Shown: positions 1-39,170 of the stretch, one piece after another
Layout of the letters: each line of letters begins with the position of its first letter
Numbering within the stretch: the first letter of the stretch is position 1
Origin: an uncultured Caryophanales bacterium
Lineage (GTDB): Bacteria > Bacillota_I > Bacilli_A > RFN20 > CAG-826
NCBI GenBank assembly: GCA_947306345.1
Contig: CAMZGG010000004.1
Location: forward strand, 1-39,170
Direction of reading: 5' to 3'
DNA: 39,170 nt
The notes under the pieces: generated by a model
What the model was told of the DNA's origin: nothing
The model's input: the letters and a program-made list of their open reading frames with translations, nothing else
The model's database searches: none
Program-made: the position numbers and the translations under genes

Positions 1-25
1 CCTTGAATATTATATCAAATATTCA

Positions 26-658
26 TTATTTGACAAATGGATTTACTCTCCGCTCTATCTCGAGGGTAGATGAAGGACCGTGTCCTCCATAGAGTTTTGT
101 ATCATTTGGTAAGGCTAATATCTTTGCCATTGAGTTATTTAATTCTTTAGGTTTAGCGCTAGGTAAATCGCTGCGGCCCACACTATGCATGATAATGAAA
201 TCGCCAGTGAAAAGAAGGCCGCTTTCTTTAAGATAAAAGCACACCGAACCAGCGGTATGATAAGGCACCGCAATGACTTTAATATCTTCATTTAATAAAT
301 GAAGAACTTCGTTATCAGCGATGGTATTTGCCTTGCTTTTAATGACGAGATTTTCACCTAAAAGATATGACACATTAGCGTATGTATCGCTGAGCTTATC
401 TTCATCATCAAAACCAATGTATAAAGGAGCGTTAAATTCATCCACGAGGATATCAGTGCCGCGCATATGGTCGACATGACCGTGTGTGAGTAAAACAGCT
501 TTGAGGTTTAACTCGTTTTTCTTAATATAATTAACGATTCCTGGATACTCTTTAGCGGGATCAATGACGACACAGTTATTATCGGAGTCGATTAAAAGAT
601 ACGTATTAGCGTATAATTCATCCACACCTTCATATATAAAAGGAACTACTTTAATCAT
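26..658 (-). CDS. MBL-fold metallohydrolase, glyoxalase II-like
   Basis: A 210-residue single-domain metallo-beta-lactamase-fold hydrolase. The metal-binding signature THGHVDH lies near residue 60, followed by a His in PYHTAGS, the Asp of FTGDFI, and GGHGPSS near the C-terminus. This set is typical of the hydroxyacylglutathione hydrolase (glyoxalase II)-like group, which usually hydrolyses thioesters in the cytoplasm. The true substrate cannot be read from the sequence. I chose the ATG at 658; an in-frame GTG at 664 is possible. No Shine-Dalgarno is visible, and the rpmG terminator ends at 665, directly before the gene, so expression depends on read-through or on an unseen promoter. Family call is confident; substrate is unknown. 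Confidence 0.85.
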   Translation of the reverse strand: MIKVVPFIYEGVDELYANTYLLIDSDNNCVVIDPAKEYPGIVNYIKKNELNLKAVLLTHGHVDHMRGTDILVDEFNAPLYIGFDDEDKLSDTYANVSYLLGENLVIKSKANTIADNEVLHLLNEDIKVIAVPYHTAGSVCFYLKESGLLFTGDFIIMHSVGRSDLPSAKPKELNNSMAKILALPNDTKLYGGHGPSSTLEIERRVNPFVK

Positions 659-664
659 AGGCAC

Positions 665-687
665 AAAAAAATAGGCACAGGCCTATT
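665..687 (-). terminator. Intrinsic terminator of rpmG
   Basis: On the minus strand a 7-bp stem, AATAGGC / GCCTATT with loop CTGT, is followed by six T residues (670 down to 665). The 5' arm overlaps the rpmG stop codon at 686-688. The next gene begins within 1-7 nt of the T-tract. Confidence 0.85.
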
Positions 688-853
688 ATTTCTTTTTCTC
701 ACGATGGAGAGTAACTTTTTTGCAACGTGGGCAATATTTCTTCAATTCTAAACGATCAGCGTGTTTCTTTTTATTTTTAGAAGTGAGGTAATTTTCCTCG
801 CCACATTCTGTGCATTTAAGTGTTAATGAGATTCTATCATCTTTGCTTGCCAT
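686..853 (-). CDS. rpmG: 50S ribosomal protein L33
   Basis: Encodes a 55-residue large-subunit ribosomal protein. Two CxxC pairs (CTEC and CPRC) make it the zinc-binding (C+) form, and the core LTCTEC-like/[28 protein letters not shown] pattern is characteristic. The start is the ATG at 853 because GGAG lies 7 nt upstream; a longer in-frame ORF to 910 has no such support. The gene is monocistronic: its own promoter is at 883-910 and a terminator overlaps its stop codon. It is divergent from ispG. Presence of the C+ form fits an organism that does not have to replace it under zinc limitation, although other L33 copies could lie elsewhere. Confidence 0.95.
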
Positions 854-882
854 TTGATTTTCTCCTTCAAAGTCGCTTAAAT

Positions 883-910
883 ATCTTACCACAGGTAAAA
901 TATAATGCAA
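883..910 (-). promoter_or_regulatory. rpmG promoter (TTGCAT / TGG-TAAGAT)
   Basis: A -35 TTGCAT at 905-910, a 16-nt spacer and a -10 TAAGAT at 883-888 with an extended -10 TGG. The predicted start near 876 gives a leader of about 23 nt carrying GGAG. The same arrangement precedes rpsT. Confidence 0.75.
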
Positions 911-936
911 ATATATTTTTTATTAATAAACTAGGT

Positions 937-950
937 TATAATACTGGCAT
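937..950 (+). promoter_or_regulatory. ispG promoter, leaderless
   Basis: A consensus TATAAT at 937-942 ends 8 nt before the ATG at 951. No Shine-Dalgarno fits in the space, so the transcript should start at or within a few nt of the ATG. No good -35 is visible. Confidence 0.65.
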
Positions 951-2000
951 ATGAAACGAACAGAAACTAGACAAGCAAAGATTGGCCGTATCACCATTGG
1001 TGGTCAGAATAAAGTTTTAATCCAATCAATGTGTAAACATAAGACTTCTCATGTTGAAGAAGTCGTTAAAGAAATTAACGAATGCGCGAAATTAGGCGCA
1101 GACATGATGAGAGTCTCAATCTTAGATGAAGAAGACGCTCAAGCGATTAAAGAAATTAAAAAGCAAATCAAGATTCCATTAATCGCAGATATCCATTTCA
1201 ATGGTGACTTCGCTATCCAAGCGATTAAAAACGGTGTCGATAAGATTAGACTTAATCCTGGAAACATTTCTGATGAGGCTAAGATCAAAGAAATCGTTGA
1301 ACTCGCCAAGAAAAAACACGTTGTTATTAGAGTGGGCGCTAACTCGGGATCAGTCAGTCAAGAATTCGCTGACGCTGATATTCCGTTAGCCCATAAGCTT
1401 CTCTTATCCGCAAAGAAACAAGTTCAAATTCTAGAGAAGTATGATTTCCATGACATCGTGATTTCTTTAAAGGCCAGCAATATTAGAGAAACAATCAATG
1501 CTTATGAACTCGCTAGCGAGTTATTCCCATATCCATTACATATTGGTATCACAGAAGCTGGACCATATGACTTATCTGTTATTAGAAGTACCGCTGGTTT
1601 AGCGCCTCTTCTTTTAGAAGGAGTGGGGGATACGATTCGAATTTCCATCACTGGCGACGCTCAATCTGAAGTCGTCGCAGCGAAGCGTTTACTCCATGAC
1701 TGTGGATTGTACGAAAATTATCCTACATTTATTTCTTGTCCAACATGCGGTAGAACCCAAGTTGATGTCAAACCATTAGGCGCGAAAGTCTTTAAGTATC
1801 TTGAAGACAATAGCATCAAGCTTACAGTTGCAGTCATGGGTTGCATCGTCAATGGACCAGGCGAAGGTAAGAGCGCGGATATCGGTATTGCGGGTGGCAA
1901 AGGCCAATATGTCATCTTCAAGAAAGGCCAAGTCATAAAAAAAGTGTCAGAAGACGAAGCTTATGACGCTTTAATTAAAGAAATAGATAGTTTACGCTAG
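951..2000 (+). CDS. ispG: 4-hydroxy-3-methylbut-2-enyl diphosphate synthase, [4Fe-4S]
   Basis: IspG (GcpE) converts methylerythritol cyclodiphosphate to HMBPP in the MEP isoprenoid pathway. The 349-residue protein begins with the family N-terminus (TRQAKIG, then IGG and IQSM), has the TIM-barrel motif RLNPGN, and near the C-terminus has the cluster ligands SCPTCGR and GCIVNGPGE with their three Cys. The ATG at 951 is the correct start because homology begins immediately. Expression looks leaderless. The stop overlaps the convergent nfo stop by 9 bp, leaving no space for a terminator. Its presence indicates isoprenoid synthesis through MEP rather than mevalonate. Confidence 0.96.
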   Translation: MKRTETRQAKIGRITIGGQNKVLIQSMCKHKTSHVEEVVKEINECAKLGADMMRVSILDEEDAQAIKEIKKQIKIPLIADIHFNGDFAIQAIKNGVDKIRLNPGNISDEAKIKEIVELAKKKHVVIRVGANSGSVSQEFADADIPLAHKLLLSAKKQVQILEKYDFHDIVISLKASNIRETINAYELASELFPYPLHIGITEAGPYDLSVIRSTAGLAPLLLEGVGDTIRISITGDAQSEVVAAKRLLHDCGLYENYPTFISCPTCGRTQVDVKPLGAKVFKYLEDNSIKLTVAVMGCIVNGPGEGKSADIGIAGGKGQYVIFKKGQVIKKVSEDEAYDALIKEIDSLR

Positions 2001-2882
2001 ATATTTATCTTTCCAGCCAGGAATGAATTTCTCGTCCCTTAACATTCTGATTTCTTCAGAATAGGGGGCGTTTTCATTTATATAAGGTGTTTCTAAGATC
2101 TTTGGAATATCTCTTAATAATGGATGATTAGCGAGTTTACATAAGGCTTCAAAGCCAATTTCACCATATCCTAAGTTCTCATGACGGTCTTTGTGGGCGC
2201 CTCTAATATTCTTAGAATCGTTCACATGAACCACTAAAAGGCGGTTTAGACCGATGATTCGATCAAACTCGGCTAATAAGTCGTCAACTTCGTTAACGTC
2301 GTAACCAGCGTCATGTACGTGGCATGTATCAAGACAAACGCCTAAACGTTCTGGATATTTACAATTATCAAGAATCTTTTTAACATCTTCAAAGCAGGTA
2401 CCAATTTCAGAACCTTTGCCCGCCATAGTTTCTATGGCGATACGTACATCAGTGCCATCTTGGGCTAAAACTGTATCTAAGTTTTCTACTAAGTTATTAA
2501 TTGCTTCTTCAGAACCAAGACCTAAATGGTTACCTGGATGAAGAACAAGAATCTTTGCGCCAAAGGCGTGTGTTCTTCTAAGTTCACTTGTTAATGTATT
2601 AAGAGTTAATTCTAAAAGATCAGGACGGCTCTTATTCGCAGGATTCATGATATAAGGAGCATGAACGACGATTTTACTTTCGTCAAAGCCTTGCTCTTTG
2701 AGCAAAGCACGTCCTTCTTCAATCTTAAGGTCGCTTAAAGGCTTACGGAATGTATTTTGTGGTGCGCCTGTATAAAACATAAATGTTGTGGCGCCATAAC
2801 TAATGGCTTCTTTAATGCTGCCTAGATAATAATCTGGGCCGTTCATGCCGACGTGAGAACCAATTAATAAATCCTTAGCCAT
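1992..2882 (-). CDS. nfo: Endonuclease IV (AP endonuclease)
   Basis: A 296-residue AP endonuclease of the TIM-barrel family 2 that cleaves 5' to abasic sites in base-excision repair using three zinc ions. Visible motifs include GSHVGMNG at the N-terminus, VVHAPYIMN, LVLHPGNH, IAIETMAGKGSEIG, CLDTCHVHDAGYD, VVHVNDSK, RHENLGYG and ILETPY; these carry the His, Glu and Asp metal ligands. Length is normal. It follows ppiB by 2 nt with only a weak GAG upstream, so it is likely translated with ppiB. It is convergent with and overlaps the last codons of ispG. Confidence 0.96.
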   Translation of the reverse strand: MAKDLLIGSHVGMNGPDYYLGSIKEAISYGATTFMFYTGAPQNTFRKPLSDLKIEEGRALLKEQGFDESKIVVHAPYIMNPANKSRPDLLELTLNTLTSELRRTHAFGAKILVLHPGNHLGLGSEEAINNLVENLDTVLAQDGTDVRIAIETMAGKGSEIGTCFEDVKKILDNCKYPERLGVCLDTCHVHDAGYDVNEVDDLLAEFDRIIGLNRLLVVHVNDSKNIRGAHKDRHENLGYGEIGFEALCKLANHPLLRDIPKILETPYINENAPYSEEIRMLRDEKFIPGWKDKYLA

Positions 2883-2884
2883 AA

Positions 2885-3361
2885 TTATTTCTCAATTCTA
2901 ATATCTTTAATGACGACAGCCTCTAATGGTCTATCGTTTGGACTTGTTCTGACTGATGCAACAGCATCAACGACTTCAATACCTTTGGTAACATAGCCAA
3001 ATGCGGCGTATTGGCCATCTAAGAACTCGCCATCTTTATGCATAATGAAGAATTGGCTACCAGCGGAGTTTGGATCCATAGCTCTAGCCATAGAGATAAC
3101 ACCTCTTTTATGGCTGATTGGATTATTAACGCCGTTCGCGGCAAATTCGCCTTTAATACAGTAACCTGGACCGCCTGTGCCGTTGCCCTTTGGGCAGCCA
3201 CCTTGAATCATGAAGCCTTTAATAACACGGTGAAAGATCAATCCTTTATAGAAACCCTTATCCGCAAGCTTCACAAAGTTATCAACGGTGATAGGCGCAT
3301 TATCTCTATCTAATTCGACTTCAATTGTGCCATATTTGTTAATTTCAATGATTGCTTTCAT
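2885..3361 (-). CDS. ppiB: Peptidyl-prolyl cis-trans isomerase, cyclophilin type
   Basis: A 158-residue cytoplasmic cyclophilin that catalyses prolyl isomerisation during folding. Core motifs are [15 protein letters not shown], the catalytic Arg of FHR, the substrate-pocket stretch [18 protein letters not shown], and [12 protein letters not shown]. There is no signal peptide. Start ATG at 3361 is preceded by GGAG about 10 nt upstream. It lies 49 nt after nif3; the spacer contains an imperfect TATATCT-AGATATA inverted repeat but no T-tract. Probably co-transcribed with nfo. Confidence 0.95.
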
Positions 3362-3410
3362 ATTTTAAATATCTCCTATATATCTCAGATATAGTTTTAC
3401 TAGTTTTTTA

Positions 3411-4184
3411 CTACATTATTACTTCAGGCATTTCTTCATGATCGACCATTAAGATGTTCAATGTTGGGTCAATTTCGAGAAGTATTTTCTTCATTTGTGG
3501 CATGAAAATGCGTTCCACTTCGTGTGGGACATCGAGGTAATTGTAATGCTCATTCACGATTGCGCGTCTCACATGGTGAGGAGCATCACCTGATATATAA
3601 ATATCACAGCCTTCGTCTCTAGCGATGAACCAGTCACGAGAACCGCCGCCGCCAACAATACCAACTTTCTTGATGTATGCGTTGCCTTCATCAATCAATA
3701 ATGCGTAATCAACGTTGAGTTTTGCTTTAGCAAATTCAGCGAATTCTCTAACAGGCATAGCCTCTTTGAGTTCACCAATACGCATGCAGAAATCTTTCTC
3801 GGCTGGTTGATAGACATCCTCTAAGCCTAAAGCTTCCGCTAAAGCGTCGTTCATACCATCCTTACCAGAATCGAAGTTTGTGTGCATGCTATAGACTGGT
3901 ACGCCAAAGGCGTCAATCTCGTTACAGAGTTGTTCTTTTAGCTTATCCCATTTAAAAACCTTAGCTTTAGTGCCATAGATAAATGGATGATGAGTAATGA
4001 TTAAATCTGGTTTGTTTTCCTTTATTAAAGGAAGAACTTGATAATCAAAGTCTAAGCAGAGCACGATATTATGAACTTCTTCAGGTAATTTACCTGTCAT
4101 AAGACCAACATGGTCATGATAAAACTTCGCATAGCGTTTAGGGAAGCGTTTGGAAAGTTTTAAAAGGAGTTTCTTGGTGTTCAT
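3411..4184 (-). CDS. Nif3-like dinuclear metal-center protein (YqfO family)
   Basis: A 257-residue NIF3/YqfO-family protein, often annotated GTP cyclohydrolase I type 2 homologue, with a dinuclear metal site. Metal ligands are visible in ITHHPFIY, HTNFD, and near the C-terminus in GDAPHH and PHEVE. It is the short form without the inserted PII-like domain of longer homologues. The physiological role of this family is not settled. Its ATG overlaps the trmK TGA stop (ATGA), with GGAGAG upstream, so the two are translationally coupled. The rpoD-trmK-nif3 order is conserved in Bacilli. Confidence 0.92.
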   Translation of the reverse strand: MNTKKLLLKLSKRFPKRYAKFYHDHVGLMTGKLPEEVHNIVLCLDFDYQVLPLIKENKPDLIITHHPFIYGTKAKVFKWDKLKEQLCNEIDAFGVPVYSMHTNFDSGKDGMNDALAEALGLEDVYQPAEKDFCMRIGELKEAMPVREFAEFAKAKLNVDYALLIDEGNAYIKKVGIVGGGGSRDWFIARDEGCDIYISGDAPHHVRRAIVNEHYNYLDVPHEVERIFMPQMKKILLEIDPTLNILMVDHEEMPEVIM

Positions 4185-4843
4185 AAATATCTCTCCAACT
4201 TATGCTTTTCAGCATTTAAGGTATCAATCCTTGCTTGTGGTAAGTTACCACTAGCGATTATGTTATCAATCTCGCTGATACGATTTTGATACTTTTCTTT
4301 GAAAGTTGCGCTTTTCTCACGTCTTAAGATTGGTCCAAATTCTAAGTCTTCATCACCAATCACAGCGGTTTCCGCTTTAATGAACTTGATGATTTCGTAG
4401 AAAATATCATCTTCTTTGACGATTTGTTCATCCGCAATAGCAAAGCCCATTTGCACTATTTCTTTTCTGGCTAATGGGACCGCACTATGTGCATCGATGA
4501 TAATTGTTTGGACGGAGATAAGCTTTTCAGGATGTTCCTTAAGGATTTTCACAATCGTTTGACCACCCATGCCCGCAATAACGACTGTAGCGACATCACG
4601 AGTGATATCTTTGATGCCATCGCTGAACAAAGGTGTGATTTTATCATTGACATGATATCTAATCAAATTAGCGCGTAATCTTTCAAATGGGCCTTCTTTG
4701 TTTTCGACCGCAAAGCCTTTAGAGACCTTACCAGATTGCACTAAAGCAATCATGAGTTTGCCATGATCACTACCGATATCGGCCACCACTGAGTTTGGGA
4801 CCATATCATGAATGATTTTCAAACGTTTGGATAATCTAATCAT
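4181..4843 (-). CDS. trmK: tRNA (adenine(22)-N1)-methyltransferase
   Basis: A 220-residue SAM-dependent methyltransferase of the TrmK (YqfN) family that makes m1A22 in tRNA. The N-terminus has RLKIIHDMVP and the SAM-binding VADIGSDHGKL; the catalytic-face motif VIAGMGGQTI follows at about residues 90-100. A C-terminal coiled-coil segment (about 175-218) is typical. The start overlaps the rpoD stop by 1 nt (TAATG) and the gene ends in TGA overlapping the next start, a direct demonstration that TGA is a stop in this genome. Confidence 0.94.
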   Translation of the reverse strand: MIRLSKRLKIIHDMVPNSVVADIGSDHGKLMIALVQSGKVSKGFAVENKEGPFERLRANLIRYHVNDKITPLFSDGIKDITRDVATVVIAGMGGQTIVKILKEHPEKLISVQTIIIDAHSAVPLARKEIVQMGFAIADEQIVKEDDIFYEIIKFIKAETAVIGDEDLEFGPILRREKSATFKEKYQNRISEIDNIIASGNLPQARIDTLNAEKHKLERYL

Positions 4844-6147
4844 TAAAGTTTTTCCTTATAGTCACCTAATCTCTTGGAACGAGTTGGATGTCTGAGTTTC
4901 TTGATAGCCTTAGCTTCAATTTGACGAATTCTTTCACGAGTAACGCCAAATTCACGGCCAACTTCTTCAAGGGTTCTTGGTCTATTATCGTCTAAGCCAT
5001 AACGGAGTCTAATGACTCTTTCTTCTCTATCGCTTAAGTCTTTAAGGATGGAGTAAAGTTCTTCTTTTAAGAGTTGTCTGGTGGTGAAATCCACTGGTGA
5101 TTCACTTTCCTTATCTTCGATAAAGTCACCTAAGTGGGAATCATCTTCTTCACCGATTGGTGTTTCTAAGGAGACTGGTTCCATCGCGATTCTTTGGATT
5201 TCACGAATTCTCTTCGCGCTTAATTCGCCGTTCATTGCTTCTGATATTTCTTCCGCAGTTGGTTCACGACCATAGTCTTGGATAAGTTGTCTTTGAATAC
5301 GTGTCATCTTATTGATGGTTTCAACCATGTGAACAGGAATACGAATTGTTCTTGCTTGGTCAGCAATCGCACGTGTGATGGCTTGACGGATCCACCATGT
5401 GGCATAGGTTGAGAACTTATAGCCTTTAGTGTAATCGAATTTATCAACAGCCTTCATTAAACCGAGGTTACCTTCTTGGATTAAATCCAAGAATAACATA
5501 CCTCTACCAACATAGTGTTTAGCGATGTTAACAACTAAACGCAAGTTAGCATTGATTAATGTTTGTTTGGCTTCTTCATCACCTTCTAAAATCTTCTTAG
5601 CTAAGATTGGTTCATCTTCCGCTTTTAAAAGGTCGTATTTACCGATTTCTTTAAGATACATCTTAACGGAGTCGTTGATTCTGACTTCACTACCGAGATA
5701 ATCGATGTCGATGTCTTCTTCGGCTTCTTCACCGTCTTCTTCGGCGAAGAAATCATCATCTGGTTCTTCGTCAAGATTCATCTTGCTTTCATCAAAATCT
5801 TCATCGAAGTCTTCATCTTCTTCTTCATCAGTGATAACTTCGATACCATTTTCTTTGAAGAAATTGATTAAATCTGCAATTGTATCATCATCTAAATCAA
5901 ATTGATTTAATGCATCATAGATATCGCTTTGGTCGATAATGCCTGATGATTTAGCTTTCTTTAAAAGAGAGTTCTTAATATCATCGAGTGAGAGCATTTC
6001 GCCATCTTCATCATAGATGCTTTTAACTTTCTTTTTCTTTTCGAGCTTAGGAGAACTTGGTGCTCCTTCACTTACTTTTGGGCGGCCTCTCTTTTTTGGT
6101 TTATCTTCTAAGACCGCTTCGTTTTTTTCTAATTTTTTTCTACCCAT
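4843..6147 (-). CDS. rpoD: RNA polymerase primary sigma factor (sigma A)
   Basis: The housekeeping sigma-70, 434 residues. The N-terminal tail is Lys-rich with KKRGRPK at residues 18-24, an AT-hook-like core. A region 1.1-like helical domain (about 53-110) and a highly acidic stretch (about 112-148) follow. Region 1.2 begins at [11 protein letters not shown], region 2 includes [32 protein letters not shown] and [12 protein letters not shown], region 3 follows, and region 4 has [21 protein letters not shown]. Regions 2-4 are conserved, in line with the TATAAT-type -10 boxes across the window. It lies 39 nt after dnaG; its AAAGGGG Shine-Dalgarno sits in the loop of a possible CAATG/CATTG hairpin. 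Confidence 0.97.
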
Positions 6148-6186
6148 AAATCAATGCCCCTTTCATTGCTTTATTTTTAATAAAGA

Positions 6187-7977
6187 TTAAATGTTTTTCT
6201 TACGCAATCTACGACGATTATAGTCGGAGAGAATGCGCGCTTTTTCTTTCGGGTCTTTGCCCTCAAGAGATTGTTCAAGTGTGTCACTTTCAAAGATTTT
6301 CTCTTTTTCTTGGTTGATAACTTGCTCTAAGTTAACTAGCAAGCTCTCATCACACTTGTCTGGATGGTTTCTCTCTAGATAGAGAGTGGATATCTGATTA
6401 ATCAAGAGATCCTTTTCTGGTAACTCACAGGTTTCTAAGGATGAAATGAGGTCTACTGGCACAAAGTCCTCATGTTCGTGAGCGTACTCAATCAAGAAAT
6501 TGGCGATGATGCGGTACGTCTCATCATAGAAACCACCGATATTTTGCTCATAAAAGGCCACTGCTTGCGGATTTGAGAGCATTTGGTATAAAAGTTCACG
6601 CTCCGCAAATTCGAGCCTTCTAAGTATCTTTTTCTCAGGGTGATATTCATTAATGACTTTCTTGAAGTCACTTTCCGCTGGTTTCTTGCGGGCTGTTTTA
6701 AGAATATTCCTGATGGCATCAGGCGCAAAACCGGTAATATTTGCGAGTTTATTAATATAAGTATCGAGTTCAAGCTGTGAACGAATGGCTAATAACACAG
6801 GGATGAATTCATTAATCAACTGTGTCTTTTGTTCAGTAGTTTGAAGTGGATTGGTGTTCATATAATAGTTGAGGATGAAGTCCACTCTAGAGACAAGCTT
6901 ATTTAGATAAGCATTGAGCGCTATTGCACCATCACTGTTAAGGATTTCATCTGGGTCTTTAGTGCTGTTTTGGTTATCAACAATGCGCACATTAAGGCCA
7001 GCTTTGGCTAAATCATTAGCGATGCCCATTGTGGCTTTTTGACCAGGAAGGTCACCATCAAGGCAAAGCCTTATCTCAACATTTAATGATCTTAAGAGTC
7101 TGATGTGCTCGGCGGTTAAGGCTGTACCCATAGTCGCTACGCATGACTCCATACCAATGCGATATAAGGCAAACACATCCATAAAACCTTCTAAAACATA
7201 GATATAACCAGCGATACGCGCTTTTTCTTTGGCGTTATGGAAGTTATAAAGAATGTTGGACTTATGAAATAAGTAAGTTTCAGGAGAGTTCACATATTTG
7301 GCTTCTGGACCTGGGCCAATACGTCTAGCACTGAAGCCCACGACTTCACCGTTTGTATCGAAGATTGGGAAGATGACACGACCTTGGTTACGGTCGGCAT
7401 AGACGCCATTAATGTTATTAGCGACACCAGTATCTTCGATAGTTTTTAAAGAATGGCCCTTTTCTTCTAAGAAGCGGCATGTGGCTTTGCCATCTTTAAA
7501 GGCATAGCCTAACATAAACTTACTTCTAAGGTCAGCGTCTAAATGACGTTCGTTGAAATAGTCTAAGCCCACTTTTCCTTCTGGTGAGTTCAAAGCGTAT
7601 TGATAATAAACAGTTAAATCATGAAGACACTTTATAAGTGGTGTTCTTCTTGGGTCAATGACTTTGACTTCACGGATATCGTCTAATCTTGGATCGTGAT
7701 AATCACAGATTTCGGCGACTTTCTTCATAGCTTCTCTAAAAGAGAGATGCTCATATTTTCTCACAAAGCCAATAGCGTTGCCGCTTGTACCACACACGAA
7801 ACACTTGAAGATTTGAAGTTCAGGTGAGATGTGCATGGATGGGTTAGTATCATCGTGGAATGGGCATTTAGCGAGATAGTCTTTGCCTTTTCTAATCACA
7901 GGCAAATAAGCGGATACCACTTTTACGATATCAGCGTGCTTTAAGACGTCCTTTGCTAAACTATCATCAAATGCCAT
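6187..7977 (-). CDS. dnaG: DNA primase
   Basis: A 596-residue bacterial primase that synthesises RNA primers at the replication fork. The N-terminal zinc ribbon has C38, H41, C59 and C62 (CPFH and CFVC). The catalytic core includes GFSARRIG and KYVNSPETYLFHKS, and the TOPRIM metal motifs are YVLEGFMDV and LCLDGDLPG. A C-terminal helicase-binding region of low conservation follows. The MAFDD start fits the family. A TATAAT lies 7 nt before the ATG with no Shine-Dalgarno, so the transcript is probably leaderless. It heads the dnaG-rpoD-trmK-nif3 operon. Confidence 0.97.
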   Translation of the reverse strand: MAFDDSLAKDVLKHADIVKVVSAYLPVIRKGKDYLAKCPFHDDTNPSMHISPELQIFKCFVCGTSGNAIGFVRKYEHLSFREAMKKVAEICDYHDPRLDDIREVKVIDPRRTPLIKCLHDLTVYYQYALNSPEGKVGLDYFNERHLDADLRSKFMLGYAFKDGKATCRFLEEKGHSLKTIEDTGVANNINGVYADRNQGRVIFPIFDTNGEVVGFSARRIGPGPEAKYVNSPETYLFHKSNILYNFHNAKEKARIAGYIYVLEGFMDVFALYRIGMESCVATMGTALTAEHIRLLRSLNVEIRLCLDGDLPGQKATMGIANDLAKAGLNVRIVDNQNSTKDPDEILNSDGAIALNAYLNKLVSRVDFILNYYMNTNPLQTTEQKTQLINEFIPVLLAIRSQLELDTYINKLANITGFAPDAIRNILKTARKKPAESDFKKVINEYHPEKKILRRLEFAERELLYQMLSNPQAVAFYEQNIGGFYDETYRIIANFLIEYAHEHEDFVPVDLISSLETCELPEKDLLINQISTLYLERNHPDKCDESLLVNLEQVINQEKEKIFESDTLEQSLEGKDPKEKARILSDYNRRRLRKKNI

Positions 7978-7990
7978 ATAATAAATTATA
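7978..7990 (-). promoter_or_regulatory. dnaG promoter, leaderless
   Basis: A consensus TATAAT at 7985-7990 (minus strand) is separated from the ATG at 7977 by 7 nt. The predicted start is at the A of the ATG or 1 nt before. No Shine-Dalgarno and no clear -35. Confidence 0.6.
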
Positions 7991-8023
7991 CTTTCACTAA
8001 TTTTCTACTATTTTTCTACTTGT

Positions 8024-9397
8024 TTAGAAGAAGACTTTTTCTTCCAAATAAGCCTTTAATTGGTCGATTGGTAAACGGATTTGTTGCATGGAATCACGTT
8101 CGCGAATAGTGACTGCACCATCGTTTTCGGTATCGAAGTCAATGGTAATGCAGAAAGGTGTACCAATCGCATCTTGTCTTCTATAACGTTTACCGATAGA
8201 ACCGGTATCATCGTAGATGACGTTGAAGTACTTGGCTAAGTTTTGTTCAACTTCACGAGCCTTTTCTTCAAGCTTTTTACTTAATGGCAAGATGGCCGCT
8301 TTGAATGGCGCAACAGCTGGAGAAAGATGCATAACGATACGAGTATCGTTGTCACCAACTTGTTCTTCATCATAAGCGTCACATAAGGTCATTAAGACTA
8401 AACGGTCTAAACCAACGGATGGTTCAATACAATATGGAACATATTTTTCGTTTGTTTCTGGATCTAAGTAATCAAGAGCTTCACCACTATACTTGATATG
8501 ACGGTTTAAGTCATAGTCAGTTCTATCAGCGATACCCCAGATTTCACCCCAACCGAATGGGAATAAATATTCAATATCAGTTGTGGCTTTACTATAGAAG
8601 GCTAATTCTTCTGGTTCGTGATCTCTATAGCGGAGATTCTCTTTCTTGATTCCCAAGGAATCAACGAAGTCTAAACAATATTGTTTCCAATAGTCAAACC
8701 ACTTGAGGTCATCACCTGGTTTGCAGAAGAATTCCATTTCCATTTGATCGAATTCACGTGTACGGAAGGTCATTTGTCCTGGTGTGATTTCATTTCTGAA
8801 TGCACGACCAACGTTACAAATACCCATTGGTAATTTACGACGTGTCGCTCTTAAGACGTTCTTGAAGTTAACGAACATGCCTTGAGCGGTTTCTGGTCTT
8901 AAATAGACAACGGATTTGCTATCTTCAGTGACGCCAACATGTGTTTTAAACATCATGTTAAATTGACGGATGTCGGTGAAGTTTTCACTACCACAGTTTG
9001 GACATTTAACGTGATTATTTCTAATAAATTCCATCATTTGGTCATTGGTCATACCGTTGACATCAGCCTCAGGGAACTCACTTTCAATGAGCTGGTCCGC
9101 TCTGAAACGTTGTTTGCAGTGTTTGCAGTCAATGAGGGGATCATTGAATGTTGAAACGTGACCGGTTGCTTCCCAAACTTTTGGGTTCATTAAAATCGCA
9201 GCATCAATACCGACGTTTGTGGTGCTTTCTTGAACGAACTTCTTCCACCACATCTTACGGATGTTTTGTTTAATTTCGCTACCAATTGGGCCGTAGTCCC
9301 AAGTGTTGCTTAAACCACCATAAATCTCTGAACCTTGAAAATAGAAACCAGAGACAATGAAATGGTTACATAGTTTATCGAATTCAAATTTACTCAT
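8024..9397 (-). CDS. glyS: Glycyl-tRNA synthetase, homodimeric type
   Basis: A 457-residue class II glycyl-tRNA synthetase of the single-chain type found in Mollicutes and eukaryotes. It replaces the two-subunit GlyQ/GlyS enzyme found at this locus in B. subtilis. Class II motifs are visible: motif 2 around [15 protein letters not shown], motif 3 around [13 protein letters not shown]; the anticodon-binding domain fills the last 110 residues. The inserted domain has Cys pairs CKHCKQRF and CPNCGSENF that could bind zinc. The ATG at 9397 has GAGGGG upstream. The leader is too short for a T-box. Confidence 0.96.
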
Positions 9398-9434
9398 AAT
9401 ATGTATACCCCTCTAGATAATTCGCACGAGGAAA

Positions 9435-9463
9435 AGACTACATTTTTTAGGAATTGTTGTCAA
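9435..9463 (-). promoter_or_regulatory. glyS promoter
   Basis: A perfect -35 TTGACA at 9458-9463, a 17-nt spacer and a -10-like TAGTCT at 9435-9440. The predicted leader is about 30 nt and contains GAGGGG. Confidence 0.6.
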
Positions 9464-9486
9464 CCTATTATGAGTGTTATTATCCG

Positions 9487-10203
9487 CTATTTGCTATCAA
9501 TTAGCAAGCGCATGTTCTTGAAGTGATAGCCAAAAGCTTCTTCAATGTATTGTCTAAATTTGTCAAATAAGAGTAAGAGATCTTCACTTTTATAATCACT
9601 ACTTTTCAAGCGATAATCAGGACAATTGACGATTTTTCTAAGAAGAATCATCTGGTCTTTAGTTAAGTCTCTTTCCATTTCTGGTTGGTAGCAGTCTTCA
9701 CAAATGAAGCCACCATCACAAAATGAGAAAGTGACGATGTTATTTTTCTTTCCGCACATGACACATTGGTTAACTTCGAGTTGGAAACCGCCTAATCTCA
9801 CGGCATGAGCCATGAACTGTAACAAAGTTATAAGCCAATCATTTGTGGTCTTAAGGTTTTCCACTGCTTTCTCCAATAATGAGAACATCACGTGTTGTTC
9901 ATCATCAGGGAAGAGATTAAGCATCATCTCATCAATGGTCATAAGGCTCGCTAAGTATTTAGCGTCCATATCCACCTTTAAAGGTGAGAACAATGGTTTT
10001 GAGCTCTTCAAGATAGGATGAGCAAAGTTACCGTCCATTAGTTCAATATCAGCGACAGTTAAAACATTGTTCAATGCTGCGTTTTTACTTTTAGGATCTT
10101 TGATACCTCTAGCTAGAAAGGTCAAAGATTCATTTTCTGAGATAGCTTTCACTATCCCATCTTTTTCTTTATAAGGGGTAATTGAAAGAACAATTATTTT
10201 CAT
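9487..10203 (-). CDS. recO: DNA repair protein RecO
   Basis: A 238-residue RecO, which loads RecA with RecF/RecR in gap repair and anneals SSB-coated DNA. An N-terminal OB-fold (about 1-80) is followed by a helical domain with a four-Cys zinc finger, CVMCGKK and, 15 residues on, CEDC. Its start overlaps the era stop by 1 nt, so the two are coupled. The order ybeY-cdd-era-recO matches B. subtilis. Divergence of the first domain is usual for this fast-evolving family. Confidence 0.93.
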   Translation of the reverse strand: MKIIVLSITPYKEKDGIVKAISENESLTFLARGIKDPKSKNAALNNVLTVADIELMDGNFAHPILKSSKPLFSPLKVDMDAKYLASLMTIDEMMLNLFPDDEQHVMFSLLEKAVENLKTTNDWLITLLQFMAHAVRLGGFQLEVNQCVMCGKKNNIVTFSFCDGGFICEDCYQPEMERDLTKDQMILLRKIVNCPDYRLKSSDYKSEDLLLLFDKFRQYIEEAFGYHFKNMRLLIDSK

Positions 10204-11087
10204 TATTTTTCGTACTTATAGCCGTATTCCTTCAAAGAAGAAGGAGCGTCTCTCCAGCCTTCATCCACTTTCACTTGGAGTTCTAAGAAGACATGCTGAT
10301 TAAGTAATCTTTCAATGCTCATTCTTGCTTTAGAGCCGATTTCTTTAATGCGACTACCATTCTTACCGATGACAATGCCTTTTTGGCTTTCTTTTTCAAC
10401 GATAATAGAGGCGAATATTTGCATTGGTTTCTTTTCCCATTCAATGTGATCCATATAAATAGCCACAGAATGTGGAACTTCTTCTCTAAGTTGCTTTAAG
10501 ACCTTTTCACGGATGATTTCTTTGATTTGGAAGATTTCATCTTTATCAGTAATCATCTCTGGTGGATAGTAAGCTGGTCCTTCAGGGAGTAATTCTCTAA
10601 CTTTCTTAATGACTTCGTCGATGTTGAAGCCTTCTTTAGCGACAGCGTCAATGAATGTCGCATCTTTAAAGTATTCACGATAAGTCTTTTTGAGTAATTC
10701 TGTTTTATCTAATCTTGCTAAGTCAATTTTATTGAAGACGATAATTAATGGCACATTATGGATGTCCAAGTGTTCAATAACGAATGTATCACCAGTGCCG
10801 AAAGGTTTAGAAGCATCCACCACTAAGATTGCCACATCAACATCATGAGCGGCGCTATAGGCCATATTATTCATCTCTTTACCAAGTTGTTGCATTGGTT
10901 TGTGGATACCTGGAGTATCTAAAAAGACGATTTGTGTATCTTCATCGTTATAAATACCGATGATATTGTTTCTTGTGGTTTGTGATTTATCGGTAACGAT
11001 AGAAACATGATGGTTTATTAAACCATTCAAAAGCGTAGATTTACCAACGTTTGGTCTACCTAAAATAGCAACGAATCCGGATTTCAT
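10203..11087 (-). CDS. era: GTPase Era, 16S rRNA/30S assembly
   Basis: A 294-residue essential GTPase that binds the 3' end of 16S rRNA during 30S maturation. GTPase motifs: G1 GRPNVGKST, G2 TTRNNI, G3 DTPGIHKP, G4 NKID. A C-terminal KH domain has VIGKNGSRIKEIG. Length is typical. The start overlaps the cdd stop by 1 nt. It sits between cdd and recO, as in other Bacilli, and next to ybeY, which acts on the same rRNA end. Confidence 0.97.
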   Translation of the reverse strand: MKSGFVAILGRPNVGKSTLLNGLINHHVSIVTDKSQTTRNNIIGIYNDEDTQIVFLDTPGIHKPMQQLGKEMNNMAYSAAHDVDVAILVVDASKPFGTGDTFVIEHLDIHNVPLIIVFNKIDLARLDKTELLKKTYREYFKDATFIDAVAKEGFNIDEVIKKVRELLPEGPAYYPPEMITDKDEIFQIKEIIREKVLKQLREEVPHSVAIYMDHIEWEKKPMQIFASIIVEKESQKGIVIGKNGSRIKEIGSKARMSIERLLNQHVFLELQVKVDEGWRDAPSSLKEYGYKYEK

Positions 11088-11488
11088 TATTTCAAATCAT
11101 CTCCTGAGAACGCGAATGGAAGGAGTTCATCAATGTTGGTTTTATAACTATCACCTTTAAGGTTGGTCAACAGAATTGCACCATCTCTTGGGAATAATTC
11201 ACTAATCACTTGTCTACATGCACCACATGGTGAGCAAGGCGCATCTGTATCCGCAGCGATGGCTAAAGCCACGAAGTCAGCTTTCTTATAGCCATTCATC
11301 ATTGCATTGTAGATAGCGTTTCTTTCAGCGCACATGCATAAAGGATATGAGGAGTTTTCGACATTAGCCCCGACAAATACTTTACCATCTTTACAAAGTA
11401 AAGCAGCGCCAACCTGGAAGTTGGAATATGGGCTATAGGATAACTTTCTTGCCTCTACGGCTTGTTGCATTAATTCTTCATCTTTCAT
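11087..11488 (-). CDS. cdd: Cytidine deaminase
   Basis: A 133-residue homotetrameric-type cytidine deaminase of pyrimidine salvage (cytidine/deoxycytidine to uridine/deoxyuridine). Zinc and catalytic motifs are CAERNAIYNA (Cys-x-Glu) and PCSPCGACRQVI. I chose the ATG at 11488 because GAGG lies 8 nt upstream, overlapping the ybeY stop; the in-frame GTG at 11500 lies inside ybeY and lacks such support. Coupled to ybeY and era. Confidence 0.95.
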   Translation of the reverse strand: MKDEELMQQAVEARKLSYSPYSNFQVGAALLCKDGKVFVGANVENSSYPLCMCAERNAIYNAMMNGYKKADFVALAIAADTDAPCSPCGACRQVISELFPRDGAILLTNLKGDSYKTNIDELLPFAFSGDDLK

Positions 11489-11496
11489 AAGATACC

Positions 11497-11940
11497 TCAC
11501 GCTAAGATTTCTTCTTGTAAAGAAAACATTATTTTTTCATCCTCTGCTGTCATATGGTCATAGCCAAGAAGATGTAATAATCCATGAACAAATAGGAACC
11601 TGAGTTCACGATCTAGACTATGGCCATAAGCAACAGCTTGTTCTCTGGCTTTATCGAATGAGATATAAATCTCACCGAGGACGACCATTTGTTTAGAGTG
11701 AAAGATTTTATCTTTGTTTTCATCTCCATCCATAAAGGCAAAAGAGATGACATCGGTTGGACGATCAATTTTACGATATTCTCTGTTAATCTTATGAATA
11801 AATTCATTATCTACGAAAGTGACACTGATATATGGATCAAACTCTAAGCCGAGATGCTTAAGAGTCTTCACCACTAATGATTCATAGACACTTTGATAAT
11901 CGTTTAATGATTCGTCGAAAGAGTTAAAATCGAGTTCCAT
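11497..11940 (-). CDS. ybeY: Endoribonuclease YbeY, rRNA maturation
   Basis: A 147-residue zinc-dependent RNase for 16S rRNA 3'-end maturation and ribosome quality control. The metal-binding signature HGLLHLLGYDH is near residues 118-128, and RPTDVISFAF is also conserved. The gene ends in TGA. No Shine-Dalgarno precedes the ATG at 11940; instead an extended -10 (TGTTATGAT) ends 6 nt upstream, implying a leaderless transcript independent of the C39-peptidase gene in front. It begins the ybeY-cdd-era-recO operon; phoH and dgkA, which flank it in B. subtilis, are absent here. Confidence 0.96.
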   Translation of the reverse strand: MELDFNSFDESLNDYQSVYESLVVKTLKHLGLEFDPYISVTFVDNEFIHKINREYRKIDRPTDVISFAFMDGDENKDKIFHSKQMVVLGEIYISFDKAREQAVAYGHSLDRELRFLFVHGLLHLLGYDHMTAEDEKIMFSLQEEILA

Positions 11941-11955
11941 GATGAAATCATAACA
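11941..11955 (-). promoter_or_regulatory. ybeY promoter, leaderless, extended -10
   Basis: TG-T-TATGAT on the minus strand (-10 at 11947-11952) ends 6 nt before the ybeY ATG. There is no Shine-Dalgarno. It would uncouple ybeY from the C39-peptidase gene upstream. Confidence 0.55.
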
Positions 11956-11959
11956 TTAA

Positions 11960-13174
11960 TTATTCGTGTTTTCTATTAATTTCATCTTGATGAACGATAT
12001 TATTGACTCTCGCTTTACAAAGTAAGTTCTCCTCTAATCGGTTATCATAGCCAAATAACGGTGTTAAGGATTGATATAACAGCAATGAAAGACAGGTATA
12101 GAAAATGATGTTAGGGATGGAGAAGGACTTTTCCGCGACGCATAGAGCGAGACTAGCGATTAATAGGAAAAGGGCCACTACTCCTTTCTTGGCAAATTCC
12201 ATGTAAGCATAGCGATAAGCTTTAACCTCCATGGTTTTAACCTTCATTTCGACACCATCAACATCACTGATTGTTCTGAGGTCGCACTCTTCATGATAGA
12301 TCTCTTTTCCGAGGCTTCTGTTATAAGGGGAGAAAAAGAAGACATCGAGATAAGCAGCTAACAAAGAAGCAAAGATCAAAATCAGATAATCAAGCGAGTT
12401 GATAATCGAAATGGTGATGATGAGAATAACGATGAGCAAAGAGAAGAGAAGATTGAGGCCACTACTTAGAGAATACTTTTTATATTCTTGCCCGCGCTTG
12501 TAGAATTCGAAGTATTCATGACTGCGTACATAAGGTAAGAAACGTCTTAGATACTTATCGAAGCGCTGCATTCTTTTGAGCAAAGTAAATCTTAATAAGA
12601 TTTCACTTACTAGGCTCAGTCCGGCAAACACCAGGGGTAGAACAATGTTGCCATCAGGTTTAATAAAGAATGTAGCGACAGCGATAAATATTGCGGTAAG
12701 GGTCTGAAAGATTGATGAAACCACGGTACCTTTTGGGTCCTTAGAGTCAATGACGTTATAGGGGTATGGATGCTTATTAAAGCTGTTCACTGCTAAAAGG
12801 GTGCCATCCCAACTTGGTATTAACGAATCAATCTTTTGCCACTTGATGCCTGTTGCAGGATCATGAACTTTGACCGTATTGCCTTTTCTTTGACTGACCA
12901 AAACGGCGTGTGGACACTCATTTGCTCCGATGACAGTTAAAATCACAGGAAACTTATCAAAGTGTCTTAAATCGTCTTTATCGTCTATTCTTGCGGCAAA
13001 TAAGGTCACCTCGTAGCGCTGAGCAATCAAAGTTAGCTCTTGATAGTTGTATTGCCCATGCTCCTCTTCCTCGCTCAGATAGAGATATCTTTCATCTTTT
13101 TGCACTATGGCTAATAGCATTTTTAGACATGCCATGCCACAGCTTGAATTACTTAATTGTGGAATATAGTACAT
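11960..13174 (-). CDS. C39-family cysteine peptidase fused to six TM helices, no ATPase
   Basis: A 404-residue protein. Residues 1-130 are a C39 (bacteriocin-processing) peptidase with an intact active site: oxyanion Gln6, Cys12 in SSCGMACL, His89 in CPHAVLV, Asp105 in VHDPATG. Six predicted membrane helices follow (about 151-171, 177-198, 239-259, 261-281, 331-347, 353-372), then a 28-residue tail. In typical family members (ComA, LagD type) the same order is followed by a nucleotide-binding domain; here there is no Walker A, signature or Walker B, so the protein is only the peptidase and membrane half. Known family members cleave after Gly-Gly in peptide leaders and export the peptide. A separate ATPase may exist elsewhere. 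The upstream 37-nt element is shared with comEA. AGGAGG precedes the ATG by 6 nt. Confidence 0.85.
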   Translation of the reverse strand: MYYIPQLSNSSCGMACLKMLLAIVQKDERYLYLSEEEEHGQYNYQELTLIAQRYEVTLFAARIDDKDDLRHFDKFPVILTVIGANECPHAVLVSQRKGNTVKVHDPATGIKWQKIDSLIPSWDGTLLAVNSFNKHPYPYNVIDSKDPKGTVVSSIFQTLTAIFIAVATFFIKPDGNIVLPLVFAGLSLVSEILLRFTLLKRMQRFDKYLRRFLPYVRSHEYFEFYKRGQEYKKYSLSSGLNLLFSLLIVILIITISIINSLDYLILIFASLLAAYLDVFFFSPYNRSLGKEIYHEECDLRTISDVDGVEMKVKTMEVKAYRYAYMEFAKKGVVALFLLIASLALCVAEKSFSIPNIIFYTCLSLLLYQSLTPLFGYDNRLEENLLCKARVNNIVHQDEINRKHE

Positions 13175-13184
13175 TTAACACCTC

Positions 13185-13221
13185 CTATTAATGAAATAGG
13201 GGCGTTTTTCCAAATTTGTCC
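13185..13221 (-). promoter_or_regulatory. Com-type shared element, copy 1 (before C39 peptidase gene)
   Basis: On the minus strand GGACAAATTTG (13211-13221), 11 nt, then CTATTTCATTAATAG (13185-13199). It matches the comEA copy at 32 of 37 positions with identical spacing. GGACAA and CTATTT are 16 nt apart, a promoter-like distance. CTATT/AATAG is an inverted repeat; the adjoining AGGAGG (13179-13184) is the Shine-Dalgarno. The predicted leader would be only about 12 nt. Function is inferred. Confidence 0.6.
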
Positions 13222-13251
13222 AAAAAACTTGCAAAATTTTTTTGAGGAAAT

Positions 13252-13274
13252 AAAAAACCGGATAAATCCGGTTT
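13252..13274 (-). terminator. Intrinsic terminator of dnaJ
   Basis: A 9-bp inverted repeat, AAACCGGAT / ATCCGGTTT, with a short loop, followed on the minus strand by a T-tract at 13252-13257. The 5' arm overlaps the dnaJ stop codon. A T-tract on the other side also makes it potentially bidirectional. Confidence 0.85.
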
Positions 13275-14406
13275 ATTTTTTGAAGATTTTTTTGAACTTC
13301 GCCAACAATGAGTCATCTTTGCCCATTTCTTGACGATATTGAGTTAATAGTTCTTTTTGCTTTCTATTCAAGGAAGTTGGCATCTTGATATCGAGATGGA
13401 CGTATTGATCACCAGGTCGACCACTTCTTAAATCTTTCACGCCTTGGCCACGCATTCTGAAGATTTGTCCAGGTTGTGTGCCCGCAGGAATATTGAGAGT
13501 GGCTTCACCATACACGGTTGGAACATCCACGCTTGTGCCTAAGATGGCATCAATGAAGTCAACTGGGACTGTTAAATGGATGTCGTTACCATCTCTTTTG
13601 AAGAATTCATGTGGCTTGACGTTCACTTCTACGAAGAGGTCACCGTTTGGACCACCATTAGCGCCTCTTTCACCCATGCCTTGGACACGGATTTGTTGGC
13701 CGTTATTAATACCGGCGATAATGTGAACCTTAATGTTCTTCTTAACTCTGTTGTAGCCTTTACCACCACAGTTTGGACATGGATTAGAAATGATTTTGCC
13801 TGAACCATTACAACGTGTACATGTTTCTTGTTGTTCAATCACACCAAAGAGGCTTCTTCTTTGTACACGGACATAACCATGACCACCACAGTTAGGACAT
13901 GTCTTCACATCACTGGCGCTTTTAGCGCCTGTACCATGACAGGTCGCGCATTGTTCATCAACGGTTAATGGGATTTCGATATCTCTACCTAAGATGGTAT
14001 CCATGAAGTCGACTTTGACACGCACAATAGCGTCGTTGCCTCTTCTTGGACCAGTACTTGCTCTTTGTTGACGACGACCACCACCAAAGAAAGATGAGAA
14101 GATATCGCCTAAGTCTACGCCATCAGCGCCAAAGCCACCGAAACCACCTTCAAATGGGTTGCTTCCTGGGCCACCAGCGCCTTGTTCGAATGCCGCATGA
14201 CCAAATTGGTCATAAGCACTTCTTTTTTGATCATCGAAAAGGATGTCATAAGCTTCTTGTACTTCTTTGAATTTCTCCGCATCACCAGTTTCATGGTTAT
14301 CGGGGTGATATTTCTTTGCGAGTTTACGGTAAGCGCTTTTAATTTCGTCTTTAGAGGCGCTTTTAGAAACACCTAGTACCTCGTAAAAATCTCTTTTCTC
14401 TGCCAT
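13273..14406 (-). CDS. dnaJ: Chaperone DnaJ (Hsp40)
   Basis: A 377-residue type I J-protein that delivers clients to DnaK and stimulates its ATPase. J-domain at residues 1-70 with the HPD motif (YHPDNHE), a Gly/Phe-rich linker (about 78-120), four CxxCxGxG zinc repeats (CATCHGTG, CPNCGGHG, CTRCNGSG, CPNCGGKG), and a C-terminal substrate-binding region. The ATG at 14406 has AAAGGA upstream. Last gene of hrcA-grpE-dnaK-dnaJ, closed by a terminator overlapping its stop. Confidence 0.98.
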   Translation of the reverse strand: MAEKRDFYEVLGVSKSASKDEIKSAYRKLAKKYHPDNHETGDAEKFKEVQEAYDILFDDQKRSAYDQFGHAAFEQGAGGPGSNPFEGGFGGFGADGVDLGDIFSSFFGGGRRQQRASTGPRRGNDAIVRVKVDFMDTILGRDIEIPLTVDEQCATCHGTGAKSASDVKTCPNCGGHGYVRVQRRSLFGVIEQQETCTRCNGSGKIISNPCPNCGGKGYNRVKKNIKVHIIAGINNGQQIRVQGMGERGANGGPNGDLFVEVNVKPHEFFKRDGNDIHLTVPVDFIDAILGTSVDVPTVYGEATLNIPAGTQPGQIFRMRGQGVKDLRSGRPGDQYVHLDIKMPTSLNRKQKELLTQYRQEMGKDDSLLAKFKKIFKK

Positions 14407-14431
14407 GATAATCCTTTCTATTCACGCATAG

Positions 14432-14448
14432 AGGGGCATTAAGCCCCT
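14432..14448 (-). other. dnaK-dnaJ intergenic hairpin
   Basis: A 6-bp GC-rich stem, AGGGGC / GCCCCT with loop TTAAT, in the 74-nt dnaK-dnaJ spacer. No T-tract follows, so it is more likely a processing or stability hairpin that lowers dnaJ relative to dnaK than a terminator. Confidence 0.5.
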
Positions 14449-14480
14449 ACCATGCTTGGAAATTGTTGTTTAATTGATAA

Positions 14481-16310
14481 TTAGTTTTTCTTTGTGAAGT
14501 CAGCATCAACGACATCATCTGGGTTTGTACCAGCGGTGCCTTGTTCCGCTTGACCGTTAGGTTGTGCGCCAGCGTTATTAGCTTGTTGTTGTTGCATAAA
14601 TGCGGCGGCTTGTTCGAGTTCATTGATACGGGCTTTTAATGTGGCCATATCGTTATTATCTAAAGCGGTCTTTAATTCATCACGTAATTTTTGTGTTTGT
14701 TCTTTTTGGGCTGGATCCATAGAGGCACCTTTTTCTTGCATAGCAAGGTCGATGTCGTTAATCATGGATTCGGCTTTATTACGGAGTTCGATGTCTTCTT
14801 TACGTTTAGCATCTTCTTCAGCGTGTTCTTCCGCTTCACGGACCATTCTATCGATATCTTCTTTAGAAAGACCATTACTACCAGAAATTGTGATGTTTTG
14901 TTCTTTTTGTGTATCTAAGTCTTTCGCGTTAACTTTAACGATACCGTTAACGTCGATAGAAAATGTGACTTCAATTCTTGGTTCACCACGTCTGGCTGGT
15001 TTAATACCATTGAGTTGGAAGTGACCTAATAACTTGTTATCGTGGGCCATTGGTCTTTCACCTTGGTAGACCATGATGTCAACGGCTGGTTGGTTATCCG
15101 CAGCGGTTGAGAAGATTTGACTCTTAGTGGTTGGGATGGTTGTATTTCTTGTGATTAATGGAGTCATAACACCACCTAAGGTTTCAATACCTAAGGTTAA
15201 TGGAGTGACGTCTAATAAGACTACGTCTTTAACATCACCAGAGACAACACCACCTTGGTAAGCCGCACCGATAGAAACAGCTTCATCTGGGTTAACGGAT
15301 AAGTTTGGTTTCTTACCAGTTAATCTAGCGACTAATTCTTGAACGGCAGGCATACGGATGGAACCACCGATTAATAAGACTTGGTTGAGTTCAGAAGCAC
15401 TCATATGAGCATCGGCTAAAGCACGTCTCACTGGTTCTTCACATCTATTTAAAAGATGTCTTGTTAAATCTTGGAATTTAGCACGGCTTAAGGTAACTTC
15501 GAAGTTAACTGGGCCAGCGCTTGTCATACTAATGAATGGTAAGGAGATAACTGTTTCCATAGAAGCAGAGAGTTCGATTTTAGCTTTTTCAGCAGCTTCT
15601 CTAATTCTTTGTAAGGAACCTTTATCTGTGATATCAACGTTAGATTGAATTTTGATTTGGGCTTTGATCCAGTCAGCAACAACGGCATCCCAGTCATCAC
15701 CACCGAGGTGGTTATCACCAGCGGTAGAAATAACTTCGAATGTGCCATCCCCAATATCGAGGATGGAAACGTCGAATGTACCACCACCTAAGTCGAAGAC
15801 TAAGATCTTTTCGGATTTATCGTTTTCTAAGCCATAGGCTAAGGCCGCAGCGGTTGGTTCGTTAATGATACGAACGACATCAAGACCAGCGATTTGACCA
15901 GCGTCTTTTGTCGCTTGTCTTTGGGCATCGTTGAAGTAAGCAGGAACGGTAATGACCGCTTTAGCGACGCTTTGACCTAAATGAGCTTCAGCGTATTTTT
16001 TCATGTAAGCAAGAATCTTTGCGGAGATTTCTTGTGGGGTGAATTGTTTATTCACGCATTTAATGTTGACCTTTTCCGCACTACCCATAATTCTCTTAAT
16101 GGAACTAACTGTATCTGGGTTTGTGACGGCTTGACGTTTAGCCGCATTACCAACGATTTCTTCACCGTTAGCTTTAAAAGCTACGACGGAAGGTGTGGTC
16201 ACTGTGCCTTCAGGGTTTGGAATAACTTTGACTGTACCATCAGCTTGTAAGTAACTGACGACTGAGTTTGTGGTACCTAAGTCGATACCTAAGATGATTT
16301 CTTTTGCCAT
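14481..16310 (-). CDS. dnaK: Chaperone DnaK (Hsp70)
   Basis: A 609-residue Hsp70. The N-terminal ATPase domain starts [11 protein letters not shown] and has [42 protein letters not shown] and [10 protein letters not shown] linker of the [13 protein letters not shown] type leads to the substrate-binding domain, and the C-terminal lid ends in a Gln/Asn/Gly-rich tail. The 24-residue gap seen when compared with Gram-negative Hsp70s is typical of Gram-positive forms. The ATG has AGGAGG upstream. Third gene of the HrcA-controlled operon. Confidence 0.98.
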
Positions 16311-16326
16311 AATTTATGTCCTCCTA

Positions 16327-16887
16327 TTAAGCGTCTGCTTTGACGCTCTCTTTGTTTTCTTCTTTTTTGTTTTTGCTCACTGAGACTCTTGCGGGTCTAA
16401 TGAGACGTCCATGTAATTCATAGCCTTTAGCATACACTTTTGTGACGAGGTTTTCTTCGCCCTCTTGTTCAGTGACGTCAACGGCGTCCATGGTTTTGTC
16501 GGAGAATTTTTCTCCGAGCTTTGGAGCGATTTCTTTCACTCCTTCGTTTTCAAGTGCGCTCACGAAGTTACGATAGATGAATTGGAAACCCACTAAGTAG
16601 TTCTTAACTTCTGGGCTTGGTGGTTCGTTATCAAGGGCCATATGGAAGCTGTCCAATACTGGAAGTAATTCTTCCACGAATCCCATCGCTCTATAGCGCA
16701 TTGCATCAGAATGTTCTTTTTCTAAGTTCATACGGAGATTCTTTGTATCTGCGTAGGCTCTATAGTATTCGTTTTTCCAATGATCTGAATCAGCCTTTGC
16801 TTTAGCAAGTTCTTCTTCAAGCTCTTGGATGCGTTTTTTGTCTTTGTTCTTTTCGTCTTTAACTTGTTCTTTATTTTCTTTAGGCAT
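16327..16887 (-). CDS. grpE: Nucleotide exchange factor GrpE
   Basis: A 186-residue GrpE, which releases ADP from DnaK. A charged N-terminal coiled-coil (about 8-75) is followed by the beta-domain with KGYELHGRLIRPARVSVSK at the C-terminus. I prefer the ATG at 16887 (GGAGG 8 nt upstream) to the GTG one codon before. It overlaps the end of hrcA by 8 nt, in the usual hrcA-grpE-dnaK-dnaJ order. Confidence 0.95.
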   Translation of the reverse strand: MPKENKEQVKDEKNKDKKRIQELEEELAKAKADSDHWKNEYYRAYADTKNLRMNLEKEHSDAMRYRAMGFVEELLPVLDSFHMALDNEPPSPEVKNYLVGFQFIYRNFVSALENEGVKEIAPKLGEKFSDKTMDAVDVTEQEGEENLVTKVYAKGYELHGRLIRPARVSVSKNKKEENKESVKADA

Positions 16888-17923
16888 CACCTTTACCTCC
16901 TTTGTTGTTTAATCCTTTGAAGTAATCGGTTAATGTTTCAGCGATATATTCCAAAGCGGATAAAGCTTGGTCATAATCGATTCTTGTTGGTCCGAGTAAT
17001 GTAATCGCACGATTACCTTCGTCTCCTAAGTCAATTTTCGCTGTCACCATTGAGACATCAGGATTGCCTTCGATATCACCGATACGAATGATTCGGCCTT
17101 CGTCATCCTTTTTAATCTCATCTTTAACTTCTTTAAGAAGTTGTTGGTCGTTCAATAACTTGAAGACTCTTTCTAATTTTTCTGTATCATTCTTGTATTC
17201 CTCACGAGTGAAGAGCTCATCTCTACCATAGAGGGATAAACGGTCACTAGCGAAGCGCATGAATGTTTCAAGTAAGGCTTGATAGACAAGGTCATGACCA
17301 ACGATATAATCGTTAAGGACTGGCTTTAAGGCTTCAGTCTTCTCAACGAGTTCAACGATTGGTGTGCCTTTTAATCTATCGTTTAATAACGAGACACAAT
17401 TAACGATTTCGCCCGCTTTTAAGTTTTCAGGAACGATGAAGGTTTTGTTTTCAACATAGCCCTTATCAGTAACGAAGATCGCGGTAATTGTGTTATCAGA
17501 GATCTGCACCATTTGGATAGATGCTAATTTTTCTTTGTTTTCATCTGGACCCATGACAACGGTGACTAAATTAGTCATATGAGACAATATCTCACAGCTT
17601 TCTTTGATGACCGCATCAATGGACTTAACTTTTTGATCAAGAACGGTTTGAATGCTGTTCTTAAGTTGTTCATTAACGGAACCATCTCTTAAGTTATCGC
17701 AGTAATAACGGTAGCCTTTCGCGCTTGGGACACGGCCGCTGCTACTATGTGTCTTTTCGATAAGTCCCATCTTTTCTAAAGCAAACATTTCATTTCTAAT
17801 GGTCGCTGAGGAATATGGAAGCTTATATTCTTCGATGAGGGTATGAGAGCCAACTGGCTGGGCATTTTTAATAAAGTATTCAACGATGTATTTCAAGATC
17901 GTATCACTACGTGTTAGAGCCAT
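16880..17923 (-). CDS. hrcA: Heat-inducible transcription repressor HrcA
   Basis: A 347-residue repressor that binds CIRCE operators and is kept active by GroE. The N-terminal winged helix (about 1-75) has SHTLIEEYKLPYSSATIRNEM and THSSSGRVPSAKGYRYY, followed by the effector domain with GPTRIDYDQALSALEYIAE at the end. Start ATG 17923 has GGAGG upstream. First gene of the chaperone operon, with two CIRCE-like operators upstream, so it is autoregulated. Confidence 0.97.
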   Translation of the reverse strand: MALTRSDTILKYIVEYFIKNAQPVGSHTLIEEYKLPYSSATIRNEMFALEKMGLIEKTHSSSGRVPSAKGYRYYCDNLRDGSVNEQLKNSIQTVLDQKVKSIDAVIKESCEILSHMTNLVTVVMGPDENKEKLASIQMVQISDNTITAIFVTDKGYVENKTFIVPENLKAGEIVNCVSLLNDRLKGTPIVELVEKTEALKPVLNDYIVGHDLVYQALLETFMRFASDRLSLYGRDELFTREEYKNDTEKLERVFKLLNDQQLLKEVKDEIKKDDEGRIIRIGDIEGNPDVSMVTAKIDLGDEGNRAITLLGPTRIDYDQALSALEYIAETLTDYFKGLNNKGGKGDA

Positions 17924-17939
17924 GGTTTTCTCCTCCTTT

Positions 17940-17966
17940 TTAGCACTCTATCTCTTTTTGTGCTAA
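17940..17966 (-). promoter_or_regulatory. CIRCE operator 1
   Basis: TTAGCACTC, 9 nt, TTGTGCTAA: close to the consensus TTAGCACTC-N9-GAGTGCTAA with two mismatches. It covers the predicted transcription start and lies in the hrcA leader, directly upstream of the Shine-Dalgarno. Confidence 0.9.
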
Positions 17967-17970
17967 CTAC

Positions 17971-17998
17971 ATTTTAATTGTTTTATTAGCACTGTCAA
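17971..17998 (-). promoter_or_regulatory. hrcA operon promoter
   Basis: A perfect -35 TTGACA at 17993-17998, a 16-nt spacer and -10 TAAAAT at 17971-17976, read leftward. The -35 lies inside the upstream CIRCE element, so HrcA binding would block RNA polymerase. Confidence 0.85.
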
Positions 17999-18012
17999 GC
18001 GTTATGTGCTAA
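17986..18012 (-). promoter_or_regulatory. CIRCE operator 2
   Basis: TTAGCACTG, 9 nt, ATGTGCTAA: a second CIRCE-like repeat with three mismatches to the consensus arms. It overlaps the -35 box, so two operators bracket the promoter. Confidence 0.8.
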
Positions 18013-18042
18013 AAAATAAATATTTATATAATAAGGATATAG

Positions 18043-18063
18043 AAAAAGCCAGGTCTCCCTGGC
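18043..18063 (-). terminator. Intrinsic terminator of hemW
   Basis: A GC-rich 6-bp stem, GCCAGG / CCTGGC with loop GAGA, followed on the minus strand by five T residues. It separates the lepA-hemW transcript from the hrcA operon promoter. Confidence 0.88.
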
Positions 18064-18085
18064 CTTATCAAGCATCATTTTTGGA

Positions 18086-19174
18086 TTAAAGAAGAGCGAG
18101 AATTAGCTGATCAAGAATCATCTTTCCTTCGTAAGTCGCAACGAGTTTTTCTTCGCGATATTCGAGATAGCCTTGTTCCATCATTTCTTTGATTTCATCT
18201 TTCTTTTCTTTAGATAAATCCTTATTAAAAGTATCCTTGATATACTCTAAGTCTAAGCCTTCACATCTAAGCTTTAGCATCACTTCATAGGTGTACTTAT
18301 CTTTCAAAGTGAGTGTTTCTTTTTCTTGGATATATTCCCCTAACAAATATTTTTCTAAATTCACAGTGTTTTTATAACGGATATCCCCAATATAACCAGA
18401 CGCTCCAAGGCCACAGCCATAGTATTCTTCATTAGCCCAGTATGTTTTATTATGATGGCTTTCATATCCAGGCATAGCCCAGTTAGAAACTTCATAATGC
18501 ACAAAGCCTTTCTTATCAAGATAGTTATGAACGACATCATATAATTCTCTCATTTGGTCATCTTCTAACTCTTTATAACCCTGGTTATATAAGACTGTAT
18601 GAGGATGAATAGTTAAGGCATAACAAGAGATATGTTTAATGCCTAATGAGGTCAAGTTATCTAAATCTTTTAATAATAGAGACTTGCTACTATGTGGCAA
18701 TCCTAGAATCAAATCAACATTGATGTTATCAACGCCGTATTGTTTTAAAAGTTTAATCGCGGTCTTAACGTCTTCATAATCATGTTCACGGTTAATGGCT
18801 TTTAAGACTTTATTATCGGTGCTTTGCACCCCTAAAGAGATACGGTTAACACCATACCTAGATAAGAGTTTGATTTTAGATTCTGAAAGTGATTCAGGAT
18901 TAGCCTCAAAGGTATATTCGATAGCGCCTTTAGTATATGGCTTAATTATTTCTAATAATTTTTCGAATAAATCGTCTTCTAAAGCGGTTGGTGTTCCACC
19001 ACCGACATAGATGGTTTTTAGTTCACCAATATCATAACTTTCTAGCTCTTTTTTAAGTGTTTCTAAGTAAGGAATGGCGAACTTACGAAAATACTGCAAC
19101 TTTGTAAAGTCGCAGTAATCGCAAATCTTTTCACAAAATGGAATATGGATGTATAAAGACCTTGGCTTATTCAT
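18086..19174 (-). CDS. hemW: Radical SAM protein HemW (heme chaperone-like)
   Basis: A 362-residue radical-SAM protein. SLYIHIPFCEKICDYCDF at the N-terminus carries the CxxxCxxC cluster plus the extra Cys/Phe typical of HemW rather than true HemN coproporphyrinogen oxidase; TIYVGGGTPTAL, LGVQS and GLPHSS follow. In studied species HemW handles heme insertion, though no heme pathway is visible here. I chose the ATG at 19174 because homology starts there. Upstream in-frame codons to 19234 overlap the preceding gene, which ends 8 nt inside hemW. Conserved order lepA-hemW-hrcA, with two genes inserted. Confidence 0.9.
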   Translation of the reverse strand: MNKPRSLYIHIPFCEKICDYCDFTKLQYFRKFAIPYLETLKKELESYDIGELKTIYVGGGTPTALEDDLFEKLLEIIKPYTKGAIEYTFEANPESLSESKIKLLSRYGVNRISLGVQSTDNKVLKAINREHDYEDVKTAIKLLKQYGVDNINVDLILGLPHSSKSLLLKDLDNLTSLGIKHISCYALTIHPHTVLYNQGYKELEDDQMRELYDVVHNYLDKKGFVHYEVSNWAMPGYESHHNKTYWANEEYYGCGLGASGYIGDIRYKNTVNLEKYLLGEYIQEKETLTLKDKYTYEVMLKLRCEGLDLEYIKDTFNKDLSKEKKDEIKEMMEQGYLEYREEKLVATYEGKMILDQLILALL

Positions 19175-19382
19175 CTTCCTTATAATCGCTAATTTGTTTA
19201 GCGGTTTCTGGATCATCGACATCTTGTAATACACGATTCATTTCATCTTGAAGAATTTGTTCATCAGATGGTTTATCTTCTTTTAGTTTAGGACGCATAA
19301 TGCGATAGATAATGAAGGCCACTAACGCGATGGCAGCAGCAACTCCAATAACAACGATTAAGATAATAAGGTTTGTTGGCAT
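19167..19382 (-). CDS. Small single-pass membrane protein, unknown
   Basis: A 71-residue protein with one N-terminal membrane helix (about 4-27), then a basic stop-transfer segment (YRIMRPKLK) and an acidic 40-residue cytoplasmic tail with high helix propensity. I do not recognise a family. AGGAGGG is 6-7 nt before the ATG, at the end of the Fic-like gene 12 nt upstream, and the gene overlaps the start of hemW by 8 nt, so it is a real operon member. It could anchor or recruit a neighbour, but nothing in the sequence proves this. Confidence 0.75.
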   Translation of the reverse strand: MPTNLIILIVVIGVAAAIALVAFIIYRIMRPKLKEDKPSDEQILQDEMNRVLQDVDDPETAKQISDYKEDE

Positions 19383-19394
19383 TAATTTTCCCTC

Positions 19395-20909
19395 CTATTC
19401 TCTTTCAACAGGAATATAAACATATTTATTTTTAATCTTTTCTTTGCGATAGTAAAGAAGTTCTGCTAAATGGTCCATAGATGTACGTGCGGTTTCGTAG
19501 GCGCAACGTAGGCTCTTCTTATATTGCGCGATGGTATATTTTTTACCTTTGGTGCAGTGTCTGGCATAGAATTTTGCTTCGCCTTTCTTGAGTTCAGGAT
19601 CTCTTTCTAAGAGGTCTTGTTCTAAAAGAACAGCTTGCTTTTCATCTAACGCGACTGGGATATAGGCAACAGCGAGTTCTTCTTGTACGTAAGTGACTTT
19701 AACAGTCTTTTTCTTAGGCATTTCAACTTCCGCTGGACGAGCTTCAACTTGTGGTTCAGGTTTGTATTCAACTTTTTCTTCCACTGGAGGAACAACTTTG
19801 AATTCAGCCTTTGGCTCTTCTTTTTCCGCTTCGTCACTAGAAGCGAATAAATCGATAGTTTCAACACGTGGTTCTTCTGGGATTTCGACTTCTTCGATTT
19901 CTTTATCTTCATCGACTTGATAGAAGTCTTCTCTCATTTCACTGACTTTGGCTTTAGCCATATCATCTAAGAAAGAATCGCAGTATTTATTCAAATATCT
20001 ATAGACGTAATCAATGAAATATGTGACGTCCGCAGTCTTTTGAACTTCGACATAAATGCGAGCACTTTCTTCTCTTGGAAGGACTAATAATCTTTCTAAA
20101 GGAAGAGTCACCACTGCATCACCGAATGCTTCATGGGCTAAAACAGCTTTCGCCATTAATAAGGCCACTTCTTCGGAATATTTAGCGAATGGTTTAACAT
20201 AGTTAATATAGAAGAAAGTAATCATCGCTTTTAACGATGTTGGTAATGTGCTAGAGGAGATGAATGTGAATAAGCTATTCATCATTGTGCCGATAAGAGT
20301 GACAGGCGCGGATGTGTAAACACGATCAATTAAGACACGGTTTTCTGGATTTCTGTCTTCACTGTTTCTGTAGAAAGTAGTCAATTCTTCAGTACCAAGT
20401 AACTTCGCATATAATTCTGCGAGGAAATCTTCGTCGATTGGATTGACATAAGCACGTTTAATGTAGTTTAAAGCATTGAGATAGTTAACTAAGAGCATGT
20501 TGTTAGGAATTGCGGAGACTACTTCACCACGTAAAACGTTAGCGATAAAGTCTTCACCAACACCTAATTGTTCGCATTCATTAAGAAGGTTTATAATCTC
20601 TTTTTTGAATGTATAGTCAACGTTTCTCGCTTCCTTACTATTAGGCACGAGCATCGCGCATTCGCGATTGACTCTGATGAGTTTGACCTCTAAGTTATTG
20701 ACGCAACTATTGATCGCTGGACAGCCACAGAATAAGAGCATGTTCTTTTCAATAGTTCTAATTGTTAAATAATGATAAAAGTGTGAGCGATAAGATAAAA
20801 TGTTGCTCCAAAACGGATCGACTGAAGATACTTTTAATTCACGACCTACCTCTAATTTGGTCGCGTATTTGTCTTCAGTGAAACGCATTGCATAATCGTT
20901 TCCTGCCAT
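19395..20909 (-). CDS. Degenerate Fic-fold protein with C-terminal winged-helix-like domain
   Basis: A 504-residue protein with the layout of a Fic (AMP-transferase) family protein. Residues 117-150 resemble the Fic inhibitory-helix region followed by NYLNALNYI; 157-220 resemble the helix that leads to the Fic core; 225-260 match the active-site helix. The catalytic HPFxDGNGRxxR is replaced by KPFAKYSEEVAL (239-250): His, both Gly, Asn and both Arg are lost. An acidic, Pro-rich linker (about 330-400) leads to a C-terminal domain (about 440-500) with YETARTSMDHLAELLYYRKE, like the winged helix ending many Fic proteins. I infer a Fic-derived pseudoenzyme, perhaps a binding or regulatory protein. 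It has its own promoter and sits between lepA and hemW. Confidence 0.7.
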   Translation of the reverse strand: MAGNDYAMRFTEDKYATKLEVGRELKVSSVDPFWSNILSYRSHFYHYLTIRTIEKNMLLFCGCPAINSCVNNLEVKLIRVNRECAMLVPNSKEARNVDYTFKKEIINLLNECEQLGVGEDFIANVLRGEVVSAIPNNMLLVNYLNALNYIKRAYVNPIDEDFLAELYAKLLGTEELTTFYRNSEDRNPENRVLIDRVYTSAPVTLIGTMMNSLFTFISSSTLPTSLKAMITFFYINYVKPFAKYSEEVALLMAKAVLAHEAFGDAVVTLPLERLLVLPREESARIYVEVQKTADVTYFIDYVYRYLNKYCDSFLDDMAKAKVSEMREDFYQVDEDKEIEEVEIPEEPRVETIDLFASSDEAEKEEPKAEFKVVPPVEEKVEYKPEPQVEARPAEVEMPKKKTVKVTYVQEELAVAYIPVALDEKQAVLLEQDLLERDPELKKGEAKFYARHCTKGKKYTIAQYKKSLRCAYETARTSMDHLAELLYYRKEKIKNKYVYIPVERE

Positions 20910-20932
20910 AAAAAATACCTCTATATACCATT

Positions 20933-20961
20933 ATGATACAAGAAGTAATTTTTATTTACAA
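20933..20961 (-). promoter_or_regulatory. Promoter of the Fic-like gene
   Basis: A -35 TTGTAA at 20956-20961, a 17-nt spacer and -10 TATCAT at 20933-20938, followed by a short leader with GAGGT before the ATG at 20909. Confidence 0.55.
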
Positions 20962-20971
20962 TAATTTATTC

Positions 20972-20998
20972 TAAAAAACTACTAATTTTAAACTAGTT
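20972..20998 (-). terminator. Weak terminator-like hairpin after lepA
   Basis: AACTA / TAGTT arms around an A/T-rich loop, overlapping the lepA stop codon and followed by T residues on the minus strand. The stem is short and A/T-rich, so termination would be partial at best. Confidence 0.35.
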
Positions 20999-22810
20999 AT
21001 CTTCTTCCTCATCGATGGAAAGAATGCTCATAAATGCTTCTTGTGGGACCTCAACGGAGCCGACTTTCTTCATTCTCTTTTTGCCTTCTTTTTGCTTTTC
21101 GAGAAGTTTCTTCTTACGAGAGATGTCACCACCATAGCACTTCGCTAAAACGTCTTTTCTAACCGCCTTAACATCGCATCTAGCAATGACCTTACCACCG
21201 ATGGCTGCTTGGATTGGGATCTCGAATTGTTGACGAGGAATAACAGTCTTAATTTTACGGATAATACCTAAGCCACGATGATAGCCATCTGGTCTATAGA
21301 TAATACTGCTAAGAGCATCCACTACTTGGCCGTTAAGTAAAATATCTAGTTTCACTAAGTCCGCGCGCTTATAGTCGCTGAAATCATAGTCAAATGAGGC
21401 ATAGCCTTTTGTGTAGCTTTTGAGCTTATCAAAGAAGTTATAAACGATTTCACTTAATGGTAATTCATAGGTTAAGACCATACGTGTATCATCGAAGTAA
21501 TCTAAGTTCTCATAGATACCTCTTCTTTCACGGCATAATTCCATGATTGGGCCAATATATTCTTTTGGTGTCATGATGTTTGCTCTGATGTAAGGCTCTT
21601 CAATAAAGGAGATCTTACTAGCGTCAGGTAACTTACTTGGGTTATCAAGATTGATAACTTCTCCATCCGTCATATGGACTTTATAAATAACGGATGGCGC
21701 AGTTAAGATTAAATCGAGATTATATTCTCTTTCTAATCTTTCTTGGATGACATCCATATGTAATAAGCCTAAGAAACCACATCTAAAGCCAAAGCCTAAG
21801 GCTTGAGATGTTTCAGCCACGAATTGAAGCGAAGCATCATTCAATGTGAGTTTCTCTAAAGCATCTTTTAAGGCTTGATAATCATCACTATCGACTGGAT
21901 AAAGACCACAGTAAACCATTGGGTTCATAATACGGTAGCCTGGTAAGGCTTCTTTCGCGGGATTATCCACTAAGGTGACAGTATCACCAGGATGGACATC
22001 TTTGATGTCCTTAATCTGCGCAGCGATATAGCCAACTTGGCCAGCTTCTAAGATGTCGGTCTTAACTTCCTTTGGAGTTCTGATACCAAGTTCAATGACT
22101 TGATACTCTTTGCCCGCTTGCATGAGGCGAATCTTATCGCCAACTTTAACAACACCATCTTTGATTCTCACTAAAACAATAACGCCACGATATGGATCAT
22201 AGTAACTATCAAAGATAAGAGCCTTTAAAGGCGCTTTTAAATCGCCATGAGGAGCAGGAACGCCTTTCACTATGGCTTCTAATAGTTCATGTACGTGCAA
22301 GCCTGTTTTAGCGCTAACTTCCACCGCTTCATCACATGGAATGCCAATCTTCTTTTCGATTTCTTGCTTGGCCATATCAACGTTAGCGGATGGTAAATCA
22401 ACTTTGTTGATAACAGGTAAGATTTCTAAATCGTTATCGACGGCTAAATAGGCGTTAGCGAGCGTTTGTGCTTCTACGCCCTGTGTCGCGTCTACGACGA
22501 GCAATGCGCCTTCACAGGCAGCGAGTGAACGTGAGACTTCATATGTGAAGTCGACGTGTCCGGGAGTGTCGATGAGATTAAAGATATATTCTTCACCATC
22601 ATCGGCTTTATAGGATAAAGTAACAGCGTTTAATTTAATGGTAATGCCTCTTTCTCTTTCTAAGTCCATAGAGTCGAGAATTTGGTCTTTCATTTCTCTC
22701 AGTTCCACCGCTCCAGTCAATTCTAAAATACGGTCCGCTAATGTGGACTTACCGTGATCAATATGAGCGATGATTGAAAAGTTTCTTATTTTCTTCTGAG
22801 AAAAATCCAT
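20993..22810 (-). CDS. lepA: Elongation factor 4 (LepA)
   Basis: A 605-residue translational GTPase that acts on stalled or mispositioned ribosomes. GTPase motifs: [14 protein letters not shown] (G1), RGITIK (G2), DTPGHVDF (G3), NKVDLP (G4). Domains II, III and V follow, and the LepA-specific C-terminus has [39 protein letters not shown] and [10 protein letters not shown]. It starts 3 nt after a membrane-protein gene, without a clear Shine-Dalgarno. Position upstream of hemW is conserved in Bacilli. Confidence 0.98.
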
Positions 22811-22813
22811 ATT

Positions 22814-23206
22814 TTAATAACTTGAACTTGATGGAATTGATGAGGATGAGCTATGGCTAATTGCTTCACTTACCATAGGTAGCATAAAGAAGAATATGAT
22901 AGCAGTAACAATTGCGGCAATGCTAAAGATTAGCAAAGCTAATGAATACCATTTCTTGCCATTACTCTTAAGAAGAACAATGTCGAAAGGTAATGTTACA
23001 ACCGCACCAACAATTGCGGCAGCGCCAAACATGATACTGTAGATAAAGATGAAAATACCACCAATGGCAGAGCCCAAATCTGCATCTTTTCCGAACAATA
23101 AACCCATACTCCATAATTCGATAAGGATTTGTCCGGTTAATAAAATTGCGGTTAATGTTGCAAAAATGCATGCAAATACAAGCATGACTTTATTAGTTTT
23201 GGTCAT
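22814..23206 (-). CDS. Three-TM membrane protein, unknown
   Basis: A 130-residue protein with three predicted membrane segments (about 6-30, 46-73, 87-110) and a Ser-rich C-terminal tail (SHSSSSSIPSSSSY). I recognise no family. The ATG at 23206 is preferred to the longer frame beginning 23233: GAGGGAG lies 6 nt upstream, inside the previous gene, which overlaps by 14 nt. It lies directly upstream of lepA and is probably co-transcribed with it. The low-complexity tail could be a substrate for modification or just unstructured. Confidence 0.75.
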   Translation of the reverse strand: MTKTNKVMLVFACIFATLTAILLTGQILIELWSMGLLFGKDADLGSAIGGIFIFIYSIMFGAAAIVGAVVTLPFDIVLLKSNGKKWYSLALLIFSIAAIVTAIIFFFMLPMVSEAISHSSSSSIPSSSSY

Positions 23207-23723
23207 TTTTGTCTCCCTCGTTTTCTGACTCAACTATTTCAGCTTCTTGTTCAGCAACAACTTTGTTTTCTTGTTCCGCTTTCGCGGCTTCTTCGATATC
23301 TAATAAACCAGGAACTGGCTTAAAGTAATGATAAATGCTTTCAAATAAATAGCAGGCACATAAGTAGAAGAAGACAATTGGCACACCATAACGGTAAACG
23401 TCAGAGGCCGCTTCTGGCTTTGTGACAAAGCAGTAAATATCAAAACTTACTAAGTAAATACCTGCTGGTAAGTGTAAACACTTATCGATTAAAGCAATTC
23501 TTTGTTTTCTCTTTTTAGAGAACATTGCCCATAAGAAATCAATAATTAACCAAGAACCACCGAAGATGGTCACCCAGTTAAAGATATTCTTTCTTGTTTC
23601 ATTAGGGGTAATAACGCCTGTCATTCTAAGAATGCCAAGGACTAAAAATAAGATAAAAAATAGCATTAACTCACCACTATAGATGAGTTTAGCTTTGGTC
23701 ACGATGTCTAATTTCTTTTTCAT
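23193..23723 (-). CDS. Four-TM membrane protein with acidic tail, unknown
   Basis: A 176-residue protein with four predicted membrane helices (about 16-35, 49-68, 84-101, 112-133) and an acidic cytoplasmic tail from about 142. Positive residues flank the helices (KKRKQR at 70-75), as the positive-inside rule expects. No family recognised. The ATG at 23723 has no Shine-Dalgarno but has an extended -10, TGC-TAATAT, ending 7 nt upstream, so it appears leaderless. It starts the transcript that continues into the three-TM gene and lepA. Confidence 0.75.
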   Translation of the reverse strand: MKKKLDIVTKAKLIYSGELMLFFILFLVLGILRMTGVITPNETRKNIFNWVTIFGGSWLIIDFLWAMFSKKRKQRIALIDKCLHLPAGIYLVSFDIYCFVTKPEAASDVYRYGVPIVFFYLCACYLFESIYHYFKPVPGLLDIEEAAKAEQENKVVAEQEAEIVESENEGDKNDQN

Positions 23724-23738
23724 GCCAAATATATTAGC
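23724..23738 (-). promoter_or_regulatory. Leaderless promoter of the 23193-23723 gene, extended -10
   Basis: TG-C-TAATAT on the minus strand, -10 at 23731-23736, 7 nt before the ATG. It is the same nonamer as upstream of ruvX. Confidence 0.55.
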
Positions 23739-23747
23739 ATTAAATAA

Positions 23748-26084
23748 TTATTTAATAAAGAAGTCTTGTAAAATATCGCTCACTTCTTTAGGGGAGAAGG
23801 CGACTTCGTATTTGCGCCACTCACTCTTAAATAAGTCACGATAATCATTAGTAAGATATCTTTCATCAATGAGCAAAACTGCACCTCTATCGGTTTCGCT
23901 TCTAATAACTCTTCCTAGCGCTTGCATGACTTTGTTCATGCCTGGGTTTAGGTATGCGTAGTTATAGCCGGATTGCTCTCTCGCATCATAGTATTTCATG
24001 ATTTGATCACTCACAAAGTTAATCTTTGGCATACCAATACCCACAATAATCGCTCCGATTAAACGGTCACTAACTAGGTCAATACCTTCACCAAAAGCGC
24101 CACCAACGATAACAAATCCTAATGTTGTTCTTTCAGGATTTGGTTTGAAGTTAGTTAAGAATTCTTCTTTTTCTTCATCACTCATGCCCTTAGCCTGTTC
24201 GAATACATCAACATCTTCCATATCGATATATGGCATGAGGTTTGTTAAGTATTCATAACTTGGTAAGAAGATGAAATAGTTACCAACTTTGTTTATAACA
24301 AAGGCTTTAATATAATCAGCGACTTGTTGATAGGAAGAATCTCTATTCTTGTATCTAACGGATACTTTAGGGGCGATGATAATTTTTAGATTATCCACTG
24401 GGAAAGGAGAAGGAAGAATTAACTGGGCGTCTTCTTTCTTGCCCCCTAACATATCAACGTAATATTCAATTGGGGAAAGTGTTGCAGAGAAAAGGACACT
24501 ACCTCTTAAACGTCTTAAGGAACTATGTAAGAAGGATGAAGCATCTAAGCATGCGACATGTAAGATGAGTTCATCTTTGATGATTTCGTAATAGCAGATA
24601 AAGTGATCGTTATAGAACTCTAAGATTTTAGAGAAACGATTAACTTCTAAATAGAACTCGAGAAGTTCTTTACTCATCTCTTTGTTATCATTCTTATTGA
24701 TGTCTTGCATCGTCGTGATAAATGAAGAGATGGTTTTATATGTGTAATCATAGAACTCATCCAGGATGTAATTACCATCTTTTGGATTAACAAGATATTC
24801 CTTAAACATCTTGCTCATCTTTGAAAGAGCGAGTTTGAGTTTATGGAGTTTACTATGACACACACTCTTACGCGCTTCTAAGAACTGCTTGTAGGATAAT
24901 GATGCAGAATACATATCTCTGCTTCTATCCACAAGGTTATGGGCTTCGTCCACTAAAACGAGGAAGGAAGAAGTATCCTCATCAAAGTAACGTTTCATGT
25001 ATGAGATTGGATCAAAGACATAGTTATAGTCGCAGATGATAACATCCATGAATAAAGATAAGTCTAATTCGAGTTCGAATGGACAGATTTGGTTATCGTA
25101 GGCGAGTTGAGTGATGGTTTGTAAATCAAAGTCATCATAGTTAAGAATTGCGTATCTTAAAACTGTTTGAATCTTATTGTAATAACCCTTTGCGTATGGG
25201 CATTCTTCTGGGTTACAAGCTTGGCCTTTGCAAAAGCAGATTTTATCTTTCGCGGTAATCATGATATCGCCTAAAGATAAGCCATTCTCCTTCAGGAGTT
25301 TTATAGCCTGATGTGCAGCTTCTCTGCCACTAGTCTTCGCAGTTAGATAGAAGATTTTACTATTGTCATCATCTTTAAGAGCTTTGACAAATGGGAAGAC
25401 TGTGGAGATGGTCTTGCCAATACCAGTAGGCGCTTCTGCGAATAAGCGGCCGCGTTTCTTCGCCATTGCGTATGTGTACTTTGCTAGATCCCTTTGTCCC
25501 TGACGGAACTTATTGAACGGGAATTTAAGTGATTCTATGCTCTCGTTTCTCTTCGCAATCTTATTGAAAATGATGTTATAGAAAGCGAGATATTCGTTTA
25601 ATAATTTAACGACAAATTGTTCAAGTTCAAGGACATTAAAGACGTAGGAATCAATGAGTTGTTCCTTTTCTTTTCCTTGACGAATGTAAGTTAACTTAAC
25701 ACCGATGAATTCAAGGTTGGTTTGTTTCGCAAACATGTAGGCATAGCACTTGGCTTGGCCAAGGTGCCATTCAAGATTATCGTCATGGAAAACCTGTAAA
25801 TCTTCCACGGTAGTCTTAATCTCATCAATGACATATTCGGTTTCGCTTCTTTTGATAATGCCATCCGCCCTACCTTCAAGAACGATGTTCACTTCATCGA
25901 CATTGAAGGACATCTTTAAAGGAAACTCAGCGAGATAGTTAGATGACTGCTTTGCTTGATACACACTATGGAGGCGGCTACCTTCAGTCATTGATGAACG
26001 ATTAAAAACGCGATTATCAATATCGCCTGTTCTTAAAAGAAAGTCCACCAATTGGTGCACACTCAAAGTCAGATACTTTTCCAT
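23748..26084 (-). CDS. PD-(D/E)XK nuclease - XPD/DinG-type Fe-S helicase fusion
   Basis: A 778-residue protein. Residues 1-170 form a RecB/Cas4-like nuclease domain with a full active-site set: His39, Asp74 in EGRADGI, Glu88-x-Lys90 in VIDEIKTT, and Gln110-x4-Tyr115-type motif IV in GQAKCYAY. From about 190 an SF2 Rad3/XPD helicase follows: RQGQRDL Q-motif region, Walker A EAPTGIGKT (217-225), four Cys of the Fe-S domain (C283, C285, C290, C295), DEAH box in VLVDEAHN, VLFSATLS, and C-terminal motifs GAFGEGIDL and QALGRVIRSETDRG. It is likely to unwind and cut structured or damaged DNA. It begins directly after the fmt stop, so it is in one operon with fmt. The same fusion is known in Firmicutes helicases, but its role is poorly defined. 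Confidence 0.88.
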   Translation of the reverse strand: MEKYLTLSVHQLVDFLLRTGDIDNRVFNRSSMTEGSRLHSVYQAKQSSNYLAEFPLKMSFNVDEVNIVLEGRADGIIKRSETEYVIDEIKTTVEDLQVFHDDNLEWHLGQAKCYAYMFAKQTNLEFIGVKLTYIRQGKEKEQLIDSYVFNVLELEQFVVKLLNEYLAFYNIIFNKIAKRNESIESLKFPFNKFRQGQRDLAKYTYAMAKKRGRLFAEAPTGIGKTISTVFPFVKALKDDDNSKIFYLTAKTSGREAAHQAIKLLKENGLSLGDIMITAKDKICFCKGQACNPEECPYAKGYYNKIQTVLRYAILNYDDFDLQTITQLAYDNQICPFELELDLSLFMDVIICDYNYVFDPISYMKRYFDEDTSSFLVLVDEAHNLVDRSRDMYSASLSYKQFLEARKSVCHSKLHKLKLALSKMSKMFKEYLVNPKDGNYILDEFYDYTYKTISSFITTMQDINKNDNKEMSKELLEFYLEVNRFSKILEFYNDHFICYYEIIKDELILHVACLDASSFLHSSLRRLRGSVLFSATLSPIEYYVDMLGGKKEDAQLILPSPFPVDNLKIIIAPKVSVRYKNRDSSYQQVADYIKAFVINKVGNYFIFLPSYEYLTNLMPYIDMEDVDVFEQAKGMSDEEKEEFLTNFKPNPERTTLGFVIVGGAFGEGIDLVSDRLIGAIIVGIGMPKINFVSDQIMKYYDAREQSGYNYAYLNPGMNKVMQALGRVIRSETDRGAVLLIDERYLTNDYRDLFKSEWRKYEVAFSPKEVSDILQDFFIK

Positions 26085-27023
26085 TTAGTTTAATTTAGTG
26101 CCTAAAAGATTCTGGTTGCCATTAATAAAGGCTTTATAGTCCATTCTCTTTTTGCCTTCTTTTTGGAGCTCTAAAATGGCTAATTGACCGTTTTTTGCTT
26201 GAAGTAAGAGTCCACGTTTATCCGCTTGGACAATTGTGCCAACTTCCGCAGTTACTAAATCATTAGCGATCTTCGCTTTGAAGATTTTGAGTTTTTGATT
26301 GTCTAAATAGAGATAAGCACCTGGTTCATCGCTTAAGCCTCTAATATAGCCATAAACTTCTAATATATCTTTAGATAAATCTAATTTTTCTTGTTCTGGT
26401 TTGATAAGTGAACAGAAAGTAACTTCTTCTTCGTTTTGAGGAATACCTTCTAATTCACCATTTACATATTTTGGTAATAATTCTAAAACCAAATCTTTAG
26501 CCGCTTCGCTTATCTTCTTAAATAAAGAAGTAGCGTTGTCTTCTTCATCGATAGTAACTTCTTTCTTGCCGTACATTCTACCAGCGTCCATGGCCGCCAC
26601 CATTTCCATAAGAGTCACACCAGTGACTTTCTCATTATTGATTAAAGCGGTTTGGACTGGAGAAGCACCACGGAGCTTTGGTAATAATGAACCATGGAGG
26701 TTCAAGCAACCAAAACGTGGAATATCTAAAAAGCCTTGAGGAACAATTTGTCCATAGGCAAGAGTAATAACTAAATCAACTTTAAGATTGTCCATAAAGG
26801 AGAAATCTTTGCGAATCTTGATAGGTTGAAAGACTGGGATGTTATACTTCTCAGCGATTACTTTAGTAGGAACTTTCTCGATGATGCCTTTTCTTCCCAC
26901 CGGATGATCAGGTTGTGCGACTAAGCCCACAAAGTGGTAGCCAGCTAAGATCATCTGTTCGAAGACATAAGCACTAATTTCAGGAGTGCCCATAAATAAG
27001 AGGTTTAATTCTTTCTTTTCCAT
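26085..27023 (-). CDS. fmt: Methionyl-tRNA formyltransferase
   Basis: A 312-residue enzyme that formylates initiator Met-tRNA using 10-formyl-THF. The N-terminal Rossmann-like domain has LLFMGTPEISAYVFE and, at the active site, LNLHGSLLPKLRGASPVQTAL (His and Asn of NLHGS); MDAGRMYG and SDEPGAYLYLDNQKLKIF in the C-terminal domain are also typical. The ATG at 27023 has no Shine-Dalgarno; TATAAT ends 8 nt upstream, so it is probably leaderless. This is notable because leaderless initiation uses 70S ribosomes carrying fMet-tRNA, the product of this enzyme. Divergent from the phosphodiesterase gene. Confidence 0.96.
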   Translation of the reverse strand: MEKKELNLLFMGTPEISAYVFEQMILAGYHFVGLVAQPDHPVGRKGIIEKVPTKVIAEKYNIPVFQPIKIRKDFSFMDNLKVDLVITLAYGQIVPQGFLDIPRFGCLNLHGSLLPKLRGASPVQTALINNEKVTGVTLMEMVAAMDAGRMYGKKEVTIDEEDNATSLFKKISEAAKDLVLELLPKYVNGELEGIPQNEEEVTFCSLIKPEQEKLDLSKDILEVYGYIRGLSDEPGAYLYLDNQKLKIFKAKIANDLVTAEVGTIVQADKRGLLLQAKNGQLAILELQKEGKKRMDYKAFINGNQNLLGTKLN

Positions 27024-27037
27024 ATGGAAATATTATA
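27024..27037 (-). promoter_or_regulatory. fmt promoter, leaderless
   Basis: Consensus TATAAT at 27032-27037 (minus strand), 8 nt before the ATG at 27023. No Shine-Dalgarno and only a weak -35 candidate (TAGCAA at 27055-27060). Confidence 0.6.
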
Positions 27038-27055
27038 CAAAACCGTCTCTTTTTT

Positions 27056-27071
27056 TGCTACTATATGAAAG
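27056..27071 (+). promoter_or_regulatory. Leaderless promoter of the phosphodiesterase gene, extended -10
   Basis: TG-C-TACTAT (-10 at 27059-27064) ends 7 nt before the ATG at 27072. It lies back to back with the fmt promoter in a 48-bp divergent intergenic region. Confidence 0.55.
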
Positions 27072-27509
27072 ATGAAAATTTTGTTAGTAAGTGATTCGCA
27101 TAATGATTATGCTTCTTTAGACCGTTTAGCGGCTCTTTATCCTAATATGGATTTATATCTCCACGCTGGGGATAGTGAGCAAGACGAATGGTCAATAAAA
27201 CCTTTTATATCTGTAAGAGGTAACTGTGACCACTATTATGACTTCCCTGAATATTTAATTATTCCTAGTCCATATGGGAACATTTTGGTACAACATACCC
27301 CATATATAAGTAAAGAGTTATTGAATAAACACAACGCAAGGATTGTCATACATGGGCATACACATATTCGTAGAAATGAAATGAAACATGATATATTATA
27401 TGTAAATCCGGGTGCTTTGAATTATGCTCGGGATAAGTTTGATGGCAGTTACGCCATCCTCGATATTGAATCTAATTCGGTAGACATTAAGTTCTACACG
27501 TTAATATAA
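27072..27509 (+). CDS. Metallophosphoesterase, YfcE/MJ0936 family
   Basis: A 145-residue phosphodiesterase of the calcineurin-like fold. The metal ligands are in the expected places: DSH (8-10), GDSE, RGNCDH, QHTPY and GHTHIRR, then NPGAL. Family members hydrolyse phosphodiesters in vitro, but natural substrates are mostly unknown. Rich in rarer codons (ata, aag) relative to the next gene, suggesting modest expression. It is the first gene of a two-gene + strand unit with the ligase-carrier protein, 13 nt apart. Confidence 0.9.
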   Translation: MKILLVSDSHNDYASLDRLAALYPNMDLYLHAGDSEQDEWSIKPFISVRGNCDHYYDFPEYLIIPSPYGNILVQHTPYISKELLNKHNARIVIHGHTHIRRNEMKHDILYVNPGALNYARDKFDGSYAILDIESNSVDIKFYTLI

Positions 27510-27522
27510 AAAAGGAAAACAT

Positions 27523-29499
27523 ATGAAAAACAAACAACAATTGATCACTCAATATGTCTTGAGTGCGGCAGATTTACTTAAGACTTCTCGTCATTTCGTT
27601 AACATCTATCAACAATTGATGCACCAAAATAAGAAGAACGTCTACGCCGAATATTCTGGTTTAAATAACAGAATTAAAAAGTACAAATACTCCAAGATGG
27701 ATCAAAACGTCAAAAAGTACGCTTTGTATTTATCTAATAAGATTAAAAAAGAAGGCACAAATCGTGTCGTTTTAAAGGTCGCTAACTGTCCAAGTTGGGG
27801 TGAAATTTTCTGGGCCTTATTAATGGCGGGCTTCGTTCCTGTTTTAGTGGACGCTAAACTTCCAAGAGAAAACGTCATCAACTTAGCTAACCAAGCTAAA
27901 GCTATTGCCATTATTGCTGATGATAACCATGAGTATACACTCAACAAAGTCAGATTAGACAATATCCTACAAAACGCTAAAGAAGAAATGTCTAACCCAT
28001 CCTGGGCTGATGAAGTTATCTTCTCTTCTAGTGGTACAACTGGTGATGCAAAATTAATGGTTTTCAACGGTGAAAACTTCGTTAACCAAATTTGCTGTTC
28101 CTTAAAGATGACTGAAGAAAGTTTGGACATCATGTATCCAAAGAAAGTCGGTCAAATTAAGATCTTAGCAATGATTCCATTCCACCATATCTTTGGTTTC
28201 GTTGCGGTCTTCTTATGGTACACATTCTATGGCACAACTTTAGTGTTCCCAAAGAGCAATACTCCAAGCGATTTATTATCAATTTGCCAAAAGACAGGCA
28301 TTACTCACGTCTATAGTGTCCCACTCTTCTGGGATTCCTTAGCCTTATCTATTAAGCGTAAGTTTGCTATGCAAAGCGAAGATAAACAAAAGCTTTTAGA
28401 AAAGATGATGGCTTATAACTTAGGCGAAATGAGCGCTGAAGAAGCAGGATTCGCTTCTAAGAAGATTGTCGCCGATAAGATTAAGAGCATGATCTTAGGT
28501 AAACACGTTAGATACTGTATCTCTGGTGGCGGCTATCTCTCTAATGAAACTTCTAGAGCAATCAATGGCCTAGGCTATCCTTTATATAATGGCTACGGCA
28601 TGACCGAAGTCGGTGTTACTTCTGTTGAACTTTCACCAGATGTTAAGCAAAGATTATTAGGCTATATCGGTAAACCACTTAATGGTGTTGAATACAAGGT
28701 CAACGAAGCCGATAACGAACTCTTAATTAAATCACCTACAATTCACATTAGAGAAATCATCGCTGGCGTGGAAAAAGAAACTGTTTTAGATAATGGTTAT
28801 TTCCATACAGGTGACATTGTTAACAAATGTGAAACTGGCTACATGATGAAAGGTAGAATGAAAGACGTTATCATCAACGCGAACGGCGAAAACATCTTCC
28901 CAGATGAACTTGAAATTTACTTCAAAGATTTAGAAAACGTCACCAACTTATCAGTCTTAGGTGTTGTTAACAAAGATAAAGCTCTTCGTGAAGACATCGT
29001 CTTAGTCTTAGAACTCGATGATAAGACAAGTGAAGAAGCCTTAAAAGAATTAGAAAAAACTATCAAAGGCATCAAGCTTCCACACGACACAAAAATTGAC
29101 GCTATTTACTTAGCGAAGAATCGCTTACCAATGGCGAACAATATGAAAGTTAAACGTTTCGTAATTAAGAAAGAAATTGAAAACGGTTCTAACAAATATG
29201 TCTTGATTAATTCTAAGAAAGTTTCTTCTAAGACAAGAAAATTATCCGAAGAAGCCTTAACAAAGATTCTCCCTCCAGTGAGAGAACTCTTCTCCAAGAT
29301 CTTAGTCTTACCAACCTTCAAGATTGATGACGAAGATCACTGGATTAACGACTTAGGTGGTGACTCCATGAACTATGTTGAATTAGTGCAAGAAGTCGAC
29401 CGTTACTTCGACATTGAAGTGCCTGAAGAAATGTACGGCAAACTCACCTGCGTCAACGATTTCGTTGAAGAAATTGCACGCTTACTTAAACAAAAATAA
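27523..29499 (+). CDS. AMP-forming acyl/amino-acid ligase fused to an acyl-carrier domain
   Basis: A 658-residue didomain protein. The ANL adenylation domain has SSSGTTGDAKLMV (A3, 168-180), PFHHIFGF, NGYGMTEVG (A5), GYFHTGDI (A7), KGRMKDVIINANGENIFPDELE split hinge region (A8), and a Lys in LPMANNMKVKR (A10). Residues about 580-658 are a carrier protein with the phosphopantetheine Ser615 in DLGGDS. No condensation, reductase or thioesterase domain is present, so it would adenylate an acid and load it on its own arm for transfer to a partner. Fatty acids are more likely than amino acids because the binding pocket region resembles acyl-CoA/ACP ligases, but this is inference. AAAGGA is upstream of the ATG, in an operon with the phosphodiesterase. 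Confidence 0.85.
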   Translation: MKNKQQLITQYVLSAADLLKTSRHFVNIYQQLMHQNKKNVYAEYSGLNNRIKKYKYSKMDQNVKKYALYLSNKIKKEGTNRVVLKVANCPSWGEIFWALLMAGFVPVLVDAKLPRENVINLANQAKAIAIIADDNHEYTLNKVRLDNILQNAKEEMSNPSWADEVIFSSSGTTGDAKLMVFNGENFVNQICCSLKMTEESLDIMYPKKVGQIKILAMIPFHHIFGFVAVFLWYTFYGTTLVFPKSNTPSDLLSICQKTGITHVYSVPLFWDSLALSIKRKFAMQSEDKQKLLEKMMAYNLGEMSAEEAGFASKKIVADKIKSMILGKHVRYCISGGGYLSNETSRAINGLGYPLYNGYGMTEVGVTSVELSPDVKQRLLGYIGKPLNGVEYKVNEADNELLIKSPTIHIREIIAGVEKETVLDNGYFHTGDIVNKCETGYMMKGRMKDVIINANGENIFPDELEIYFKDLENVTNLSVLGVVNKDKALREDIVLVLELDDKTSEEALKELEKTIKGIKLPHDTKIDAIYLAKNRLPMANNMKVKRFVIKKEIENGSNKYVLINSKKVSSKTRKLSEEALTKILPPVRELFSKILVLPTFKIDDEDHWINDLGGDSMNYVELVQEVDRYFDIEVPEEMYGKLTCVNDFVEEIARLLKQK

Positions 29500-29519
29500 A
29501 AAAAGCGTATAATAAATAA

Positions 29520-29548
29520 TTGCATTATTTGTCGAGTTTTGGTAATAT
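29520..29548 (+). promoter_or_regulatory. rpsT promoter (TTGCAT / TGG-TAATAT)
   Basis: -35 TTGCAT at 29520-29525, 17-nt spacer, -10 TAATAT at 29543-29548 with extended TGG. The leader of about 24 nt carries GAGGT. It closely resembles the rpmG promoter. Confidence 0.75.
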
Positions 29549-29578
29549 AACACTCGGCACTAAGAAAGAGGTAACTTT

Positions 29579-29842
29579 ATGGCTAACATAAAATCACAAA
29601 TCAAACGTATCAAAACTAACGAAAAAGCTCGTCAAAGAAACGCTTCCGCAAAAAGCGCTATCCGTACTGCCATCAAAAAAGTCAGATTAGCCGTTGAAGC
29701 AAAAGATTTAGCTAAGGCCGAAGAATTAATGAATGCGGCTTTCCGTTTAATCGATAAATCCGTCAGCGATGGTATTCAACACAAGAACACTGCTGCTAGA
29801 CAAAAAGGCGAACTTTCCAGATTAGTTAATTCAATCAGATAA
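29579..29842 (+). CDS. rpsT: 30S ribosomal protein S20
   Basis: An 87-residue S20 with the typical MANIKSQIKRIKTNEKARQRN start, long basic helices, and IHKNTAARQKG-like GIQHKNTAARQKGELSRLVN near the C-terminus. It binds 16S rRNA early in 30S assembly. Own promoter and GAGGT Shine-Dalgarno. Its stop codon directly abuts the holA stop on the opposite strand (no gap), so transcripts of the two genes must overlap or end inside each other. The rpsT/holA pairing is conserved in Bacilli. Confidence 0.97.
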   Translation: MANIKSQIKRIKTNEKARQRNASAKSAIRTAIKKVRLAVEAKDLAKAEELMNAAFRLIDKSVSDGIQHKNTAARQKGELSRLVNSIR

Positions 29843-30823
29843 TTATTTTCTTTTGAAATTAATTAGGAAAAGCTCGAAGCTGTAATAGCGGTCCACAAGA
29901 CCGCTTTTAATTTGCTTATCGAGTTGATATAAGTCTTCTAAAGTTTGTAATACACGTTTAGCGGACACCACAAAACTATTCTTTCTTAAGATTTTGGCTC
30001 TGATTGGATTGATATTAAGTTCTTTAGCGATATCATCTGGTGAATAGCTATGTCTAGCGAGATAAGAAACTCTATTTAATAATCTAAATTGATTAGCGAT
30101 CATAGAGATTAAAGTGACTGGTTCAACATTACTAGTCTTTAAATCACGATATAACGCTACGGCTTCCATATTCTTTTCATCTACGAGATAGTTAAATAGT
30201 AAGAAAGCATTTTCTTCTAATGGTCTAGTGACCATCATGGTGACATCATTAAATGTAATGTGATCAGTATAAAGAGCGAGCTTGCTACCATTATTAAATA
30301 AGGAAGCATAGTCGCCTTCAGTTCTTCTACCTAATTCATTAACCGCATCACTGTCTATGACAGTGTTTGGCCATTTAGAAGCGAAATATTGTTTAACAAC
30401 ATCATTCCACTGCTCTTGTTTAGGTTCGGCAACGTTCACCACTTTGCCGTTTTTTTCTATTAACTGATAATACTCACTCTTTTTATCGATATCACTATCG
30501 GATGTATTCACTAAGAAGATGAGATCAACATCAGGATTTGGTTGGTTTAAATAATTTAATAAAGTTTGATAATCTTGTTCGCTTTCAATCTTTGATTTAG
30601 TTCTTTCTTTCATTAGAAAATATGGAGAATCGATAACCACAACCTTCTTGTCATAGCCTAAAGGCATGTAGTTAGCCTCACTCATAATCTCTTGAATTTG
30701 AGTTAAAGAAGCATCAAATTTGACGAAATTCATCGCATCGATTTCCTTAATGGAATCTTTGATAATGCTTTTCATCTGGCTTTTTAAACGAATGTTTTGT
30801 TTGCCATTTATAAGATAAATCAT
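29843..30823 (-). CDS. holA: DNA polymerase III delta subunit
   Basis: A 326-residue clamp-loader delta subunit that opens the beta ring. N-terminal YLINGKQNIRLK, the middle DLIFLVNTSD and the C-terminal LISMIANQFRLLNRVSYLARHSYSPDDIAKELN and KRVLQTLEDLYQLDKQIKSG are typical. It follows comEC by 41 nt. A TATAAT ends 6 nt before the ATG at 30823 with no Shine-Dalgarno, so holA appears to have its own leaderless promoter and need not depend on the comE transcript. Confidence 0.93.
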   Translation of the reverse strand: MIYLINGKQNIRLKSQMKSIIKDSIKEIDAMNFVKFDASLTQIQEIMSEANYMPLGYDKKVVVIDSPYFLMKERTKSKIESEQDYQTLLNYLNQPNPDVDLIFLVNTSDSDIDKKSEYYQLIEKNGKVVNVAEPKQEQWNDVVKQYFASKWPNTVIDSDAVNELGRRTEGDYASLFNNGSKLALYTDHITFNDVTMMVTRPLEENAFLLFNYLVDEKNMEAVALYRDLKTSNVEPVTLISMIANQFRLLNRVSYLARHSYSPDDIAKELNINPIRAKILRKNSFVVSAKRVLQTLEDLYQLDKQIKSGLVDRYYSFELFLINFKRK

Positions 30824-30835
30824 AACTAGATTATA
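30824..30835 (-). promoter_or_regulatory. holA promoter, leaderless
   Basis: TATAAT at 30830-30835 (minus strand) ends 6 nt before the ATG. It lies in the 41-nt comEC-holA spacer. Confidence 0.6.
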
Positions 30836-30864
30836 AATTATTTCCGATTATCTTTCGATATATT

Positions 30865-32874
30865 TTAGAAAGATAATTCTTTATAAGTAATAGTTCCTTC
30901 TAAATCCGTTCTTCTAATAGGAATACGGTACTTGTTCAAAGTGTCAACGACACTTTTAGAAGGATGACCAAACTTATTGTTTTTACCACATGAGACAATC
31001 GCTTCTTTTGGATTGATATATTGAATAAACTTGTCTGAAGAAGATGTGTCTGAACCATGATGACCAAGCTTTAAGATGTCACATGGTATCTTTTCATTAT
31101 CGTTCATGATTTCCTTTTCCACCCATTTAGGGGCATCCCCCATAATGAGGAAATCCTTATTAAGGATATTGAAGGAAAGCACTAGGGAACGATCGTTCTC
31201 CTCATTACTAGATAACCCATATATGTTGTAGTTATTAAAAGTTAAGCCACATGTACTTACTGGATAGCTCGAATAATAATCATAAATATTGTTTACTTTG
31301 TATTCTTTTTGGAGGTTTTCTAACGCTCCATAATGGTCATAATCATAGTGAGTGATAAAGACTGTATCGATTTTATAAATTCTCTTCTTTCTTAAATAAG
31401 GGATTAGTGTCCCATTAGCGATGTCATTATAAGTGAGTCCTCCTGTATCAATAAGAATTACTTTTTGATGATATCTAATAAGGGTACAATCACCTTGGCC
31501 GACGTTTACAAAACTGACTTCACTTGTTAACCTATTTTCTATCGGTATAGCGTAAAGTACAGTCAAAGTAACCATTCCTATAGACAGCCATCTTTGAATC
31601 GGTCTAAAGCCAATTGTTAAATAGTATAGATAAACGATGTAAATCGCATAATACACTATTAGGATTACGATATTGAATTCAGGCATTAATAAGCCAAAGG
31701 ATAATGGCTTAATTACACCTGTATATCCTTTGAGTAAAAATATCAGTCCTTTATCCACTGCGTATATCGGTATCCTAAAGAAGCATAATAAAGAAACTAT
31801 ACCTATTAATAAGAATAACGGTGTGCTTACTATCTGACGTGGGAATGACATCACTACCACTTTGTGGTAATACATGATTTCAAACGGGATAAAGAATAGA
31901 TATATCGTAAAAGATTTCCATAAATAGGACTTAATCTTCTCACTCGGATAGACATGTCTAATAAGGTAAGAAATGATTGGTATTCCAAAGCCTAAGATGA
32001 AGCTATCTTGAGACGCTAAAAAGCGATCAAATAATAGGCAAATTATACCCGCAAAGGACACTACTTCTAGATATGAAAATCTCTTCTTCAGTGGATGCTT
32101 ATTTATCCATTTTAATAGGAGCAGAAACACCACTCTAAAGACACTGAATTTTGGTATAGTAAAAACAAGATAGATGGCTAAAAGTGCGATAGTTATTATC
32201 TCTGCGTGTTTATCCTTCAAAAATAGTTTTAATAAATAGTTAAGGCCTAAAGCAAATAGACTAATATAAAGGCCACTCGCAGAAAGAAATCTGGCTAAGT
32301 GCAGATTGGTTAAAGATTCACTAGTCGCACTTTCGTCGCCATCCGAAAATAGGATTGCCCCCACAATGCTTCTTTCTTCCTTATTAAAATGTGACAAGGC
32401 TTTTTCTCTAGATTCATTAATCCTGATAAAGTTACGCCATTTCACATCGATATGTTTAGGGGTTAAAGAACTATAGACACCTTTCTTATTAAGATAGCTT
32501 TTAAAATCAAAGCCTGATTCTAAGACGGTGAAATCTAATTGTTCTTTCTTCCCGCTGATGGTGAGATAGTCTCCTAAATCATATGTATGGTTTTTAGAAT
32601 AGACGTAAAGTCTTTCTCCTCCACTGTTAAAGAGGAAATAGTTCTCTTTCACGGTGTAAACGAATCCTGAATAAGATTGCTTATTATATGTTGGCTTTAT
32701 GAACGAATAGGTGAAACCAAGAACTATTCCTCCAAGACACATCAGCATCATTGGAAGTTTAAATCTTTTAAAGACAAAGAAGAGAAAGACTAAAGCTATT
32801 CCTATGAATAGGAAGATTGAATAAGTGAGTACATTCCCTAAATAAAAAGATAAGAAAAATAGGAAAACAATCAC
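30865..32874 (-). CDS. comEC: ComEC/Rec2 DNA-uptake channel protein
   Basis: A 669-residue integral membrane protein that forms the DNA-translocation channel in natural transformation. Two N-terminal membrane helices and an OB-like domain (about 60-130) lead to the Competence domain with many helices (about 185-430), then a C-terminal MBL domain with THYDYDHYGALE and LGHHGSDTS, thought to be the nuclease that degrades one strand. The GTG start overlaps the comEA TGA stop (GTGA), so the genes are coupled. ComEB, between them in B. subtilis, is absent. Confidence 0.95.
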   Translation of the reverse strand: MIVFLFFLSFYLGNVLTYSIFLFIGIALVFLFFVFKRFKLPMMLMCLGGIVLGFTYSFIKPTYNKQSYSGFVYTVKENYFLFNSGGERLYVYSKNHTYDLGDYLTISGKKEQLDFTVLESGFDFKSYLNKKGVYSSLTPKHIDVKWRNFIRINESREKALSHFNKEERSIVGAILFSDGDESATSESLTNLHLARFLSASGLYISLFALGLNYLLKLFLKDKHAEIITIALLAIYLVFTIPKFSVFRVVFLLLLKWINKHPLKKRFSYLEVVSFAGIICLLFDRFLASQDSFILGFGIPIISYLIRHVYPSEKIKSYLWKSFTIYLFFIPFEIMYYHKVVVMSFPRQIVSTPLFLLIGIVSLLCFFRIPIYAVDKGLIFLLKGYTGVIKPLSFGLLMPEFNIVILIVYYAIYIVYLYYLTIGFRPIQRWLSIGMVTLTVLYAIPIENRLTSEVSFVNVGQGDCTLIRYHQKVILIDTGGLTYNDIANGTLIPYLRKKRIYKIDTVFITHYDYDHYGALENLQKEYKVNNIYDYYSSYPVSTCGLTFNNYNIYGLSSNEENDRSLVLSFNILNKDFLIMGDAPKWVEKEIMNDNEKIPCDILKLGHHGSDTSSSDKFIQYINPKEAIVSCGKNNKFGHPSKSVVDTLNKYRIPIRRTDLEGTITYKELSF

Positions 32875-33416
32875 TGATGTAAAATCACGTAATTACGAAT
32901 CTTGTGATAGGTAGCGTTACCAATGCCGTAGACTTTCAATAAATCTTCTAAGGTACCGAAATTACCATTTTCACTACGATAAGAAACAATCGAACTCGCA
33001 ATCGATGTGGTGATGCCGTTTACTGACATTAATGTTTGAGCGTCATCTTGATTGATATTCACTTTAGATATCTCGCTCTTAGAGCAAATATCTGTCTCAT
33101 CAAACCTACTAGCAATGTAATAAGTTGTGCCCGCTTTTAATGTAACGTTAGTAAAATACGCTAAATCGTCTGCGTTAGCGGTTGTTCCACCAGCGGCTTC
33201 TAGTAAGTCATTCATTGTGATTCCATCGCTTAGAACGTATGTTCCGGCCTTATAGACTTCACCTTCAATTGTGTACTTACTGCCCTGTTGGGTGCTGACT
33301 TCGGTGATGTTGTTGCTGTTACCAGTATTGATAGGATTTAAGTCTGGATCAATGACTAAGAAGCCCACAATAACGATAAAAGCAACGATGACAACGCCTA
33401 TGAGTACTTTCATCAT
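32871..33416 (-). CDS. comEA: ComEA DNA-binding competence protein
   Basis: A 181-residue DNA receptor: one N-terminal membrane anchor (about 4-22), an extracellular SLBB-like domain (about 46-105, EGEVYKAGTYVLSDGITMNDLLEAAGG) and a helix-hairpin-helix domain at the C-terminus (118-181, VNINQDDAQTLMSVNGI and LLKVYGIGNATYHKI). It binds double-stranded DNA and passes it to ComEC. Start ATG 33416; GGAGG sits 9 nt upstream in the 3' arm of a terminator-like hairpin, with a T-tract as the spacer. The shared 37-nt element lies directly upstream. It ends in TGA, overlapping comEC. Confidence 0.95.
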   Translation of the reverse strand: MMKVLIGVVIVAFIVIVGFLVIDPDLNPINTGNSNNITEVSTQQGSKYTIEGEVYKAGTYVLSDGITMNDLLEAAGGTTANADDLAYFTNVTLKAGTTYYIASRFDETDICSKSEISKVNINQDDAQTLMSVNGITTSIASSIVSYRSENGNFGTLEDLLKVYGIGNATYHKIRNYVILHQ

Positions 33417-33418
33417 AT

Positions 33419-33451
33419 AAAAAAACCTCCTCTATTAATTAAATAGGGAGG
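33419..33451 (-). terminator. Hairpin with T-tract whose 3' arm is the comEA Shine-Dalgarno
   Basis: On the minus strand CCTCC-CTATT, loop TAATT, AATAG-(bulged A)-GGAGG, then seven T residues, all before the comEA ATG. It can end greA transcripts, which have no other good terminator. It hides the ribosome site in read-through RNA. Confidence 0.75.
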
Positions 33452-33468
33452 ATTTTTCAAATTTGTCC
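33432..33468 (-). promoter_or_regulatory. Com-type shared element, copy 2 (before comEA)
   Basis: GGACAAATTTG at 33458-33468 (minus strand), 11 nt, then CTATTTAATTAATAG at 33432-33446. GGACAA and CTATTT are 16 nt apart. It matches the C39-gene copy at 32/37. If CTATTT is a -10, transcription begins inside the hairpin, leaving the Shine-Dalgarno free. No sigma-A-type -10 is present. Confidence 0.6.
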
Positions 33469-33476
33469 GAAATTTT

Positions 33477-33950
33477 TTATTTAATTTCGATTTTTAAGAT
33501 TTCTACTTTGTAGGTTTTGATTGCTTTGACTTCGATAATGTCACCAACTGTCTTACCCACTAAGGCTTCACCTAATGGACAGGAGTTAGAGATTTTACCG
33601 TTGACTGGATCAGATTCGACTGTACCAACAATCATGTATGAAACTTCTTTATTGTTATCAACGAAACGGATGGTAACTGTAGAACCTAAGCCAACTTTCT
33701 TGGTGTTAGCTTTGCCTTCTTCAATGATTTCAGCGTTCGCGATAATATTTTCGATTTCTTTAATACGACCTTCGACTTCGGCTTGTTTAGCTCTAGCGGC
33801 ATCGTAGTCAGCGTTTTCGGATAAGTCACCTTGAGCACGAGCTTCGGCTAATTGAACCTTGATTTCTTCACGTGCTACATCGACTAAGTATTTTAATTCG
33901 TCTTGTAATTTTTTATAACCAGCTTTGGTAAGTTTTTGTTTGTCTGCCAT
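33477..33950 (-). CDS. greA: Transcription elongation factor GreA
   Basis: A 157-residue factor that rescues backtracked RNA polymerase. The N-terminal coiled coil begins LTKAGYKKLQDELKYL and has the tip acidic residues in QGDLSENADYDAA; the C-terminal FKBP-like domain has NSCPLGEALVGKTVGD. I chose the ATG at 33950 (MADKQKL) with GAGGG upstream; the TTG at 33971 is unsupported. Own promoter at 33977-34006. It lies downstream of ruvX-DUF1292 and just upstream of comEA. Confidence 0.96.
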   Translation of the reverse strand: MADKQKLTKAGYKKLQDELKYLVDVAREEIKVQLAEARAQGDLSENADYDAARAKQAEVEGRIKEIENIIANAEIIEEGKANTKKVGLGSTVTIRFVDNNKEVSYMIVGTVESDPVNGKISNSCPLGEALVGKTVGDIIEVKAIKTYKVEILKIEIK

Positions 33951-33971
33951 AACTTTCCCTCTTTTCTGCAA

Positions 33972-34006
33972 GCGATATTATATCAATATCGCAGCAATAT
34001 TACCAA
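33972..34006 (-). promoter_or_regulatory. greA promoter with palindrome over the -10
   Basis: -35-like TTGGTA at 34001-34006, 18-nt spacer, consensus -10 TATAAT at 33977-33982. The -10 lies in the centre of a perfect 8-bp inverted repeat, GCGATATT-N5-AATATCGC (33972-33992), which could be an operator. Confidence 0.65.
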
Positions 34007-34015
34007 TATTTTATA

Positions 34016-34297
34016 TTATTTGTTATCTTGCTTGAGTTCTTGAATCTTTGGATCGTCTTGCCAAGCGTTGAAAACTTCTTCAACTTCATCGTATTCTTCG
34101 TCGTCTTCAATTGGCTCTAATTCGCCACTTTCAAGGTATCTCATAACGACGACTTCTTCGTCTTTATCTTCAGTATCATAGAAGAAGACATAGGAAGTGC
34201 CTCTTTCTTCGTTATCATAGGTGAAAAGGATTTGCATTAAGTGTTCTTTACCTTCGTTATCGGTAACGACCATTTGTTTTTCGTTTTTGATTTCCAT
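34016..34297 (-). CDS. DUF1292 family protein (YrzB-like)
   Basis: A 93-residue acidic protein of the DUF1292 family: N-terminal MVVTDNEGKEHLMQILFTYDNEERGTSYV-type core in which the central pattern is F-x-D-E-x-G-x-Y-V, with an acidic C-terminal segment (DDEEYDEVEEVFN). Function unknown. I chose the ATG at 34297, with AAGGA 9 nt upstream; a longer frame from 34342 lies inside ruvX. The ruvX-DUF1292 pair is conserved in Bacilli (yrrK-yrzB). Confidence 0.88.
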   Translation of the reverse strand: MEIKNEKQMVVTDNEGKEHLMQILFTYDNEERGTSYVFFYDTEDKDEEVVVMRYLESGELEPIEDDEEYDEVEEVFNAWQDDPKIQELKQDNK

Positions 34298-34299
34298 AA

Positions 34300-34725
34300 T
34301 TAGTTTCCTTTCATTCTTAAATATGTATCGAGGATGACACAAGCGGCAATCTTATCAACATTGTCTTTTCTTTGTTGATGATTCATTCCCCTATCAGAGA
34401 TGAAATTATTAGCCGTCACGCTTGATAATCTTTCATCCATTGTTTCAATGTTTAATGATGGTTTTTCTTTCTTTAAATCTTCAATAAAACGTAAAACGTT
34501 TTGGCTCATTTCACTTTGTTCACCAGATAAGTGAAGAGGCATACCAATCACGATGTCATTGATCATCATCTTTTCACTTAATTCAATGACGTGTTTTCTA
34601 GCGACGATATATTGATTTCTATCAAAGCGGAATGTCTCTAAACCGTGCACAAAACCAAGAGCGTCGTTATAGGCCACTCCTAATGTTTTGGTTCCGAGAT
34701 CTAAAGATAAATACTTTTTAACCAC
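34300..34725 (-). CDS. ruvX: Holliday junction resolvase-like / pre-16S rRNA nuclease YqgF
   Basis: A 141-residue RNase H-fold protein. SLDLGTKTLGVAYND provides the first catalytic Asp, IVIGMPLHLSGEQSEM and MDERLSSVTAN follow, and DKIAACVILDTYL has the last Asp. In E. coli this family processes the 5' end of 16S rRNA. The start is a GTG at 34725. There is no Shine-Dalgarno, and TGC-TAATAT ends 6 nt upstream, so it is leaderless with a GTG start. Upstream of DUF1292, overlapping by the usual short spacing. Confidence 0.93.
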   Translation of the reverse strand: MVKKYLSLDLGTKTLGVAYNDALGFVHGLETFRFDRNQYIVARKHVIELSEKMMINDIVIGMPLHLSGEQSEMSQNVLRFIEDLKKEKPSLNIETMDERLSSVTANNFISDRGMNHQQRKDNVDKIAACVILDTYLRMKGN

Positions 34726-34740
34726 GGATATATATTAGCA
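34726..34740 (-). promoter_or_regulatory. ruvX promoter, leaderless, extended -10
   Basis: TG-C-TAATAT (minus strand; -10 at 34732-34737) ends 6 nt before the GTG. A TTTTGA 17 nt upstream is a possible weak -35. Confidence 0.55.
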
Positions 34741-34776
34741 AGTTATAAATATTATCAAAAGTAATTATTTATAAAG

Positions 34777-35433
34777 TTAATATTCGATGACCATAGTTCT
34801 AAGTTCATCGACATCATAAACTAATCTAAAATCATCAAAAGAAATACTCTTATCTAACCAGACATAGCCACAGGTATAGGCGATACTGGTATCAAAGCCG
34901 ATTCCCAAGCCGGCAGGATAAGTACGGTCATCAATCACGTTAGCGTGCATATAGAGTGTTTTATCTTTCAAATAAACAGCGTCGTATGTATAGCTATAGC
35001 CACCACTGGCTAGCATGATTTCACCACTAAAGATGAGATTCTTATTTTCAAAGTTTGATTCGTTTAAAGTATTAAGATATGTGAGTGTTGTCTCATAGCG
35101 GCCGTATTCCGATTTAGCTTGTAATGCAGCGCGATAATCCGCTAACTTTTGATAACTATCAAAAAGCAGGTAGTCAGATCTATCTTCTTCATTCAATAAT
35201 TGAGAACCAGATTTCATTCCGATAGGAGTGACATTCAACTTATTATTTTTGTTGAGTTTATATAGTTCTAAAGTTGATGTTGTATGTGTTGGAGTGGATT
35301 CAAAACAACTGCAGTAAGTTTTACCCTTACCATTTATAGGATCATCGACTTTATATCCGGGGCCAGAACCAACAGCGTTAGAGCACGCAGTAAGCACAGT
35401 TAAGACTGCAAATAACAAGACAAACTTTTTCAT
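34777..35433 (-). CDS. Putative lipoprotein, unknown
   Basis: A 218-residue secreted lipoprotein: the short signal peptide (1-16) ends in a lipobox VLTAC with the lipidated Cys17. The mature part has no recognised domain. Cys41 and Cys43 (YCSCF) are close together and could bind a metal or form a disulphide with the Cys near 190. The C-terminal half is rich in Tyr and Asp/Thr and looks beta-rich. Start ATG 35433 has AGAGG upstream and a TATAAT at 35462-35467. It lies between alaS and ruvX, a position normally empty of lipoproteins, and is transcribed alone. Confidence 0.75.
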   Translation of the reverse strand: MKKFVLLFAVLTVLTACSNAVGSGPGYKVDDPINGKGKTYCSCFESTPTHTTSTLELYKLNKNNKLNVTPIGMKSGSQLLNEEDRSDYLLFDSYQKLADYRAALQAKSEYGRYETTLTYLNTLNESNFENKNLIFSGEIMLASGGYSYTYDAVYLKDKTLYMHANVIDDRTYPAGLGIGFDTSIAYTCGYVWLDKSISFDDFRLVYDVDELRTMVIEY

Positions 35434-35461
35434 AATCTTTTACCTCTCACCAATTAAGACG

Positions 35462-35467
35462 ATTATA
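35462..35467 (-). promoter_or_regulatory. -10 box of the lipoprotein gene
   Basis: Consensus TATAAT immediately after the alaS terminator; no clear -35. The predicted leader is about 22 nt with AGAGG. Confidence 0.5.
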
Positions 35468-35482
35468 AAATAAAAATCTGTT

Positions 35483-35511
35483 AAAAAAACTGGATGATTC
35501 TTTCACCCAGT
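35483..35511 (-). terminator. Intrinsic terminator of alaS
   Basis: A 9-bp stem with one G-T pair, ACTGGGTGA / TCATCCAGT with loop AAGAA, followed by seven T residues on the minus strand. It closes the alaS transcript. Confidence 0.9.
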
Positions 35512-35519
35512 CTTTATTT

Positions 35520-38114
35520 TTACTTAACAATAAGCTTTTTGGCTTCGTCAATCTTTGCGATATCTCTACCAGCACCACTAGCAAGGTCTGGACGACCACC
35601 GCCAGAGCCACCGAGTAAGGAAGCAATGTCTTTAACTAACTTACCAGCAAGATAACCTTTTTCATTAGCAGCTTTACCAGCGGCAACCACCACTGGATAG
35701 CCACCATTTTCTTCACCGACTAAAGCGATGAGATAATTGTCTTTGTTAGCCTTAAGGCTATCAACAATCTTTAATAAGGAGTCACGCTTTTGATCTTTTA
35801 AGTATTTGAATAAGACTAATAAGCCATCTTGTTCGACGAATTCGTTAGCGAGGTTACCACTTGTGGCGTTCGCTAATTTTTGTTTTAAGGTATCAGCTTC
35901 TTTACGATAAGCATCCTTTTCATTTTGTAAGGCTTTAAGTTTATTTGGAACATCACTGATGGAGCCAATGCCTAATAAGTCACGAGCTTGATTGAGAATG
36001 TTTTCTCTCTTCTTTAAGAGTTCATAAGCACCAAAGGAAGTTCTCGCTTGAATTCTTCTAATACCAGCGGCAACACTTTCTTCATATTCAATGACGAAGA
36101 CACCGATATCGCTTGTGTTGGTGACGTGGGTACCACCACAGAATTCTTTAGAGACGTCACCAAAGGTGACAACTCTGACTGTATCGCCGTATTTATCATC
36201 AAATAAGGCTTTAGCGCCCATCTTTTTTGCTTCTTCGATTGGTAAGACGAATGTTTCTTCTTTAATCGCTTGAGCGATATATTGGTTAACTTTTCTTTCA
36301 ACTTCCGCGATTTGCTCTGGGCTCATCTTTTGGAAGTGATTGAAGTCAAAGTGAGAATATTCATCATTAACATAGGAACCATGTTGAGCGATATGGTCAC
36401 CTAAGACTTCGGTTAAGGCTTGTTGTAATAAGTGGACAGATGAGTGGTTGCGGGCGATTAACGCTCTTCTAAATTCATCAATCTTAGCAACAACTTCATC
36501 ACCAACTTTAACTTCACCGAACATCACTTTAACGGAGTGTAAGTGTTGTTTATTAGGCGCTTTGATGACGTTTGTGACTTTCATAGAGACATTGTCATTT
36601 TCAATGACACCAGTATCGGCGACTTGACCACCGCTTTCAGCGTAGAAGTTGGTGACATCAAGCATTAATTCACCTTCATCATCGATGGCATCAACTTTCT
36701 TACCATCTTTGAAGCAAGCAACGACTTTAGCTTTGACTGGTTCGCTACCATAGTTGAACTTAGAAGCCACTGTACATTTCATTAAGTCGATGGCTTGTTT
36801 ATTCATTGATTGTTGGTCACCACGAGCGGTTCTTGCTCTTTCTCTTTGTTCTTCCATGAGTTTCTCGAATTCTTCGAGATTCACTTTGATACCTTGTTCT
36901 TCACAGATTTCTAAAGTGAGTTCTTTTGGGAAACCAAATGTATCATAAAGTTTGAAGATATCCGCACCAGTAACTTCTTTATTCTCTTTGATGAGTTTCA
37001 TTAATAAGGCTTCACCGTTTGTTAAAGTCTTAATGAATTTTTCTTCTTCGGCTTTAACAATTTTCGCGACGAATTCTTGTTTATTTAATAAATAAGGATA
37101 ATAGTCTTCCATATTGTTAGCGACGACACTAACGAGTTCAAATAAGAATGGTTTATCCATGCCCAAGACTTTGCCATAGCGGACCGCTCTTCTAAGAAGT
37201 CTACGTAAAACGTAGCCTCTACCTTCGTTAGAGAAAGACTCACCATCCGCTAAAGCGAAGGTAATTGTTCTAATGTGGTCAGCGATGACTCTGAAGGCTC
37301 TTGGATTATCGTTATATTTCTTGCCACAGATTGATTCAGTCTTTTCAATCATTGGCCAGAATAAGTCTGTTTCATAGCAGGTATCTGTGCCTTGGATAAC
37401 AGTGACGAATCTTTCTAAGCCCGCACCGGTATCGATGTTCTTACTTGGAAGTTCTTTGTATTCACTTCTCTTTTTACCGATTTCACTATTGAATTGGGAG
37501 AAGACAATGTTCCAGATTTCAACGAATCTGAAGTTTGGTAAATCTTCTTCGAGAAGTTTTAAGCCGATATGTTCTGGGTCATACTTTTCGCCTCTATCAA
37601 AGTGAATTTCAGTATCAGGACCGCATGGACCTTCACCGATTTCCCAGAAGTTATCTTCTTTCTTAATTAAGTGTGCTTCTTCAACACCCACATCCATCCA
37701 GCATTTCTTTGTTTCTAAATCATCTGGGTGATAAGTAACATAGAGTTTTTCCTTTGGAAAATTGAACCATTTTTCACTGGTTAACATTTCCCAAGCCCAT
37801 GGGATGACTTCTTTTCTGAAGTAGTCGCCAATGGAGAAGTTGCCTAACATTTCAAAGAATGTTAAGTGAGTGGCATCACCAACGTTTTCAATATCATTTG
37901 TTCTGATACATTTTTGCGCATTGGTAATTCTTCTACTTGGTGGGATCTCACTACCATCAAAGTATTTCTTTAAGGCCGCAACACCAGCGTTGATCCAAAG
38001 TAAAGTTGGGTCATTCTTTGGAATTAAAGAAGAACCTGGTTCAACATGGTGGCCTTTACTTTCGAAAAAGTCTAACCACATTCTACGAATGTCTTTGGAT
38101 TTCATGTACTTCAT
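35520..38114 (-). CDS. alaS: Alanyl-tRNA synthetase
   Basis: An 864-residue class II synthetase. Motif signatures: RRMWLDFFESKGHH at the N-terminus, TFFEMLGNFSIGDYF, GPCGPDTEIHFD, ADHIRTITFALADGE and GYVLRRLLRRAVRYGK. The editing domain has HSSVHLLQQAL and FCGGTHV with zinc/active-site His and Cys; the C-terminal GGSGGGRPDLASGAGR module follows. The ATG at 38114 has GGAGG 8 nt upstream; a TTG at 38129 in the same frame is not needed. Expression is controlled by an alanine T-box leader upstream. Confidence 0.98.
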   Translation of the reverse strand: MKYMKSKDIRRMWLDFFESKGHHVEPGSSLIPKNDPTLLWINAGVAALKKYFDGSEIPPSRRITNAQKCIRTNDIENVGDATHLTFFEMLGNFSIGDYFRKEVIPWAWEMLTSEKWFNFPKEKLYVTYHPDDLETKKCWMDVGVEEAHLIKKEDNFWEIGEGPCGPDTEIHFDRGEKYDPEHIGLKLLEEDLPNFRFVEIWNIVFSQFNSEIGKKRSEYKELPSKNIDTGAGLERFVTVIQGTDTCYETDLFWPMIEKTESICGKKYNDNPRAFRVIADHIRTITFALADGESFSNEGRGYVLRRLLRRAVRYGKVLGMDKPFLFELVSVVANNMEDYYPYLLNKQEFVAKIVKAEEEKFIKTLTNGEALLMKLIKENKEVTGADIFKLYDTFGFPKELTLEICEEQGIKVNLEEFEKLMEEQRERARTARGDQQSMNKQAIDLMKCTVASKFNYGSEPVKAKVVACFKDGKKVDAIDDEGELMLDVTNFYAESGGQVADTGVIENDNVSMKVTNVIKAPNKQHLHSVKVMFGEVKVGDEVVAKIDEFRRALIARNHSSVHLLQQALTEVLGDHIAQHGSYVNDEYSHFDFNHFQKMSPEQIAEVERKVNQYIAQAIKEETFVLPIEEAKKMGAKALFDDKYGDTVRVVTFGDVSKEFCGGTHVTNTSDIGVFVIEYEESVAAGIRRIQARTSFGAYELLKKRENILNQARDLLGIGSISDVPNKLKALQNEKDAYRKEADTLKQKLANATSGNLANEFVEQDGLLVLFKYLKDQKRDSLLKIVDSLKANKDNYLIALVGEENGGYPVVVAAGKAANEKGYLAGKLVKDIASLLGGSGGGRPDLASGAGRDIAKIDEAKKLIVK

Positions 38115-38136
38115 ATAAAATACCTCCAAAATAAAT

Positions 38137-38350
38137 AAAAAGTACCTCTTTAAGGAACGGATTTCTCCGCGGTACCATCCTTATTCTCCTAATAATGTTA
38201 GGAGCGCTTAGTTAAGAATGAAGCGTCATTCTAACGTCGGCATTACCCGAATCTTCGGAAGTGGCTTTCTATTTCTTTCCTATGCCCTTTTCACCAACCG
38301 GCACTCGCTAAGAGGTCAGAAAATAGATTAGCTTCCTGCTTTGCGACATT
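38137..38350 (-). promoter_or_regulatory. T-box riboswitch leader of alaS (Ala, GCC specifier)
   Basis: Transcript leader of about 210 nt. The T-box core TGGTACCGCGG is at 38167-38177, inside an antiterminator AAGGA...TCCTT with a CGGA-GAAA-TCCG hairpin. Stem III is CTCCTAA-CATTA-TTAGGAG. Stem I pairs GGAAG with CTTCC and CTATTT with AAATAG; between them the 3' side of the loop reads AAAGCCA, where GCC (38263-38265) is an Ala codon. The alternative terminator pairs GTACC with GGTAC, followed by T5 (38137-38141). Uncharged tRNA-Ala should promote read-through. Confidence 0.9.
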
Positions 38351-38378
38351 AATTTATCATAAAAAAATGATAAAAACT
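38351..38378 (-). promoter_or_regulatory. Hairpin and -10 candidate between mnmA and the T-box
   Basis: After mnmA an 8-bp repeat TTTATCAT/ATGATAAA with a T-rich loop occurs; the 3' arm includes TATGAT (38356-38361), a possible -10 for the T-box transcript. It is not a classic terminator, so mnmA read-through into the T-box is possible. Confidence 0.4.
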
Positions 38379-38382
38379 ATAA

Positions 38383-39170
38383 CTATTTGATTACTTTATC
38401 AATTAAGCCACCACCAAGGCAAATATCATCGTCATAAATGACTGCAGCTTGACCTGGTGTGACCGCTTTGATTGGTTCGACAAATTCTAATAACACTTCG
38501 TCATCATTAATACTCTTAATAATGATTGGATTATCAGCTTGTCTATATCTAAACTTAGCGTTTAATCTTTGATTAACTTCTGGCTTCTTGCTAATCCAAT
38601 TTAAATTAGTGACTGTGCAAGCCTTGCTATATAAGTAACTGCTTTCATCACCACTGGCGACATAAAGGATGTTCTTCTTCACGTCTTTATCAACGACGAA
38701 CCAGCCTTTAGCTTCTTCTCCGTGGATGCCACCAATACCTAAACCTTTTCTTTGGCCAATGGTATAGTACATCGCGCCTTCGTGTTCACCGACTTTACGA
38801 TGACCTTCGATATCAACGATATCGCCCTTTTGAGCAGGGATATAGTTCTTTAAGAAGTCTTTAAAGTTTCTTTCACCGATGAAGCAGATGCCAGTGCTAT
38901 CTTTCTTATCCATGACGGACTCTAAATCTAGTTCATGGGCAATTCTTCTCACTTCTGGTTTATCGATATCCCCTAATGGGAATAAGCAGAAAGATAATTG
39001 TTCTTGGCTGATTTGGCTTAAGAAATAAGTTTGATCTTTATTCTTATCAAAACTCTTAAGTAAATAGGCCACACCATCTTTATCAATACGCTTAGCGTAA
39101 TGACCCATCGCAATAGCGTCATAACCATGTTCTTTAGCGTACTTTAAGAATGGTCCAAACTTGATGTATT
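38383..39170 (-). CDS. mnmA: tRNA-specific 2-thiouridylase MnmA (3' part; 5' end outside window)
   Basis: At least 262 codons remain open to the window edge, so this is a partial gene. The first part reads KFGPFLKYAKEHGYDAIAMGHYAK, typical of the middle of MnmA, followed by KDQTYFLSQI, DSTGICFIGERNF with the catalytic Cys, and a C-terminal domain with ARFRYRQ-like KFRYRQ and TPGQAAVIYD. It makes the s2U34 modification of tRNA Lys, Glu and Gln. The ATG within the window at 39108 is internal, not the start. It lies upstream of the alaS T-box on the same strand. The stop is TAG. Confidence 0.95.
   Translation of the reverse strand, partial: YIKFGPFLKYAKEHGYDAIAMGHYAKRIDKDGVAYLLKSFDKNKDQTYFLSQISQEQLSFCLFPLGDIDKPEVRRIAHELDLESVMDKKDSTGICFIGERNFKDFLKNYIPAQKGDIVDIEGHRKVGEHEGAMYYTIGQRKGLGIGGIHGEEAKGWFVVDKDVKKNILYVASGDESSYLYSKACTVTNLNWISKKPEVNQRLNAKFRYRQADNPIIIKSINDDEVLLEFVEPIKAVTPGQAAVIYDDDICLGGGLIDKVIK

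Follow-up and report, generated by a model that had tools for sequence, protein, structure and literature searches.

In most cells, competence has to be kept switched off for most of the time. How is this achieved where only a few bases separate com genes from highly expressed housekeeping genes upstream? The question is raised by a 39,170-nt stretch of DNA from an uncultured Caryophanales bacterium (hereafter the window), in which comEA directly follows a greA-like gene, and it extends to a group of uncultured gut Bacilli which have never been tested for transformation and whose com genes sit behind greA, valS, cinA, rnhB, rpiB or fhs. The assembly holding the window (G000) comprises 1.14 Mb and is 77% complete.

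A 50-nt element ahead of comEA

A reading of the window from its letters alone (the sequence-only reading) had claimed that a site before comEA shares an exactly spaced motif with a second site, each immediately ahead of a Shine-Dalgarno sequence (SD). Both sites were found as claimed, on the minus strand (Table 1): the second copy has the same layout and precedes another gene, the two are identical at 32 of 37 positions with exact spacing, and the SD forms the end of both. The chance expectation for such a match in shuffled windows is 0. The stop codon of the greA-like gene lies 8 nt ahead of GGACAAA, with no further terminator in between, and comEC overlaps comEA by 4 nt, so a single transcript is expected for both.

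Table 1 Features of the two element copies in the window, with the candidate sigma factor gene.
Feature	Position	Strand	Remarks
Element, comEA copy	33468-33416	-	50-nt element; reads GGACAAATTTGAAAAATCCTCCCTATTTAATTAATAGAGGAGGTTTTTTTATATG
GGACAAA	33462..33468	-	candidate -35 of comEA competence promoter, from sequence
CTATT	33442..33446	-	candidate -10, 15 nt past GGACAAA; CTAYT genus-wide
Hairpin 5' arm, CCTCC-CTATT	33442..33451	-	end of promoter spacer plus the -10 itself
Hairpin 3' arm, AATAG-A-GGAGG	33426..33436	-	contains comEA SD AGGAGG, 33426-33431
T7 run	33419..33425	-	past 3' arm; hairpin resembles an intrinsic-terminator end for greA
comEA	32871..33416	-	SLBB and HHH domains; PF12836 E=4e-19, PF10531, TIGR01259/TIGR00426
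comEC	30865..32874	-	Lactamase_B PF00753, DUF4131
greA-like gene	33477..33971	-	identified by sequence and neighbourhood rather than family scan
Element, second copy	13221->13174	-	
GGACAAA, second element	13215..13221	-	
CTATT, second element	13195..13199	-	
Hairpin, second element	13179..13204	-	CGCCCCTATT-TCATT-AATAGGaGGTG; SD in 3' arm, no T-run
C39-peptidase protein gene	11960..13174	-	404-aa membrane protein, N-terminal C39 peptidase domain, PF03412 E=3e-13
dnaJ intrinsic terminator	13255..13274	-	separate; upstream of second element
rpoD	4843-6147		RpoD
SigH-type sigma gene	C12:6664-7257		in G000, contig C12

The read-through leader of the comEA element folds with -12.7 kcal/mol (z -3.0) and the hairpin of the second element with -14.2 kcal/mol (z -5.4). 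A terminator remains the candidate reading for the comEA copy, which alone has the T7 run. It falls for the second site: with no T-run there and a separate dnaJ terminator upstream, terminator function is not common to both window sites. A search of the window against Rfam at gathering score returned 0 matches to a known leader or riboswitch, and a known Rfam leader was therefore rejected as the identity of the element.

We consider it highly probable that the element is a composite switch of promoter, hairpin and SD, read by a SigH/ComX-type sigma factor and driving a competence regulon. It would be an alternative-sigma promoter with GGACAAA as -35, a 15-nt spacer and CTAYT as -10, in which the end of the spacer and the -10 (roughly positions 16-27) would double as the 5' arm of the hairpin, while the sequence just downstream of the -10 would provide the 3' arm and SD. 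RNA arriving from the upstream gene would carry both arms, and the hairpin would hide the SD; where a T-run follows, it would also terminate read-through transcription. Since the 5' arm consists of spacer and -10, promoter-born mRNA, predicted to start after the -10, cannot contain it, and its SD would be free. Stray transcription from a neighbouring gene should therefore leave DNA uptake off. The regulon driven in this way would comprise comEA-EC, dprA, comFA-FC, recA, radC, a TadA-type pilus operon, the C39 protein and rpsF-ssb-rpsR. We infer promoter activity, the identity of the sigma factor, termination and the block of translation from sequence and predicted folding.

The element precedes competence genes across the genus

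The genome-wide comparison was built on individual loci. In the 1.14 Mb of G000 there are four copies of the 11-mer GGACAAATTTG (reversed control: 0), each of them a complete element directly ahead of a start codon. A relaxed pattern (GGACAAA-N15-CTATT-N3-T-N-WATA, at most two mismatches) returned 11 sites in this genome (control: 0), 8-18 sites in each other motif-rich genus genome, where control matches were much rarer, and well over 100 sites against about 25 control matches in the whole genus. With the strict pattern the control gave 0, and there was one chance-like match outside the genus. A chance repeat is ruled out by these reversed-control counts and by the shuffled windows.

GGACAAA-N15-CTAYT followed 8-10 nt on by an SD is present in most genomes of the genus. 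The motif variants change together at all sites of a species: CTATTTAATTAATA is the variant of G000 and its close relatives, CTATTGGTTAAGTA that of G002 and CTACTAAACATATA that of G004 and G006. Across 59 distinct sites from seven species, the conserved parts are GGACAAA, CTAYT and the SD, while the intervening letters vary; positions 1-3 and 5-7 of GGACAAA are invariant and position 4 is C in 58, counts made on sites whose filter already assumed the motif core and required GGA. The -10 ends at element position 27 and the SD starts at position 36-38 in all sites, a geometry which fits a predicted start of the element's own transcript downstream of the 5' arm.

The sites in G000 precede comEA-comEC, dprA, comFA-comFC, recA (after cinA), the gene for a 60-aa peptide with radC, a Tad-type operon (107-aa, 369-aa and 133-aa proteins and a T2SSE ATPase), the C39-peptidase protein, which belongs to the regulon in those species where this was checked, a MacB-like ABC transporter and a short unknown gene; more distant sites lie upstream of rpsF-ssb-rpsR and of brnT/brnA. 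Similar gene sets are preceded by the motif in other species, and the genes behind it make up a predicted competence regulon that is conserved across species. The sequence-only reading had taken the element for a competence promoter, against which a wide occurrence before housekeeping genes would have spoken; the sites precede this conserved regulon instead, which supports the reading, the word promoter standing here for motif geometry and regulon logic.

A few sites lie far from a start codon or at non-competence genes (brnT/brnA, ORF6N, small unknown proteins). At three loci (L066 on contig C31 of G000, L075 and L083) the element immediately follows lysS, some 224 nt ahead of rpsF-ssb-rpsR, and has a hairpin and T-run without an SD: a candidate promoter within a pure terminator. 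Another copy (L064, G000:C38:1557-1592), with a terminator-like hairpin but no direct SD coupling, lies ~60 nt ahead of a toxin-antitoxin pair resembling brnT/brnA. In many species the element occurs at small basic proteins of unknown family (L068, L073, L078, L100, L102, L129), some of which have an HFRIYFRNG or HSKTSGG motif; a Pfam scan of one of them gave no match. In G002 and G006, ORF6N-like proteins, named by sequence, either carry the element or lie behind it (L089, L093, L112).

Predicted pairing of the ribosome site

In read-through RNA, the probability that the SD is unpaired is 0.18 in 44 regulon leaders and 0.55 in 67 leaders of other genes with similar SDs, from seven species (p=5e-12; related species do not contribute independent sites, so this and other pooled p-values overstate and serve as guides only). 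The least paired regulon SDs are those of the four recA copies (0.57-0.95). At 67 sites the value is 0.12 in read-through RNA versus 0.48 in promoter-born RNA, and the comEA leader folded from its expected start is unstructured. Shuffling the 11-nt spacer alone abolishes the hairpin (z -10.0 in G000, -7.5 in G002 and -9.8 in G004).

Column-wise covariation (MAFFT, comEA leaders) was unusable, since the arms are out of register from one genus to the next, and arms were permuted instead. Permuting them among the comEA leaders of 12 genera gave weaker hairpins (p=1e-4); within genomes of seven species the p-values were 0.0046, 0.0018, 0.003, 0.028, 0.058, 0.089 and 0.25, with G006, G004 and G012 not significant. 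Own arms pair better with their own ribosome sites than swapped arms do: opposite the GAGGGA SD of the ABC gene stands a TCCC arm in every species, and in the genera G020 and G029 both SD and arm are altered (GAGGTGA/TCACCT). The comEA hairpin is kept across about 12 genera while the promoter letters drift. The 5' arm is weak or absent at the Tad operon in G004 and G006 and at several G002 sites, which makes sequestration frequent without being universal. The hairpin appears to be genuine and under selection.

Dependence on the upstream gene

At most sites the upstream gene is co-directional and its stop codon lies 5-19 nt before GGACAAA, which leaves no room for another terminator. Hairpins are stronger where the upstream gene abuts (-10.3 kcal/mol, n=39) than otherwise (-6.7 kcal/mol, n=25; p=6.5e-8, and p=2e-5 in three divergent species alone), and the T-run, counted after the G-rich arm, is denser there (6.3 vs 4.5 of 8). 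A GC-rich stem with U-run, as in an intrinsic terminator, is present where genes abut, as at greA-comEA and valS-60aa; the C39 sites have no T-run and do not qualify as terminators.

That hairpins are strongest and T-rich at abutting genes, and have no SD role at rpsF-ssb-rpsR and brnT, is also what one would expect if the promoter were the same and the hairpin served only to terminate the upstream gene economically, the hiding of the SD being a by-product of its GGAGG 3' arm. We regard this as rather unlikely, as the C39 sites keep the hairpin despite an existing terminator and no T-run, divergent Tad-operon sites keep it in several species, and in G020 and G029 arm and SD changed together.

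A hairpin that silences read-through RNA, the reading we prefer, finds what looks like a natural control in recA, expected to be the one regulon gene that needs basal expression. Behind cinA, recA retains GGACAAA and CTATT and has lost the hairpin (dG -2.3). Family-wide, the probability of an unpaired SD is 0.13 for comEA, 0.26 for dprA and 0.57 for recA; comparisons with recA outside the genus gave p=0.0016 for comEA and p=0.06 for dprA. Predicted sequestration, the match between arm and SD, the dependence on the upstream gene and the recA exception all support the earlier claim of an SD-hiding hairpin, and the read-through-silencing model is well supported in silico.

A candidate sigma factor

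The sequence-only reading had placed the responsible sigma factor or activator outside the window, which itself encodes RpoD. A conserved SigH-type gene was indeed located on contig C12 (Table 1). Its 207-aa product, encoded between rlmB and ecfA1/ecfA2, has one orthologue per genome in 16/16 genomes of the genus, and no alternative sigma other than this divergent factor turned up in all 16. In other families of the order, rlmB is likewise followed by homologues, which lie there ahead of the secE/nusG region, as does sigH in B. subtilis. These homologues match NCBIfam spore_sigH (1e-10 to 7e-14), while the genus protein itself scores weakly (E 0.04). The best PDB match of the sigma family profile is sigma-H (3mzy, E=1e-12); the AlphaFold model (mean pLDDT 79) has B. 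subtilis SigH as its nearest fold, and its list of fold matches is filled by sigma factors. On these comparisons, the most likely reader of the motif is the divergent SigH/ComX-type sigma at rlmB-sigma-ecfA. A search for autoregulation of the sigma gene by the element gave no convincing site ahead of it.

SigH of Listeria directs com genes from promoters with a AAAGGATTT-like -35 and a GGCGAAT -10 (PMC4754846). Neither the canonical SigH letters (AGGAWTT/GAAT) nor a com-box were found here; only GGA is in common, so promoter specificity would have diverged. The com genes of other genera share their own drifted promoter per genus (L176-L205, L270-L314), such as GGAAAA..CGACTTATT in G026 and GTCTATTAATTA in G019, which suggests that sigma and promoters drift together.

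GGA-type -35 elements occur for ECF sigmas too, and ECF factors are present in many of these genomes. The sites might then be read by an ECF sigma, or by an activator with the housekeeping sigma, in place of the SigH-type factor. This is improbable: ECF sigmas are patchy among the genus genomes, those of G000 and G002, the sole ones found there, share 26% identity, and no single one is conserved across the motif-bearing genomes as a common reader, whereas the SigH-type protein is orthologous in all 16 genomes, and com genes are under SigH control in Listeria (PMC4754846), L. sakei (PMC3364868) and S. aureus (PMC3486894). The ECF sigmas at L128 (G000:C38), L130, L134 and L142 belong to different families by species; the membrane protein after each may be its anti-sigma.

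A trans-regulated RNA switch (small RNA, protein or temperature) on a long leader, with GGACAAA as an RNA element rather than a -35, would suit the one unbroken conserved block of GGACAAA, A-rich stretch and hairpin and the absence of a sigma-A -10, but is very improbable, as the GGACAAA-to-CTAYT spacing is constant and promoter-like (15-16 nt) with variable letters between, nearby genera alter GGACAAA in step across com genes, no Rfam family matches, and recA keeps both boxes without the hairpin.

Pilus genes in the regulon

The C39 protein, a T2SSE/TadA-type ATPase operon and the 60-aa peptide are all found in the regulon (Table 1; L060:1045-4101; L061:2673-2856). The peptide is pilin-like, with a double-glycine-like leader, LSEEEMQNHYVGE; a search for its viral relatives yielded none, and nine genus genomes gave no match to the A24 prepilin peptidase (PF01478). 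Processing of a competence pilus by C39 might account for the presence of these genes without A24.

Significance and comparison with known systems

Beyond the individual switch, we think it probable that promoter, terminator of the preceding gene and ribosome-binding site are fused in a 50-nt element which insulates a cell-state regulon from read-through in both transcription and translation, family-wide and with letters that drift with the sigma. The element suggests how a compact genome silences a regulon without spacing or repressors. It yields a predicted full competence regulon, sigma and start sites in uncultured Bacilli, and motif and geometry could be used to find other read-through-proof regulons.

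In its logic the element parallels phage T4, where long upstream transcripts of gene e, soc and I-TevI fold a hairpin over the ribosome-binding site; the late (gp55, alternative-sigma) promoter lies in the 5' arm, and late transcripts without the 5' half escape the block (PMC3014915, PMC2988022). In both cases, here by prediction, upstream RNA hides the ribosome site and RNA from the element's own promoter escapes. The T4 examples, however, are individual leaders of phage genes, for which no merging with upstream-gene terminators is described, whereas the element here would serve a cellular sigma of SigH type and its regulon throughout a genus.

With the SigH/ComX regulons of Listeria, L. sakei, S. 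aureus and streptococci the system shares a sigma of the SigH family encoded at the SigH locus, a common promoter ahead of comEA, dprA and comF-type genes, and a promoter very near the start codon (22 nt from it in Listeria comEA; PMC4754846). It differs from them in that GGACAAA/CTAYT replaces AGGAWTT/GAAT or the com-box, an SD-containing hairpin is built in, and a TadA-type operon stands in place of comG.

Insertion sequences such as IS10 and IS50 are likewise protected from outside transcription. In IS200, impinging transcripts are terminated and/or their ribosome-binding site is hidden, while native transcripts are spared (PMC3196728). These are single transposase genes of mobile DNA, whereas the genes here are chromosomal and tied to a cell state. 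The logic of the element can be read as the escape of T4 gene e/I-TevI combined with an IS200-like termination of impinging transcripts. In a partial, limited search of the literature, no description of such an element as the promoter design of a whole regulon was found. The mechanism itself has a precedent in the late genes of phage T4; its regulon-wide use by a competence sigma factor appears to be new.
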